From Candidatus Peregrinibacteria bacterium HGW-Peregrinibacteria-1 (GTDB lineage: Bacteria; Patescibacteriota; Gracilibacteria; UBA1369; LOWO2-01-FULL-3): a stretch of DNA of 64,000 nt. A program made the translations under genes and the position numbers. Below the pieces are notes generated by a model. It did not search any database and was not told the DNA's origin. It saw only the letters and a list, made by a program, of their open reading frames with translations. The stretch lies in the NCBI GenBank assembly GCA_002839505.1, contig PGYE01000001.1, positions 771,995 to 835,994 of the forward strand. Direction: 5' to 3'. Below are positions 1-64,000 of this stretch, piece by piece (position 1 is the first letter of the stretch; each line of letters starts with the position of its first letter).

Positions 1-710
1 TCGCCGGTGCCTCCGTCAAAGAACTCACGCAGATCTTCGCCAGAGATATAGAACGCCCTCTCGACAAACCCAGAGCTATGAGATTGCGAGGTGCTACAGC
101 TGATCGCTGGCTTCGACAAGAAATAAAAAGAAGCTATACCAATGAAACCATTAACACCCCTCAAGGCTTCAGGCTCAATTACCAAAATCAACCAACTCTT
201 ATCGCCGGAAGCTCTACCGTAGGACAAATCCCTGCCGAGACCAAATTTGGAACATTCTATAAAAACGGTATTAGTGCAAACAATTTACAAAATGCCCTAC
301 AAGGTTTATGGGAAAGTAAAAACCTCTCAGAAGTAAAAACAGTCGTCATTGTCGGAGCTGCATTTAACTCTCTCAATAGTGGCCAAAATCCAGAAACCGT
401 CCTCAATCAATATCAACAGATTGCAACTTACCTAAAAAACAAAGGTATATCAGCAAAATTTACAACTATTCAAGAAACCGGTGGTGCCAACAACAATCAA
501 AGATTGAAGAACAACGCCACCATCTTCAACAGACTATTACGCCAAGCTGCTAACTCCGAAAAACTCGAACTTATCGACACCTCCAAAGCCATCTATAATG
601 ACAAAGTTGCACTAGCTGGTGAAATCGCAAATGTGCATCAATCTGACGGAATTCACTTCTCCGCACCCGCCATGGGTGACTTTATCGATGTAGTAAATCA
701 GAACATCTAA
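1..710 (+). CDS. SGNH/GDSL-hydrolase-like protein, 3' part
   Basis: The reading frame is open from the left edge (first full codon at base 3), so this is the C-terminal part of a longer gene; the ATG at 78 is probably internal. Visible SGNH-like signs are a glycine-serine block (LIAGSSTVGQI), a strand then GAAFNSLNSG where block III with its Asn is expected, and a late DGIHFS that fits the Asp-x-x-His of block V. These suggest an esterase or deacetylase-like fold, often used on cell-wall or glycan substrates. The true start, any signal peptide and further domains lie outside the window. Moderate confidence in the fold, none in the substrate. Confidence 0.6.
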   Translation, partial: AGASVKELTQIFARDIERPLDKPRAMRLRGATADRWLRQEIKRSYTNETINTPQGFRLNYQNQPTLIAGSSTVGQIPAETKFGTFYKNGISANNLQNALQGLWESKNLSEVKTVVIVGAAFNSLNSGQNPETVLNQYQQIATYLKNKGISAKFTTIQETGGANNNQRLKNNATIFNRLLRQAANSEKLELIDTSKAIYNDKVALAGEIANVHQSDGIHFSAPAMGDFIDVVNQNI

Positions 711-759
711 ATAAACTCCATCTTTACAAAGAATCTCATGGTGATAAATTAATTCTAAG

Positions 760-1389
760 ATGAATTCAGATAAAGAAACCATTATCATAGGCATCGCCGG
801 CGCATCCGGTTCGGGCAAGACACTACTATCAAGTAATTTGGTTAAGGTACTAGGATCCGACCAGGTAGCACTTCTGAAAGAAGACAGCTACTATCGCGAT
901 CTTAGCGATCTATCCATCGAAGAACGCGCCACCGTCAACTTCGACCACCCCGACGCCCTAGAACACGCCCTTCTCAAAGAACAACTCGAAAAATTAAAAA
1001 ACAAACAAGAAATCGAAATCCCCGTCTACAACTACACAACTCACACCCGAACCAAAGAGACCCAAAAACTAGCCCCACGCAAAATAATAATCCTCGAAGG
1101 AATTCTCCTATTTGCCGATCCTAAAATTCGCGAACTCCTCGACATCAAATTCTTCATCGACACACCGCTCGACATCTGCCTCGGCCGGCGTATACAGCGT
1201 GACATCATCGAAAGAGGCCGCGACATCGCCGGCATCCTCGACCAATATCACCAGACCGTCCGCCCCATGTACTTCGAATTCATCCTCCCCTCCATGATCC
1301 ACGCCGACGTCATCATCCCCCGTGGCGGCGAAAACCACATCGCCATCGACATCATCAAAACAAAAATCACCGCCCTGCTTTCGGAGTAG
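760..1389 (+). CDS. udk: Uridine kinase
   Basis: Phosphorylates uridine (and usually cytidine) to the monophosphate in pyrimidine salvage. The 209-residue protein has the family length and opens with a P-loop (GASGSGKT, about residues 12-19). It continues with the EDSYYRD substrate region, NFDHPDA, the basic YNYTTHTRT segment, the IILEGILLF strand and an RRIQRDIIERGRD lid motif, all in the usual uridine kinase order. The start is an ATG without a clear Shine-Dalgarno. It ends four bases before the convergent gene that follows. Together with tdk and pyrG in this window it points to nucleotide salvage. Confidence 0.93.
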   Translation: MNSDKETIIIGIAGASGSGKTLLSSNLVKVLGSDQVALLKEDSYYRDLSDLSIEERATVNFDHPDALEHALLKEQLEKLKNKQEIEIPVYNYTTHTRTKETQKLAPRKIIILEGILLFADPKIRELLDIKFFIDTPLDICLGRRIQRDIIERGRDIAGILDQYHQTVRPMYFEFILPSMIHADVIIPRGGENHIAIDIIKTKITALLSE

Positions 1390-1393
1390 GAAA

Positions 1394-2215
1394 TCACCTG
1401 CGAACATCATCGCAAATAATAGAAAAAGCCTCAGCAAAAGAAACTTTTTCATCACCAAACTCATATCCACCCCACAGCCCATATTCACTATTGCTTTTTT
1501 TACTGTAGCCACCCAAATCCCTTAATCTTTCAATCACAGACATCTTCCCCGAAAAAAATAAATACCCACCATTCTCCTTAAAAGTATCACCCCGGATTAA
1601 AATATTTGAAAACTTCCCCTCATTTTCCATTACATGCAAATCACACAAATAAGTAACCCTTGGAGTACTAGATCTATACATAAATGTATTATCAGCTATC
1701 TCACTTTTTGTCTTTAAATCCAAAATCGCACTATCAAACTCCTCTTTCGTATATCCTTGGCACTCCAAATCAAACCGCCGAATATCATCTATCTCCTCCT
1801 TAGAATAATCATTTTCAAAGAGACCATAAATATACAACTGATCATTGATTGCTATCCCCCTTTCCTTCCTGCTCAACTCATAGCCAATCAACTCAGCAAA
1901 TTGCTCCAATGAACTCCTATCATTATCTCTCTTCAAATGGAATGCCGGATAATCATGATGATCCACTATATATAAAACATGCCCCGCCAACTCAAGCTCC
2001 CGCTCCTTTTCAAGAGACGGCATCTCTATAATAATCACATTTTTCTTTAGATCACGAAAAGTCTCCTCAGGCTCCCGATCCAAAGGGGTAAACCAAATTT
2101 GCTGTTTAGAAACTCTGAAATCAAAACCCCGCGATAAAGCAATATCCCCTATTGTATAGCTCTCCCCATCGTTCTTCGGACAAATGATGCTGGTGTCTTT
2201 TTCAATTAAAATCAT
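1394..2215 (-). CDS. Unknown protein with a DHH-phosphoesterase-like motif
   Basis: A 273-residue soluble protein I do not recognise. A hydrophobic strand followed by VDHHDY (about residues 84-89) resembles the DHH motif of RecJ/NrnA-type phosphoesterases, and the helical segment after it (RSSLEQFAELIGYEL) resembles the post-DHH helix. However, the N-terminal Asp-rich motifs that bind metal in that family are not evident, so catalysis is doubtful. The C-terminal third has a pattern like a small sensor or DHHA1 domain (RGDTFKENGGYLFFSG). It is transcribed on the minus strand after the neighbouring unknown gene at 2249-2815, 33 bases upstream, and the two may form one transcript. Confidence 0.6.
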   Translation of the reverse strand: MILIEKDTSIICPKNDGESYTIGDIALSRGFDFRVSKQQIWFTPLDREPEETFRDLKKNVIIIEMPSLEKERELELAGHVLYIVDHHDYPAFHLKRDNDRSSLEQFAELIGYELSRKERGIAINDQLYIYGLFENDYSKEEIDDIRRFDLECQGYTKEEFDSAILDLKTKSEIADNTFMYRSSTPRVTYLCDLHVMENEGKFSNILIRGDTFKENGGYLFFSGKMSVIERLRDLGGYSKKSNSEYGLWGGYEFGDEKVSFAEAFSIICDDVRR

Positions 2216-2248
2216 AGCTATTACGGTAAACTGGAATATTCAAAAACC

Positions 2249-2815
2249 CTACCTCCTATCCGTCCCCCTCTCCAGCACCGCATCCAAAATCTTCATATCA
2301 TCTATCTCCGCCAGTGCAATCGTCACCGGAGTATCACCAAAGTCCACTCCCCCACCATGCTTTTTTTCAAGCGCCATAGCGACAGCACGATGATGACCAT
2401 CAACGCAAACAACTTTATTGATATCCTTACGAACCAACCCAATTAATTGCGTAGTAAAGGGCAACCCTTCCATTATCGATATTACATCCTTGTGTCGTGA
2501 AAAATGCCTGTATTGTTCCGGAATTTCCAACAACTCTCCAAAAGTAGTCTCCTGCTTATCTTCCACCCTCGACTGCCACCCGGCAAAAGGTCCAATCAGC
2601 ATCTCCGGAACCTCATTCAATGGATCAGTAAGCTGAAAAACCTTCCATTCACGCTTATCAAGCCCCATCTGCGAAGCACTAAATCGCCTCCAAGACTCCC
2701 AATCCGGCCATCCCTTCACTTTTGTCGCACACTCAATCCACCCCGGATTTTCGGACTCACGCTCTCGCCACCCCTCAAAAACATCTTCCCAAGATATATC
2801 TTTCTTAAATTCCAT
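2249..2815 (-). CDS. Unknown protein with ParB/Srx-like nuclease-fold motif
   Basis: A 188-residue protein. The frame extends upstream to a TTG at 2845, but that lies inside the tRNA-Lys gene, so I place the start at the ATG at 2815. The middle carries VVCVDGHHRAVAMALE, which matches the conserved (D)GxHR-A core of the ParB/sulfiredoxin-like superfamily, in which the motif binds nucleotide or DNA. The N-terminal half is rich in Trp and charged residues (WEDVFEGWRERESENPGW) and has no known match to me. No helix-turn-helix is obvious, so it is not a standard chromosome-partition ParB. It probably shares a transcript with the DHH-like gene downstream. Confidence 0.6.
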   Translation of the reverse strand: MEFKKDISWEDVFEGWRERESENPGWIECATKVKGWPDWESWRRFSASQMGLDKREWKVFQLTDPLNEVPEMLIGPFAGWQSRVEDKQETTFGELLEIPEQYRHFSRHKDVISIMEGLPFTTQLIGLVRKDINKVVCVDGHHRAVAMALEKKHGGGVDFGDTPVTIALAEIDDMKILDAVLERGTDRR

Positions 2816-2834
2816 AATAAAATTTTTAAACCTG

Positions 2835-2910
2835 TGGTGGGCCAACTGGGATTCGAACCCAGGACCAGCGGATTAAGAGTCCGATGCTCTACCGACTGAG
2901 CTATTGACCC
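2835..2910 (-). tRNA. tRNA-Lys (anticodon CTT)
   Basis: The reverse complement folds into a complete 76-nucleotide cloverleaf: acceptor GGGTCAA pairs with TTGGCCC, the D arm contains AGTCGGTAGA, the anticodon loop is CTCTTAA (anticodon CTT, reading AAG lysine), and the T arm contains GTTCGAATC. The terminal CCA is encoded at 2835-2837. It sits between two unrelated genes and appears to be its own transcript. Confidence 0.96.
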
Positions 2911-3000
2911 ACATATTTAGCGAACGCAAAAGTACCATTTATCCTATCACCACGCAAGATATTTCTTCTTTTGCATCCCATATTCTGATAAAGTATCGCC

Positions 3001-4134
3001 ATGAAAAAGAAAATACTACTATACACCGACACCACACTTGTCGGAGGAGCCGAACTGCAAATGTTTCTACTGGCAAAATTCCTCGACAAAAACTCCTTCA
3101 CTCCCATTTTAGCCTGCTCACAAAGCAAAACTCTCGATAAATGGTGTGACAACTTCACCAAAGAAGACATCACAGTCATCAGAATCAACGCCACCTCCAA
3201 GCACCATCCCACCCATTATTTTCAACTGAAAAAAATCATTAAAGAGCACCAAATCGACCTCCTCCACATCCATGTCTGGAACCCCGCCTCCAACCGCTAC
3301 GCCTTTTTACTACGCAACACTCCCGTCCTCATCACCGAACACGACCCCTTCAAACTCAGCAAAATAAAAACCATCTACAAAAAATACAGCCTCAAAAAAA
3401 CCTCCTCCATCATCACCGTCTCCGAGCAAAACTCCAGTCTCATCAAAGAGCTCTACCCTCAGCACGCCGAAAAAACTCAGGTAATACTCAACGGCATTGA
3501 TATCGACTGGTGGAAATCACAACTGCGCCCGATCAAGTCGACAGACATTCTCAAGACCCGAAGAAACATTTTCAAATGCCACGAAAACACCTTCATTATC
3601 ACAACCATCGCCACCCTACATTCTCGTAAAGGAATTCATCATCTCATTCAAAGTCTCCCCACAGTCACCCAAGAATTCCCAAACACCAAACTCGTCATCA
3701 TCGGCACGGGCCCCGAACTCCAACCTCTAATAAATCTCAGCAAAAAACTCTCACTTGAAAATCACATCATCTTCCTCGGAAAAAGAAAAGAAATTCCTTT
3801 GTTATTAAAAAGCTCCAACATCTTCGTCCTCCCCTCGGAACGTGAAGCCTTTGGCTTAGTACTACTGGAAGCCATGATCTCCGGACTTCCAATCATCGCC
3901 ACCTCCGTCGGCGGAATTCCCGAAATTATCAAAAATGACTACAATGGAATTCTCGTACCGCCCAAATCTCCAGAAGCACTAACATCCGCGATCATCCGAA
4001 CAATCAAAGACCCTGAGCTCTGCAGCCAACTCACCACCAACGGACTCACAACCATCACCCAACAATACAACGCCAACAAAATGGCACAACAATACCAAGA
4101 AGTTTACAATCAACTCCTAAAACCTAAATCCTAA
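3001..4134 (+). CDS. Glycosyltransferase family 4 (GT-B fold)
   Basis: A 377-residue GT-B enzyme likely to transfer an activated sugar to a membrane-linked or surface glycan. The N-terminal Rossmann half shows the acceptor-side glycine motif (LVGGAELQ, about residues 14-21) and a linker ending TEHDP. The C-terminal half has VILNGID, the HSRKGIHHLI nucleotide-sugar region, and the EREAFGLVLLEAM retaining GT4 E-x7-E signature, followed by SVGGIPEII. Donor and acceptor cannot be read from the sequence. Its stop codon abuts the radA start with no gap, so the pair is cotranscribed although functionally unrelated. Confidence 0.88.
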   Translation: MKKKILLYTDTTLVGGAELQMFLLAKFLDKNSFTPILACSQSKTLDKWCDNFTKEDITVIRINATSKHHPTHYFQLKKIIKEHQIDLLHIHVWNPASNRYAFLLRNTPVLITEHDPFKLSKIKTIYKKYSLKKTSSIITVSEQNSSLIKELYPQHAEKTQVILNGIDIDWWKSQLRPIKSTDILKTRRNIFKCHENTFIITTIATLHSRKGIHHLIQSLPTVTQEFPNTKLVIIGTGPELQPLINLSKKLSLENHIIFLGKRKEIPLLLKSSNIFVLPSEREAFGLVLLEAMISGLPIIATSVGGIPEIIKNDYNGILVPPKSPEALTSAIIRTIKDPELCSQLTTNGLTTITQQYNANKMAQQYQEVYNQLLKPKS

Positions 4135-5448
4135 ATGAAAACACTCTACGCCTGTCAAGAATGCAACTTTGAAACCACCAACTGGAGTGGAAAATGCCCC
4201 AACTGCGAAGCATGGAACACGCTAGCCGAGGACACCGGGCCCCGCCCAATTTCCAAAACCCCACGCAAACTACAAGTAAAAGCTCAAACCCCGCAACAAC
4301 TCAACAGTGTTTCTACCCAAGAACACACCCAGAAATTCTCCACCAACATCAGCGAATTTGACCGCGTCATCGGCGACGGAATCATTCCGGGAAGTCTCAC
4401 CCTCCTATCCGGAGAACCGGGAATCGGAAAATCTACCCTGACACTGCAAGTCGCCAATGAAGTCGCCAAAAACCACAATGTCCTCTTAATTTCCGGCGAA
4501 GAAAGCGTCGCCCAAATCGCCAACCGCTCCAATCGACTCGGCCACACCACCGACAACCTCCACGCCATCAACGAATTCAACCTCGAAACAATTCTCGAAA
4601 CCATCAAAACCACCAAGCCCAAACTCGCCATCATCGACTCCATACAAGTCATATCCAGCCTCAACATTACCTCCTCCTCCGGATCAATCTCCCAAGTCCG
4701 ATACTGCACCGAACAACTCATGGAACTCGCCAAAACCTCCAACATCGCCCTAATCATCATCGGCCATGTCACCAAAGATGGCAACCTCGCCGGCCCCCGC
4801 ACCCTCGAACATCTCGTCGACACCGTCATGCAATTCGAAGGCGACCGCTTCCAGCAATTCCGCATGCTCCGAGTTGTGAAAAACCGTTTCGGCTCCTGCA
4901 ACGAAATCGGCATCTTCCAAATGGAAAACGAAGGCCTCAAAGAAGTCACAAACCCCTCCGCTCAATTCCTCGAAGAACGCAAACCCAACGCCATCGGATC
5001 CACCATCACCGTCACCATGGAAGGCACGCGCCCCCTCCTCATCGAAGTCCAAGCCCTCACCAACACCACCACCTTCGGCTACCCAAAAAGAACTGCCAAC
5101 GGCTTCGACCTAAACCGCCTCCAAATCCTCATCGCCGTCCTTGAAAAATACGCCAAACTCAACCTCCAAAATCAAGATGTCTTCGTCAACATAGTTGGCG
5201 GCATGAAACTCAAAGAACCCTCCGCCGACTTCGCAGTACTCTCCGCCATCGCCTCATCATTCCTCAAAAAACCCATCTCCCCCGACACCATAATCTACGG
5301 CGAAGTCGGACTATCCGGCGAACTCCGCAAAGTCACCCACCACGAAAAACGCAAACAAGAAGCCACCAAACTCGGATTCACCAAAATCATCAGCCCCGAA
5401 ACCGAAAAAGAAATCACCCAACTAATCACCCGATTAAAAAGCGCCTAG
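4135..5448 (+). CDS. radA: DNA repair protein RadA
   Basis: RadA is a RecA-related ATPase that promotes branch migration and processing of recombination intermediates. The 437-residue protein has the full family layout: an N-terminal four-cysteine zinc finger (C7, C10, C21, C24), Walker A GEPGIGKST near residue 93, the Walker B region (AIIDSIQVI), the RadA-specific KNRFG motif near residue 249, and a C-terminal Lon-protease-like domain (GGMKLKEPSADFAV, GEVGLSGELRKV) that lacks the Lon catalytic pair. The ATG immediately follows the glycosyltransferase stop. With ruvA, ruvC and priA elsewhere in the window it indicates a standard recombination repertoire. Confidence 0.96.
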   Translation: MKTLYACQECNFETTNWSGKCPNCEAWNTLAEDTGPRPISKTPRKLQVKAQTPQQLNSVSTQEHTQKFSTNISEFDRVIGDGIIPGSLTLLSGEPGIGKSTLTLQVANEVAKNHNVLLISGEESVAQIANRSNRLGHTTDNLHAINEFNLETILETIKTTKPKLAIIDSIQVISSLNITSSSGSISQVRYCTEQLMELAKTSNIALIIIGHVTKDGNLAGPRTLEHLVDTVMQFEGDRFQQFRMLRVVKNRFGSCNEIGIFQMENEGLKEVTNPSAQFLEERKPNAIGSTITVTMEGTRPLLIEVQALTNTTTFGYPKRTANGFDLNRLQILIAVLEKYAKLNLQNQDVFVNIVGGMKLKEPSADFAVLSAIASSFLKKPISPDTIIYGEVGLSGELRKVTHHEKRKQEATKLGFTKIISPETEKEITQLITRLKSA

Positions 5449-5480
5449 AGCCCAGCAGTAAAAACGATGTGTCACCCTAG

Positions 5481-5500
5481 CCATAAAAGGGGTTTTATGG
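5481..5500. repeat. Perfect 8-bp inverted repeat upstream of the 5541 gene
   Basis: CCATAAAA and TTTTATGG flank a GGGG loop. There is no T-tract after it on the plus strand, so it is a poor intrinsic terminator for radA. It lies about 40 bases before the next start codon, beside an A/T-rich stretch (TAAAAT at 5501-5506) that could be a -10 element, so an operator role is possible. Function unknown. Confidence 0.4.
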
Positions 5501-5540
5501 TAAAATATAAGAGGAAACAAAAATATAAAACAAAACAACA

Positions 5541-6380
5541 ATGAACAAACACCACAAGCTAGCTAAGGCAATACAAATACTCTCAATTGCAATCACAGCT
5601 ATTGTACCGTTAAGTATGCTTAGCACTCCTTTAGCATCACCATACGGAATAATTGTAGGATTAGTTGTTATAGCGTCATATCTACTTGCAGCAAAACACC
5701 TTGAACAGAAAGCAAGCACAAGACACGCTGCACTAGCATTAATAACCAACATACCAGCAATAACTCTATGCGCTATTGCTACTGATAGATACCTCTCAAG
5801 ATATGATTCCAGCAACTTAGGCTGGAAAGAGATATCATATTTTTCCATACCTTTGTCAATCATGATATTAAGCATTCTCTCAATTACTCTTTCATTCCTT
5901 GTATTTGCAGAATTAATGAGAAAAACAAACCAGAAAGTAAGCAAACACCACAAACTCGCCAAAACAGTACAAGTGCTATCGCTCACAACGTTAACAGTAT
6001 ATCTAGTAGGTATAACACTTGCCTATCTGAATATTGGCTACTTCATAGGATTTAGCATAATGGTCATCGTAATATTCGCGGCACCAGCACTAATAGCCCT
6101 ACTTTCCTTCCACTTCTCAACAGGATATCTCAACAAAGCAAAAACAAAAGAGTCAGCCAAAGGGACATTCATCATAAACATCCTATACATGTTATTCCCC
6201 ATTCTCCCATTCACGATACAAATATTTAAAACCTACGATGAAATAAGCTTTCGTATTGGCGACATGTTGGCACTCCTCATGTTCTTATTAATTACAACAT
6301 TGAGCATTCTCTCAATAGTATTCTCAAGCCGAGTACTTTCAGAATTAAAACAAGCTAAGAAAGCCCAAAAAACCTCTTAG
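5541..6380 (+). CDS. Membrane protein with an internal duplication
   Basis: A 279-residue, very hydrophobic protein I do not recognise. It consists of two related halves: KHHKLAKAIQILS near residue 3 recurs as KHHKLAKTVQVLS near residue 134, and each half is followed by about four hydrophobic segments and ends in a short polar stretch (RKTNQKVS; LKQAKKAQKTS). About eight membrane spans are expected. The repeat at the protein level is also visible in the DNA, suggesting a fairly recent tandem duplication. Its 3' end overlaps the convergent tatD gene by 26 bases. Codons are more A-ending than in radA just upstream. Confidence 0.65.
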   Translation: MNKHHKLAKAIQILSIAITAIVPLSMLSTPLASPYGIIVGLVVIASYLLAAKHLEQKASTRHAALALITNIPAITLCAIATDRYLSRYDSSNLGWKEISYFSIPLSIMILSILSITLSFLVFAELMRKTNQKVSKHHKLAKTVQVLSLTTLTVYLVGITLAYLNIGYFIGFSIMVIVIFAAPALIALLSFHFSTGYLNKAKTKESAKGTFIINILYMLFPILPFTIQIFKTYDEISFRIGDMLALLMFLLITTLSILSIVFSSRVLSELKQAKKAQKTS

Positions 6381-7137
6381 CATTATCCATCACTACCGCT
6401 GCCACATTCTCCTCACTTAGCCCCTTCAACTCCACAATCTTCTTCACCACCTCCACCACATAAGCCGGCTCATTTCTCTTGCCACGATACGGCCCCGGCG
6501 CCAAATAAGGGCAGTCCGTCTCCGTCATAATCAATCCCATTGGCGCCTCCCTCACCACCTCCTGCAACTCCACCGCATTCTTGAAAGTAATAATCCCTGT
6601 AAAAGAAGTATAATAACCCGCCTCCCACACCTTTTTCGCAAAACTCAAATCCGAGGCAAAACAATGAAACACCGCCTCCACTCGAGCCTCACCATCACTC
6701 CCATCAAACTCCCTCAAAATCTCCAAACAATCACTGTCCGCACCGCGATTATGAACAATCACCGGTAACCCCACCTTTCTCGCCAACTGCAAATGCCCAC
6801 GAAAAGACTCTTTCTGCTTCTCTCGATCCACCTCCGACTTCACATAATCCAATCCCGTCTCACCAATCGCCACCACACCGACATTCTCACGACACACCTT
6901 TTCCCACTCGTCCATCAACTCCTCGCTAAAATCCTCGGCATCATAAGGATGCAAAGCCACCGTCGCATAAAAACCCTTCTCGACATCCACCATCTCCACC
7001 GCCTTCTGCGAAAAATCACAACCACACCCAACATTAATTACTATCGACACCCCGGCCTCTTTTGCACGCTCTTTCACCTGCTCCAAATCGCCTTCAAAAG
7101 ATTCATCCATTAAATGAGCATGAGTATCAATAAACAT
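6355..7137 (-). CDS. tatD: TatD-family metal-dependent hydrolase (putative DNase)
   Basis: A 260-residue TIM-barrel hydrolase of the TatD family, whose members are metal-dependent nucleases. Metal-binding signatures are present in order: DTHAHL at residues 4-9 (HxH), GETGLDY (catalytic Glu), the HNRG and FHCFASD histidines, and TETDCPYLAP near the end. Length and start fit the family. It follows prfA by 11 bases and closes the rpsU-prmC-prfA-tatD minus-strand run. Its end overlaps the convergent membrane protein. Confidence 0.93.
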   Translation of the reverse strand: MFIDTHAHLMDESFEGDLEQVKERAKEAGVSIVINVGCGCDFSQKAVEMVDVEKGFYATVALHPYDAEDFSEELMDEWEKVCRENVGVVAIGETGLDYVKSEVDREKQKESFRGHLQLARKVGLPVIVHNRGADSDCLEILREFDGSDGEARVEAVFHCFASDLSFAKKVWEAGYYTSFTGIITFKNAVELQEVVREAPMGLIMTETDCPYLAPGPYRGKRNEPAYVVEVVKKIVELKGLSEENVAAVVMDNAKRFFGLS

Positions 7138-7148
7138 AATTCCAAAAA

Positions 7149-8219
7149 TTAAGAAGCCTTTTCCAGCAGCTCTTCCTGCTCACGAATCCGCAAATTCTCA
7201 ATGATATCATCCAAATCGCCCTCCATAATCCCCGGCAAATTACTCCAGTTCTGATGAATTCTATGATCCGTCACACGATCCTGCGGAAAATTATAAGTAC
7301 GAATTTTCTCACTTCGATCCCCACTTCCAATCTGACTAGCCCGCGCCTCTCCACGCTCCAATCTCTGCTTCTCCATCTCCATATCATACAAACGAGTACG
7401 CAAAATCTTCAGCGCCTTTGCCCTATTCTTCAATTGCGACTTCTCATCCTGACAACTAATGACTAGCCCCGTCGGTATATGAGTAAGCCTCACCGCCGAA
7501 TCCGTCGTATTCACCGACTGCCCACCGGGCCCACTCGAACGAAACACATCAATCTTAATATCATTAGGCCCAATCTCCACATCGACCTCCTCCGCCTCCG
7601 GCAAAACTGCCACCGAAGCCGCCGAAGTATGCACCCGTCCCTGACTCTCTGTACTCGGTATCCGTTGCACTCGATGCACCCCACTCTCATACTTCATCAA
7701 AGCGTAAACATTCTCTCCCTTAACACTAAAAATCATCTCCTTCACCACCCCCGGCGAACCTTCATTTTTACTCAAAAGCTCCACCTTGAAATTTTTATTA
7801 TCAGCATATCTCAAATACATCCTAGCCAACTCTCCGGCAAACAACCCGGCCTCATCTCCACCGGCCCCAGCTCTAATCTCCACAATACAATCCTTCGAAT
7901 CATTCGGGTCCTTTGGAATCAATTCCACCTTCGCCAACTCATCAAGCCTCTCCAACTTCTCCTCCGCCTCACTCAGCTCCATTTTCGCCAACTCCCTCAT
8001 ATCAGCATCAACACCACTCTCATTCAAAATCCCCTCCGCCTCAGTCTTCGAACTCATCGTCTGTCGATACTCCTTCGCCAAATTCGAAGCCGCCTCCAAC
8101 TGTTTATAACGGCGTGACAACCTCGTATACTCCACCTGATCACCAATAATTTCGGGATCAGCCAGCTTCCCCTGAATATCAAGATGCTCACGCTCTAATT
8201 TTTCTAATTTATCCAACAT
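7149..8219 (-). CDS. prfA: Peptide chain release factor 1
   Basis: Recognises UAA and UAG stops and triggers peptide release. The 356-residue protein contains the GGQ catalytic loop (GPGGQSVN, near residue 231) and, near residue 186, PST, which occupies the place of the RF1 P-x-T stop-recognition tripeptide rather than the RF2 SPF. The N-terminal helical domain and the final [16 protein letters not shown] region are complete. It sits directly downstream of prmC, which encodes the methylase for its GGQ glutamine, a common and functionally coherent pair. Confidence 0.96.
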
Positions 8220-8281
8220 AATTCAAACTAAATTCCCGCAAAATATACTAGAAAACCACCACCCACACAATAGAGCGTTTT

Positions 8282-9151
8282 TTAAGCCCCGCCCCGCACC
8301 CGAAACACTCTCTCAATTCCTGCCAAATCATTCAAAATCTCAAAATCATCAAAATACTGACTCAAAACTTTCCTCATATCATCAGCCTGCGCAAACCCAA
8401 ACTCCCCCAACATCTCCCCAAAAACAATCCCCTTTTCCTTAATCTGTTCAAACATTCTTCGATATAACTCCAATCCGTCTTCACCCCCAAACAACGCAAT
8501 CCCTGGCTCAAAATCCTCTGTCTCCTTAGAAATATACCTATGCTTCACCTCACCGATATATGGCAAATTCGCCAAAATCAGATCAAACTTTTCCCCATCC
8601 TCTGCAAACGCCATCAAATCCGACTCCACAAAATGAATACTCTCATCACAGCCGTGAGACGCCGCATTCATCTTAGCCACCTCCAAAGCCTCGCTTGAAA
8701 CATCCACCCCCCACGCGTTCACAACCATATCACCACCCTCAGACATTAACTGTCTAATCAACGCCACAATAATCGCTCCACTCCCCGTCCCCACATCCAC
8801 CACATTAATCGCCCGCTTACTCAAAAGCCCCCTCAAATACTCCATCCCCATATCAACCAACAACTCCGACTCCGGACGCGGAATTAAAACTCTCTCATCC
8901 ACAAAAAAATCCATACCATAAAACTCCTTAGCATTGATCAAATACTCCACCGGCATCCCCTCCGACAACTTCCTCACATAACTATAAAAAAGCTCCGCCT
9001 CCACCGCCCCAACCTCCTGATCACTATTCACAATCAAAGACTCCCTCTCCACACCAAGCGCATGCATCATCAAAAGTTCACAATCCAACAAAGCCGTAGC
9101 TCGCCCCGAAACCAGCTCCACCGCATCTGCCAATAATTTTCTAATAGACAT
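8282..9151 (-). CDS. prmC: Release factor glutamine methyltransferase
   Basis: Methylates the glutamine of the release factor GGQ motif using S-adenosylmethionine. The frame extends upstream to 9244 but that part overlaps the hairpin after rpsU and reads as unrelated hydrophobic sequence. I chose the second of two adjacent ATGs (9151), four bases after GAGGG, giving 289 residues, the family length. Domains are an N-terminal helical release-factor-binding part with LIPRPESELL, SAM motif I (VVDVGTGSGA), and a catalytic NLPY in place of the more usual NPPY. It lies immediately upstream of its substrate gene prfA. Confidence 0.92.
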   Translation of the reverse strand: MSIRKLLADAVELVSGRATALLDCELLMMHALGVERESLIVNSDQEVGAVEAELFYSYVRKLSEGMPVEYLINAKEFYGMDFFVDERVLIPRPESELLVDMGMEYLRGLLSKRAINVVDVGTGSGAIIVALIRQLMSEGGDMVVNAWGVDVSSEALEVAKMNAASHGCDESIHFVESDLMAFAEDGEKFDLILANLPYIGEVKHRYISKETEDFEPGIALFGGEDGLELYRRMFEQIKEKGIVFGEMLGEFGFAQADDMRKVLSQYFDDFEILNDLAGIERVFRVRGGA

Positions 9152-9195
9152 CATGCCCTCAGAATACAAAACAATAACAACTTCATCAAGAACAA

Positions 9196-9320
9196 GAAGT
9201 TTTAAAAAAAGGCACTGACTGCTAGGCAAAGACGAGGAAACCAAGCAAGCCGTACTAGATTGCTACGGCGAGCTGTTTTCAAGTCTTTAACAACGCAGGC
9301 GGTGCCTTTTTAAAAACTTC
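9196..9320 (-). ncRNA. 125-nt extended hairpin directly after the rpsU stop codon
   Basis: Nested complementary segments pair across the whole element: GAAGTTTT with AAAAACTTC at the ends, GGCAC with GTGCC, CTGC with GCAG, AAAGAC with GTCTTT, AAAC with GTTT, and an apical GCCGTA/TACGGC stem closing a nine-base loop. Read on the minus strand the structure begins at the rpsU stop codon and finishes with a run of T, so it could end rpsU transcription, but it is far longer than an ordinary terminator. It could be a stable 3' UTR RNA, an attenuator between rpsU and prmC, or a small repeat element. Pairing is read by eye. Confidence 0.6.
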
Positions 9321-9526
9321 TAATAGTACTGGTTCTTCTTTCGCAAAGCTCTATACTCCTCCCTCTTAACCGCTCCATCACGCACCTGTCTCCTAGTCGC
9401 ATCTTTTTGGAAATATCTTGATTTACGAATTTTATAAACCTTTCTGCTTCCTTGAACTAGCTTATTAAAACGGGTAATCATCCGCTCATTTGACTCACCT
9501 TCTCTTTTTTGAACTACTACTTGCAT
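9320..9526 (-). CDS. rpsU: Small ribosomal subunit protein bS21
   Basis: A 68-residue, very basic protein that sits beside the 3' end of 16S rRNA, near the anti-Shine-Dalgarno. The sequence follows the family from the VVVQKREGESNERMITRF start through KSRYFQKDATRR to a basic C-terminus that ends in two tyrosines (NQYY). Unlike nearly every other gene here it has a complete Shine-Dalgarno and its own promoter, and an unusual hairpin starts at its stop codon. It is followed by prmC. In many bacteria rpsU sits with dnaG and rpoD; here those genes are about 40 kb away. Confidence 0.95.
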   Translation of the reverse strand: MQVVVQKREGESNERMITRFNKLVQGSRKVYKIRKSRYFQKDATRRQVRDGAVKREEYRALRKKNQYY

Positions 9527-9532
9527 ATTATC

Positions 9533-9541
9533 TCACCTCCT
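9533..9541 (-). promoter_or_regulatory. Strong Shine-Dalgarno of rpsU
   Basis: On the minus strand AGGAGGTGA matches all nine bases complementary to the usual anti-Shine-Dalgarno core. The spacing from AGGAGG to the ATG at 9526 is nine bases. It fixes the rpsU start and stands out because almost all other starts in this window lack any such sequence. Confidence 0.9.
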
Positions 9542-9577
9542 TTTAATTGCATTACATAATAAAAATATAACCACCAG

Positions 9578-9605
9578 ATTATATAGTCACATTCTTAAAT
9601 TGCAA
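9578..9605 (-). promoter_or_regulatory. Promoter of rpsU
   Basis: Minus-strand TTGCAA (9600-9605) and a consensus TATAAT (9578-9583) are separated by 16 bases. Transcription would begin near 9571, giving a leader of about 45 bases that includes the strong Shine-Dalgarno. It lies in the gap after tdk, so rpsU need not depend on the gyrB-tdk transcript. Confidence 0.65.
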
Positions 9606-9622
9606 CCCAAAAGCAAAAAACA

Positions 9623-10243
9623 TCAGTATATCTCACGAAACTTCAATTCTTCCGGATGCATCAAAGCAGTAGATGTCTCATACACATCATCCGCTCCAAC
9701 CACAACGCGCCCTCCCTGTATGCCACTTCTTCTTCGTGTCATTGAAATCGGCCAGTTCTCATGAGGCTCTATCGCCGCCCCCTCAACCGGACACGCCGCA
9801 AACATCTTCACGAAATCTGCCACCGCCAAAAGAGCACCAAAATGATCCTTCTCATCGGAAAACTTAAACGGCTCCCCAGTATAATCTCGATTCAAACCTG
9901 ACACATAAACCTCATGCCCGGTAATTCTCAAATACCTACAAACATCCACGATCTTGCTACCAAAAAAATGCCCCTCATCAATTGCCACCACCTTCACATC
10001 CGCAGGAATCAAATTTTTCATCACAATATCCTCAATATTTTCCACCGCCACCGCCTCAATCGCCAACACCTTACCATGAGTTACAATTCTATCCTCAAGC
10101 CCCTCGAACCGATTATCAATTCTATGTTTAAAATGAATTGTCTTAACATTTTTATCGCGATACCGAAGCATCTTCTCAATCAACGCAGTCGTCTTTCCCG
10201 AGCGCATCGGCCCCGTGAAAACAGTTAAACTTGGAACAATCAT
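9623..10243 (-). CDS. tdk: Thymidine kinase, type II fold
   Basis: Phosphorylates thymidine for dTMP salvage. The 206-residue protein (ATG at 10243; a TTG six bases upstream is the alternative) has P-loop GPMRSGKT, the Walker B-like AIDEGHFF, the GLNRDYTGEPF substrate region and the GADDVYE lasso segment. The usual structural zinc site appears lost: the first CxxC is reduced to CPVEG and the C-terminal Cys/His pair is replaced (YETSTALMHPEEL). It begins just after the gyrB stop and is likely cotranscribed with gyrB. Confidence 0.9.
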   Translation of the reverse strand: MIVPSLTVFTGPMRSGKTTALIEKMLRYRDKNVKTIHFKHRIDNRFEGLEDRIVTHGKVLAIEAVAVENIEDIVMKNLIPADVKVVAIDEGHFFGSKIVDVCRYLRITGHEVYVSGLNRDYTGEPFKFSDEKDHFGALLAVADFVKMFAACPVEGAAIEPHENWPISMTRRRSGIQGGRVVVGADDVYETSTALMHPEELKFREIY

Positions 10244-10250
10244 AGACAAA

Positions 10251-12175
<1,925 letters not shown>

Positions 12176-12228
12176 ATTAAAAATCAGAAACGACTCTAAC
12201 ACACCCGCATCCTGAAAATCAACACTAC

Positions 12229-14625
12229 CTAACGAGCTAAGTTCAACGATAAAGCTGGCAAATCTTCCAAAGACATTTCCCCCTCAAACACCCGCGCTCC
12301 TCCACCACTTGGTGATTCAACTGTCACATTTGAAACCTTTTCACCTGCCACCACAAAATCAAAAGAATATGAAAATTCTGGTCTCTCAGCAAATACAACA
12401 CTATCAACTCTATAAGTTAACGACATTCTATTTGATAGCGACACATTCTCAATAGTTGCCTCAAATCCTAACGCATTCAATCTATCAGTAATATAGATTC
12501 GTGCTGCCCTTTGAGCGAAAGTATCCTCTTGAACAGTAGGGTCAACAATCACCTCCGGCTCACCGCTAACAGCATCGGTAAATGTTGAAATCATCAAACT
12601 CAACAAACCATCAATTTTAACAACTCGCGTTCCCAAGCTCACCCCTTCACCCGAAATCACTAAATTATTATATATAATCACATCTCGCAGCACATCTTGA
12701 TCCCTATCATACGAACTCCTAAAAGCATATCCCCCAATGACGCCATCAACAGCAACAAACCTTTGATCAACACTCTCAACCTCACCGACAGTCACCACAC
12801 TCACCTGAGCTTCTCTCCTAAATCTTTCTTCAACCTCCTGCGCAATATCCTCAAGCTCCACCTCCTGCTGCGGCACCCCAGTAATGTCCTCTTTTATTCC
12901 AATAATACTAAGAATGGTATCGCGCTCACTAAGATACTCGATATACCTTTCATTATGTGTTTCTCCAAAACTACGCGAATGATACCTTGGACTATTTAGA
13001 TACCCCCAAAAATCGTCAATATCCGCCATCTCCACCTCAAATAAATTCACGATCGCCTGATTCCCTCCAACAACCGACTCCGAAAGCAAATCATCAATCT
13101 CCAAAAATTGAATTCGGAAGACCTCTCTCGCATCACTGATCGAAATTTTTTCCTGAAAAAAGAAGTTCTTCAAAAGCTTCAATGTTCTGATTTTCATATC
13201 TATCATCGACTGTCTCAACTCATTACTTACAACCGGATCTACAAACAAAGCCAACAACCGTTCCTCAAAATCAGACTTGAGCTCGAAATATTTCAACCTA
13301 TAAAAACTCGGAGCATTATCTTTGAAAAAAAGTGGATCCCTCAAAAACAGATTATCCAAAAGTTGATTTTGAAACAGTAAATATTGACGACCAAAAACTT
13401 CATCTTCAGCAACCACCCTCGCCATACTCGCCTTTAATCCAGTATAATAACGGTCCAATGCCGTCTTAACCACCTCGTCCCCAAGAACCGATGCTCGATA
13501 AATCTCCCTCCACAAGTACTCATTCATCTCAGAATCTGAAAGCCCCAACAGCCCACTCTCTAGCAATCTTAAAAACACTGCATGCCTTCCATCCTCCGGC
13601 CCAAATAAAATCAATGAATCAAAATACTCCATCAAAGTTTCCTTGAAATACGAATCATCCCTTGCCTCATCGTCCAACCCCTGAACTCCCGCCACAAAAT
13701 TTTCAAAAGCAACATCCAGCACAAATGTATCCGCCTTATTTGCCGCCGCAATAGACCTCTCAAGATCTAAAAATATATTCTCATAATCCCTCATCACTCG
13801 CTTTCCTTCAATAAATGTCAGATTATCCGAAAACCATTTCCACACTCCACCCAACAAGCCATCGCCGTTCAAAAATCTTCCTGATATCGTAGTGCTCACT
13901 CTTTGTCTCAAAATTTCCGCCGCCCTATCATCCAGCAATAAATTGGTCACGACCCATGCACTGTTTCTAACCTCATTGCTGATCGCAGCATATCTAAATT
14001 CCTTTGCTAGCTTCGAATGAAACACACCCTTCAAACCCATATCAACCCTAGAAATCGGCACCACAACTTGACTGTCAACCGGCACCAAAAAAACATTAAT
14101 AAATTCAGGCTCGTATGGAGTAACCGCTCTGTCCGTAACCATATCACCATCAACAAACCCCAAATACACATCTCCATCAAAAACCGAAAGTAACACTCTA
14201 CCCCCATTAAAACTCAAACTAAACCTCGCCCGATCCGGAATCAAAACTACCCTCTCATCCATCCATAAATTAACCAAGGCATCACTATATTCAAAATTTC
14301 CCCAGAGATTTCCTCCTCTGAAATCAAAAACATATGCCTTTTCATCTTCATCAACCCAAGTCGTAACAATATCCGGACTATCCCCATCCTCAGAACTCGC
14401 AAACCTCAAGATTCCATTGCTAGGAACCAAAACCTCTTCCGACAAATCACCAAACCCTTCAAAAACCTGTTCCTGCAAAGCATTTCGCCTTGATTCAGTC
14501 TCTTCAAACCAAAAATTAACCGCCACCAGCACAAAACTCAACACAAAAAAGAAGATCAATTTCACATAATGCTCCACCACAACTCTCTTGATTACACCCT
14601 TATTTTTATCCGGCAAAACATTCAT
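12229..14625 (-). CDS. Large single-pass membrane protein paired with the VirB4-like ATPase
   Basis: A 798-residue protein, taking the ATG at 14625 (a TTG at 14637 overlaps the upstream gene). One membrane span near residues 23-43 (FFFVLSFVLVAVNFWF) follows a short basic cytoplasmic tail. After it, a beta-rich region (NLWGNFEYSDALVNLWMD through VPVDSQVVVPISRVDMGLKG) resembles a FecR-type domain. A long, mostly helical region and a C-terminal beta-rich part follow. I know no family for the whole protein. The start lies four bases after the stop of the VirB4-like gene, so the two are one unit. A role as the envelope-spanning partner of that ATPase is an inference from position. Confidence 0.65.
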   Translation of the reverse strand: MNVLPDKNKGVIKRVVVEHYVKLIFFFVLSFVLVAVNFWFEETESRRNALQEQVFEGFGDLSEEVLVPSNGILRFASSEDGDSPDIVTTWVDEDEKAYVFDFRGGNLWGNFEYSDALVNLWMDERVVLIPDRARFSLSFNGGRVLLSVFDGDVYLGFVDGDMVTDRAVTPYEPEFINVFLVPVDSQVVVPISRVDMGLKGVFHSKLAKEFRYAAISNEVRNSAWVVTNLLLDDRAAEILRQRVSTTISGRFLNGDGLLGGVWKWFSDNLTFIEGKRVMRDYENIFLDLERSIAAANKADTFVLDVAFENFVAGVQGLDDEARDDSYFKETLMEYFDSLILFGPEDGRHAVFLRLLESGLLGLSDSEMNEYLWREIYRASVLGDEVVKTALDRYYTGLKASMARVVAEDEVFGRQYLLFQNQLLDNLFLRDPLFFKDNAPSFYRLKYFELKSDFEERLLALFVDPVVSNELRQSMIDMKIRTLKLLKNFFFQEKISISDAREVFRIQFLEIDDLLSESVVGGNQAIVNLFEVEMADIDDFWGYLNSPRYHSRSFGETHNERYIEYLSERDTILSIIGIKEDITGVPQQEVELEDIAQEVEERFRREAQVSVVTVGEVESVDQRFVAVDGVIGGYAFRSSYDRDQDVLRDVIIYNNLVISGEGVSLGTRVVKIDGLLSLMISTFTDAVSGEPEVIVDPTVQEDTFAQRAARIYITDRLNALGFEATIENVSLSNRMSLTYRVDSVVFAERPEFSYSFDFVVAGEKVSNVTVESPSGGGARVFEGEMSLEDLPALSLNLAR

Positions 14626-14629
14626 GATA

Positions 14630-16855
14630 CTATACAATATTATTACGCTGATTCAACAAATCCTCCGGATTTGTTGTCACAATTCGATCTTCCGTATAAG
14701 ACGCTATCACCTGAATTGCCACATGCTTCAATCCCGCAAAGAACAATCCCTGTCCAATACCACTGTTAAGCAAGACATACTTCTCGCCCTCCGTAAGATT
14801 AAATATCGTCCCCAAAGTTTCCACCGCCGACGGTGCCTGTTTCAGCAACAGCTGAATTGATGAATTCGTTATAATTGCTTTACCATAAGGACTGCGGATA
14901 AAGTCCTCAACATCTTGCGTAATTGTCGTAATCCCCAAATAATATTTACGCGCTCTCTTAACCAATCCAAACAAGAATCTTGCACTATCCTCATGCTGCA
15001 TCAATGACCACGCCTCATCAACCACCAAAACCCTCCTCTTAAGCTCCCCACGCACCTCATTCCACACATAATTCAACAAAATCTGCATCGCTATCGGACG
15101 AAGCTCATCCTCCAAATCCCTAATAGAAAAGACCATCATTCCCGCAGCCATATCAACATTCGTTTGTTTGTTGAAAATACCGGAAAAAGAACCTGTCGTA
15201 AATTTAGACAGCCTTTGAACCAGTGCCCCGGCATCAGTAACAGAGCTCAAAACTTGTTGTAAATCCTCCATAGTGGGTGGCTCAAACTCCGATGGATCAC
15301 TCACATCCATAGTTATTCCCTTTAATGCATACACATCCAGCAATGCCTTATCAACAATCGCCTCCTCCGCAGGAGTAAGCCCTCCCAGCATCAGACGCAA
15401 CAATCCAATTAAATTAATAATACTTGACCTCAACAAATCACCCGGCATCATCTCACTCCCATCAACCGGCCTTGGCAAATCAAATGGATTTATTCTTCGA
15501 TCACTATTAAGGCTCAACTTCAAATATGTTCCGCCGACCGTGTTTGCAATAGCCTCATACTCATTCTCCGGGTCAATCACAATTACATCAGTCCCAAGCA
15601 TCATCAAGCGCAACAGCTCTAGCTTGACCGCATACGATTTACCGGCACCTGACTTCGCAAAAACCACACTATTGGCGTTCTCCATCTCAAATCTATCAAA
15701 GATAATAAGGCTGTCATTATGCCTATTGATTCCATATAAAATTCCCTTATCGGAAGTTAAATCCGATGAAGTAAATGGAAAAGAAGTCGCAAGCGGCCCC
15801 GTATTAATAGTCTTAACCACATATAGCTCATCCAGACACAAAGGCAGCCCAGCATTAAACCCGTGCTCAGCTTGCAGCTGTGCACGCTTGGCAATCACTA
15901 AACGCCCACCCAATAAGCTTTCCAGCTGCTTCGAAACTTGATCCAGCTTCTTACTATCCTCGGCATAAACCGTAAAGTACAAAGCAAAATGGAACATTTT
16001 TTCCTGCCCTCTCTGAATTTCCATTCTCAAAACTTCCGCATCCTCAAGCGCAGTATTTAGCGCAGGATCACTGACATTTCCTTTCTCCATGTTTATCCTC
16101 ACTGAAGACTGCATCTGCGCAACCTTCTTTTTCAAAGTTCTCATCATCTTTTCCGAACTTATCGGATAAATAAACTGAGAAATATCCATCGTCACATCAA
16201 AATTCACCACCGGAGACAACCAGTTTGCATCCAGATAACGCGGATATGAAAAAACATAGAACGACCTCAAATACATACCATCAATTCTGATTTTGTCATA
16301 CTCAATTTCCATTGAGGATGGCGCCACCAAGTCTTTAATCGAAGCGATCCCTTCTTGATAAATACGCTCCGCCTCCAAATAATCCGACTCATCCTGCGCT
16401 TTAGAGCTTCGAGGAGACTGTTTTGCACCTGCGGTTTTCGCCACATCTTCCTTCACCGTCTCCTTTTCCTTCTTTGATCCAAACACAAATAATCCTTTAA
16501 GTTTTTCTTTTAAGTTAATTTTCTCTGCCTTCCTATCCTCCTGCTTCTCAACCGGCATCTCAACTAAATCATCTGACAAAACCTTGACGCCTTTACTGGC
16601 CCCGCCTTCAGCAGACATCGGCAAAGGCCCTGCATTCAAATCACTATCAACAACCATCTTTTCCGCCTCAACTTTCGCATCAATAGCAAGCTTTCTGCCT
16701 GTGTCAGGATCATAGCCCGCCTCTCTCATTTTTCTGGCAGCATCATATCCCGCCTTCTCAACAACCTCCAATTCTGGCTTAACAGCGCGCAAACGACCTG
16801 CATCAAACTCACCTTGATTCACTTTGCTCCCCGCATTGTTTATATTTGGATCCAT
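14630..16855 (-). CDS. VirB4/TraC-family type IV secretion ATPase
   Basis: A 741-residue motor ATPase. The first 160 or so residues are a charged, low-complexity extension. A VirB4-like N-terminal domain follows (MYLRSFYVFSYPRYLDANW). The P-loop AKSGAGKSYAVK lies near residue 405, then DVIVIDPENEYEAIANTVGG, RINPFDLPR, Walker B VLVVDEAWSLMQHED near residue 611 and ITTITQDVEDFI, all classic VirB4/CagE/TrbE signatures. VirB4 ATPases drive type IV secretion, conjugation and related machines. No other VirB proteins, relaxase or pilin are in the window; the only partner is the large membrane protein just downstream. Transcribed from a promoter divergent to gyrA. Confidence 0.9.
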   Translation of the reverse strand: MDPNINNAGSKVNQGEFDAGRLRAVKPELEVVEKAGYDAARKMREAGYDPDTGRKLAIDAKVEAEKMVVDSDLNAGPLPMSAEGGASKGVKVLSDDLVEMPVEKQEDRKAEKINLKEKLKGLFVFGSKKEKETVKEDVAKTAGAKQSPRSSKAQDESDYLEAERIYQEGIASIKDLVAPSSMEIEYDKIRIDGMYLRSFYVFSYPRYLDANWLSPVVNFDVTMDISQFIYPISSEKMMRTLKKKVAQMQSSVRINMEKGNVSDPALNTALEDAEVLRMEIQRGQEKMFHFALYFTVYAEDSKKLDQVSKQLESLLGGRLVIAKRAQLQAEHGFNAGLPLCLDELYVVKTINTGPLATSFPFTSSDLTSDKGILYGINRHNDSLIIFDRFEMENANSVVFAKSGAGKSYAVKLELLRLMMLGTDVIVIDPENEYEAIANTVGGTYLKLSLNSDRRINPFDLPRPVDGSEMMPGDLLRSSIINLIGLLRLMLGGLTPAEEAIVDKALLDVYALKGITMDVSDPSEFEPPTMEDLQQVLSSVTDAGALVQRLSKFTTGSFSGIFNKQTNVDMAAGMMVFSIRDLEDELRPIAMQILLNYVWNEVRGELKRRVLVVDEAWSLMQHEDSARFLFGLVKRARKYYLGITTITQDVEDFIRSPYGKAIITNSSIQLLLKQAPSAVETLGTIFNLTEGEKYVLLNSGIGQGLFFAGLKHVAIQVIASYTEDRIVTTNPEDLLNQRNNIV

Positions 16856-16876
16856 AATTTACTTAAAATTCCCCTT

Positions 16877-16906
16877 ATTATAGCACAAAACCCCAACAAA
16901 GAGCAA
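16877..16906 (-). promoter_or_regulatory. Promoter of the VirB4-like operon
   Basis: Minus-strand TTGCTC (16901-16906) and consensus TATAAT (16877-16882) are 18 bases apart. Transcription would begin about 15 bases before the ATG at 16855. It diverges from the gyrA promoter in the same 129-base gap. Confidence 0.55.
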
Positions 16907-16925
16907 CACAAGACCGCAATAGAGT

Positions 16926-16954
16926 TTTACATAATCACACTTACATACTAATAT
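16926..16954 (+). promoter_or_regulatory. Promoter of gyrA
   Basis: TTTACA (16926-16931) and TAATAT (16949-16954) are separated by exactly 17 bases. The predicted start near 16961 gives a leader of about 24 bases to the GTG at 16985. Confidence 0.65.
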
Positions 16955-16984
16955 ACCCTGGCTAATAATTTAACAAAAATATCC

Positions 16985-19570
16985 GTGACCGACGAAAATC
17001 TCAACAACCAAGACCCCGAAAACATTGATGAAACAGAGACAAACGAAGAAGAAAGTGAGCAACAATCCGACATTTTTACCCACAACGGGGTAACACCAGC
17101 ACCGATCGTAACCGAAATGGAAAACTCTTATTTGGAGTATGCCATGAGCGTTATCGTATCTCGTGCACTTCCCGATGTCCGGGACGGATTAAAACCCGTT
17201 CACCGCAGAATTTTATACGCCATGAACGACATGGGACTCAAATCCAGCGCATCATTCCGTAAATCTGCAGCTGTTGTCGGAGAAGTGTTAGCCAAGTATC
17301 ACCCGCATGGAGATTCCGCGGTCTATGACTCAATGGTTCGTATGGCCCAAAGCTTTGCCATGCGTTACGAACTAGTCAGAGGACAAGGTAACTTTGGATC
17401 AATCGACGGAGATCGAGCTGCTGCTATGAGGTATACCGAGGCAAAACTTGAAAAAATTACCGATGAAATGCTTCATGACATCGACAAAGAAACCGTAAAT
17501 TGGCGAGATAACTACGACGGAAGACACAAAGAACCCTCAGTGCTACCCACAAGACTCCCCCAGCTACTCTTAAACGGAACCACCGGTATCGCCGTTGGAA
17601 TGGCCACCTCAATCCCACCACACAATCTTGGAGAACTTATCGACGGAATCATCCACCTTTCAAACACTCCTGAAGCCACAATTGAAGACCTGATGCAATT
17701 CATCAAAGGCCCAGACTTCCCCACCGGCGGAACTCTCTACAACATTGAAGACATCAAAAGATCATATGTCACAGGACGCGGAGGAATGGTGCTTAGAGCC
17801 AAAACAAACATCGTCGAAAACAAAGGAGGCAGATTCTCAATCATCGTCAACGAAATCCCTTACCAGGTCAACAAGGCCAACCTAATAACAAAAATCGCCG
17901 ATCTCGTCAGAGACAAAAAAATTATCGGCATCCAAGACATTCGTGATGAATCCAATAAAGAGGGTATTAGAATTGTCGTAGATCTAAAAAAAGACGCCTT
18001 CCCTAAAAAAATACTCAATCAACTTTTCAAATACACTCAGCTCCAATCATCATTCAACATGAACATGATTGCCTTGGTTGATGAAATCCAGCCCCACCTC
18101 CTCGACCTTAAACGCGTTCTCAACTACTTCATCGCTCACCGTAAAGATGTCATCACCAAGCGAACAATATATGACCTAAAAATTGCCAGAGCCCGAGCCC
18201 ATGTATTGGAAGGTCTCAAAATCGCAATGGATCATATCGATGCCGTCATCTCCACCATCCGCAAATCCGAAACCAAAGAAATCGCCCACGAACAACTAAC
18301 CAAACAATATAATCTTTCCGACATCCAGGCCAAGGCCATCCTCGAAATGCGATTACAGACGCTCGCCGGTCTCGAAAGACAAAAAATTGAAGACGAACTC
18401 GCTGAAAAAATGGCTCTGATTATGGAACTGGAAGGCATCCTTGCCGATGTTCAAAAAATCCTAAAAATCATGCAAGACGAACTTGCCGAAATAAAAGAAA
18501 AATATGCCGATCCTCGCCGCACGGAAATCATTCCTTACGCTCTCGACAGTATTTCCAAAAAGGACACCATCCCAAACGAAAAAGTAATCGTCATGATCAG
18601 TCGTGAAAACTACATCAAACGCCTCCCTACTCAGGCCTTCAAGGCTCAACACCGTGGAGGAAAAGGTGTTGTCGGAGGAAAGACCAAAGAAGAAGATGAA
18701 ATCAAAATCATCACCTTCGCCAACAACCACGACGACCTACTATACTTCACCAACACTGGGCGTGTCTTTGCCCTACCGGTACATGAAATCCCTCAAGCTG
18801 CACGACAATCAAAAGGTATGGCAATAGTCAATTTACTACAACTCCAAGAAAACGAAGTGGTTACTGCAATTTTAAACAGCGGAGAAGAACTCAAAGGAGA
18901 TTATCTGCTCATGGCCACTAAAGCCGGTACAATCAAGAAAACACCTATTAGTGAGTTTAAAAATGTCCGGAAAAGCGGTCTTATAGCCATCAAATTGCGA
19001 CCCGATGACTCTCTAGAATGGGTCAAGGAGGTATCCGACAAACAAGAAGCCATAATCGTCACCCATGAGGGTAAATCAATCCGATTCAACACCGAAGATG
19101 CCCGACCTATGGGACGAGCTTCTATTGGAGTACGAGGAATAAAACTCAAAAAAGGAGATCATGCGGTCGAAATGGAAGTAATCAAAGATCCCGAAACCGC
19201 CAAACTTTTGGTAGTAATGGGAAATGGGCTCGGTAAAATGACCCCCGTCAAGGATTACCGCCAACAAAATCGCGGAGGGACCGGTGTCAAAACTGCAAAT
19301 GTCACCAGCAAAACAGGTAAAGTTATCGGAGCAAAAATCATTGAAGAAACTACCGACGCCGACCTAATCATAGGCTCAAAAGACGGACAAATCATTCGTC
19401 TACACAGCAAGGCAATACCTTCACAAGGCCGAGCAACACAAGGTGTTTACTTAATGAGACTACGCAATAACGATGCCGTAGCCACAATATCACTGGTTAA
19501 TGTCATCAAAGAAGAAGCACTTGTCGATGACTCCCAAACATCACTAATCGAGGAAGTCCAAAACGCATAA
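16985..19570 (+). CDS. gyrA: DNA gyrase subunit A
   Basis: Breakage-reunion subunit of DNA gyrase, 861 residues. After an acidic 35-residue extension, the winged-helix and tower domains follow with [37 protein letters not shown] and the catalytic tyrosine in [10 protein letters not shown] near residue 149. The C-terminal beta-pinwheel has a GyrA box variant (QHRGGKGV), which supports gyrase rather than topoisomerase IV. The start is a GTG with no Shine-Dalgarno behind a good promoter. Partner gyrB is about 5 kb away on the opposite strand. Confidence 0.96.
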
Positions 19571-19583
19571 CAAAACATAAATA

Positions 19584-20801
19584 ATGTTGAAAGCGGAAAA
19601 AATCCTCCTAAGCTTTATTTTAGCCCTTTTAATCCCCGGTGTCGCTATCGCAGCATCCGGGGATCTTTCGATCTCAGAATCCGATATTCGCTTTTCGAAT
19701 CCCAATTTCATGGAGGGTGCCACTACAACTATTTATGCAACAGTAAAAAACAATAGTAACAAAGACCTCAAAGGAGTAGTCCGCTTTACTGTAAACGGCA
19801 CAATACTGGGAGCCGATCAACCAATCTCCGTATTCGCAAATGGTAGCGGTGGTGTCTTCACCCCATGGACTCCCTCATTTGGATCACAAAAAATAAACAT
19901 TAAGCTAATCCCATGGGACCCTTCCCTCGACGACTCCTCCAACAACAGCGTCACACTGAATGTTTTTTCGGTACAAGACACCGATCGTGACGGAATTCCA
20001 AACCACCTTGACCCGGATGACGACGGAGATGGCGTACCTGATGAGCTTGACGCCTTCCCATTAGACCCCAACGAACAATATGACACTGATGGTGACGGAA
20101 TTGGCGACAATGCTGACCCCGATGATGACAACGACGGAGTACCTGATGAATTTGACGCCTTCCCTCTCGACCCCGACGAACAACAGGACACCGATGGTGA
20201 TGGAATTGGCGACAACGCCGATCCTGACGACGACGGAGATGGATTAACCGACCTGGAAGAAATACTTTTAGGAACAGAACCCCTAAATCCCGACACCGAT
20301 GGTGATGGCGTTCCCGACGGCGAAGATGCCTTCCCCTTAGACCCCACCGAACAATATGACACCGATGGCGATGGGATTGGCAACAACGCTGACCCCGATG
20401 ATGACAACGACGGAATTCCCGACCACCTTGACCCCTTTCCTTTAGATAAAGCACCAGAAGTCATCCTCAATAAAATCCCCAAAACATTATCGCTCCACAA
20501 GGAAATATTGTTGGATGCCAGCAAATCAACTGATCACGACGGCCACATTACCAGCTACCTTTGGGAAATTAATGGAGAAATAAAAAAAGAAGCCAACCAT
20601 CTCAGATATAAATTCACCGAAACCGGCATAAAAACAATTAAAATAACCATCACTGACAATGTCGGACAAAAAACTTCCAAGGAATTTCAAATCAAAATAG
20701 TCAACAGTACCTACACCCGACAAATAATCATGACAGTTTTATCAATTCTTCTTGCCACAATTATATATTTTAAGTATATTGCCGTGGCAAAAAAAGACTA
20801 A
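19584..20801 (+). CDS. Surface protein with CARDB-like, calcium-binding TSP3 and PKD-like domains
   Basis: A 405-residue exported protein. Residues 1-24 form a signal peptide. A CARDB-like beta sandwich follows ([20 protein letters not shown], about residues 28-128). Residues 131-290 are thrombospondin type 3-like repeats, each with calcium-ligand runs such as [20 protein letters not shown]-like domain comes next ([20 protein letters not shown]), then a C-terminal membrane anchor ([17 protein letters not shown]) with a short basic tail. The layout is that of a calcium-stiffened stalk anchored in the cytoplasmic membrane and projecting outward. The ATG is 13 bases after gyrA, so it may be read from the gyrA transcript. 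Ligand unknown. Confidence 0.8.
19977..20455 (+). repeat. Tandem repeats encoding calcium-binding motifs
   Basis: About four and a half repeats of roughly 105 bases (35 codons), one partly shortened, encode the TSP3-like units of the surface protein. Each contains runs of GAC/GAT codons for Asp with Gly and Asn. The copies are close enough for recombination to change their number. The same repeats create spurious long open frames on the other strand. Confidence 0.8.
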
Positions 20802-20820
20802 TTATTAATAATTTCCCCTA

Positions 20821-21192
20821 ATGAAAGCGCAAATTCACCCCGAAGTCTATAATGTAGTATTTCTCGACACCTCTAGTGGAGCACAATTTATGACCACTTC
20901 CACCATCAAAAGTGACGAGACCACCAAAATCAACGGCAAAGAATACTATGTAATAAAAGTTGAAATCAGTTCTGATTCACATCCTTTCTATACCGGAAAA
21001 CAAAAACTCCTTGATACATCCGGTCGTCTTGAGAAGTTCCAAGCTAAGCGTAAACTTGCTGAAGATATGGCTGCCAAAGCTGCTGCAGAAGCAAAAGCGA
21101 AAGCTGGAGATGATGACAGTGACGAGGCAGAAACAGAGGCAGAAACAGAAACCGCAGAAGAAGAAGTCGCATCAACAGACAGCGAAGAATAA
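20821..21192 (+). CDS. rpmE: Large ribosomal subunit protein bL31 with long acidic tail
   Basis: The first 78 or so residues match bL31: MKAQIHPEVYNVVFLDTSSG at the start, then SSDSHPFYTGKQKLLDTSGRL, the family's SHPFYTG hallmark, then EKFQAKR. The zinc-binding CxxC pairs of some L31 proteins are absent, so this is the non-zinc form. Unusually, about 45 more residues follow: an Ala/Lys helix and then an acidic Asp/Glu/Thr tail ending in EEVASTDSEE. Total length is 123 residues against the usual 66-90. A terminator follows the stop. Confidence 0.9.
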   Translation: MKAQIHPEVYNVVFLDTSSGAQFMTTSTIKSDETTKINGKEYYVIKVEISSDSHPFYTGKQKLLDTSGRLEKFQAKRKLAEDMAAKAAAEAKAKAGDDDSDEAETEAETETAEEEVASTDSEE

Positions 21193-21200
21193 ACAAGTAA

Positions 21201-21229
21201 TTGACTTAGTTACTCAAAATATTTATCTT
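21201..21229 (+). promoter_or_regulatory. Promoter of tgt, just before the L31 terminator
   Basis: TTGACT (21201-21206) and TATCTT (21224-21229) are 17 bases apart. The predicted start near 21236 falls in the left arm of the terminator hairpin, so the new transcript would lack a full hairpin and escape termination. Confidence 0.45.
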
Positions 21230-21231
21230 TA

Positions 21232-21256
21232 AAACCCTCAAACTTGAGGGTTTTTC
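21232..21256 (+). terminator. Intrinsic terminator of rpmE
   Basis: AACCCTCA and TGAGGGTT form an eight-base-pair stem with a four-base loop, followed by a run of five T. It lies about 40 bases after the L31 stop codon. Confidence 0.8.
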
Positions 21257-21271
21257 CTATAACAAAACTAA

Positions 21272-22396
<1,125 letters not shown>

Positions 22397-22431
22397 TCTA
22401 AACTTGTACTAACAATTTCTAAAAACCTCAC

Positions 22432-23013
22432 ATGCTCGCCTACATAGAAGGAACAATAATAAACAAAACCGAAAAAGGAGTAATCGTCAAAAACAATCAG
22501 CTCGGATACTTCATCCACCTCCCTTCTCCAATCCTTGAAAAAGTTCTTATCGAACAAGAAATCACCCTATATCTCCACCAACAACTCAAGGAGGACATCT
22601 CCGACCTTTATGGCTTTGAAACATTCGAAGCATTAAGCTTTTTCAAGACGCTACTTTCAGTAAACGGAATCGGCCCAAAAGTGGGGCTCGATATCCTCAG
22701 CCTACCCCCCGACAAAGTCAAAAGTGCCATCATCAGTGAAGACGAAAACTATATCTGTAAAATTCCTGGAATAGGCAAAAAAACTGCTAAACGCCTCATT
22801 TTAGAACTAAAAGAAAAAATCGCTACCGCCTTCGACTTAACGACGCATGCCAACACCAGCTACACCGCCGAAAATTCCATCGAAGAAGAAGCCCTCGATG
22901 CATTATTAAAACTTGGTTATCAGCGAACTCACATCATAGATCTCTTCAAAAAGACCCCATCTTCCATACAAAACACAGAAGATCTCATCACATATTTCAT
23001 CAAAAATGCCTAA
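22432..23013 (+). CDS. ruvA: Holliday junction branch migration protein RuvA
   Basis: DNA-binding tetramer that loads RuvB on Holliday junctions. The 193-residue protein has the N-terminal OB fold (MLAYIEGTIINKTEKG), two helix-hairpin-helix motifs (SVNGIGPKVGLDILS and IPGIGKKTAKRLILELK) and a C-terminal domain III (EEEALDALLKLGY) that contacts RuvB. It overlaps the downstream peptidase gene by eight bases (ATGCCTAA), indicating translational coupling. ruvC lies 4.6 kb away; ruvB is not in the window. Confidence 0.95.
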   Translation: MLAYIEGTIINKTEKGVIVKNNQLGYFIHLPSPILEKVLIEQEITLYLHQQLKEDISDLYGFETFEALSFFKTLLSVNGIGPKVGLDILSLPPDKVKSAIISEDENYICKIPGIGKKTAKRLILELKEKIATAFDLTTHANTSYTAENSIEEEALDALLKLGYQRTHIIDLFKKTPSSIQNTEDLITYFIKNA

Positions 23014-24067
23014 ACCCTCAAACCTCCTCATCACCACCCCCAGCAACATCAAATACCTCTCCAATTTCAGTGGGTCAAATGGATTCATGTTAATTACCAA
23101 ATCTAAAAAATATCTTTTCACCGACTCCCGATATATCCAAAGAGCCCAAAACACCATCTATAAAAACATCGAACTTATCGACATCACAAAAATATGGAGC
23201 AACCCTGTGGAACTCAAACAAAACTGGCAAAAAATACTCAAAAAACATCAAATAACCCGCCTCGGTGTCGAAGAAAACAACCTCACCATCGCCAGATTTA
23301 AAAAATTCAAAAAAATATCAAAACTCGCTGGCAAGGCCATAAAATTTGAAGACATATCGGAAACAATCGCAAAACAAAGAGAAATTAAAAGCCCAGAGGA
23401 AATTAAATTGATCACCAAAAGCCAACGAATAAATGAAAAAGTTTTTCTGGAGATAAAAAAAATAATTCTTACCAAATCCCGCATTACCGAAATCGAAATT
23501 GCCTGGCAAATTAAAGAATTAGGACAAAAATATGGCGCCAACGACATTTCATTTGAACCCATTGTTGCCTTTGGCAAAAACAGTAGCAGCCCACACCATA
23601 TGCCAGGGACCACCAAGCTCCAAAAAAATGACATCATTCTCGTCGATATGGGAATGAAATATCAAGACTACTGCTCCGACATGACTCGCACCTTTTTCAA
23701 AGGCAAACCGAATCCAAAACAGCTCGAAATATACAACCTAGTTCTGCAAGCACAGACCGCCGGAATCAATAAGATAAAAGCCGGAATCACCGGCGCGAAA
23801 GCCGATCACCACATTCGTGAAGTCATTGATCGCGCCGGCCACGCCGCAAACTACAGCCACGCCGGAGGACACGGCATTGGCCTCGACATCCATGAGTCCC
23901 CATCGCTATCAAAAAACTATCACGAAAAAATATTAGCAAACACCATCATCACCGTCGAACCAGGAATATACATCCCCGGCAAATTTGGAGTTCGCATCGA
24001 AGACATGCTACTCGTGACCGGCACCGGCAATAAAAATCTCACCAAAATCACCAAGCAACCTCTTTAA
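23006..24067 (+). CDS. M24-family Xaa-Pro aminopeptidase/dipeptidase
   Basis: A 353-residue pita-bread metallopeptidase that removes N-terminal residues preceding proline. The creatinase-like N-terminal domain (residues 1-120) is followed by the catalytic domain with all five metal ligands: two Asp in ILVDMGMKYQDYCSDMTRTF, His in HAGGHGIGLDIHE, and two Glu in TVEPGIYIPGKFGVRIED. The length fits PepP/PepQ-type enzymes; which substrate class it prefers cannot be read. It starts inside the end of ruvA. Confidence 0.92.
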   Translation: MPKPSNLLITTPSNIKYLSNFSGSNGFMLITKSKKYLFTDSRYIQRAQNTIYKNIELIDITKIWSNPVELKQNWQKILKKHQITRLGVEENNLTIARFKKFKKISKLAGKAIKFEDISETIAKQREIKSPEEIKLITKSQRINEKVFLEIKKIILTKSRITEIEIAWQIKELGQKYGANDISFEPIVAFGKNSSSPHHMPGTTKLQKNDIILVDMGMKYQDYCSDMTRTFFKGKPNPKQLEIYNLVLQAQTAGINKIKAGITGAKADHHIREVIDRAGHAANYSHAGGHGIGLDIHESPSLSKNYHEKILANTIITVEPGIYIPGKFGVRIEDMLLVTGTGNKNLTKITKQPL

Positions 24068-24079
24068 AAAACCCACACT

Positions 24080-24559
24080 CTATAAAGACTCTAAATATTT
24101 ATTAAAGCACTCAATAAACTTATACACATCCTTCATTGGAATATCCGCTCCCGTGACCTCTACTATTCTACCATCACTTCCAATATGAATACCCAACTTC
24201 TTTGGGTCTCTGCGTACATACTGCTTGCTCGAATGCTCTGAATAAAAATACTTCTCTCCCACTGGAAAATCTTGGATATTAATTCGATATTCATCACCCA
24301 TCCGTCTTACCATTATCGGTTTTAACATAGTCCCCTCATATCGAAACTTCTCATAAAACCTAGTATCATCACCACAAATTCCCAAGGCATCCAAATTAAC
24401 CCTCGCCGACACCGCCTCCCTCAAATTGCTATTAACTGCCCTAGTCGCCAACACAACACTTTCTTCATTCGCATTACCACTGCCACAATCCTCTTCATTA
24501 GAAAAATCTTCACCGCCAGAATACTCTAAGCCTCGCATTTCATTTGTATGGTGCATCAT
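24080..24559 (-). CDS. Hypothetical protein
   Basis: A 159-residue soluble protein I do not recognise. The first 35 or so residues are acidic and probably disordered (GGEDFSNEEDCGSGNANEES). The rest looks like a compact domain with alternating strands (KPIMVRRMGDEYRINIQDF, KLGIHIGSDGRIVEVTGAD) and a C-terminal helix. It has no signal peptide or membrane span. It sits alone on the minus strand between the peptidase and glmS, both on the plus strand. Confidence 0.5.
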   Translation of the reverse strand: MMHHTNEMRGLEYSGGEDFSNEEDCGSGNANEESVVLATRAVNSNLREAVSARVNLDALGICGDDTRFYEKFRYEGTMLKPIMVRRMGDEYRINIQDFPVGEKYFYSEHSSKQYVRRDPKKLGIHIGSDGRIVEVTGADIPMKDVYKFIECFNKYLESL

Positions 24560-24699
24560 ATGATTTCAATTAATATATACCTACAAAACCAAAGTTAAGT
24601 GTCAAAATATAATATGCACCCATTCTAAAATCAACATCTTTTAAAAACTTTACTTCAACATTGTCAACACAACCTCCTCCTCAAACAAAATAATTCCTC

Positions 24700-24705
24700 T
24701 ATAAT
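24700..24705 (+). promoter_or_regulatory. Candidate -10 element of glmS
   Basis: Consensus TATAAT 25 bases before the glmS ATG at 24731. No good -35 hexamer sits 16-18 bases upstream. The rest of the 171-base gap (24560-24730) shows no structure I recognise and no glmS ribozyme. Confidence 0.4.
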
Positions 24706-24730
24706 CAAACCCGTTTTTCTAAATACATAT

Positions 24731-26506
24731 ATGTGCGGAGTATTCACTTATTACGGACCAAAAACCAACGCTGGAGAAATAGTCATTCAAGGGCTTAAAC
24801 GCCTTGAATACCGAGGCTACGATTCCTGGGGAATAGCCTACAAAAACAATGACAAAATCAACATCTACAAACAAGTCGGCAAAATCGGGGAAATAAACTC
24901 CGACGACCTCGACCTAAAGCCCTCTCAAGTCGCCATTGGGCATTCTCGCTGGGCTACTCACGGCGGAGTCACCCAAATCAACGCCCATCCCCATTCTACC
25001 GAAAACAATGAAATTGTACTGATTCACAACGGAATTTTCGAAAATTACCTTGAACTCAAAAAGCAACTCGAAGCCAAAGGACACATCATTAAATCCGAAA
25101 CCGACACTGAAATCTTCGCCCACCTTGTCCAGGAACACAACCAAACACAGGACTTCGAAGACAGCGTCAAACTAGCCCTCAAAGAGGTAGAAGGTCGTTA
25201 CGCCGTCGTGCTCATGCACGAAAAAGACAACAAAGTCATTGCTGCCCGCAAAGGATCTCCACTGATCGTAGGGGTTGGAGAAAACAATGAATACTTCATC
25301 GCATCTGATATCCCCGCATTTTTACCTTACACCAATAAAGTAATTTACCTCGACGACAACCAAATGGTCATCATCGACAACGGCGACCTCAAAGTCCTCA
25401 ACACCGAGACCCATGAGGAGGTTGAAAAAAGAATCATAGAAATAGACTGGGATATTGAAAGCGCTGAAAAAGGAGACTTTCCCCACTTCATGATCAAAGA
25501 AATCATGGAGCAGAAGGACACCCTCAGCCGTGCTATCAACCAAGACCCAAAAACCATAGAAGCAGTCGCACACGAAATCAAAAACGCATTTGGCACCTAC
25601 CTTGTCGCCTGCGGCACAGCTGGAAAGGTTTGTATGGTTGGTGAATATCTCTTTTCAAAAATTGCAAAAAAACATGTCAACTTTAGCTTTGGCTCTGAAT
25701 TCCCCTACCATAAACACTTTTTGACCGACAAAACACTAATGATCTGCATCTCGCAATCCGGAGAAACCGCAGACACCCTTGAAGCAATTGATGTAGCTAA
25801 AAAGAAAAATGTTAAAGTCGTTGCCATTGTGAATGTCGAAAGCTCGACCATGGCCCGCACAGCAGACATCGTTATTCCAATCAAAGCCGGCCCCGAAAAA
25901 GCTGTCGCCTCCACTAAAGCAACCACTGCCCAAATGGCAATCCTCACACTGCTTGCCTACGCCTGTAACGGTGGCGTTAAACACGGACAACAACTCTTAA
26001 TAGAAACCGCCGGAAAAATCAACGACATGCTCAATCCTCGATATGAAGAACACATCATGCAACTTGCTAAGAAGATAAAAGATGTTGAATCAATGTACAT
26101 CATAGGTCGCGGAATGAATTACCCCATTGCCCTTGAATCAGCTATCAAACTCCAAGAAGTCTCCTACATCCATGCCGAAGGTTTTGCTGGAGGAGAGCTC
26201 AAGCACGGACCAATTGCCCTAATAACCGATGGCACCCCCGTAATCGCCTTTGTCCCTAATGATGACACGAAAAGTGACATGATATCCAACGCCACTGAAG
26301 TGAAAGCTCGCGGAGGGTACATAATTGGAGTCTCACCCGAAAACCATCCCGTATTCGACTATTGGATCAAAGTCCCGGACTGCAAAGATGCCTCCCCTAT
26401 CGTCAACATCATCCCAATCCAAATCCTATCCTACCAACTCGCCGTTCTGCGACAAAACAACCCTGACATGCCCCGAAATCTCGCCAAAAGCGTTACCGTC
26501 AAATAG
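24731..26506 (+). CDS. glmS: Glutamine-fructose-6-phosphate aminotransferase (isomerizing)
   Basis: Makes glucosamine-6-phosphate, the entry step to UDP-GlcNAc for peptidoglycan and surface glycans. The 591-residue protein has an N-terminal glutaminase domain with Cys2 as nucleophile (MCGVFTYYG, RLEYRGYDSWG, GHSRWATHGGV). Two SIS sugar-isomerase domains follow (ACGTAGKVCMVGEY, SQSGETADTLEAI, GRGMNYPIALESAIKLQE, AEGFAGGELKHGPIAL), then the C-terminal loop (PRNLAKSVTVK). It likely feeds the MurE-like and WecA-like steps encoded further along. Confidence 0.97.
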   Translation: MCGVFTYYGPKTNAGEIVIQGLKRLEYRGYDSWGIAYKNNDKINIYKQVGKIGEINSDDLDLKPSQVAIGHSRWATHGGVTQINAHPHSTENNEIVLIHNGIFENYLELKKQLEAKGHIIKSETDTEIFAHLVQEHNQTQDFEDSVKLALKEVEGRYAVVLMHEKDNKVIAARKGSPLIVGVGENNEYFIASDIPAFLPYTNKVIYLDDNQMVIIDNGDLKVLNTETHEEVEKRIIEIDWDIESAEKGDFPHFMIKEIMEQKDTLSRAINQDPKTIEAVAHEIKNAFGTYLVACGTAGKVCMVGEYLFSKIAKKHVNFSFGSEFPYHKHFLTDKTLMICISQSGETADTLEAIDVAKKKNVKVVAIVNVESSTMARTADIVIPIKAGPEKAVASTKATTAQMAILTLLAYACNGGVKHGQQLLIETAGKINDMLNPRYEEHIMQLAKKIKDVESMYIIGRGMNYPIALESAIKLQEVSYIHAEGFAGGELKHGPIALITDGTPVIAFVPNDDTKSDMISNATEVKARGGYIIGVSPENHPVFDYWIKVPDCKDASPIVNIIPIQILSYQLAVLRQNNPDMPRNLAKSVTVK

Positions 26507-26543
26507 CCCCGATTAACTACACCGGATAACAAAATCTCACACA

Positions 26544-27557
26544 ATGTCCAAACCCTCAATAATTTGTACAATTGGGCCATCCAGCAACACCGTCCCCACA
26601 CTCCAAGAACTTGCTGAAGCCGGCATGACAATTGCCCGTCTCAACTTTTCACACGGTGATCACCGCGATCATCTAAATTTAATTAAAAACATCCGACTCG
26701 CCTCAAAAAAATCAGGGAAACAAATACTGATCATGCAAGACCTTCAAGGTCCAAAAATCCGTACTGGCATTCTCAAAACAAACATCACCCTAAAAAAGAA
26801 TCAAAAACTAAAAATTTATCCTTCCTCAAAGACTGACAACTCACTTCCCCAAAATTCCCTATCAATCAATTATCCAAATCTCCTTAAAGACCTTTCTTCC
26901 GGAGAACGAATTCTCATCGATGACGGCTTAATCGAGCTCACCATAACCTCAATCAAAAAAGATCACATAGTCGCCACAAACAAATCACCTGGCATAATTT
27001 CAAGTAAAAGAGGCGTTAATTTTCCCGATTCAAATCTAACAATCGATCCAATAACCCAAAAGGACCGACAAGACCTTGAATTTGGGCTGAAAAACAATGT
27101 TGATATCGTCGCCATATCATTCATTACAAACCATTCCGACATTGAAAAACTACGAGTACTGATTGACAACCCAAAAGTAAAAATTTGCGCTAAGATTGAA
27201 CGCAAAGCAGCACTCCCCCACCTTGAAAAAATAACTCAAAAAGCCGATATAATCATGGTTGCCCGCGGTGACCTCGGCACCGACATCCCCCTTGCGGAGG
27301 TTCCCTTCGTTCAAAAATCCATAATTTCCACCGCCAACAAATTGAAAAAACCAGTCATTCTTGCAACCCAAATACTACAGTCCATGATTGAAAACCCCAT
27401 CCCAACACGCGCCGAAATTGCCGACGCCACCCAAGGAATTTTAGATGGCGCAAATTACCTCATGTTATCAAATGAAAGCGCCATCGGAAAACATCCCGTC
27501 AAATCCGCCAAAATTCTCGCATCAGTAATAAAAACCACACAGCAACATCTCCTTTGA
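26544..27557 (+). CDS. pyk: Pyruvate kinase lacking the C-terminal domain
   Basis: Catalyses phosphoenolpyruvate plus ADP to pyruvate plus ATP. The 337-residue protein has the barrel signatures IICTIGPSSN, ARLNFSHG, MQDLQGPKIRTG, KIERKAALPHL, MVARGDLGTDIP and ILATQILQSMIENPIPTRAE, with the inserted B domain between about residues 70 and 155. MLSNESAIGKHP stands where MLSGETA is usual. It stops right after the barrel helix (ILASVIKTTQQHLL), so the C-terminal domain of about 120 residues that binds allosteric effectors is missing. The stop is TGA. The catalytic site looks intact; regulation is probably simplified. Confidence 0.92.
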   Translation: MSKPSIICTIGPSSNTVPTLQELAEAGMTIARLNFSHGDHRDHLNLIKNIRLASKKSGKQILIMQDLQGPKIRTGILKTNITLKKNQKLKIYPSSKTDNSLPQNSLSINYPNLLKDLSSGERILIDDGLIELTITSIKKDHIVATNKSPGIISSKRGVNFPDSNLTIDPITQKDRQDLEFGLKNNVDIVAISFITNHSDIEKLRVLIDNPKVKICAKIERKAALPHLEKITQKADIIMVARGDLGTDIPLAEVPFVQKSIISTANKLKKPVILATQILQSMIENPIPTRAEIADATQGILDGANYLMLSNESAIGKHPVKSAKILASVIKTTQQHLL

Positions 27558-27617
27558 TTTATTGCCATAAAAGCATTATCCTAAACACGAAATAATGCAA
27601 AAACCTCATTCTAAAAT

Positions 27618-28115
27618 ATGCGAATTATTGGCATTGATCCTGGTACCGCAACCACCGGATTCAGCATCATAGAAATTTTAAATCGTAATATTCAACTTCT
27701 GGAATACGGCATAATATCAACAAAAGCTGGACTACCTCAAAGCACCCGCCTAGACCAAATTGCCAAAGACCTCCAAACAATCATAGAAAAATGGTCCCCC
27801 TCGGAAGCCTGCATCGAAAAACTTTATTTCGAAAAAAACATCAAGACCGCAATGACCGTATCTGAAGCACGCGGCGTTATCATCCAAACACTATATTCCC
27901 ATGGAGTTAATTGCCATGAAATGACACCAACACAAATCAAATCTACAATATGTGGCTATGGTGCAGCCGACAAACAAATGGTACAAGAAATGGTCAAAAG
28001 AACACTAAATCTTAAAGAAATACCGACCCCCGACGACGCTGCCGACGCCATTGCAGCAGCACTCTGCCTTGCATATCAAACAAAAACACCAATTCCCCAA
28101 AAAACATCCGTCTAA
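27618..28115 (+). CDS. ruvC: Holliday junction resolvase RuvC
   Basis: Endonuclease that cuts Holliday junctions. The 165-residue RNase-H-fold protein carries the acidic catalytic residues in order: Asp in IIGIDPGTATTGF, Glu in CIEKLYFEKN, and an Asp pair in PDDAADAIAAALC. The conserved TPTQIKSTICGYGAADKQMV segment is also present. Its TAA is followed directly by the ATG of the TPR protein, so they share a message. Confidence 0.95.
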   Translation: MRIIGIDPGTATTGFSIIEILNRNIQLLEYGIISTKAGLPQSTRLDQIAKDLQTIIEKWSPSEACIEKLYFEKNIKTAMTVSEARGVIIQTLYSHGVNCHEMTPTQIKSTICGYGAADKQMVQEMVKRTLNLKEIPTPDDAADAIAAALCLAYQTKTPIPQKTSV

Positions 28116-29555
28116 ATGAAAACAATTATCATATCAATTTGGCTGGTTATCCTTGGAGGAATAAGTTTTATAATATATCAAATATCAGCCCCCAGCAGCA
28201 CCGAAAAAATCATCCCAGCAACAGAAAACACCGAAAGAGCAAACGAAGAAACTATTCAAAACAACACACCAGAACTCACCCCAGAAACCGAACCAAATCT
28301 TTCATATAATGAATACTTTCAACAAGGAAACACATATTTTCAGCAAGGCGACTACAATAATGCCATCAAAGCATACTCTCTAGCATCACAGCAAAATCCA
28401 TCCGCCATCGACCCAATAATCAAACTCGGAGACAGCCACCTTCTAAACAATCAGCCAGTTGATGCCCTCACCCACTATCAAAGAATTTACAATTCATCAC
28501 CTCAACTCGACCAAATAGCCATAAAGCTATCACGAGCCCACATCAACAGTGGCAATATTCAACAGGCCAAAGATATCATCTGGCAAATCACCGAAGAAGA
28601 GCCCGCCAACGAAAAAGCCCAATACTACAAAGCCTTAATACTAATTTTTGCCAACGAATATGCGAACGCCGAAAGCATTTTCAGAAATCTTCAATCCACA
28701 AGCCAAGACCCAAAAATAAAAGCCCAAATCAAACCCTACCTCGACAATTATGACCTCTTTTCATACTTCAATGAAGGCGACCCAACCTATCTCAAAGCCC
28801 TTCTCGCAAAGTCCATGATTGACAATGGTGAATACAATCTCGCAATACTAAACATGAAAGACATTCTAAAAACTGAAACCGGATACCAAGATGTCTGGGT
28901 AATGCTTGGCTACGCTTATCTCAAAACCGAACAGATCCAAGAAGCCATCGACACCCTCGCCCAAGCCCGAACACTCAACAACCAAAACCCGACCACCCAC
29001 TTCTATCTTGGCATTGGGTATTATCTTAAAAATGAATTTGGCAACGCCAGTAAATCCTTTGAAACAGCCAAAAATCAAAAGTATCAACCCGCCAATCATC
29101 TCGATTTCATCATGGCCGAAACTTATTTCCTTCAAGAAAAATACCCAGACGCAGCCCCACTATATGAAAAACTCCTCAATGAAATCACCAACAACCTCGA
29201 GATATACGAACGCCTAATAACCATCTACACAGAACACACACCCAACCCGCAAAGAGCAACTGAACTAACAAAGCAACTAATAGAAAAATATCCAAACGAA
29301 GCTACCACCTTCACAATACTTGGAAATATCAATTATATGAATGACGAAATAGAAGACGCAAAAGACAACTATCTCCAAGCCATTGAAATAAATCCAAATC
29401 TTGATATTGCCCATCTCAATCTTGGAAAAATATATCAAACACAAAACCTCGAGACGCTAGCCAAAACACACTTAAAAACAGCATACAGCATCACTCAATC
29501 CTCAAAAATACGCAGTGAAGCCGGAAGACTATACAATCAATTAAACGACCAATAA
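28116..29555 (+). CDS. Membrane-anchored TPR protein
   Basis: A 479-residue protein with an N-terminal membrane span or signal anchor (residues 5-22), a Thr/Glu/Asn-rich linker to about residue 65, and then a row of tetratricopeptide repeats to the C-terminus. Good examples are YFQQGDYNNAIKAYSLA near residue 75, MLGYAYLKTEQIQEAIDTLA near 265 and AKDNYLQAIEINPNLDIAHL near 420. TPR arrays are protein-binding scaffolds. It starts directly after ruvC and is followed two bases later by the prepilin peptidase, which hints at a role in pilus or secretion assembly, but that is inference. Confidence 0.82.
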   Translation: MKTIIISIWLVILGGISFIIYQISAPSSTEKIIPATENTERANEETIQNNTPELTPETEPNLSYNEYFQQGNTYFQQGDYNNAIKAYSLASQQNPSAIDPIIKLGDSHLLNNQPVDALTHYQRIYNSSPQLDQIAIKLSRAHINSGNIQQAKDIIWQITEEEPANEKAQYYKALILIFANEYANAESIFRNLQSTSQDPKIKAQIKPYLDNYDLFSYFNEGDPTYLKALLAKSMIDNGEYNLAILNMKDILKTETGYQDVWVMLGYAYLKTEQIQEAIDTLAQARTLNNQNPTTHFYLGIGYYLKNEFGNASKSFETAKNQKYQPANHLDFIMAETYFLQEKYPDAAPLYEKLLNEITNNLEIYERLITIYTEHTPNPQRATELTKQLIEKYPNEATTFTILGNINYMNDEIEDAKDNYLQAIEINPNLDIAHLNLGKIYQTQNLETLAKTHLKTAYSITQSSKIRSEAGRLYNQLNDQ

Positions 29556-29557
29556 AG

Positions 29558-30358
29558 ATGCTTACCACAACCATTGTATTTTCCTTTTTAATTTTCATGA
29601 CAGGCGCAGCAATTAGCAGTTTTTTGCTAGTCGTAACCCACCGCTTAAGGCATAACAAAAAAGGCATTCTAAAGGGACGCTCCTATTGCCCAAAATGTAA
29701 AAACACCCTTCGCCCAGCCCACCTAGTACCAGTATTCAGCTGGCTATTATTAAGAGGAAAATGTGGCTTCTGCAAAACAAAAATACCGGCACAATATCTT
29801 CTGGTAGAAGTACTCAGCGGCCTTAGCTTCTTAATTCTTTTCCTAAAATTCAACTTCCTAACCACCACACCTCAGCTTCCAATATTACTCAACTTGATGT
29901 TTTTCTTGATCATCACAGGCTTTTTTATCGCAATCTTTTTGTACGATTTTTTCTACCAAGAAATACCTGATCGCTTCTCACTTCCCGCCATTGCGATTGC
30001 CGTAATTGGCAATTTGGTTTTGGAGAAAATCACCCCCCTAGACATGCTCATCGGATCACTTACAATTTTCAGTTTTTTTCTACTGCAATTCATCCTTTCA
30101 AAAGGTCGCGCAATTGGTGGTGGAGACCTACGCCTTGGCCTCCTGATGGGCGCATTATTGGGATTGAAACTCGGTCTGCTAGCGTTATTTATAAGCTACA
30201 TAATCGGCGGGATATTCGCCACCATATTACTACTCAACAAAACCGTAAAAGGCAAAAGTCAAATTGCCTTTGGGCCATTTTTAATAGTCGGCACATATCT
30301 CAGCATTCTATACGGTGAACAGCTGCTCAACTGGTATCTCAACATAATCAACTACTAG
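29558..30358 (+). CDS. Prepilin leader peptidase (type IV prepilin peptidase family)
   Basis: A 266-residue polytopic membrane aspartyl protease that cleaves, and in the full-length form methylates, prepilin-like proteins. The N-terminal cytoplasmic domain has two zinc-type pairs (CPKCKNTLRPAH and CGFCKTKIPAQY) and is followed by LLVEVLSG. Catalytic aspartates are in YDFFYQEIPD near residue 129 and in IGGGDLRLG near residue 190, the GxGD-type motif. About seven membrane spans are visible. It is the last gene of the ruvC-TPR-peptidase run. No pilin genes are in the window, so substrates must be elsewhere. Confidence 0.92.
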   Translation: MLTTTIVFSFLIFMTGAAISSFLLVVTHRLRHNKKGILKGRSYCPKCKNTLRPAHLVPVFSWLLLRGKCGFCKTKIPAQYLLVEVLSGLSFLILFLKFNFLTTTPQLPILLNLMFFLIITGFFIAIFLYDFFYQEIPDRFSLPAIAIAVIGNLVLEKITPLDMLIGSLTIFSFFLLQFILSKGRAIGGGDLRLGLLMGALLGLKLGLLALFISYIIGGIFATILLLNKTVKGKSQIAFGPFLIVGTYLSILYGEQLLNWYLNIINY

Positions 30359-30447
30359 AGCCCCCCTGTGACAATTCGTCAAGCGCAAGAGAGAGAATTA
30401 TTATCGAAAATCAGTACAATAAAGCCCTAAAAACTAAACCCAAACCA

Positions 30448-31470
30448 ATGAAAGCTGTAATTCTCGCCGGAGGAGGAGGAACTAGACTTTGGCCACTATC
30501 AACGCTAAAAAAACCGAAGCAATTCCAAAAACTAGTATCCGAAAAAACCATGCTCCAAGAAACCATCGAACGGCTGGATTTTCTCGATATCACCGATATT
30601 TTTATCGCAGTAAACGAAGAACACCTTACCTACATTAATCAAATCTGCCCTCAAATTCCCAAGGAAAACATCCTACTGGAACCAGCTCTCCGAGACACCG
30701 CTTCATGTATTGGATATGCTGCTGCAGTTGTCGAACATCGCCATCCCGGCGAAGTAATGGCCGTAATCTACGCCGACCACCTCATTCAAGATAAACAAGA
30801 ATTTCAAGAAAAACTCAAAATCGCCGAAGCCATAAGCCTACAAGACAATACGCTCAATATCATCGAAGTAACGGCTCAAACACCAAATACCAACTACGGG
30901 TATGTAAAACTCGGCCCACTTCAAAATACAATTAATGGATCCGAAGTCTACCAACTAGATTCGTTCAAGGAAAAACCCGACTTAGAAACCGCAAAAAGAT
31001 TCGTCGCCGACGGCAACTATCTCTGGAACACCGGCATTTATGTCTGGCAAACCAAAACACTACTAAAGCACTACGAAAATCTCGCGCCAGAAACCTACCA
31101 AAAAATTCAAAAAATCATCTCCGCCCCCGAACTGCTCAATGAAATATATCCAACCCTAGAAAAAATATCACTCGACTACGCCATTATGGAAAAAATTGAT
31201 CCATCTGAAGTCAGAATCATCAAAGCAACACTTGGCTGGTCTGATATTGGCAACTGGGAGGCCATCTGGCATGAGCTGCCAAAGCAAGATCATGACAATG
31301 TCACCCGTGGAGATATCGCCCTTTTGGATGTTAACTCTTCCATCATATACAACGACCAGCCAACCCCGGTAAAAATAATTGGCCTAGACAACATCGTCGT
31401 CATCAATACACCTGAAGGACTGTTTATAAGTGACAAAAAACAAAGCGCTCGAATTAAAGAACTTTTGTAG
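30448..31470 (+). CDS. manC: Mannose-1-phosphate guanylyltransferase
   Basis: Makes GDP-mannose from mannose-1-phosphate and GTP for surface polysaccharide. The 340-residue protein has the nucleotidyltransferase opening MKAVILAGGGGTRLWPLS, the KPKQF segment, an EPALRDTA region, FKEKPD and the LWNTGIYVWQ segment. The C-terminal cupin domain of bifunctional ManC enzymes is absent, but a cupin gene follows 109 bases later. Works with the glycosyltransferases in this window. Confidence 0.92.
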   Translation: MKAVILAGGGGTRLWPLSTLKKPKQFQKLVSEKTMLQETIERLDFLDITDIFIAVNEEHLTYINQICPQIPKENILLEPALRDTASCIGYAAAVVEHRHPGEVMAVIYADHLIQDKQEFQEKLKIAEAISLQDNTLNIIEVTAQTPNTNYGYVKLGPLQNTINGSEVYQLDSFKEKPDLETAKRFVADGNYLWNTGIYVWQTKTLLKHYENLAPETYQKIQKIISAPELLNEIYPTLEKISLDYAIMEKIDPSEVRIIKATLGWSDIGNWEAIWHELPKQDHDNVTRGDIALLDVNSSIIYNDQPTPVKIIGLDNIVVINTPEGLFISDKKQSARIKELL

Positions 31471-31578
31471 GTTAAGTCAAACAAAGTGTGCATAAATGCA
31501 AAATATCACTTCAATTGTCCTAAATAATCGCTTATATTAACGCACGCAAATTTATAACACTTTTATAAAATAAATCTA

Positions 31579-31992
31579 ATGGACATAATCAATACCCCAC
31601 CGGTCCAAATAAAACTAAAACCATGGGGGCGCGAAATATGGTTCGCCCACACCGATCAATACGCCGGTAAAATATTAGAGATAAAAGCCGGACACCGTTA
31701 CAGCCTACAATATCACGAGAAAAAAAGAGAAACTCAATATCTCTATTCCGGACAAGCCAAACTCATTTTTGGAGAAAAAGAAGACAACCTACAGGAAAAA
31801 ATATTAAATCCGGGAGACAAAGTCGAAGTAACTCCCTTTATGATACACCGTGTCGAAGCCATTCAGGACACGGAGATTTTTGAGGTTTCCACCGCCGAAC
31901 TTGACGATGTCATTAAGCTACACGATGACTATGGCAGAAGCGGACAAGGCAACAACGAAGAGCTCGACAATCAACTACATCTTAACTCTTAA
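31579..31992 (+). CDS. Cupin protein, mannose-6-phosphate isomerase type II-like
   Basis: A 137-residue single cupin domain. The opening PWGREIWFAHTDQYAGKILE, AGHRYSLQYHEKKRETQY (metal-binding His and Glu), SGQAKLIFGEKE, NPGDKVEVTPFMIHRVEA (third His) and IFEVSTAELDDVIKLHDDYG match the C-terminal isomerase half of bifunctional ManC/AlgA proteins. Here it is a separate gene right after manC, so it probably interconverts fructose-6-phosphate and mannose-6-phosphate for the same pathway. A non-catalytic cupin is the alternative. Confidence 0.82.
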   Translation: MDIINTPPVQIKLKPWGREIWFAHTDQYAGKILEIKAGHRYSLQYHEKKRETQYLYSGQAKLIFGEKEDNLQEKILNPGDKVEVTPFMIHRVEAIQDTEIFEVSTAELDDVIKLHDDYGRSGQGNNEELDNQLHLNS

Positions 31993-32000
31993 AATAAACC

Positions 32001-35000
32001 ATGAAAAAAAATAACTCTATAAAACTTTTATTGATTGGTATCTTTGCCCTCGGAATATTCTACTTTGATCTTCCCGCATCAATACAAGCCAAAATCAATC
32101 CCTTCATCACCGTCGATGAAACCACTGAAACATCCAGCAAGAACCAAATCAAACTCGGCCTCGACCTTCAGGGCGGGTCCCAGCTGGACTACAAAATTGA
32201 CCTGAGACTAGTCCCCGAAGAAGACCACGACAATATCATTCAAGGTGTACTTGAAGTCATTGAGCGACGCGTAAACAGCTTAGGAATAAACGAACCCAAT
32301 ATTTACACCTCTGAAGTCGGGGGTGAAACTCACATAATCGTTGAACTCGTCGAATCAGGACAAGTAAGCAAAGCTGACATCAGTCAATACCTCAGATCCG
32401 ACAAAACAGTAAACGAACTCACCGAAGACGAAAGAAAAACAATTAGTCTAGAAAAAGCAAAAGCTACCGTAGGAAAAACCATCCAGCTCGAATTTAAAGA
32501 ACAAAAATCTCCGGATGAACTAAATCAAGGAAATGAAGCCCAAGCCGCAGAAATCCGCACCGGACTGCAAGAATCTCTCCAGAAAATCCTCGACGGACAA
32601 ACCTTCCAAACCATTGCCCAAGAAGAACAACAAGCCAATCCAGGCAAAGCCGTCTACCTTAAAGGCGACTTCGTTTACAAGGACGAAATTGGAAGCACCG
32701 GAATACAAGACACAATTGACGAGCTCGAGATTGGAAGCACCTATGGCGAAATTATCGATACAACACTGGGTATTAGCCAAGATGAAAGCGGACAGATGGT
32801 AGTAAACGAAGGTATTCAAATATACCGCCTGCTAGACAAAAAAGAAGAGGTTAGACACGAGAGAGCAGTAAGTGTCAGCCACATCTTAATATCATATCAA
32901 GGAGCTGAGCGCGCTACTGCCAGCGTCACCAGAACTCAAGAAGAAGCGCAAACACTTGCCAATGAAGTACTACAAAAAATTCAAAATCAAGAATCAAGCT
33001 TCGCCGACCTCGCTGAAGAATTTTCCGACGACGAATCAAACAGTGATCTTGGAGGAGTATTAGAACGCCCCGTCACAAACGATGGATCCTACACTTTTGA
33101 TTTTGAAAGCGCTGCCATGTCATTGTCAGAGGTGGGTGACATAAGTGATGTCGTAGAAATTGGATTTGGATATCACATCATCAAGGCTGACAAAATAGAA
33201 ACTGATGTCATCGAAAACAAATATCAAATTGAAACTCTTACCTTCTCTACCTCACCTGATCCATGGAAAGCCACCAGCCTCACAGGCAAGCACTTCAAAA
33301 ACGCCCAAGTCCTACTCGACACCACAACATATCGCCCCGTCGTTGAAATCCAATTCAACAGCGAAGGAGCAGCTCTGTTTGAAGAACTTACAAAAAACAA
33401 TGTCAACAAACCGATCGCGATATTTGTCGGAGGAGAGTTAATATCAGCACCAATAGTTAATCAAACCATCTCAGGGGGAATAGCAACAATCACCGGAAAT
33501 TTCACTCAAACTGAAGCACAAAATCTTGCTCGTGACCTCAATACCGGAGCAATCCCCGCCCCAATTATTCTTACTGGAGAATACACAATCGGTGCCAGCA
33601 TTGGACAAGCCGCCCTCCATCAAAGTGTCGTTGCGGGTGCCATCGGATTCGCACTGGTAATAATTTTCATGCTAGCTTATTACCGCATGGCCGGATTCAT
33701 AGCAGCAATTTCATTATCTCTCTACACCGGAATCTTCATCTTCTTAATCAAATCTAGCCTTCCAACATACCTCGCCATAATAATTGCCGTTATTATCCTT
33801 GTAATGCTACTGGGAAGAATTTCCAAAAACGACGAATCAGGTGCAGATAGCATCATATCAATAATTTTCAGCATCGTTGCCTTCTTCCTCTTCACAAACC
33901 TCCTCACCAGCAACATCGTAATTACCCTAGCTGGAACCGCCGGTATCATCCTTTCAATCGGTATGGCCGTAGATGCTAACATATTAATTTTCGAACGCTT
34001 CAAAGAAGAACTACGCAATGGACGAAAATTTGAAGAAGCTGTCAACGAAGGATTCAACCGCGCTTGGAATGCCATTCGCGACTCAAACTTCTCCACACTA
34101 ATCGTATGTGGAATACTCTATTACTTTGGTACATCCATCGTTCGAGGCTTCGCCTTCACACTTGCTGCCGGAATACTTATCTCAATGTTCACCGCAATTA
34201 CCATCACGCGAGCACTCATGATGGGATTTGTCGGAAAGAAAATTGCAGAAAATCAAAGACTATTCGGTGTCAAGATCGAGAAAAAGCCAAAAAAAGAAAT
34301 AAATTTTCTCAAACATTCTCGCAAATATGTCGCTGTATCAGGCGCATTAATCATCATCTCAATATTTGCCGGTATTATATTCAGATTTACCCCGGGAATA
34401 GATTTCACTGGAGGCAGTCTTATGGAAGTAACCATTAAACAAGAATCCGCAACCCGTGAAGACATTTACGCCAACCTCCTGAAAACACAAGAATTAATCA
34501 ACACTAATGGTATCCCGCAAAGCACCCTTGAGGTGGAAGCTGAAACCAGCAACAACAATATCGACGAGAATGAAACCGAGACCACCATCGCCACGCCAAA
34601 TGATGACCAAATAATAACGGACGAAAACATCGCAGTAGATTTCACAAACGCCCAAGTAGTTGAGTCCGGAGAAAACGGCTTTATTATCAAAACTGGTTAC
34701 ATTGATGAACAAACTCACGCATATGTCCTTCAAAACCTACGAGATCAATATCCAGAGCTGAAAGAAACACGATTTACCAGCATCGGACCAACCGTCGGTA
34801 AATCTCTACTCGGCAAAGCAGTAATCGCTGTCATTGTCGCTCTTGCCATGATGGCGATATACATTCGTTTTGCATTTAGGGCGCTCCCTAAAACGGTCAG
34901 TACCTGGAAATTTGGTGGATCCGCCATCATCGCACTGTTCCAAAACATCATCATCACACTCGGTGTATTCATCATTCTCGGAATATTTATCAACATCGAA

Positions 35001-35336
35001 ATTAATGCACTATTTATCACCGCGATGCTGACCGTAATGGCCTACTCCATCAATGACACAATCGTCATCTTCGACAAAATTCGTGAAAACCTCTTGGAGA
35101 AACCCAGCGGAAACCTAGAAGAGATAGCCAATAAAGCAATCAATCAAACACTCGCTCGATCCCTCAATACTTCGATCTCTACCTTGATTGTACTTATAGC
35201 TATCTTGATCTTTGGTAGCCCTTCAATTTTCTTCTTCGTCCTTGCGATGACAATCGGTATTGCCGTAGGAACTTACTCTTCACTCTTCATCGCCCCACCG
35301 GTCCTTGTTTGGTGGCATAAAAAAAGCCGTCGTTAA
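32001..35336 (+). CDS. secDF: SecD-SecF fusion with inserted parvulin peptidyl-prolyl isomerase domains
   Basis: A 1111-residue export protein. SecD starts with one membrane span (residues 8-26) and the LGLDLQGGSQLDY motif. Its P1 domain is interrupted at about residues 168-397. Residues 287-397 form a canonical parvulin domain (VSHILISYQG, SFADLAEEFSDDESNSDLGG, GFGYHIIKAD). Residues 168-285 look like a degenerate parvulin copy (GQTFQTIAQEEQ, GIQIYRLLDKKEE). SecD then resumes with TSLTGKHFKNAQV, IAIFVGGELISAP and membrane spans including GMAVDANILIFERFKEEL. SecF begins near residue 770 with FTPGIDFTGGSLMEV and ends with SINDTIVIFDKIRENL. SecDF uses the proton gradient to pull translocated chains outward; the insert would place a proline isomerase at the exit. 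Confidence 0.93.
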   Translation: MKKNNSIKLLLIGIFALGIFYFDLPASIQAKINPFITVDETTETSSKNQIKLGLDLQGGSQLDYKIDLRLVPEEDHDNIIQGVLEVIERRVNSLGINEPNIYTSEVGGETHIIVELVESGQVSKADISQYLRSDKTVNELTEDERKTISLEKAKATVGKTIQLEFKEQKSPDELNQGNEAQAAEIRTGLQESLQKILDGQTFQTIAQEEQQANPGKAVYLKGDFVYKDEIGSTGIQDTIDELEIGSTYGEIIDTTLGISQDESGQMVVNEGIQIYRLLDKKEEVRHERAVSVSHILISYQGAERATASVTRTQEEAQTLANEVLQKIQNQESSFADLAEEFSDDESNSDLGGVLERPVTNDGSYTFDFESAAMSLSEVGDISDVVEIGFGYHIIKADKIETDVIENKYQIETLTFSTSPDPWKATSLTGKHFKNAQVLLDTTTYRPVVEIQFNSEGAALFEELTKNNVNKPIAIFVGGELISAPIVNQTISGGIATITGNFTQTEAQNLARDLNTGAIPAPIILTGEYTIGASIGQAALHQSVVAGAIGFALVIIFMLAYYRMAGFIAAISLSLYTGIFIFLIKSSLPTYLAIIIAVIILVMLLGRISKNDESGADSIISIIFSIVAFFLFTNLLTSNIVITLAGTAGIILSIGMAVDANILIFERFKEELRNGRKFEEAVNEGFNRAWNAIRDSNFSTLIVCGILYYFGTSIVRGFAFTLAAGILISMFTAITITRALMMGFVGKKIAENQRLFGVKIEKKPKKEINFLKHSRKYVAVSGALIIISIFAGIIFRFTPGIDFTGGSLMEVTIKQESATREDIYANLLKTQELINTNGIPQSTLEVEAETSNNNIDENETETTIATPNDDQIITDENIAVDFTNAQVVESGENGFIIKTGYIDEQTHAYVLQNLRDQYPELKETRFTSIGPTVGKSLLGKAVIAVIVALAMMAIYIRFAFRALPKTVSTWKFGGSAIIALFQNIIITLGVFIILGIFINIEINALFITAMLTVMAYSINDTIVIFDKIRENLLEKPSGNLEEIANKAINQTLARSLNTSISTLIVLIAILIFGSPSIFFFVLAMTIGIAVGTYSSLFIAPPVLVWWHKKSRR

Positions 35337-35359
35337 AAATACGCAACCTACGTCAGCAC

Positions 35360-35406
35360 AAATTCCCATGGCATAAATCACACTATCCCATGGGAATTTA
35401 ATTTTT
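35360..35406 (+). terminator. Intrinsic terminator after secDF
   Basis: AAATTCCCATGG (35360-35371) and CCATGGGAATTT (35388-35399) form a perfect twelve-base-pair stem around a 16-base loop, followed by AATTTTT. It separates secDF from the tRNA-Arg gene. Confidence 0.7.
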
Positions 35407-35457
35407 AACTTGAACAAAAAAAGAAAAATCAGTAACCTCAACACATCAAAACTACAT

Positions 35458-35534
35458 GCCTCTGTAGTTCAACTGGATAGAGCACCGGTCTTCGGAACCG
35501 GGGGTTGCAGGTTCGAATCCTGCCGGAGGCACCA
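35458..35534 (+). tRNA. tRNA-Arg (anticodon TCG)
   Basis: A complete 77-nucleotide cloverleaf with encoded CCA. Acceptor GCCTCTG pairs with CGGAGGC (one T-G pair). The D arm has AACTGGATAGAGC. The anticodon stem CCGGT/ACCGG closes the loop CTTCGGA, so the anticodon is TCG, which reads CGA arginine. The T arm contains GTTCGAATC. Confidence 0.95.
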
Positions 35535-35582
35535 GAAAAAATCACCCAGAAATTAAAATTAAAACTAATAAAACACTAAAAC

Positions 35583-37055
35583 ATGGTTAACAAAAAAATT
35601 TCAGCCTATGTCCAAAAATCACTCGCAGGGGGATACAATCCAGAACAAATCAGTGCGGCACTTTCCGACCAAGGGTGGAGTTCCACAGAAATAAACGAAG
35701 CCTTACTGAAAGCTCAAGAAACCATACAACAAAAATCTCCAGAGTCCGTTGCGCCACCAGCTCCGCCTAAAACATCTGCATATAACATTGACATAAAAAG
35801 TTTATCCGCCTCACAGATTCTACTCTATCTAGGGGCCCTTATTGTTATCCTCGCAGGAATAATATACATTAGCATCAACTGGTCCCAATGGGGTTCTACA
35901 GCCCGCATACTAGCAATTGCTCTCCCATTATTGACTTGTTATGGAGCTGGTATCTCCATGTTTTTCGGTAGTCAACACAAGCAACAAGGTGGTGTGTTTT
36001 TGGTCGTTGGAGCACTTTTGTTCCCTCTATTTCTATCAGTTTTATTCAAAGAATTGGAAATTTTCGACAAATCATTTAACGATGACTTCAATTTAACCAT
36101 TTCACTGTTATCATTTGCCCTATATTTTGCCTCCAGCTTCATATTCCGCCTTCCTATCTGGTCCTTTCTCTATCTCACTGTCGGCATGTTTGTCTACTAC
36201 TTTACCCTTAAGGTAATTGGGATTCAAAGCATTACTGAAGACCCCCTGATGGCCTGGTTACTTCTTATTCCTTCTACGGCCTACCTACTTTCAAGTTGGC
36301 TTTACGATAAGGCCGATCACAAAGATGCTGGCTATCACTCTTACTTAGTTGGCGCACTATTTATTCTTATTCCTCTCGTCAAATTGTTCCTAGAAGCTAT
36401 TACCTATAATAAAAGTCACTTTGCTTGGATTCTTCTGGTTTTAGGAATAGCATACTTTATTTTTGGAATTCTTTATGAAAAAAAGGAGTTCAAAAAATAT
36501 TGTCGAGCCCCTTATTTAATCGGTGCAGTACTCATATTTCTGTCGCTTTTACGGCTAGCTATTGACGGGACTTTACTAGAAGGCTTCACAGATAGTAAAT
36601 ATGAAAAATATGATGATGGAGTTAACATCATCGGCTGGTCTAATGTTATAGTTGGCGTCATCTATCTTACAATCGGACATGTAGCGGAAAAAATGGGAAA
36701 TTTTCAACTACATGAAGCCCGGAAATACAAAGGATTCTTCAATCTCGTTGGACCCCTTTGGACCCTGGGTGCAATTTATTTTCTCGGACTCTTTGGGCAA
36801 AAGCCTGCTTATGAAACCCTCTTATTAATTGCTAGCTTGGCATTCATATTTGGAAGTATTCCGAAAATGTCCCGACCATATCTTATTACTGGTACATTCT
36901 TCTTGATCGTTTATATCTTTTCTATTGGCGGAGAATATTTTCAAAATCAAGTTGGCTGGCCAATCACACTATTTCTGGCTGGTCTCGCCTCCATGGGAAC
37001 CAGTATTGCTGTTGAAAAAATCAGACGAAAGTATTTTACTGTTACAAAAACTTAA
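35583..37055 (+). CDS. DUF2157-like polytopic membrane protein
   Basis: A 490-residue protein. Residues 1-45 form a small helical motif (SLAGGYNPEQISAALSDQGW) of a type that recruits or dimerises. A Pro/Ala-rich linker follows, then about a dozen membrane spans from residue 75 on. The first spans (ILLYLGALIVILAGIIYISI followed by NWSQWGSTAR) resemble DUF2157 membrane proteins, whose function is unknown. Codons are noticeably richer in third-position T than those of neighbouring genes, which favour C and A, so it may have a different history. It lies alone between tRNA-Arg and the efflux operon. Confidence 0.65.
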   Translation: MVNKKISAYVQKSLAGGYNPEQISAALSDQGWSSTEINEALLKAQETIQQKSPESVAPPAPPKTSAYNIDIKSLSASQILLYLGALIVILAGIIYISINWSQWGSTARILAIALPLLTCYGAGISMFFGSQHKQQGGVFLVVGALLFPLFLSVLFKELEIFDKSFNDDFNLTISLLSFALYFASSFIFRLPIWSFLYLTVGMFVYYFTLKVIGIQSITEDPLMAWLLLIPSTAYLLSSWLYDKADHKDAGYHSYLVGALFILIPLVKLFLEAITYNKSHFAWILLVLGIAYFIFGILYEKKEFKKYCRAPYLIGAVLIFLSLLRLAIDGTLLEGFTDSKYEKYDDGVNIIGWSNVIVGVIYLTIGHVAEKMGNFQLHEARKYKGFFNLVGPLWTLGAIYFLGLFGQKPAYETLLLIASLAFIFGSIPKMSRPYLITGTFFLIVYIFSIGGEYFQNQVGWPITLFLAGLASMGTSIAVEKIRRKYFTVTKT

Positions 37056-37062
37056 ATTAGCG

Positions 37063-37077
37063 GTCAGTTGAACTGAC
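37063..37077. promoter_or_regulatory. Perfect 15-base palindrome upstream of the efflux operon
   Basis: GTCAGTT-G-AACTGAC is perfectly symmetrical and lies 15 bases upstream of the -35 hexamer of the RND operon. It has no T-tract and is too short for a terminator, so an operator for a dimeric regulator is the simplest reading. No regulator gene is adjacent. Confidence 0.5.
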
Positions 37078-37091
37078 ACCCAACTCTCCTA

Positions 37092-37120
37092 TTGACAAAA
37101 TCAATTTTTGGCTGCATATT
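37092..37120 (+). promoter_or_regulatory. Promoter of the RND efflux operon
   Basis: Consensus TTGACA (37092-37097) and CATATT (37115-37120) are 17 bases apart. Transcription would start near 37127, leaving a leader of about 17 bases to the ATG at 37144. The upstream TTG at 37108 lies inside the promoter, which argues against its use as a start. Confidence 0.6.
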
Positions 37121-37143
37121 TACACCTTTCAAAAATTGCAACT

Positions 37144-38748
37144 ATGTCAAACAGAGTACTATCGAAATCGCTAATCATCGCAACACTACTTGTGATAATA
37201 GCCATCTCCACGCTAACACTACTTAAAGAAGAACAAGGAACAGCTACGCCATTACTCCTACGCAACACTACCCCTATTAAAAGTGTCGAAATATTTACTC
37301 CTGAAACAGCACCTCTCCCCCTCAGATTAGAAAAAAGCGGCACCATACAGAGTCAAGAAATAATCACCATCTCGCCACAAATCAGTGGGCGCCTTATTAG
37401 CACTAATGTGAAAATAGGTGACCTGGTGCACGAAGGCACGCTTCTAGGCGAATTGGGCAATTCACTGAATACCGACATACTATTGGCTCAAAACCAGGCC
37501 GCCACAAAATCCTTAGAACTATCAAAAAAAACTAAGCAACTCACTCAGAAATCAGTAGAAATACAGACAAAAAGTGCCGAAATTGGATTAAGAACAGCTC
37601 AAATAGCCTATGAAACAGCAATGAAAAATCGTGCTCAAACCGAGCAGATATTTCTTACACAAGCTCAGTCTTCCTTGCTCGATCAAGATAACGCCTACAA
37701 CAGCCTCAAAGCTGGCAAAAACACCTACTACGACTTCCTCGACTCAATTGATGATCTCGAAGACAACATTAAAGATCTCGACAAAGAAATCACCGACCTC
37801 AACAAACAACTCCAATCAGCACCCCCTGAAGAAATCACCATCATTGAATCAGTAATTAAGGAACTCAAACAACAGAAATCCACAATCAAAGAACAACTAA
37901 AGACATTAGAGCAGCAAGAAGATCAAATGCAGCTGAATCTTGATACCGCTCGCAATCTTGCCACAAAAAGCGACCTTGGCATCACCCTTCAATACCAGAC
38001 CTTTCACAACCAAGTCCTCCAACTCGACACTGGTGTCGCAAATGCAAAAGCCCAGCTTGACCTTGCAAAAAATCAACTCGAATCCGCAAAACTAAACTCA
38101 TCTCTTCAAATCACACAGATCGAAGGACAAATCATCCAATCCCAACTCAACAAAGAAACCGGCGACCTCACCATGCAGCAAACAAAACTAATTGCCCCAA
38201 TTACAGGAACCATCAGCAATATATATTTCGAAAACGAGACCCTAATTAATCCCGGACAAGCCGTATTTGAAATAACAAAAACAGACCATGTCGCTGCCGA
38301 AATATTTATCAACATCGACGAGCTCAATTTGGTCAATATCGGAACCCCCGCCACAATAACAGTCAACAATCAGACATATGACGGTAAAATAATCGGGATA
38401 TCCCCCACCCCCGACCCCCAAAGCAAAAAAATATCAGTGAAAATTGGCTTCAACGATACCCTCGCACAATCAGCCATCACACCCGGAAGCTTTGCCTCCG
38501 TCAACATAACCCCTGAAACAAACAATACAATTTGGATCCCTTTAAATGCCGTTTCTATCAAAAACAATGATCAATCAGTCAAAATACTAACACCAGCAAG
38601 CACCATCGCCATTCAATCTGTCACTACCGGCCGAATCATTAACGAATACATTGAAATTTTATCAGGAATTGATAAAAGCACCCCAGTTGTCATCAGTGTG
38701 AACCTATTCCTGGAAGAGGGAGAACGAGTAACCGCAAACAATGAATAA
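37144..38748 (+). CDS. RND efflux periplasmic-adaptor (HlyD/membrane fusion family) protein
   Basis: A 534-residue adaptor, taking the ATG at 37144. Residues 7-26 form a membrane anchor. A split lipoyl-like domain begins near residue 70 (ISPQISGRLISTNVKIGDLV) and closes with LIAPITGTISNIYFENETLI near 350. Between them is an unusually long coiled-coil hairpin (about residues 115-340, rich in Lys, Gln and Glu). Beta-barrel and membrane-proximal domains end the protein (VEIFTPETAPLPLRLEKSG at the start pairs with GRIINEYIEILSGI at the end). It overlaps the transporter gene by eight bases (ATGAATAA). Confidence 0.87.
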   Translation: MSNRVLSKSLIIATLLVIIAISTLTLLKEEQGTATPLLLRNTTPIKSVEIFTPETAPLPLRLEKSGTIQSQEIITISPQISGRLISTNVKIGDLVHEGTLLGELGNSLNTDILLAQNQAATKSLELSKKTKQLTQKSVEIQTKSAEIGLRTAQIAYETAMKNRAQTEQIFLTQAQSSLLDQDNAYNSLKAGKNTYYDFLDSIDDLEDNIKDLDKEITDLNKQLQSAPPEEITIIESVIKELKQQKSTIKEQLKTLEQQEDQMQLNLDTARNLATKSDLGITLQYQTFHNQVLQLDTGVANAKAQLDLAKNQLESAKLNSSLQITQIEGQIIQSQLNKETGDLTMQQTKLIAPITGTISNIYFENETLINPGQAVFEITKTDHVAAEIFINIDELNLVNIGTPATITVNNQTYDGKIIGISPTPDPQSKKISVKIGFNDTLAQSAITPGSFASVNITPETNNTIWIPLNAVSIKNNDQSVKILTPASTIAIQSVTTGRIINEYIEILSGIDKSTPVVISVNLFLEEGERVTANNE

Positions 38749-41700
38749 AATTTCTGAAAAATCTCCGGGAATCTCCGGATTCTTTATAGATCGCCCCGCC
38801 ATAACATGGCTATTCTTACTCATCAGTATTGTTATGGGAGCCTTTTCCTTGTCCACAATCCCCCGAGAAATCCAACCCGAAATAAACATCCCATATAGTG
38901 CCATTGCCACAACCCTGCCCGGAGCCAGTCCCGAAGACATCGAAACCCTAATAACGATTCCTCTAGAAAAGCGTGTCGCTACAGTATCTGACATAAATTC
39001 CCTCTCATCAACATCAAGCATGGGAGTTTCTACTATCGTAATTGAATTCAACCCCAGCGTTGATATCGACAAAAAAATTCAAGAACTACGGGAACAAGTC
39101 GACATTGCAAAATCAGAGCTCCCCAGTGACGCCAGCGACCCCAGCGTTGCCAAAGCCCAAGCCAACGATATACCTGTAATCAACTTTTCCCTCACCGGCA
39201 ATAAAACCCTCACAGAATTAACCGCAATTGCCGAAGACATTCAAACAGACCTAGAACAAATCCCGGGAGTCTCCAAAGCCAACATCATCGGCGCCCAAAA
39301 AGAAGAAGTCCACATTGTCGTCAACGAAAACAAAGCCAAGGAGTACAACCTGACACTCTCCCAAATTTCACAGATTATTAACAGCAACAACTACAATTTT
39401 CCTATTGGTGTAATTACCAGCGACAAAATCAACTATTCCGTACGCATTGACAACAGATTCACCGACATCAAAACCCTCCAAAACCTACCCCTCACTACAA
39501 TCAACAATGCCCCGATATTACTTTCAGACATAGCTACTATTTCCAAAATCCAGCTCGACCGCCCCGTCACCTCCAGAATATCGATTAACGGCCTCCCTCC
39601 AACCGAATCAATCTCTCTCCAAGTATACAAAAAAGAAGGCGGAGACATCATTGCAGTCGCCGACAACGCCAAACTAAAAGTCACCGAGCTCAAACAACAA
39701 CTACCAACAGACATCGAAATCATCACCACCAGCGACAACTCCGATTACATTAGAAAGGATCTCGGGGTCCTAGTCGGTAGCGGAATTCAAACAACATTTC
39801 TTATTGTTATCATCCTCTTTCTAGCTATCGGTTTCAGACAAGGGCTTCTCGTCGGACTCAGCATTCCACTAACACTTCTCATTACAATATTCCTCCTCGA
39901 TCTACAAGGACTAACGATAAACAGCCTCACCCTATTCTCAATGGTCATCGCGCTCGGTCTAATGGTCGACACCGCCATTGTCGTCATGGAAGGAATTCAT
40001 GAAAATCTAAAAGAAGGACAATCCCCAAAAACCGCCGCCATCAACTCCATTCAAACCTTTAAATGGCCACTAATATCCGGAACCCTCACCACCGTTTTTG
40101 CCTTCTTCCCAATGCTTCTTGTCAGCGGCATAGTCGGCGAATTCCTCAAATCATTACCCCTCACTATTAGCGCCGCCCTCTTCAGCTCCACATTTTTATC
40201 TCTCACAATCATCCCCGCGATCAGCACTAGATTCTTGAAATCAAAAAACAACAAACCAGAAAAAGACAGTATTCTCGAACCAATCTTCAAATATTTATCG
40301 AAGAAAATTGAGATATTCATGACTTATCTTTTAGGACATCGCACGCCCAAAATAATAACCGTCTTAATAATCACCTTGCTATTTATCCTCAGTCTATCTC
40401 TTCCCGTAGTTGGCCTACTAAAGGTGGAAATGTTTCCGAAAACTGATGTCCGATACTTCACTATCAACATAGAAACACCCAGCGGCCTAATTCTCAGTGA
40501 AACCGAAAAAATAGTATCTGAAATCGAAAAAATACTCATCAACGAAAATCAAATCGCACTCCGCAATAACGAAACGCCATACATAGAAAGCTTCCTGACA
40601 ATAATAGGCAGCAACCAAGGAGAAACCCTCACCGAATTAGTAAACTTCGGCGGTTCCCAGGACTCCAACCTAGCCAACATAAATGTCAATCTCGTCCCTG
40701 CAGATCAACGCCAACTAAGAAGCTTCGAACTGTCAGCCAACATGCGGGAAAAACTTAAAAACTTCCCTCAAGCCAAGATCACCATCAGCGAACTCAGCGA
40801 AGGACCACCAAGTGACGCCCCAATATCACTTTCCATAGTTGGAGACAACATCGACACCTTAAGAAAAATTTCAGGCGAGGTGCAGGCCCTGATTGCCGGA
40901 ATACCAGAAACCGAAAACATTAGAGACACGACCAAAACCGGACTCAATGAATTCACCTTTCAACTCGACCCCGATCGTCTAACACAATTTGGACTGAGTA
41001 GCATCCAAGTCTCAGCACAAATTCGAAATATTATTCAAGGAATTCAAGATGGCACAGTCAAAATAGACGACGAAGACTTTGACCTCCGAATTAAGTATGA
41101 CATTGAGCAACCCAAACAAATAACAAGACTCACTATCGACCAAATTCGCAACTTTGAAATTCCGACCCCATTCGGCACATCAGTAACCCTCGGCCAACTC
41201 GGCACCTACACGCTCGCCGAAAGCATTGCCACCATCAGCAGAGAAGACCAAGAACGATTAATAAGAGTCCGCAGCGATCTCGGCCCGATGGGCAACGCCA
41301 TTCAAGCCGCTTCCGAAATAGAGCAAAAACTTCAAACCTACAACCTCCCAAGTGGATACCGAATTGAATTTGGCGGAGACAACGAAGCCGTAGCCGAATC
41401 ATTCCGCGACCTATTTAGATCAATGATAATCGGAATCATGTTAATAGCCGCAACCCTTGTCCTCATTTTTAACTCCCTAAAACAACCATTTATCATTCTC
41501 TTGGCGATACCACTAGCTTTAATTGGAGTATTCCCCGGCCTCATGCTCATCGGCCTAAACTTATCCTTCCCAGCCTTCCTAGGAATTGTTGCTTTATCCG
41601 GAGTAGTAATCAACGATTCTATCATCATCATTGATCGTATAAACACCGTGAAAGCACAGGGCCTATCAACAAAAGCTGCCCTCATCGAATCATCAGCCGC

Positions 41701-41908
41701 TCGCCTGCAGCCCATCATGATCACAAGCATCACCACCATCGTCGGGATTCTTCCCCTAGCCCTCACCGACGAATTTTGGGCCGGCCTAGGATTCTCTCTC
41801 ATATTTGGACTCACCATATCCACCCTACTGATTGTCATTGTAATTCCACTTCTCTACTACTTTTTCGACCGCAAAAACATCAAAAGAGAAGAAGCTCAGC
41901 AAAATTAA
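38741..41908 (+). CDS. RND-family efflux transporter (AcrB-like)
   Basis: A 1055-residue RND pump, full length for the family, with twelve membrane spans in two repeats and two large extracytoplasmic loops. Signatures include FIDRPAITWLFLLISIVMG, the LPGASPEDIETLI porter motif and VVINDSIIIIDRIN in the second repeat. The proton-relay positions differ from AcrB: the Asp pair of span 4 is Asp-Thr (LMVDTAIVVMEG, near residue 408) and the span-10 Lys position reads Asn in VVIND. It is coupled to the adaptor gene. No TolC-type outer membrane channel is nearby. Substrate unknown. Confidence 0.9.
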   Translation: MNKISEKSPGISGFFIDRPAITWLFLLISIVMGAFSLSTIPREIQPEINIPYSAIATTLPGASPEDIETLITIPLEKRVATVSDINSLSSTSSMGVSTIVIEFNPSVDIDKKIQELREQVDIAKSELPSDASDPSVAKAQANDIPVINFSLTGNKTLTELTAIAEDIQTDLEQIPGVSKANIIGAQKEEVHIVVNENKAKEYNLTLSQISQIINSNNYNFPIGVITSDKINYSVRIDNRFTDIKTLQNLPLTTINNAPILLSDIATISKIQLDRPVTSRISINGLPPTESISLQVYKKEGGDIIAVADNAKLKVTELKQQLPTDIEIITTSDNSDYIRKDLGVLVGSGIQTTFLIVIILFLAIGFRQGLLVGLSIPLTLLITIFLLDLQGLTINSLTLFSMVIALGLMVDTAIVVMEGIHENLKEGQSPKTAAINSIQTFKWPLISGTLTTVFAFFPMLLVSGIVGEFLKSLPLTISAALFSSTFLSLTIIPAISTRFLKSKNNKPEKDSILEPIFKYLSKKIEIFMTYLLGHRTPKIITVLIITLLFILSLSLPVVGLLKVEMFPKTDVRYFTINIETPSGLILSETEKIVSEIEKILINENQIALRNNETPYIESFLTIIGSNQGETLTELVNFGGSQDSNLANINVNLVPADQRQLRSFELSANMREKLKNFPQAKITISELSEGPPSDAPISLSIVGDNIDTLRKISGEVQALIAGIPETENIRDTTKTGLNEFTFQLDPDRLTQFGLSSIQVSAQIRNIIQGIQDGTVKIDDEDFDLRIKYDIEQPKQITRLTIDQIRNFEIPTPFGTSVTLGQLGTYTLAESIATISREDQERLIRVRSDLGPMGNAIQAASEIEQKLQTYNLPSGYRIEFGGDNEAVAESFRDLFRSMIIGIMLIAATLVLIFNSLKQPFIILLAIPLALIGVFPGLMLIGLNLSFPAFLGIVALSGVVINDSIIIIDRINTVKAQGLSTKAALIESSAARLQPIMITSITTIVGILPLALTDEFWAGLGFSLIFGLTISTLLIVIVIPLLYYFFDRKNIKREEAQQN

Positions 41909-41973
41909 AACAACACACCAGTTTGAGATTTTACCAATCCGCGTGTTATTGTTATTTTCCATAAACAACAATA

Positions 41974-43953
41974 ATGTTCGCTGAAATTCTTTTCAAAAAT
42001 CACATTAACGGAACTCCCACCCTCACCTATTCTATCCCCAACCATTTACCTATAAAAGTTGGCGACGCTGTCAGTGCAAAAATCCGTAATCGCCTAACAC
42101 CAGGCATAGTCATAAAAATTCATACCAACAAACCCGACTTTAAAACCCTCCCAATTGAAGAAAAAATTCACGAAACTCCAATCCTCTCGCAGCAACAAGT
42201 CGACCTTCTCAATTGGATCAGCACATATTATCTTGCTCCTCCCAGCAGCGTCCTAAAACTATTCATCCCCGACCGCATCTTAAAAAACAAACCATTTCGA
42301 CAGAAAAAAACCACTGAAAAAGTTTATAAACCCCCTCACCTTAAAACCCTCACCTCCGAACAAAGCACCATAATATCAACCATCACTGACTCTCCTAAAA
42401 ACACATTTTTAATTCAGGGAATCACTGGATCTGGAAAAACCGAAATATACAGCCACTTGGCAAAAAAAGAGGTTGAAAAAGGAAATCAAGTACTATTCCT
42501 CGTGCCGGAAATCTCACTCACCCACCAAATGATCGAATACTTTGAACAAGCCCTGCAAACCTCCGCAACCGTAATCAACAGCAAAATATCAGAAGGCCAA
42601 CGATATAAGAATTGGATGAACATATACAACAATGAAAGTAAATTAATAATTGGATCCCGCTCCGCAATATTTTCACCATTCAATAAGCTCTCACTAATCA
42701 TCATTGACGAAGAACATGACAAATCATACAAGCAAACCAACTCCCCCCAGTATCACACTCATCAAATAGCGGAGGAAATCATTGCACAAAACAAAAACAC
42801 AAAATTAATTTATGGAAGTGCGACGCCCTCAATCGAGACAGCGGAAAAATACACAGACAGCACCCTCCTCCTCACCGAACGCATCGGTGGAAACCCGCTC
42901 CCATCGATAGAAATCGTTGATCTGCGAGACGAATTCCACAAACGCAATAAATCAATTTTCAGCGAAACCTTGCAACAAGAAATCACCGACACCCTCGCAC
43001 AAAAAAAACAAATAATTCTCTTTCTAAATCGCCGCGGAAGCGCCTCCTCAATTGTATGTCGAGACTGTGGCTACATTCAGACCTGCAAGCACTGCCACAC
43101 CCCACAAACCTATCACCAAAAAACGCTCTCCACACCACGCCTGATCTGCCACCATTGCGGAATCATTGAAAACCCACTTGATATCTGCCCAAACTGTACC
43201 GGGGTAAACATCCGCTACCTTGGAATCGGAACACAAAGAATTGAAGACGAGCTAAAAGCTCTATATCCAAGCGCCCGAATTCTACGAGCCGACAAAGACA
43301 CCACCAGCAAGAAAGAAAGCTTCAAGGAAATATATCAAGCATTCAGAAACCAAGAAGCCGACATCCTCATCGGCACCCAGATGATTGCAAAAGGCCTTCA
43401 CCTACCAAATGTTCACCTTGTTGGCGTTGTACTCGCCGACATTGGTTTAAACATTCCCGATTTCCGCACCCAAGAAACCAACTTCCAACTCCTCACTCAA
43501 GTCGCCGGACGCGCTGGAAGAGCCGACACCCCCGGGAAAGTCATCATCCAAACCTACAATCCCGACAACACCGCACTGCAACTCGCCAAAGCACAAGACT
43601 ATCAAACATTTTTCAACTACGAACGCCAACAGCGATCTTTACATCAAAATCCTCCATTCAGCAAAATAGCTACCATCAAAATCAGCGGACAAACACTACC
43701 TCAAACCCAAAAACTAACCGCCGACCTTGAAAATGAGCTCAACAATATAGTTTCTCAAAACAATCTCACTGAACATTATCAAATACATAGCTACCCTGCC
43801 TACTTAATGAACTTCAAAAAACAATTCCACTACATTATCCTCATCAAAAACACCCTCCTAAAATCCCCCCGAGAAATTATTGAGCTCCTACCACCCACCT
43901 ACACCAACGACAAGAACATCAAAATTAATATCGACCCCCTGTCTATAACATAA
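41974..43953 (+). CDS. priA: Primosomal replication restart helicase PriA
   Basis: Restarts stalled forks by loading the replicative helicase. The 659-residue protein has the N-terminal DNA-binding domain, Walker A GITGSGKTEIYSHL near residue 150, Walker B IIIDEEHDKSYKQ near 240, and GSATPSIET. The zinc-binding cluster of paired cysteines follows (CRDCGYIQTCKHCHT, then CHHCGIIENPLDICPNC, about residues 361-410), then ILIGTQMIAKGLHLPNV and the C-terminal helicase motifs QVAGRAGRADTPGKV. Slightly shorter than the usual 730 residues, mainly in the N-terminal part. Confidence 0.95.
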   Translation: MFAEILFKNHINGTPTLTYSIPNHLPIKVGDAVSAKIRNRLTPGIVIKIHTNKPDFKTLPIEEKIHETPILSQQQVDLLNWISTYYLAPPSSVLKLFIPDRILKNKPFRQKKTTEKVYKPPHLKTLTSEQSTIISTITDSPKNTFLIQGITGSGKTEIYSHLAKKEVEKGNQVLFLVPEISLTHQMIEYFEQALQTSATVINSKISEGQRYKNWMNIYNNESKLIIGSRSAIFSPFNKLSLIIIDEEHDKSYKQTNSPQYHTHQIAEEIIAQNKNTKLIYGSATPSIETAEKYTDSTLLLTERIGGNPLPSIEIVDLRDEFHKRNKSIFSETLQQEITDTLAQKKQIILFLNRRGSASSIVCRDCGYIQTCKHCHTPQTYHQKTLSTPRLICHHCGIIENPLDICPNCTGVNIRYLGIGTQRIEDELKALYPSARILRADKDTTSKKESFKEIYQAFRNQEADILIGTQMIAKGLHLPNVHLVGVVLADIGLNIPDFRTQETNFQLLTQVAGRAGRADTPGKVIIQTYNPDNTALQLAKAQDYQTFFNYERQQRSLHQNPPFSKIATIKISGQTLPQTQKLTADLENELNNIVSQNNLTEHYQIHSYPAYLMNFKKQFHYIILIKNTLLKSPREIIELLPPTYTNDKNIKINIDPLSIT

Positions 43954-43966
43954 AATTCAAATCCAC

Positions 43967-43995
43967 TTGAACTACCACCCTCATTAGACTAAATT
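43967..43995 (+). promoter_or_regulatory. Candidate promoter of pyrG
   Basis: TTGAAC (43967-43972) and TAAATT (43990-43995) are 17 bases apart in the gap between priA and pyrG. Predicted start about 30 bases before the GTG. The -10 matches consensus at only four of six positions. Confidence 0.35.
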
Positions 43996-44029
43996 GATCA
44001 CAAGGTTAAGTACTTTTTAAGCAATATCT

Positions 44030-45649
44030 GTGACCAAATTCATCTTTGTCACCGGCGGAGTCTGCAGTTCCTTAGGGAAAGGAATAGCATCCGCGTCAAT
44101 TGGTGCGCTTCTTAAGGCATCCGGCTTAAAAGTATTCACTCAAAAACTCGACCCCTACCTTAATGTCGATCCCGGCACCATGAGTCCCTTCCAACATGGA
44201 GAGGTTTTTGTCACAGAAGACGGCGGAGAAACCGATCTCGACCTCGGCCACTACGAAAGGTTCATTGACACCAACCTTTCAAAATTATCATCTCTGACAA
44301 CTGGTAAAGTCTACAGCGAAGTCCTTCAAAAAGAACGCAAGGGACGATACCTTGGAAGAACAATTCAAATTATTCCGCACATCACAGATTGCATTCAAGA
44401 TAAGATCCTCACCGCCGCCGAAAAAAGTGAATGCGATATAATGATGGTAGAAATCGGCGGCACCACCGGCGACATCGAAGGACTCCCCTACCTCGAAGCA
44501 ATCCGACAACTACAATTCAAACTTGGAAAAGAAAATACCTTTTTCGTTCACCTCACACTCTTGCCTTACCTCGGCGCATCCAAAGAATTAAAAACAAAAC
44601 CCACACAGGCATCAGTCCGAGAATTACGCTCAATCGGCCTACAACCCGACATGATTCTTGCACGAGCCGACGCTCCCATTAAAAAATCCCACCTGAAAAA
44701 AATCGCCCTCTTCTGTGATGTCGACGAATCCTATGTCATCCCTGCACCAACAGTAAGCTCAATCTATGAAGTCCCCTTGAGATTTGAAAAACACAACATC
44801 ACCTCACTTATCGCCGACCGCCTCAAACTCGGAAAACTCACTCCTGACCTTGAAAACTGGGAAAAACTTGTCAAAAAAATAAAGACCAAAAAAGAAGAAA
44901 TCAAAATCGCCCTAGTCGGGAAATATACCGGCTTAGACGACGCTTACCTCAGTGTAATTGAGGCCTTGAAAGCCGCATCATACAACAACAATCGCGACCT
45001 AGACTTGGTGTGGGTATCCTCAGAAAAACTTGAAAACAATGACCCTGAACACTGGGCAAAACTAAAATCAGCACACGGAATCGTAGTTCCTGGAGGCTTT
45101 GGAGTTCGCGGAACCGAGGGCAAAATAGCAACTGCCAAATACGCCCGAGAAAATAAAATCCCCTATCTTGGAATATGCCTCGGAATGCAGATTATGACCA
45201 TTGAATATGCTCGCCATATACTAAACAACCCAAAAATCACCTCCGAAGAATTTGATGAAGACGGAAGTAAAGGTCCAGATAATCACATTATTCACTTCAT
45301 GGAAGGACAAAATAATCAAAAGGATAAAGGCGGAACTCTCAGACTAGGATCCTATGATTGTCAAATTACCCCACGCACCAAAACCGCCAAACTGTATAAA
45401 GATGAATTAATCCACGAAAGACATCGCCACCGCTATGAATTCAACAACAAATTCCGCGAAAGCCTCGAGAAAAACCGTTTCACAATCTCCGGCATCAACC
45501 CAAAACAAAACCTGGTAGAAATCGTCGAACTAAAAGACCACCCCTACATGATCGGATGTCAATTCCACCCTGAGTTTAAATCCAGGCCCACAAACCCTCA
45601 CCCCTTATTTGAAGGTTTAATCAAGGCCGCTAAAAATAGCACTAAGTAA
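44030..45649 (+). CDS. pyrG: CTP synthase
   Basis: Converts UTP to CTP with glutamine as nitrogen donor. The 539-residue protein starts at a GTG and has the amidoligase domain (FVTGGVCSSLGKGIASASIG, LDPYLNVDPGTMSPFQHGEV, the EIGGTTGDIEG acidic motif) and a class I glutaminase domain with its nucleophile in LGICLGMQ near residue 382 and the His-Glu pair in FHPEFKSRP near 513. Length is that of the family. It complements the uridine kinase at the left end of the window. Confidence 0.97.
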   Translation: MTKFIFVTGGVCSSLGKGIASASIGALLKASGLKVFTQKLDPYLNVDPGTMSPFQHGEVFVTEDGGETDLDLGHYERFIDTNLSKLSSLTTGKVYSEVLQKERKGRYLGRTIQIIPHITDCIQDKILTAAEKSECDIMMVEIGGTTGDIEGLPYLEAIRQLQFKLGKENTFFVHLTLLPYLGASKELKTKPTQASVRELRSIGLQPDMILARADAPIKKSHLKKIALFCDVDESYVIPAPTVSSIYEVPLRFEKHNITSLIADRLKLGKLTPDLENWEKLVKKIKTKKEEIKIALVGKYTGLDDAYLSVIEALKAASYNNNRDLDLVWVSSEKLENNDPEHWAKLKSAHGIVVPGGFGVRGTEGKIATAKYARENKIPYLGICLGMQIMTIEYARHILNNPKITSEEFDEDGSKGPDNHIIHFMEGQNNQKDKGGTLRLGSYDCQITPRTKTAKLYKDELIHERHRHRYEFNNKFRESLEKNRFTISGINPKQNLVEIVELKDHPYMIGCQFHPEFKSRPTNPHPLFEGLIKAAKNSTK

Positions 45650-45677
45650 AAAAACAAACTTCTGCTAAAATCAGCAC

Positions 45678-47057
45678 ATGGCTGTATTCAAATATATCGT
45701 AATAAACAAGGAGGGCAAAAAACTTAGTGGTACTGTAGAAGCTCCCGATCAAAACCGTGCCCGCGAAGAACTTAATCGCCTTGGATTTTCCATACTTACA
45801 CTCCAAAGTGGGACAGAAATTGCACCCCCCACACAAAACACTCCACAATTCTTTTTTGAGGCAATCGAACAAAAAGGCAAAAACCTCACCGGAAGTATCT
45901 TTGCCGAAACCAAAGAACAGGCCATCGAAAAACTAAAAAGCGAATACTTTCTCAATGTAACTGGAATATGGAAAGAAGGTGCCACTGAAAGTGAAATAGC
46001 AGCATCCAGAGCCGAAATGCAACAATTTAGAAATGACGAACTCAATCAAATTACCGAGGGCTTAAGAGAGAAAAAGCAAATTGAGATCAAACAAGCTAAA
46101 GAAAAAGAATTCACCAACAAAAAAATTGATAACATTCTGCTGAAAGTCCGCCATCTTCTAACAGAATTTGACAGCACCTTTGATGAAGAACAGAAAGCCC
46201 TCATCAACAAAAAGATCGATAAAATCTTACGCATCAAACACAGTAAAAACATTCAATACATCTTGGCCACCGCCCAAGAACTCCTCCAACTTCTTGAAGA
46301 CCAAGAAGAAATACTGAAAGAAAAAGGCTATAAAGAAGAACGCTTCAAGCTTAGAATTAAAACACAAAATCTTCTCAATGATCTCAAAAAAGACCAGCAA
46401 CAGAAGACACTCAATGAAGACATCTTAAACCGCATCGAAAGCTGGCAAAAAAAGAATAAAAGCAAGACAAGGGGAACACTATCAACCAAGGTGAACAATT
46501 TTTTTGAGTCCATCAAAGAAAAGCTCGATGTTCCACCAGAAATCGAAACACAAAAGCAAAGAATCAAATATTACAACAAGCAAATATTTCAATTAATTAA
46601 ATTATATTTCAAAGAACCCGCACCAGAATATAAAGAAAAAGTAAAAGTATCGATCAAGACCCTATTCAGGGCCAGAAAGAAAACGATACACGCCTATCGT
46701 CAAGCCAAGATGCTAAGAAATATTCAAGTAAAAAGCGAGGTCCAGGAAGCCCCACAAGGCTTTTTCCACAATACCATCACCGAACTCAACAACTTTTCCG
46801 GCTGGCTCCTCACCTTCTACATCGCCTACTATTTCCTTTCTATATATTTGACCACCAAGGATTTTTCGCTTGCCACCATACCACAAGGCTTTAAAATCTA
46901 TGAAAGCAATGTGTTCAAATTTGCCTTACTAATAATATTCCTATTCCACAGTCTCACCGCAATAAAATTGAATTTCTTTTCCAGAAGCAAAATCGTCAAC
47001 ATAATATTCCCCGTCATTTTTATTTTCACAAGCACCATCGTCATCCTAAACTTTTAA
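45678..47057 (+). CDS. Membrane protein with two PilC/GspF-N-terminal-like repeats and a coiled coil
   Basis: A 459-residue protein. Residues 1-45 (AVFKYIVINKEGKKLSGTVE) and again 57-100 (FFFEAIEQKGKNLTGSIFAE) match the short motif that opens PilC/GspF inner-membrane proteins. The rest of PilC is absent. Instead residues 110-350 are highly charged and largely coiled coil (Lys, Glu, Gln), and about four membrane spans end the protein from residue 375 on. Function unknown; a link to pilus or secretion assembly is suggested only by the N-terminal motif. It begins 28 bases after pyrG and ends one base before the Lgt-like gene. Confidence 0.65.
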   Translation: MAVFKYIVINKEGKKLSGTVEAPDQNRAREELNRLGFSILTLQSGTEIAPPTQNTPQFFFEAIEQKGKNLTGSIFAETKEQAIEKLKSEYFLNVTGIWKEGATESEIAASRAEMQQFRNDELNQITEGLREKKQIEIKQAKEKEFTNKKIDNILLKVRHLLTEFDSTFDEEQKALINKKIDKILRIKHSKNIQYILATAQELLQLLEDQEEILKEKGYKEERFKLRIKTQNLLNDLKKDQQQKTLNEDILNRIESWQKKNKSKTRGTLSTKVNNFFESIKEKLDVPPEIETQKQRIKYYNKQIFQLIKLYFKEPAPEYKEKVKVSIKTLFRARKKTIHAYRQAKMLRNIQVKSEVQEAPQGFFHNTITELNNFSGWLLTFYIAYYFLSIYLTTKDFSLATIPQGFKIYESNVFKFALLIIFLFHSLTAIKLNFFSRSKIVNIIFPVIFIFTSTIVILNF

Positions 47058-47058
47058 T

Positions 47059-47850
47059 ATGCATCAAATCTTATTCCAAACAAAATATTTCAACCTCACT
47101 ACACTAACTGTTTTCACAGCAATCGCCATCATCGTGGGCGCCATAACCATCGTAAAGCTTAGCTCCCTCAACAGCCTCAAAATACAATTCCTTAGTGACA
47201 ATTTCCTGATGATTGCAGTTGTTGGAGTAATCTTCGGCCGCGTCGTTGGCATCATCTCGCACTGGTCATATTATTTTGCCGATCTCGATACTGGCAAACT
47301 GCTACAACTATTAAAACTATGGGACAACAATTTCTCTGGGATAGGCGCACTGATTGGCGGCCTCGCCTTTTTTGTTTACATCTGTAAAAAAAGACAACAG
47401 GACCTTTTTAGGTGGCTCGATGTCATCACCCCCTCACTTGTCGCTACCATGGCCATTATCCATGTTGGTAATTTCTTCCAGGGAAGCGCATACGGCAAGC
47501 CAACATCACTTCCATGGGGCGTGAATTTCGAAAATCCGATCATTAAATACACCGTCCCCATCCATCCCACTCAAATGTATGCCTTCCTTTACAGCGTGAC
47601 CATACTGGCAATTCTATATTTCATCAACAAACACCCAAAAATATCAACCAGCCCCGCTGGGACAATAGCCTTAATAACAGTATGGTTATACAGCTTCTTC
47701 CGATTCCTAGAAGACTTCATCAGAGGCGATGACACAATTCTCATTCTTGGCATTCGTCTTTCGCACTACATTTCATTTATAATTCTAGCTATTACGACAG
47801 CCATTGTTGTCAAAACAATAAAACAGCTGAAAAATAATTCAACAAATTAG
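47059..47850 (+). CDS. lgt: Prolipoprotein diacylglyceryl transferase-like membrane protein
   Basis: Lgt attaches diacylglycerol to the lipobox cysteine of prelipoproteins. This 263-residue, seven-span protein is clearly related: VGNFFQGSAYGKPTSLPWGV, HPTQMYAF and SFFRFLEDFIRGDDTIL follow the Lgt signatures in order and spacing. Several conserved polar residues differ: the HGG motif is SGIG, the Arg before GNF is His, the Glu of NGE is Ser, and the Glu after HPTQxY is Ala. It may therefore be a divergent active enzyme or a relative with another role. It is coupled to the upstream membrane protein. Confidence 0.75.
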   Translation: MHQILFQTKYFNLTTLTVFTAIAIIVGAITIVKLSSLNSLKIQFLSDNFLMIAVVGVIFGRVVGIISHWSYYFADLDTGKLLQLLKLWDNNFSGIGALIGGLAFFVYICKKRQQDLFRWLDVITPSLVATMAIIHVGNFFQGSAYGKPTSLPWGVNFENPIIKYTVPIHPTQMYAFLYSVTILAILYFINKHPKISTSPAGTIALITVWLYSFFRFLEDFIRGDDTILILGIRLSHYISFIILAITTAIVVKTIKQLKNNSTN

Positions 47851-47898
47851 ATTTCTATGCTAACCTCAGCACAATATTAAAAATAATTTTTATTCAAT

Positions 47899-48333
47899 AT
47901 GAACTTTCTACAATCAATTCTCAGCTATATATTTTCTCCCAACCCAGGAGCAAACTTCAACTACTACGGCCTGTTTTTTGGCCTCAGTATTGGCCTAATA
48001 GTTGTCGCGACAGTCTTTCACTTTTATTATCAAAGTCAGCGCAAGGAAAATTTAGCACTAAAAACCTCATTCAGAAGCCTTAGTCGCAACCTAGTTATCA
48101 TCGCCATCGTTTTTCTTGTTCTTATCGGCGCACGCTACGAAAACATCTCCTTCTTTTCAATGAGATTATTCCTTGGACTAAACATCCTGGCACTAGTTTA
48201 TCTGGTTTACAAATCCATCAAGAAATACCTAACCACCTATAAAGAAAATCTCGCTAAAAACATGAGTCAACACCACAACCAAAAAGAAAAGAAATCCACC
48301 CGCAAATACCTTCCCAACAAGCCTCGCAAGTAA
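47899..48333 (+). CDS. Small membrane protein
   Basis: A 144-residue protein with about three membrane spans (GLFFGLSIGLIVVATVFHFY; NLVIIAIVFLVLIGA; LFLGLNILALVYLVY) and a basic C-terminal tail (about 40 residues ending in KYLPNKPRK). I do not recognise it. It follows the Lgt-like gene by 48 bases and is closed by the bidirectional terminator at 48366-48402. Confidence 0.6.
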   Translation: MNFLQSILSYIFSPNPGANFNYYGLFFGLSIGLIVVATVFHFYYQSQRKENLALKTSFRSLSRNLVIIAIVFLVLIGARYENISFFSMRLFLGLNILALVYLVYKSIKKYLTTYKENLAKNMSQHHNQKEKKSTRKYLPNKPRK

Positions 48334-48365
48334 AGTAAACACTGAAGCTTATTCACATCCACACC

Positions 48366-48402
48366 AAAAAGGCTCCAATTTCTACAATATGGAGCCTTTT
48401 TA
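48366..48402. terminator. Bidirectional intrinsic terminator
   Basis: AAAAAGGCTCCA and TGGAGCCTTTTT form a perfect stem around a 13-base loop, with T-runs in both directions. It serves the small membrane protein on the plus strand and greA on the minus strand. Confidence 0.85.
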
Positions 48403-48438
48403 AAATGTAATCATCTGAAAACCATCAATCTCTCAGCA

Positions 48439-49008
48439 CTACCCTAGCTTAATAATTTCATATTCCACCACACCAGCCGGAACAATCACCTTACACTTAT
48501 CACCTTTTTCCCTATCCAACAAAGCATTCCCTAGCGGAGATTCATTGGAGATTTTCCCCTCAAAAGGATTGGCCTCAGTCGATCCCACGATAGTGTAGGT
48601 CTCATCCAACGACTTTGTTAAATTCTTCAAATAAACTGTCGTACCCAGCTGCACCGAATTTCTACCAGTAGCCTTACCACTAATCACCTTAGAATTCTTA
48701 ATCATTCTCTCAAGCTCCAAAATACGCCCCTCCACGAAAGCCTGCTCATTCTTTGCCTCCTCATACTCAGAGTTCTCCGAAAGATCACCATAAGAAATTG
48801 CCTCTTTCAACCTCGCCGCAACTTCCTTCTTTTTAGCCGTTGTCAAAAAGTTGTACTCCTCCTTAAGTTTATCCAGCCCCTCCTTAGTAACCAATACTAC
48901 CTTTTCTCCATCCTCAGTAAAAATATCCTCACGAACATCCAAAATATCTTTTACTTTCGCATCCTTACTTGCTGTTTTTTTAGTAACCTTCTTTTTAACA
49001 GTAGCCAT
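48439..49008 (-). CDS. greA: Transcription elongation factor GreA
   Basis: Rescues backtracked RNA polymerase by stimulating transcript cleavage. After a Lys-rich, probably disordered extension of about 35 residues, the protein has the coiled-coil domain with the acidic tip motif (ISYGDLSENSEYEEAKNEQ) and the C-terminal FKBP-like domain (VYLKNLTKSLDETYTIVG, SPLGNALLDREKGDK). The core has the usual 155 residues. It is the last gene of the minus-strand run after rpoD, 27 bases downstream. Confidence 0.94.
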   Translation of the reverse strand: MATVKKKVTKKTASKDAKVKDILDVREDIFTEDGEKVVLVTKEGLDKLKEEYNFLTTAKKKEVAARLKEAISYGDLSENSEYEEAKNEQAFVEGRILELERMIKNSKVISGKATGRNSVQLGTTVYLKNLTKSLDETYTIVGSTEANPFEGKISNESPLGNALLDREKGDKCKVIVPAGVVEYEIIKLG

Positions 49009-49035
49009 ATTTCTTAATTATTTAATATTTTAAAC

Positions 49036-50256
49036 TTAATTGGACTTTATCTTAGCACTAGTAGGGTGCTCCTTCAACTTTTGCAACACCTTAGCCTCAA
49101 TTTGACGAATACGCTCACGAGTCACATGAAATTCCTGCCCCACTTCCTCCAGCGTATGTCCGACTCCATCCTTCAAACCAAATCTCATTTCAATAATCTT
49201 CCTTTCTCTTGGCGACAAATACTGCAACATCTCATGAATATTCTCCTTTAACAACTGACGGTTAGTGGCCTCCATCGGCGACAAAGCGTCATCATCCTCA
49301 ATAAAATCTCCCAATTTACTATCTTCCTCCGTACCAACCGGAGCCTCCAATGAAACAATATCCTGAGATATCTTTTTAATATGTCGCACCTTCTTAATAT
49401 CCATATCCATCTCCGCCGCTAACTCCTCAATAAGTGGCTCTCTTCCAAGCTCTTGCACCAATCTTCTCTGCGCATGTGTCAACTTATTAATCGTCTCCAC
49501 CATATGAACCGGAATACGAATGGTACGCGCCTGATCGGCAATTGCTCTGGTAATAGCCTGGCGTATCCACCAAGTAGCATATGTCGAAAACTTAAACCCA
49601 CGATTCGGATCAAATTTCTCAACCGCTCTAAACAAGCCGATATTTCCTTCCTGAATCAAATCCAAGAATGACAAACCCCTTCCAATATATTTTTTTGCGA
49701 TACTAACAACCAACCGCAAATTAGCCTCAGCTAATTTTGCCTTAGCAGACTGATCGCCCTTGGCAATTCTACGAGCCAAATCTATCTCTTCCTTGGCATT
49801 CAAGAGATCAACACGACCAATCTCAGATAAATACAAGCGAATCGAATCATTAGCAATCTCCTTAAACTCGGCCGCCTTGCGCTTTTTCTCCTCCTTTTTA
49901 TCGCTAACCGTCAACAAAGAAGGCCTATCCTCATCTTCTTCGTCGCCCTCCTCGTCTCCATCTTCCCCATCCTCAATAGCCGCAATTTCAACCACATCAG
50001 CATCATCCAATAAATTAGCATCAGAAATCAAAGAATCCTGGGTATCCATCACCTCAATACCAAGATCCATAAACAAAGTATAAAGATCATCCAGTAAAAC
50101 CAGATCCGTCTCAATTTTTGGAATCGCCTTCAACAACTCTTGCTGCGTAATAAAACCTTGCTCCTTCCCCTTCTTAATAAGATCCTTAACCTGTGGTGGA
50201 AACTTCTCTAACTGCTCATCGGTCGGGTGCGCAATAAATTTTGTAGTTCTAGCCAT
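49036..50256 (-). CDS. rpoD: Primary sigma factor (RpoD/SigA)
   Basis: Housekeeping sigma-70 factor, 406 residues. An N-terminal region 1.1-like domain is followed by an acidic linker (residues 90-112). Conserved regions follow: 1.2 ([20 protein letters not shown]), 2 ([20 protein letters not shown] and [15 protein letters not shown]), 3, and 4.2 ([20 protein letters not shown]). The TTG-17-TATAAT-like promoters found in the window fit such a sigma. It begins three bases after dnaG, the classic macromolecular-synthesis pair. Confidence 0.96.
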
Positions 50257-50259
50257 AGA

Positions 50260-52032
50260 TTACTTTAATAATAAATTTTGATATCGATCAAGTAAATCCA
50301 AAAGTTTTACCTTGTCTCCTTTTAATTCTGCCTCTCCTATCTCCTTCTTTAAACCATCAAGCACACTCCGTCTTCCCCTCACACGAACCTTCTCAGCCAA
50401 ATACTTGACCTCCAACTTTAAATCCAACTCCCCAAACCCCTGATATTTATCAGCTATATAAACAGCAAGAATCAAAAACCTTTTCGCGATATCATCCCCA
50501 AACTCTGTAAAAAACTCCGTATAATCATTAGACAATCGGCCAGAATTATAGTTATCTAGCAACTTTTTGTAAATAGATTTCCTCTCATGAGTGAAATCCT
50601 CTTCGCTAAGATCATCCCCAATCTCTTCCAAAAGATCAGGCGAAGACATCAATAAGGACAATAACACCTCTTCACTATCAAATTTAATTCTATCCTCATC
50701 CTTTGCCTCACCCTTATTACGCCTTGCCGGATGCCGAGAATTCAATTTTAAAATAGAAATTTCATTTTTCAGTGCCTCCACACCAACACCAATTTTCAAA
50801 GACAAATCCTTTAAGTAATATTCTTGCAACACTGGGGACATTTTCGCATACAAAGGCAGCGCCATTCCAATCAACTTCGTTAAACCACTGGCCGTCTTGT
50901 AATCACAAGTCTTTAAAAGCCTATCAACATAGTGCAAAAGAAAATCCTTAGCACCCTCAACATCAGACGCAAACCCTTCAACCCCTCCATTCATAATTCT
51001 GTCAGCTGGATCCTTAGACCCCCCATTTAGATTGATTGTTTTCAACACGACACCTTCTCCAGCCAACACATCATAAGCCCTCTTGGAAGCCTCAAATCCC
51101 GCTTCATCACCATCAAAACACGAATACACATTTTCTGTTAATCTCTTAACCAGCTTCACCTGCTTCTCTGTCAGAGCCGTTCCACATGTTGCCACAACAT
51201 TATCAAATCCAAACTGATGCGGGATCAAAACATCAAAATACCCCTCAACCAAAATAACTTTATCTTGCTTCTTTATCGCGTCCTTAGCCTTGAAAAAACC
51301 ATACAATATCGAACTCTTATCATAAATAACATTCTCCGGAGAGTTTAAATACTTAGGCTGCTGGTCACTCTTAAGCGCCCTTCCTCCAAAACCACAAACC
51401 TGCCCTCGTGAATTCATAATAGGGAACATCAGCCTCAATCTAAACTTGTCGAAAATATCTCCACCCCCTATCTTTTTTGTTGAAGCCAATCCGGACTTCA
51501 AAAGACAGTCCTTGCCAACACCCTCTTTTAACAACATTGGATATAAAGCATCGTAAGCATCCGGAGCAAAACCAAGCTTCCACGCCTTAATCATTTCATC
51601 CTTCAATCCCCTTCGATACAAATACTGTAAAACTTTGCCTCCCTCTTCAGTATCCCACAACTGACTCTTATAGAAATCTGCCGCAAGCAAGTGCGCCTTA
51701 AAAAACTCATCCCTCTCATCTTTCGTCACCCTCACACCTGACATTTTTTTATCATCAAGCTTAACTCCCGCCCTGTCAGCCAAAGTTTTCAAGGCTTCAG
51801 TAAAAGTTGCCCCCTCAATCTCCTGAACAAAAGTAAAAATATCCCCACCCTTATTACAGCCAAAGCAATGACATATTTGCTTTTCCGTACTAACCACAAA
51901 ACTTGGCGACTTTTCGCTGTGAAAAGGGCAAAGCCCCTTATAATTACGCCCCATCTTCTTCAATTGCACATATCCACCGACTACATCAACAATATCAAGC
52001 TTTCCCTTAATTTCTGACACTGGATCAATCAT
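50260..52032 (-). CDS. dnaG: DNA primase
   Basis: Makes RNA primers for replication. The 590-residue protein starts at the ATG at 52032 (a GTG one codon upstream is the alternative; an AAGGAG lies just before both). The CHC2 zinc ribbon (GLCPFHSEKSPSF and ICHCFGCNKGGD) is followed by the catalytic core and TOPRIM motifs (KVILVEGYFDVL near residue 259 and CFDGDEAG) and a helical C-terminal part for DnaB contact. It overlaps the end of the wecA-like gene by eight bases and precedes rpoD. Confidence 0.95.
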   Translation of the reverse strand: MIDPVSEIKGKLDIVDVVGGYVQLKKMGRNYKGLCPFHSEKSPSFVVSTEKQICHCFGCNKGGDIFTFVQEIEGATFTEALKTLADRAGVKLDDKKMSGVRVTKDERDEFFKAHLLAADFYKSQLWDTEEGGKVLQYLYRRGLKDEMIKAWKLGFAPDAYDALYPMLLKEGVGKDCLLKSGLASTKKIGGGDIFDKFRLRLMFPIMNSRGQVCGFGGRALKSDQQPKYLNSPENVIYDKSSILYGFFKAKDAIKKQDKVILVEGYFDVLIPHQFGFDNVVATCGTALTEKQVKLVKRLTENVYSCFDGDEAGFEASKRAYDVLAGEGVVLKTINLNGGSKDPADRIMNGGVEGFASDVEGAKDFLLHYVDRLLKTCDYKTASGLTKLIGMALPLYAKMSPVLQEYYLKDLSLKIGVGVEALKNEISILKLNSRHPARRNKGEAKDEDRIKFDSEEVLLSLLMSSPDLLEEIGDDLSEEDFTHERKSIYKKLLDNYNSGRLSNDYTEFFTEFGDDIAKRFLILAVYIADKYQGFGELDLKLEVKYLAEKVRVRGRRSVLDGLKKEIGEAELKGDKVKLLDLLDRYQNLLLK

Positions 52033-53110
52033 CACTCCTTGGTTTTACAAATTTATCATCCCTTTTACTACCATAGTGTACAAGCATAAAAGCAAGTAAC
52101 AACATCAAAATCAATAATGCCAAAAGCATAAAAATCTTCTGCTTACTATCAATAAACATCACCGCCATGGCCCCCAAAATAAAAGTAACAAACAAATAAA
52201 CAACAACCACCATGCGCTCAGAGAAACCAATCCTCAATAGTCGATGATGCAAATGATTTAAATCTCCCTTCCAAAACTTACCTCCGCTACGAATTCGCCT
52301 AAACACCACCCACACCATATCCAAAATTGGAATCCCTAAAACTAAAAACGCTGTCGCCACCTTCCCTCCCGAATATATCGCCAGTGTAGCAACCACAAAT
52401 CCCAAAAATGTACTGCCAGTATCTCCCATCAATATTCTCGATTTTGGAAAATCAAAGATAAGAAACGCCAAACTAACCATCGCCAAAATAAGCGACAAAA
52501 CAGCCACATAACTTTGTGAAATTAAATCCGTATGTAAAGCAGGATTAATACTTAGAAAAAACAAAGTCAAACCCGCCAAAAAAGCAACACCACTACTCAA
52601 ACCACTAACGCCATCAACAAAATTCATCGTATTCACCAAAGTCATCACCCAAAGCACCGTAAATAGTGCCCCAAATACTGGTACCCCAAGCCATAACCAA
52701 GAATTGAGCTCAACCACGCCCCAAAAAGGAACATTAAAAGAAAGGATTCCAATTCCACTAAACACAAGGATCAACGCCGCCACCAACTGGACCGCCAATC
52801 GAATCCAAGGAGGCAGTCCCCTATAATCATCAATCAACCCAAGAACAACCAGTATAAATGCCGCCAATAAAAACATTCCCAACTGCAAACTCCAAGGAAC
52901 GAATATCAAAGCGGAAAACACAAAAGCTAAAAAAATCGCAATTCCCCCGTAATAAGGGATTGGTTTCCTGTTCAATCCGTACCGATGAGGCCTATCCATC
53001 AACCCCAAAACAGGGAAGAGCTTCAATGCGATAAATATCAACAAACAGGAGATCAAAAAAACCACCCCTGCAATCAACCAATAATTAATAAAAACTTCAC
53101 CAATCACCAT
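52025..53110 (-). CDS. Polyprenyl-phosphate N-acetylhexosamine-1-phosphate transferase (WecA/TagO family)
   Basis: Starts lipid-linked glycan synthesis by transferring a sugar-1-phosphate to undecaprenyl phosphate. About ten membrane spans are visible with family motifs MDRPHRYGLNRKPIPYYGG, a DDYRGLPP segment, NFVDGVSGLSSG, GDTGSTFLGF and the His-rich HLHHRLLRIG loop. These favour WecA/TagO over MraY. Start choice is uncertain: ATG at 53110 gives one clean span before the first motif; an ATG at 53149 and a TTG at 53161 would add 13-17 residues. The stop is TGA, inside the dnaG start. Pairs logically with the glycosyltransferases and O-antigen-ligase-like gene. Confidence 0.88.
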   Translation of the reverse strand: MVIGEVFINYWLIAGVVFLISCLLIFIALKLFPVLGLMDRPHRYGLNRKPIPYYGGIAIFLAFVFSALIFVPWSLQLGMFLLAAFILVVLGLIDDYRGLPPWIRLAVQLVAALILVFSGIGILSFNVPFWGVVELNSWLWLGVPVFGALFTVLWVMTLVNTMNFVDGVSGLSSGVAFLAGLTLFFLSINPALHTDLISQSYVAVLSLILAMVSLAFLIFDFPKSRILMGDTGSTFLGFVVATLAIYSGGKVATAFLVLGIPILDMVWVVFRRIRSGGKFWKGDLNHLHHRLLRIGFSERMVVVVYLFVTFILGAMAVMFIDSKQKIFMLLALLILMLLLAFMLVHYGSKRDDKFVKPRSDD

Positions 53111-53274
53111 ATTATTTAATAATTTCAGAAGCACTATACTAACTAACATCTCCAAATTCAAACCATAACAACAGAAGCCTATGTTCTATTTTTTTGAACA
53201 CTAACCTAAAAATACGCATATCTGACTATAAAGGGAAAAAACACACCACTGAACTATTTTTTTATTCATCAAAC

Positions 53275-54147
53275 TCAGCTCACATTTATCACCTTCTTGA
53301 ACTTAATTCCCTCCATAAATGGTTCGACCACACCAACCAACCTCCCCTCATGGAAAGCCATCGCCCATTCATAGTCTATTTTTTTCCCCATTAGTACTTT
53401 CCCATCAGCCAACCCTTGGATATCAACAGAATCCAGCTCCACGGAATACAGCCCAACTACAAACTCCTCCAAGGAAGACACCTCCGTGACATGACCCAAA
53501 GAATCTACTGCTTCATCTAAAGATACCGCATCGTCCAAATCAAAATCCGCCACCTTCAATCTCCTCAACTCCTTCACATATGCCCCCACCCCCATCAACT
53601 CGGATCCAAGATCATGGACCAAAGATCTAATATATGTCCCTGACCCACAACTGACCCGCATTCTCACCTCGGGCCAATCATATTCAGCAACCTCAACCCC
53701 ATAGACACGAACCTCTCTCGACTTAATATCAAAATCCACTCCAGATCGGGCCAATTCATAAGCTCTCTTTCCTGCAATTTTTAATGCAGAATACTTCGGC
53801 GGGACCTGATCAATAAGCCCCAGAAACCGCTCTTGTATAATTTTATTGATCTCTTCTTGTTCAATTTTATTGCTCACTCCTGTCGACACTATTTCTCCAT
53901 CAGCATCAAATGTGGTTGAAGTAGCACCAAACACAGCTAAAACCTCATAGACCTTATCGGCACCAATAAAATACTCCAAAAGTTTCGTTCCCTCCCCAAA
54001 AGCAATTAGCATCAGCCCACTGGCAAGAGGATCCAGCGTCCCTGCGTGTCCGACCTTCTTGACACCTAACACCGCCCTAACTCTCTTCACTACATCAAAA
54101 GAGGTCATGCCCGAAGGCTTATCCACCAATATAAACCCAGACTTCAT
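53275..54147 (-). CDS. truB: tRNA pseudouridine-55 synthase TruB
   Basis: Makes pseudouridine 55 in the T loop of tRNAs. The 290-residue protein (ATG at 54147; an upstream TTG is less likely) has SGFILVDKPSGMTSFDVV, GHAGTLDPLASGLM with the catalytic Asp, FDADGE, VPPKYSALKIAGKRAYEL and CGSGTYIRSLVHDLG, followed by a short C-terminal PUA-like part. It starts 18 bases after the end of the MurE-like gene. The 164 bases to the next gene downstream contain nothing I recognise. Confidence 0.95.
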   Translation of the reverse strand: MKSGFILVDKPSGMTSFDVVKRVRAVLGVKKVGHAGTLDPLASGLMLIAFGEGTKLLEYFIGADKVYEVLAVFGATSTTFDADGEIVSTGVSNKIEQEEINKIIQERFLGLIDQVPPKYSALKIAGKRAYELARSGVDFDIKSREVRVYGVEVAEYDWPEVRMRVSCGSGTYIRSLVHDLGSELMGVGAYVKELRRLKVADFDLDDAVSLDEAVDSLGHVTEVSSLEEFVVGLYSVELDSVDIQGLADGKVLMGKKIDYEWAMAFHEGRLVGVVEPFMEGIKFKKVINVS

Positions 54148-54165
54148 ATTAATTAGTGTCAAAAT

Positions 54166-55467
54166 TTAAATCTCAACATTCTTTATAGCTGACAATAGCT
54201 CCTTAATAACCTTTTTATCATTCCACGGCAATGCCCTGCCTCCAATCATGATGACCTCCTCCGCACCCTTTCCGGCCACTAAAACACAATCTCCAGCCTT
54301 GGCTAAATACAACGCCAGCCGAATAGCCTCACGCCGATCAGGAATCTTCCAAAACAAATCTCCTTCATTTCGTTTAATGCCCTCACTCACCTGTTCAACA
54401 ATCCCCCACTCATCCTCCGTATAAGGATCGTCATTAGTAACAATAACTACATCCGCATTCTCGTCAGCCACTCGTCCCATAACCATCCTCTTGGCCTTAT
54501 CCCGCCCTCCACCAGTCGCCCCGAATACCACAAACACCCTGCCCGGCGTAAGGCTCTTATACAGCTTTATAAGACTCTCTAACGCCTCCGGAGTATGAGC
54601 ATAGTCCACAACAACACTAAATTCCTCGTCGTTCTCAACATGTTCAAACCGGCCCGGAACATTCACGCTCTCCTTAAGTCCCCTCCGAATGTTTTCCAAC
54701 GGCACCTGCAAGGCTAAAGCAACTGCACTCGCCGCCAAGGCATTATAAACACTAAACTCTCCTGGCATATTAATCTCCACCTTTACCGCATTGTTTGGAA
54801 CATTAAGCATAAACTCAGCCCCCTCCGCACTTTTAACCAAATCTGTTGGATAAACAGTGGCGTTATTCAAACCATAAACCACCTTTTGATCCGCAAGAAA
54901 TTTATCAAAATATGAATAATACTTGTCATCCGAATTTAAGATCAAAACTTTTGGCACTCCCAGCTTCTTCTTACCCCGGGAAACCTGCTCAAAAAGCTTC
55001 CCCTTAGTCCTTAGATAAGCATTAAAACTACCATGGTACTCGACATGATCCGGGGTAATATTTGTTATCAAAGCAACATCAAAATTAATACCTAAAGTGC
55101 GATATTGGTCGATCGCATGTGAAGTAACCTCAATAACAGCATATTTGCAGCCCTCCATTACCATCCTTCGCAGCATTCGTTGAAGGAAAAAAGGGCCTAA
55201 AGTGCTTTGCTTCGTCGTATTTACCCACTTCATCTCGCCAATTTGAAAGTTCACAGTTGATGTCATGCCGACCGAATATCCGGCATCACGCAAAATATTG
55301 TTCACTAAATTAACAGTTGTGGTTTTCCCATTTGTCCCCGTAATACCTACCACAATCAGCTTATTAGCAGGAAACCGATACCAAACAGCTGCCACAAAAG
55401 CCTTTAACTTATGATAAGCCAACCGCAAAGGGTGCCGCTCCGGAATTAGTTCTTTCAAAAATTTCAT
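54166..55467 (-). CDS. MurE-like Mur ligase lacking the N-terminal domain
   Basis: ATP-dependent ligase related to UDP-MurNAc-tripeptide synthetase. The P-loop GITGTNGKTTT is at residue 42, whereas in full-length MurE it lies near residue 110, so the N-terminal UDP-binding domain is reduced to about 40 residues. The central and C-terminal domains are complete: EVTSHAIDQYRTLGINFDVA, NITPDHVEYHGSF, the carbamate-site Lys in LRTKGKLFEQ, VDYAHTPEALESLI and FGATGGGRDKAKR. The amino-acid-specificity loop reads DDPYTED rather than DNPR, so diaminopimelate cannot be assumed. Could act on peptidoglycan precursors or be a specialised Mur ligase. Confidence 0.85.
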   Translation of the reverse strand: MKFLKELIPERHPLRLAYHKLKAFVAAVWYRFPANKLIVVGITGTNGKTTTVNLVNNILRDAGYSVGMTSTVNFQIGEMKWVNTTKQSTLGPFFLQRMLRRMVMEGCKYAVIEVTSHAIDQYRTLGINFDVALITNITPDHVEYHGSFNAYLRTKGKLFEQVSRGKKKLGVPKVLILNSDDKYYSYFDKFLADQKVVYGLNNATVYPTDLVKSAEGAEFMLNVPNNAVKVEINMPGEFSVYNALAASAVALALQVPLENIRRGLKESVNVPGRFEHVENDEEFSVVVDYAHTPEALESLIKLYKSLTPGRVFVVFGATGGGRDKAKRMVMGRVADENADVVIVTNDDPYTEDEWGIVEQVSEGIKRNEGDLFWKIPDRREAIRLALYLAKAGDCVLVAGKGAEEVIMIGGRALPWNDKKVIKELLSAIKNVEI

Positions 55468-55497
55468 AACTAAAAATTACTATTACCACTGAAAACA

Positions 55498-55854
55498 TCA
55501 AGCCAAAATACTGCGTATCAAATCCACATCAATTCCAATCTGATGCCTCAAATCTTCCAAAGTATCAAATTTCTTTACCTCTCTTATCTTCTCGATCAAC
55601 CGCACCTCCACCTCTACCTCCTCGGGAATACTACCATCAAAATCCAATAAAAACGCCTCACAAATCTTGCGATCGTCATTAATAGTCGGCCTCGGCCCGA
55701 CATGAACAGCCGCAGGAAAAAAAGCACCATTAAAAGCCACCATCCCAGCAAAAACCCCTTCATTCATGCCATTATAGTTAATGTTTATCGTCGGAAAGCC
55801 CATCTTACGCCCCAATTTTTGACCCGTAACAACCGCACCCCTGATAATCTCCAT
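55498..55854 (-). CDS. Free-standing riboflavin kinase domain
   Basis: A 118-residue protein matching only the C-terminal flavokinase half of bifunctional RibF. It shows IIRGAVVTGQKLGRKMGFPT (the G-x-V...GR-x-GFPT motif), AAVHVGPRPTI, EAFLLDFDGSIPEEVEVEVR and FDTLEDLRHQIGIDV. It would make FMN from riboflavin. The FAD synthetase half is absent and not found nearby, so FAD must come from another gene or the host environment. It is the first gene of the murE-truB minus-strand run. Confidence 0.87.
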   Translation of the reverse strand: MEIIRGAVVTGQKLGRKMGFPTININYNGMNEGVFAGMVAFNGAFFPAAVHVGPRPTINDDRKICEAFLLDFDGSIPEEVEVEVRLIEKIREVKKFDTLEDLRHQIGIDVDLIRSILA

Positions 55855-55928
55855 TAAATTTTAATTATGACTACCACACACATAACATTAAATATAAACT
55901 CAACACAAAGTAAACTTTTTAAAAAACC

Positions 55929-57140
55929 ATGAAAAAAATCGTCTCATTCTCAATTCTCCTCACACTATTTTTCCTTCAATCATACCTTATTCGCTTCAAC
56001 ATTGGCGCCTACCCGACCAATCTTCTGGAAATACTAATTCTTATCTCCACCGCCTTCTTCATAATAGAAAGATTTAAAACAAAACAAATTCTCCAAACCC
56101 TCAAGAACACACTGCAATACCAGGTCATCATCGCAATCACCATCCTCATCCTTATCTCCATCGCCACAACAGGCACCAACATCAACATCGATCTTATCCG
56201 TTATGTAAAATTCTTCGTTTTTGCAGCAATCCTAACCTTCATAACGCTTGAAACCTTTAAGTCTAGCGAAACAAGAAAATCCATATTGAAAGCAGCCGGA
56301 CTCGGAGCCTTAGCCTTCGGAATATTTTCAATTATATACAACCTCATCGGCTTCAATGTCACCCACGACTTAAGACTTCTTGGGCCACTGGATTCCGCTG
56401 TCTACCTCGCCTATTACTTAGCTCCATTCAGCATCTATTTCATCTTAGAATCCTTTAAGTCAAAAAGAAAATCCGAACTACTCTTTGGAATACTACTCTT
56501 CACTATAATCCTTTTAACTCGATCTATCGGCGCGATCGGCGGAGTATTAATCGTTACTGGCCTATTTCTATTAAAAGAAACGCCCCATAAGTTCCTTCGC
56601 ACCAGATTATTCAAAACCATCGCCACCGCCATCGCCGTCATCTTCATAGTAATGACCGTAAAAACAAAGATCATCCCCGCAATAGAAACAAATTATTCCA
56701 GTTTAAACGAAAGAAACGAAATATGGCAGGTTGCAATCGAATCACTACAAACGCCAACAAACTTAATCTGGGGGCTTGGCTATGGACAATTCCAACCTTA
56801 CTTCGAAGAAAACGCCGAAAGCATCCTGAATCGCCCACCTTTGGACACCAAAGTCCTTCAACCACACAACCTATTCTTACTATCCTGGGCCAATTTTGGA
56901 CTACTTGGTTTGATCGGACTCATGTACTTAATTATTAGAACCGTCAAAACAACCAATACCTCACAGCTCAACAAAATTCTAAGCTTCATGTTGTTATACT
57001 TTTTCCTCCATGGACAAATTGACACTCCCTACTTCAAAAACGACATGCTCCTTATCATCATCCTTCTCCTAGAAATGGCCACCATAAACACCGCCAGCAA
57101 GAAATCAGCTCCAAAGTTAATCGATTCAGGACTGACCTAA
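55929..57140 (+). CDS. O-antigen ligase/polymerase (Wzy/WaaL-like) membrane protein
   Basis: A 403-residue protein with about eleven membrane spans and one large external loop near residues 255-310 containing RNEIWQVAIESLQTPTNLIW, GLGYGQFQPYF and QPHNLFLLSWANFGLLGLIG. This is the hallmark loop of O-antigen ligases and Wzy polymerases, with the PHN motif. It would join or polymerise lipid-linked oligosaccharides outside the membrane. Together with the WecA-like, ManC and GT4 genes it indicates a surface glycan. The end overlaps the convergent tpi gene by four bases. Confidence 0.8.
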   Translation: MKKIVSFSILLTLFFLQSYLIRFNIGAYPTNLLEILILISTAFFIIERFKTKQILQTLKNTLQYQVIIAITILILISIATTGTNINIDLIRYVKFFVFAAILTFITLETFKSSETRKSILKAAGLGALAFGIFSIIYNLIGFNVTHDLRLLGPLDSAVYLAYYLAPFSIYFILESFKSKRKSELLFGILLFTIILLTRSIGAIGGVLIVTGLFLLKETPHKFLRTRLFKTIATAIAVIFIVMTVKTKIIPAIETNYSSLNERNEIWQVAIESLQTPTNLIWGLGYGQFQPYFEENAESILNRPPLDTKVLQPHNLFLLSWANFGLLGLIGLMYLIIRTVKTTNTSQLNKILSFMLLYFFLHGQIDTPYFKNDMLLIIILLLEMATINTASKKSAPKLIDSGLT

Positions 57141-57802
57141 TATCGCTTAAGAGCTTCAGCTAAATCTCTCAATACCATCTCGGGATCATCAGCCCTCACA
57201 ACCCCCGACGCCAACAAAACACCACTGGCACCAAGCGCCAAAGAAGTTCGCACATCGCTACCATTTCGAATTCCCGCACCAACAATCACATTCCCACGCC
57301 CTAGTTCAGACACCGCCTTTTCAATCATGGCTGGATCTGCCTCCGCCACAGAAAGATCTCCGCCTATCAAGCCCGGAGGCTCAACTGCAATCATATCGGG
57401 GTTATATTTTTTAACAACCTCTCCCTGCTCCGGACTATCCACACACACCACCGTAAAAAGTCCTGCATCCCGCGCCCGTGAAACACACTCCCCCAACATA
57501 ACATACTCCAGCGGGCGCTCCGCATGATTCAAAAGCACCCCATATGCCCCCTTTTCAAAAAGCATATCCGCACTGATCGAGCCAGTATGGCTGCCATATC
57601 CGACCGGATCCATCCCCTGCGCAAAAACCGGGATCTTCACCCGCCTAGCAATTGCTTCCAGATCCAAAAAATTCACCACAATCGCGATCGACACCCCCAT
57701 TTCCGCAGCAATTTTCTCGTGCAAGATTGCCATCTCTAAGGCCGCATCTCCCGTGCCCTGCTCATACAGCTTAAAATTTACAATTATTGTCGGTAATTCC
57801 AT
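57137..57802 (-). CDS. tpiA: Triosephosphate isomerase, archaeal-type
   Basis: Interconverts dihydroxyacetone phosphate and glyceraldehyde-3-phosphate. The 221-residue protein is about 30 residues shorter than bacterial TIM and follows the archaeal form throughout: IIVNFKLYE with catalytic Lys11, VFAQGMDPVGYGSHTGSISA, GAYGVLLNHAERPLEY with the catalytic His, AVEPPGLIGGD with the catalytic Glu near residue 140, and GAGIRNGSDVRTSLALGASG. Bacterial TIM would show YEPVWAIGTG. The frame runs on to 58150, but a strong Shine-Dalgarno four bases before the ATG at 57802 fixes the start. It overlaps the end of the convergent ligase gene. Confidence 0.93.
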   Translation of the reverse strand: MELPTIIVNFKLYEQGTGDAALEMAILHEKIAAEMGVSIAIVVNFLDLEAIARRVKIPVFAQGMDPVGYGSHTGSISADMLFEKGAYGVLLNHAERPLEYVMLGECVSRARDAGLFTVVCVDSPEQGEVVKKYNPDMIAVEPPGLIGGDLSVAEADPAMIEKAVSELGRGNVIVGAGIRNGSDVRTSLALGASGVLLASGVVRADDPEMVLRDLAEALKRY

Positions 57803-57806
57803 GAAA

Positions 57807-57812
57807 CCTCCT
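57807..57812 (-). promoter_or_regulatory. Strong Shine-Dalgarno of tpiA
   Basis: Minus-strand AGGAGG is four bases from the ATG at 57802. It decides the start against a much longer upstream frame and is one of very few clear Shine-Dalgarno sequences in the window. Confidence 0.85.
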
Positions 57813-57814
57813 GT

Positions 57815-57843
57815 TTGATAAAAATCACTTAATATGATAAAAT
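57815..57843 (+). promoter_or_regulatory. Promoter of the 1484-residue protein
   Basis: TTGATA (57815-57820) and TAAAAT (57838-57843) are 17 bases apart; each differs from consensus at one position. The -10 overlaps an imperfect inverted repeat (TGATAAAAT at 57835-57843 with ATTTATCA downstream) that could be an operator. Predicted leader about 24 bases. Confidence 0.65.
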
Positions 57844-57873
57844 GATCGGATACATTTATCACTTTAAACAAAA

Positions 57874-60800
57874 ATGCGAAAAATAAAAACCTCACTTCTG
57901 AAAGAAAATCGTCTTCTCCACTTTGCCAACCCTGAAAAACCCGGCAGTAGCAGAAATGAATCTCCTCGCATCGAATCGGCAAGACCCGAAAGATTAAAAA
58001 CACGAGAAATAGCCGAACAGCAACGAACAATCGAAGCCGAAGAACAAGCCAAACAGCTCCGTGAGCAACAAGAAGGTGAAAAATTACACTACGAAACCAT
58101 TGCTGACCTGACCAAACGCGAGCACCAACTCGACGCTCGTATCGGCGCACTAGATCAAACTGAAATGATCGCCAAATTCAACGAATTCCAAGGCTCTAAT
58201 GCCGTGCTCTCAATAATGTCACAACCCCCATTTTCCGCATCGGAAAACCTTGCCAAACGACATATCACTAAAATAATCTCCGGAGAAAATTTTCTCAACC
58301 GCAACGACCTCGTAGAATTCTCCGACATATTTGATTATTTTCAGCTGGTTAGCACCAATATACCATCCCAAATGAAATTGGAAGGTTCCACCTATGATGT
58401 ATTGAGTGATGCCGAAGATTTCATGGAAGTTTTCAATAAGCTCGGCGCTTTAGAAAAGAGATCCGTAGGGCAAGACTTCCTATTCGCCACAATGTATAGC
58501 GAAATACTCCTACCCTGCTTGAACCTACTCGACGCCATCACCAAAATGACCTATCCTACCGAGAACGAACGAAAGGCCATCACTCTTAAAGAAGCCGGTA
58601 AGCGCGGCCTTGGAATAGAAGGTCAAGCCGAGAGAGACAACAGCAACCCTAGTGAGCAATACCAACTTTATCGAGGCCTTAATCACCTTTTCAACGGCAG
58701 TCCCGGAAAAGAAATTAGTGATTGGGATGAATTTCTCATAGCCATTACCGGAACCAAAGATGCCACCGAGATAACAATGACAGATATCGACGGCAAAGAA
58801 TTTACCGTTGATCGCGGACAGTTCACCAGGCACTACAATCCCGACGCCGCTCTACTAATTTTCCTCAACACACCATCCCTATACGAAATCGATTCCGACG
58901 GCAAGAAAACTCTTCGCCAAGAGAAAGTCGCCGAAGTTGTCACCGAATACCTTCAGACAGGACGCATGCAGTTGATAATCCAAGCAATACAAGAAGGTTC
59001 AACACCTGAAGAAGCTGAACTCAAATATCCCAAAGAGGATTTCAATGTTACAAGTGGCTACAACATATTCTTTGGTATTGACTCTCCGCAATTCAAAGCC
59101 TTCCAACTCGGATTCTTGAACAAAAAACTTACTCAAAGACAAAGCGCTGTTGAATCAGCAAAACAAGCTGCCGAATCACAAGCAAAATCACACCCACTAT
59201 ATCAAGCCGTACTGGAAAAACTAAAGACCGCTGGCCAAGAACTTCCCGAAGAACAACTACAGAAACTCCAAAATATCTTCATGGACATGGGCACCGCCCA
59301 GCTCCACTTCACCAAGCGTGGCAATGAAGACTTGAAGTTTGACGCCGTCGGCTACGAACACGGCCGCACCATTGATCTTGGCTCAGGCTACAGCATCGAC
59401 CTCGGCATTGGAGCAGAAATCGGCGCTGATGGAGTTAGTCCCCTCGGTCACATTGGCCTAACCTACGAAATATTTAAAGACGACAAGAACGTGATTGCCA
59501 CCACCAGCTCAATCTCATTACGCTTTGGCGCCAGTGCTGGAGTATCAGCATCACAAGAAGTCGCTGATGGTGTCACACTGGGCACATCCTTCTATCTCAA
59601 CTTCTCGCCTCAGCATCTTTCAGCTGGAGCCGGCGGAGTAATCAGTCTCGACTGGGAAAAAGCATTGGTAAAATCTCAAGTAGAAACCCTAACCGACGAC
59701 GCCACAAAAAAAACCGGTCTCGAAAAAATATGGAAAGAATGGGAAACCGCAACCCCAGACCAAAAATTTCAACTCATTGAATCCCTTCCGACCTACGAAC
59801 AAGTACGCCAATATGTTAGAGACGGCAGTCTCACACCTGAACAACTTGTAAACATCTATGACCTCTACCGTCAATCCATCGAAGGTACTGAAATATTCGA
59901 CAAAATCAACACCGGCGGAATACCACTGGGAATTAGCTTCGGTACAATCCAAATTCCTATGCTCACAACAGTTGTCGGAGCCCCCCTTGCCATAATTGGC
60001 GGAATAAAATTCTCGCTCGGAGACTTTACCATTTTCACTCCAACCCCCTCCGAAGAATCACGATTCCTCAAAGAAATATCAAATGCCAACACCGAACAAC
60101 AAGTTCGCCAATACCTGGACACCTTGAAGCAAGGAGTTAGAACCGACACCATGGAATTCACCGGCAACAGCGACCGCCTCTACTACAAACCGGGAAGCGC
60201 CCTTGGACTCGGAGTACTTTTGGCCAAAGAAGAAATAGATTTCTCTAATATATCATTCGATTTAGACACCTATAATGAGCGCCTAAAACCTGCCGAAGTA
60301 AAACTAATTCCACAGGATCAAAGACTCGAATTACGCGTCGACAATATTTCCGACAAAGATGTCGAAGTCCATATCGATCCACTACTTTCAGAAACCCTCT
60401 CCATAGTTCGCGACGGCGACAAAATCTTCCTAGCTGGAGATATCAGCAACCTAATAATTACCCGCGAACGCTTCGAGTTCCCAATGGCCATGAGCGAAGG
60501 CAATGCCAACATTCGCGACATCATCACCATTCGGACTACCAAATCCCTAGAAGGCAACCGTGATCGCCAATGGATTGAGCAACACGAAGCCACCTACTTA
60601 CAAAGACTCCTCGGACAAGAACAATTCCAAGCAATGCGTGGACTAAACGAAAGATCTCCCAACCTCAACATCCGCGAAAAAACCGATGCCAATGGCGTCG
60701 ACCAAAATATTGATACTAAATATCATCACACTCTATCTCCTGAAAAGCTCAAAGCTCGGGCTGATGACATCCTCGAAATGCACAAAGCCCTCAATGCCGT

Positions 60801-62328
60801 CACCGAAAAAGAATACGCTCAATATACCGACTTCGGCATGCCAGGCTATGACCTGGGAGACATCTACGGCCGTGCTGCCAGTATAACAGACCGCTCTGAA
60901 CGCTATGCCTTTATCGATGCTGAAAAACTCAAGCTCTACCAAAAAGACTTCCCTGGAAAAACCATGGAAGAAATCAAAGAAGCAAATTCACAACAAATTA
61001 TCAAAGTTCGCCTCGACCTAATCTATAGCAAGCCCGAATTCCGCCGACAACTATCCAGCGCAATATCCTCCCCAAACGACATTTTCGAAATACTACAACC
61101 ACACATGCTCCAACACGGTCTTGCAGAAATTAATGACCGCGAAAAAAACCAGGCTATCACTTATATCATCAATAAATGGTTCATCGATTTCTATCGTGGC
61201 CCCGAACGCAACAACAAACTGCGCCAAGTAATCAGACAAAGGCAATCCTTCACCGAAAAGCGCTATCTCGCAGAATTTAAATCTCTTCACGAGACACGCC
61301 CCGAACTATTCGAAACCGGCGTAACCCCTGAAATCTTAGCCAAAAAATTCAGTGGCGACATCTACAACGATCTTCTCGAAAAACTCAAGAATCCCCGTTT
61401 TGATTTCCAAAAAAACATAGCTACCTCCCCCGAAAAACTACAAGCTGGAGATATCTTCATCTCCTCCAGTCGAGATGGTAAAAACAATCCACTCTTCACG
61501 CAGACCCTAAACTTCGAACCACTCGCCGGCGTCCAAAACCAAGGCTTCGAGCTCGGCTTCCTTGACGGTCCAGATATGACCGTCGGCAACGAATACAGCC
61601 TTCAAAGCAACGACCCAACCGAAAAAAGTCTAGCAAGAGTACTCCTCGAAATTGGAAGCCCATCAGCCCCAGAAATCATCTCTCAAATCACACCGGAAAA
61701 ACTCTCAGAAATAATCAAATCTCCATTCGCAATCAGACTGATCAGCTCACCAGCCTACAGATTCATCATCGAAAGTGACTCTAATATCGCCAAAGACCAC
61801 TATCAAACTCTCATTGAACTCGCCAAAACCCCAACTCCCGAAAAAGCCAAAGAACTCCTCGACAACAACAGAACATCCGGAATCATTAATCGCTTCATCA
61901 TAATTCTCAACCAACTGAGAACAGATCAAATGAATGGCACCACATCTCGTTTTGAAACTGCCGAAGGATTCATCATCGAGCTCAATCTCACAGACACCAA
62001 AATCAATTCCGGAGCATACAGCAAGTGTGCAAACGCCAGCCACTCCGTCCGTGAAGGATTTACCTACAGAATCTTGGCCCCACAAGTTGGTGGCGGATTC
62101 CTAAACATCACCAACGAAGTAGTCACCGGAGAACTCGGCGTCGCCACAGTCAGTGCCAGCCTCCTCTTTGGACTTAAAGTCGACAAAGCAGAAGACAAAC
62201 CTGAAGAACAAATACCAAAAGACGATGATGAAGGACCAACCGAAGAAGACACAGAACGCCCCGATGAACAGCAAAAACCAAAAGATAGCTCCGAAGGTGT
62301 CACCGAAAGTGCCACAGAACGAGATTAA
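57874..62328 (+). CDS. 1484-residue protein of unknown function with beta-barrel-like segments
   Basis: No signal peptide: the N-terminus is basic and followed by a Glu/Gln/Arg coiled coil (about residues 45-95). Residues 500-590 alternate small and hydrophobic residues like strands of a barrel or beta-helix (GYSIDLGIGAEIGADGVSPL, SISLRFGASAGVSASQEV, LSAGAGGVISLDWEKAL). Similar segments lie near 680-720 (IPLGISFGTIQIPMLTTVVG) and 1418-1436 (LGVATVSASLLFGLKV). Between them are long helical, charged stretches. The last 45 residues are an acidic Asp/Glu/Pro/Lys tail. I recognise no family. It has its own good promoter and lies 33 bases before a secreted modular protein, so the two may be cotranscribed. 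Confidence 0.75.
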   Translation: MRKIKTSLLKENRLLHFANPEKPGSSRNESPRIESARPERLKTREIAEQQRTIEAEEQAKQLREQQEGEKLHYETIADLTKREHQLDARIGALDQTEMIAKFNEFQGSNAVLSIMSQPPFSASENLAKRHITKIISGENFLNRNDLVEFSDIFDYFQLVSTNIPSQMKLEGSTYDVLSDAEDFMEVFNKLGALEKRSVGQDFLFATMYSEILLPCLNLLDAITKMTYPTENERKAITLKEAGKRGLGIEGQAERDNSNPSEQYQLYRGLNHLFNGSPGKEISDWDEFLIAITGTKDATEITMTDIDGKEFTVDRGQFTRHYNPDAALLIFLNTPSLYEIDSDGKKTLRQEKVAEVVTEYLQTGRMQLIIQAIQEGSTPEEAELKYPKEDFNVTSGYNIFFGIDSPQFKAFQLGFLNKKLTQRQSAVESAKQAAESQAKSHPLYQAVLEKLKTAGQELPEEQLQKLQNIFMDMGTAQLHFTKRGNEDLKFDAVGYEHGRTIDLGSGYSIDLGIGAEIGADGVSPLGHIGLTYEIFKDDKNVIATTSSISLRFGASAGVSASQEVADGVTLGTSFYLNFSPQHLSAGAGGVISLDWEKALVKSQVETLTDDATKKTGLEKIWKEWETATPDQKFQLIESLPTYEQVRQYVRDGSLTPEQLVNIYDLYRQSIEGTEIFDKINTGGIPLGISFGTIQIPMLTTVVGAPLAIIGGIKFSLGDFTIFTPTPSEESRFLKEISNANTEQQVRQYLDTLKQGVRTDTMEFTGNSDRLYYKPGSALGLGVLLAKEEIDFSNISFDLDTYNERLKPAEVKLIPQDQRLELRVDNISDKDVEVHIDPLLSETLSIVRDGDKIFLAGDISNLIITRERFEFPMAMSEGNANIRDIITIRTTKSLEGNRDRQWIEQHEATYLQRLLGQEQFQAMRGLNERSPNLNIREKTDANGVDQNIDTKYHHTLSPEKLKARADDILEMHKALNAVTEKEYAQYTDFGMPGYDLGDIYGRAASITDRSERYAFIDAEKLKLYQKDFPGKTMEEIKEANSQQIIKVRLDLIYSKPEFRRQLSSAISSPNDIFEILQPHMLQHGLAEINDREKNQAITYIINKWFIDFYRGPERNNKLRQVIRQRQSFTEKRYLAEFKSLHETRPELFETGVTPEILAKKFSGDIYNDLLEKLKNPRFDFQKNIATSPEKLQAGDIFISSSRDGKNNPLFTQTLNFEPLAGVQNQGFELGFLDGPDMTVGNEYSLQSNDPTEKSLARVLLEIGSPSAPEIISQITPEKLSEIIKSPFAIRLISSPAYRFIIESDSNIAKDHYQTLIELAKTPTPEKAKELLDNNRTSGIINRFIIILNQLRTDQMNGTTSRFETAEGFIIELNLTDTKINSGAYSKCANASHSVREGFTYRILAPQVGGGFLNITNEVVTGELGVATVSASLLFGLKVDKAEDKPEEQIPKDDDEGPTEEDTERPDEQQKPKDSSEGVTESATERD

Positions 62329-62361
62329 AAAATAATAATCAAAGCAATCAAACCAACACAT

Positions 62362-64000
62362 ATGAAAAATTCACTTAAAATAGCTGCCATAGCCCTATTG
62401 CTATCAGTCGTTCCACTGCAGATATTATTTGCTGCCCCTTCTCCTACGAGACCAGGAATCCCCTTCGAACAAGGAGTTACAAAAGGATTGCCCTATGCAT
62501 CCTTCAACAATTTCACCGGCAACAACAATATCAGTGAGTCTCGTAACGGCGACGAACGAAATCTATTAGTTGGAAAAAACTGTAAACAAGCTGGCTGTTC
62601 TCAAGTTTCATGGGCCGATAATTTAACCTCTACACCACTACAAAGTGGCGACAAAGTAAGGTTTCAGATCTATTACCACAACAATGGTGACGACCCCTAC
62701 AACGGCGATGCCTTCAGCTCACCAAACGCCACCAATGTTCAAATTGGTGTCAATCTTAATCAAGTAAATCAAACCACCGTCCAAGCAGTAGGGTCAATAT
62801 ATTCCCCCACCAACCAATACCGTATCAATCCCGATGATGCCACAACGGTCATTAAAGACAGCTCCGGAAATATCATCCGTACCGCAACCGACGACATGAT
62901 GCTAAATCTGGCATCAACAAACCTTCAACTAAAATTCATCCCAGACAGCCACTATCTCACCACTAGAACTCCAAACAATACCGCGCTTCAAACTCCAATC
63001 ACAACTGCCAATACTCCAATATCTCTACCTGCAAATTACACCTCATATGTCACCCCAATTATCTCAAACAACAACAGCCACGCCTCAGTCCGATTTAATG
63101 AACTACCAGGATGTTTCCGTTTCAGCGGTTTCGTTGAATTCGACGCCATCGTCACCGAAAAGCCTCCCGTCGTTCAACCACCGGCATGTACACAATCAAC
63201 ATTAAAAGCCTACAAGGGATCACACCCCACAGCTCAGAATCTTGTCACATGTCTCGATGGCTCTCTCCACACATTAGAAAGCACCATCACCCTCAACAAT
63301 GTTCCCACCGGAAGTCCGGTATCAATAGAGTGGACCACCACCGACCAAAGCGGATACTTCACCTTCAACGGGCAACAAAGAAGCACCGTGACACAAACAA
63401 CAATATATAATCCGGCAGCCCAATATCGCATTCCCTATACCGGAAAGGGCACCGTAACAATGAAAGTCCTCAACGCCAACGGACAAACTCTCCTTAACCA
63501 ACAAACCTGTACCAAGTCTCTAAACTCCTGCCCCGATATCCCAGTGGCACCCATCTGTACAAATCTACAAGTTTACAACACTTATCCAACTGGTCAGACT
63601 GCTCTCTCAAGCCCTTTAAAACCTCAAACTCTCTATAAACTCCACACTACAACGACATATAGTCCAACCACACCTCCAAATCGTTCCGCCAATTACACCG
63701 CCACCGAAGGGATATTCTTCCCAGGAGGAAATGTCTTCCGACCCATCGCTGAATCACTCCTAATCAGCATGAAAAGCGGATCGAATTACACTAAAAACAT
63801 CGCTCAAAGCGCCGGCCAAACCTTCTCTCAAAACAACATCCCCGACGGTTCACCGGTCTATTTCCTCACCCTCACCGACGCAACGCCCACAGCAACCGCT
63901 CTCACCGTCAAAGCAAACAGCACCGCAGTCCTAGCCTGCCAAAAAAGCTACAACCTAACCAACGCCCCATGCCAATCTCTCAATGTTCAAAAAAACAGCG
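62362..64000 (+). CDS. Secreted modular protein, 5' part (runs off the window)
   Basis: An open frame of 546 codons with no stop to the right edge. Residues 1-26 form a typical signal peptide (LKIAAIALLLSVVPLQILFA, cleavage likely after FAA). Residues 70-240 include a DUF11/CARDB-like adhesin sandwich (GDKVRFQIYYHNNGDDPYNG). Then Cys-led modules of about 125-140 residues begin near residues 275 (PACTQSTLKAY), 398 (PICTNLQVYN) and 537 (PCQSLNVQ), rich in Thr, Asn, Ser and Pro. The pattern is that of a large repetitive surface or secreted protein. No Shine-Dalgarno. Function unknown; adhesin-like by architecture only. Confidence 0.8.
   Translation, partial: MKNSLKIAAIALLLSVVPLQILFAAPSPTRPGIPFEQGVTKGLPYASFNNFTGNNNISESRNGDERNLLVGKNCKQAGCSQVSWADNLTSTPLQSGDKVRFQIYYHNNGDDPYNGDAFSSPNATNVQIGVNLNQVNQTTVQAVGSIYSPTNQYRINPDDATTVIKDSSGNIIRTATDDMMLNLASTNLQLKFIPDSHYLTTRTPNNTALQTPITTANTPISLPANYTSYVTPIISNNNSHASVRFNELPGCFRFSGFVEFDAIVTEKPPVVQPPACTQSTLKAYKGSHPTAQNLVTCLDGSLHTLESTITLNNVPTGSPVSIEWTTTDQSGYFTFNGQQRSTVTQTTIYNPAAQYRIPYTGKGTVTMKVLNANGQTLLNQQTCTKSLNSCPDIPVAPICTNLQVYNTYPTGQTALSSPLKPQTLYKLHTTTTYSPTTPPNRSANYTATEGIFFPGGNVFRPIAESLLISMKSGSNYTKNIAQSAGQTFSQNNIPDGSPVYFLTLTDATPTATALTVKANSTAVLACQKSYNLTNAPCQSLNVQKNS

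Follow-up and report, generated by a model that had tools for sequence, protein, structure and literature searches.

The anti-Shine-Dalgarno (ASD) sequence belongs to the most conserved segments of ribosomal RNA, and its persistence in organisms that make no use of Shine-Dalgarno (SD) sequences calls for an explanation. For Flavobacterium johnsoniae, McNutt et al. 2023 (PMC9976891) describe an ASD that is sequestered in a pocket formed by bS21, bS18 and bS6, and report that ribosomes without bS21 free the ASD and preferentially translate rpsU, the sole gene with an SD. SD-scarce organisms that do not possess the CCUCC core include Candidatus Peribacter riflensis and the Absconditabacteria (PLoS One 2024, PMC10783764). 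Here we describe rpsU of a Peregrinibacterium, whose surroundings were analysed as a window of 64,000 nucleotides (bases 771995-835994 of one 998,424-base contig). The comparison with its relatives points to an old SD signal that survives mainly for the self-control of one ribosomal protein.

The rpsU locus and its Shine-Dalgarno sequence

The rpsU gene is located on the minus strand (9320..9526), flanked by tdk and prmC and further out by gyrB and prfA, and encodes a bS21 protein of 68 amino acids with an ATG start. The protein is diverged. Its weak but sole match is to the S21 families, with 15.2 bits for PF01165 and 14.8 bits for TIGR00030, both under the cut-off, so that routine annotation may overlook the gene. 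A profile built from twelve relatives detected a bS21 homologue in 29 of the 30 family genomes; the corresponding counts are 74 of 79 for the order and 155 of 192 for the genomes sampled from the whole phylum. PF01165 used alone missed most of the relatives, and a few of them passed the S21 family cut-off. The profile of the relatives matched solved bS21 chains with a best E value of 1.1e-6; relatives with a name belong mostly to Candidatus Peregrinibacteria and other Patescibacteria. In some genomes of the order bS21 is degenerate or could not be detected (G044:C13, G032, G043, G056 and G084), and the ASD core is broken where the tail of these genomes is known (G044, AACAUUCCC; G084, AAUGUCUCU).

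The sequence upstream of the rpsU start reads TTAAAAGGAGGTGAGATAATATG. The extended SD, AAAGGAGGTGA, is located at 9533..9543 on the minus strand and ends 6 nt before the ATG. The 16S 3' end of this genome is intact (GGATCACCTCCTTT), and the SD forms with its tail AUCACCUCCUUU an uninterrupted duplex of 11 bp with an energy of -17.7 kcal/mol (ViennaRNA). The initial annotation, which had asked for an inspection of the 16S 3' end, had counted nine bases complementary to the ASD; the contiguous pairing is longer still. It had also assigned to rpsU its own promoter and a leader of about 45 bases. A promoter-like element TTGCAA-16-TATAAT with 10/12 matches is present at 9578..9605 on the minus strand, and its position agrees with a leader length of about 45 nt (9527..9571, minus strand) with a start deduced from the -10 box; the promoter scan found one such site and 1.2 are expected in shuffles, so the site is not significant alone. 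Folding of this putative leader in comparison with shuffles revealed no regulatory structure (z +1.8).

Directly 3' of rpsU, between rpsU and prmC, lies a long imperfect, near-palindromic hairpin of 128 nt (9195..9322, both strands). The folding energy is -50.9 kcal/mol on the minus strand (z -6.4) and -58.3 kcal/mol on the plus strand (z -8.2). A partial copy is found in L223 (83% over 86 nt) and weaker copies occur elsewhere. The element is possibly a bidirectional terminator or a repeat element.

Scarcity of Shine-Dalgarno sequences in the genome and its relatives

For an energy scan we used 301 called genes from 384 kb of the 998-kb chromosome (38%), scored at the first ATG and compared with mock windows. 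The gene starts were mechanical calls and not annotation, and the gene caller used strand-specific codon tables because of the extreme GC skew of the whole chromosome. An upstream energy of -8 kcal/mol or lower was reached by a single one of these genes (L032, 14657-15103, start doubtful) in comparison with 17 in mock windows, and the mean upstream SD energy was weaker than in the mock windows. Before the gene starts A is enriched and G depleted; the Kozak-like leaders of Bacteroidia have likewise G-poor, A-rich upstream regions. An exact search of the whole chromosome with GGAGGTGN{2,10}ATG (GGAGGTG..ATG) resulted in 58 matches, and inspection of all of them identified rpsU as the only convincing gene start. 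The remaining matches were rejected as further perfect SDs, as they were internal to longer reading frames or located in very short spurious ones. Judged by energy for 38% of the genome and by this exact pattern for the whole of it, no SD is stronger than that of rpsU, in a genome where SDs are scarce. The claim that rpsU is one of very few genes with an SD is thereby confirmed, with one of 301 called genes at -8 kcal/mol or lower, and neither the energy sample nor the genome-wide pattern revealed many equally strong SDs.

Concerning the composition of the chromosome, the GC skew has one sign along the sampled chromosome (G000:C1) including the window, with a C-rich plus strand and a value of about -0.3. 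There is no switch at an origin or terminus, and one 4-kb piece at 30 kb shows a value of 0.00. Genes are present on both strands, and the third-position skew of about 0.6 has the opposite sense for the genes on each strand. The same phenomenon has been described for Microgenomates, for which a mostly one-directional replication was proposed (PMC7143001), and a normal GC skew for Peribacter riflensis (PMC4736985).

Across the order, rpsU was scored with the 16S tail of the same genome where it is known and with the canonical tail otherwise. The SD reached -8 kcal/mol or lower in 47 of 76 scored genes and -13 kcal/mol or lower in 38 of 76. In the other 29 genomes a strong SD is missing and bS21 is retained. 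The expectation that rpsU would be an outlier throughout the clade was therefore borne out in so far as the signal recurs in the order, although it is not universal. The absence from relatives, named in the initial annotation as evidence against the idea, does occur, and these losses accompany changes of the 16S tail. Genes adjacent to rpsU (20-kb stretches in 40 genomes) reached -8 kcal/mol in 3 of 445 cases and -10 kcal/mol in none, compared with 14 and 3 in the corresponding mock windows. An SD in front of rpsR, the bS18 gene, as known from Bacteroidales, was found in 0 of 29 genomes of the order that were examined. Since rpsR has no SD in any of these 29 genomes and nearly all neighbours have none, the signal is specific to rpsU and not a feature of ribosomal genes in general.

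The arrangement is not confined to the order. Strong rpsU SDs are present in several SD-scarce Patescibacteria beyond it (G162, -16.9; G105, -17.1; G114, -15.9; G201, -14.1; G110, -14.3 kcal/mol) and also in some SD-using members of the phylum (G153, -19.1; G220, -18.0 kcal/mol); some other sampled Patescibacteria have no rpsU SD. As both types of genomes carry it, the rpsU SD may go far back in the phylum, and the restriction of the SD to one gene may be a derived condition. About one third of the sampled rpsU genes outside the order seem to start with TTG or GTG behind an extended SD (for example G153, G220, G095, G105, G162 and G205, the last possibly with CTG), which resembles the rare start codon of infC.

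Joint changes of the rpsU Shine-Dalgarno sequence and the 16S tail

The 16S 3' tails could be read for 52 genomes of the order with a scored rpsU, a number limited by pattern searches that miss fragmented or intron-bearing 16S genes. All 24 genomes with the canonical tail AUCACCUCCUUU retained the rpsU SD, whereas with altered tails it was present in 11 genomes, in a usable and frequently compensated form, and absent in 17 (Fisher p 1.9e-6, uncorrected for kinship). The CCUCC core is broken in 12 genomes, 10 of them without the SD. In G021 and G023, which retain it, the tail AUCAUCUCC is combined with a compensating SD, AAAGGGGATGA, which reaches -14.9 kcal/mol with their own tail compared with -10.2 kcal/mol with the canonical one. 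G010 and G026 share this SD and G011 carries AAAGGTGGTGAT; the 16S tails of these three genomes are unassembled.

The exchange C1533U is compensated by GGTG to GGTA in four of the five SD-bearing genomes with U1533 (exception G050), and C1535U by GGTGA to GATGA in the two genomes with a known tail (G021 and G023); the latter SD recurs in the two with an unknown tail (G010 and G026). An alignment of SD and tail (30 rows) contains 7 cells altered on both sides compared with 1.7 in shuffles, and none of 500 shuffles was as high, with the counts inflated by the relatedness of the genomes. The true register of SD and tail was better than every slid register, and sliding destroyed the pairing. When mapped onto a 16S tree, the SD changes 7 times and the core 8 times. 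After this correction for phylogeny about 4 independent pairs agree with the expected direction and 0 oppose it, a number too small for significance. Assembly errors are possible in metagenome-assembled genomes; rpsU and 16S share one contig in several genomes, for example G020, G002, G054, G058 and G066. In outgroup relatives the ASD core is lost (AACAUCUCC).

Taken together, the sequence comparison supports a pairing of SD and ASD at rpsU well, and this pairing is apparently a main reason for the persistence of the ASD. As an evolutionary corollary, the ASD would be held largely by rpsU alone and would decay in lineages whose rpsU gives up its SD. The more general form, that Peregrinibacteria-like bacteria keep the ASD through rpsU alone, change it only together with rpsU and let it collapse once rpsU stops using it, is to our judgement evenly balanced.

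A proposed feedback loop and its comparison with known systems

We consider it probable, at roughly two in three, that the extended helix of SD and ASD recruits the rpsU mRNA and that subunits lacking bS21, with an exposed ASD, translate rpsU preferentially and thus close a feedback loop. Nearly all translation in this genome would initiate without SD pairing, and the rpsU mRNA would be recruited through a helix of 8-12 bp. In complete 30S subunits the 16S 3' tail would most likely be occupied with participation of bS21, by analogy with Flavobacterium, and subunits without bS21 would expose it. If such subunits favour rpsU, the supply of bS21 would track the number of incomplete subunits. From the same analogy we infer the occlusion of the ASD in complete ribosomes, the role of bS21 as a gate and the negative direction of the feedback. 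The logic would be weaker for the SD-using Patescibacteria with strong rpsU SDs. The parallel to Bacteroidetes drawn in the initial annotation stands for the outlying SD, the intact ASD, the recurrence and the covariation; its feedback part is a proposal. The two C-terminal tyrosines, cited there as evidence, were rejected as a signature: relatives mostly end with KFY, with or without an SD.

A strong SD could also simply provide high constitutive translation of rpsU without feedback. It could boost a short unstructured leader, and the covariation supports pairing whatever its purpose. This explanation seems unlikely. The demand for bS21 equals that for other ribosomal proteins, but no SD precedes rpsR or the sampled neighbours, and an ASD free in all ribosomes would be expected to be exploited by other genes and not avoided. 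Another proposal is that immature 30S subunits expose their ASD regardless of bS21 and rpsU reads the state of assembly in general. The late entry of bS21 into assembly, reported in PMC9976891, and the unaligned Tyr54 of the Bacteroidia pocket would agree with it; we regard it as quite improbable, as it singles out rpsU less naturally than a loop specific for bS21.

That the SD is a relic, kept by inertia from SD-using ancestors, would fit the wide distribution of extended rpsU SDs in the phylum, SD-using lineages included. Retention in 24 of 24 genomes with the canonical tail and the compensatory changes require ongoing selection, which makes this origin very unlikely. An artefact of strand composition or gene calling can hardly be believed: the minus strand is G-rich genome-wide, with 134 matches to AGGAGG..ATG compared with 14 on the plus strand, but energies of this size are rare both in mock windows and at the true starts of the other genes on that strand, and composition does not fit the covariation of SD and tail across relatives.

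In the more general form stated above, in which selection through rpsU alone preserves the universally conserved ASD, the SD-ASD system of Peregrinibacteria-like bacteria would have been reduced to a channel reserved for a single gene. The natural series of canonical, compensated and decayed tails ties the persistence of the ASD to one gene in a phylum distant from Bacteroidota. It suggests specialised ribosomes without bS21 as a recurrent regulatory device and offers a simple genomic test for other lineages. Circuits of this type have precedents; apparently new are the case proposed here and the coupled ASD decay. A search of the openly licensed literature, in which absence is not proof, revealed no paper that brings rpsU, SD and Patescibacteria together.

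The pocket for the ASD cannot be identical to that of F. johnsoniae. In the Bacteroidia pocket of bS21, bS18 and bS6, Tyr54 of bS21 stacks on A1534, a residue with no aligned counterpart here: in an alignment by eye the corresponding position 54-55 is non-aromatic in the bS21 of the order, and the nearest tyrosine is a near-invariant Tyr58. In bS18 of the order (L244-L273) the basic motif normally found ahead of the conserved Gly reads PRYYSG or PKYYTG, and this aromatic pair might bear on the 16S 3' tail.

The survey of organisms lacking CCUCC (PMC10783764) covers the same broad bacterial group and reports a loss of the ASD core as in our outgroup relatives; it says nothing about rpsU for these phyla and draws no link between rpsU and the loss. 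The rpsU of Chlorobia, treated computationally in PMC9976891, shares the extended SD, the SD-scarce background, the missing Tyr54 and a feedback proposed by inference. Chlorobia belong to a different phylum, and the available text of that report describes no decay of the ASD for them. F. johnsoniae, as presented in the same text, differs from the system described here in belonging to the Bacteroidota and in the experimental basis of its autoregulation; here the circuit is proposed from sequence comparison. Further differences here are the consistent lack of an SD at rpsR (29 examined) and the many relatives in which the SD disappeared along with changes of the ASD. Shared with F. johnsoniae, whose rpsU autoregulation that report describes, are the SD-scarce genome and the intact ASD. 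There rpsU clearly leads all genes with an energy below -13 kcal/mol and a helix that comprises 9-13 bp, compared with -17.7 kcal/mol and 11 bp here. The same paper also describes covariation of ASD and rpsU SD in Flavobacteriales lineages with an altered ASD, the same type of evidence as presented here. With the same genomic signature in both organisms, the same circuit is the best explanation.
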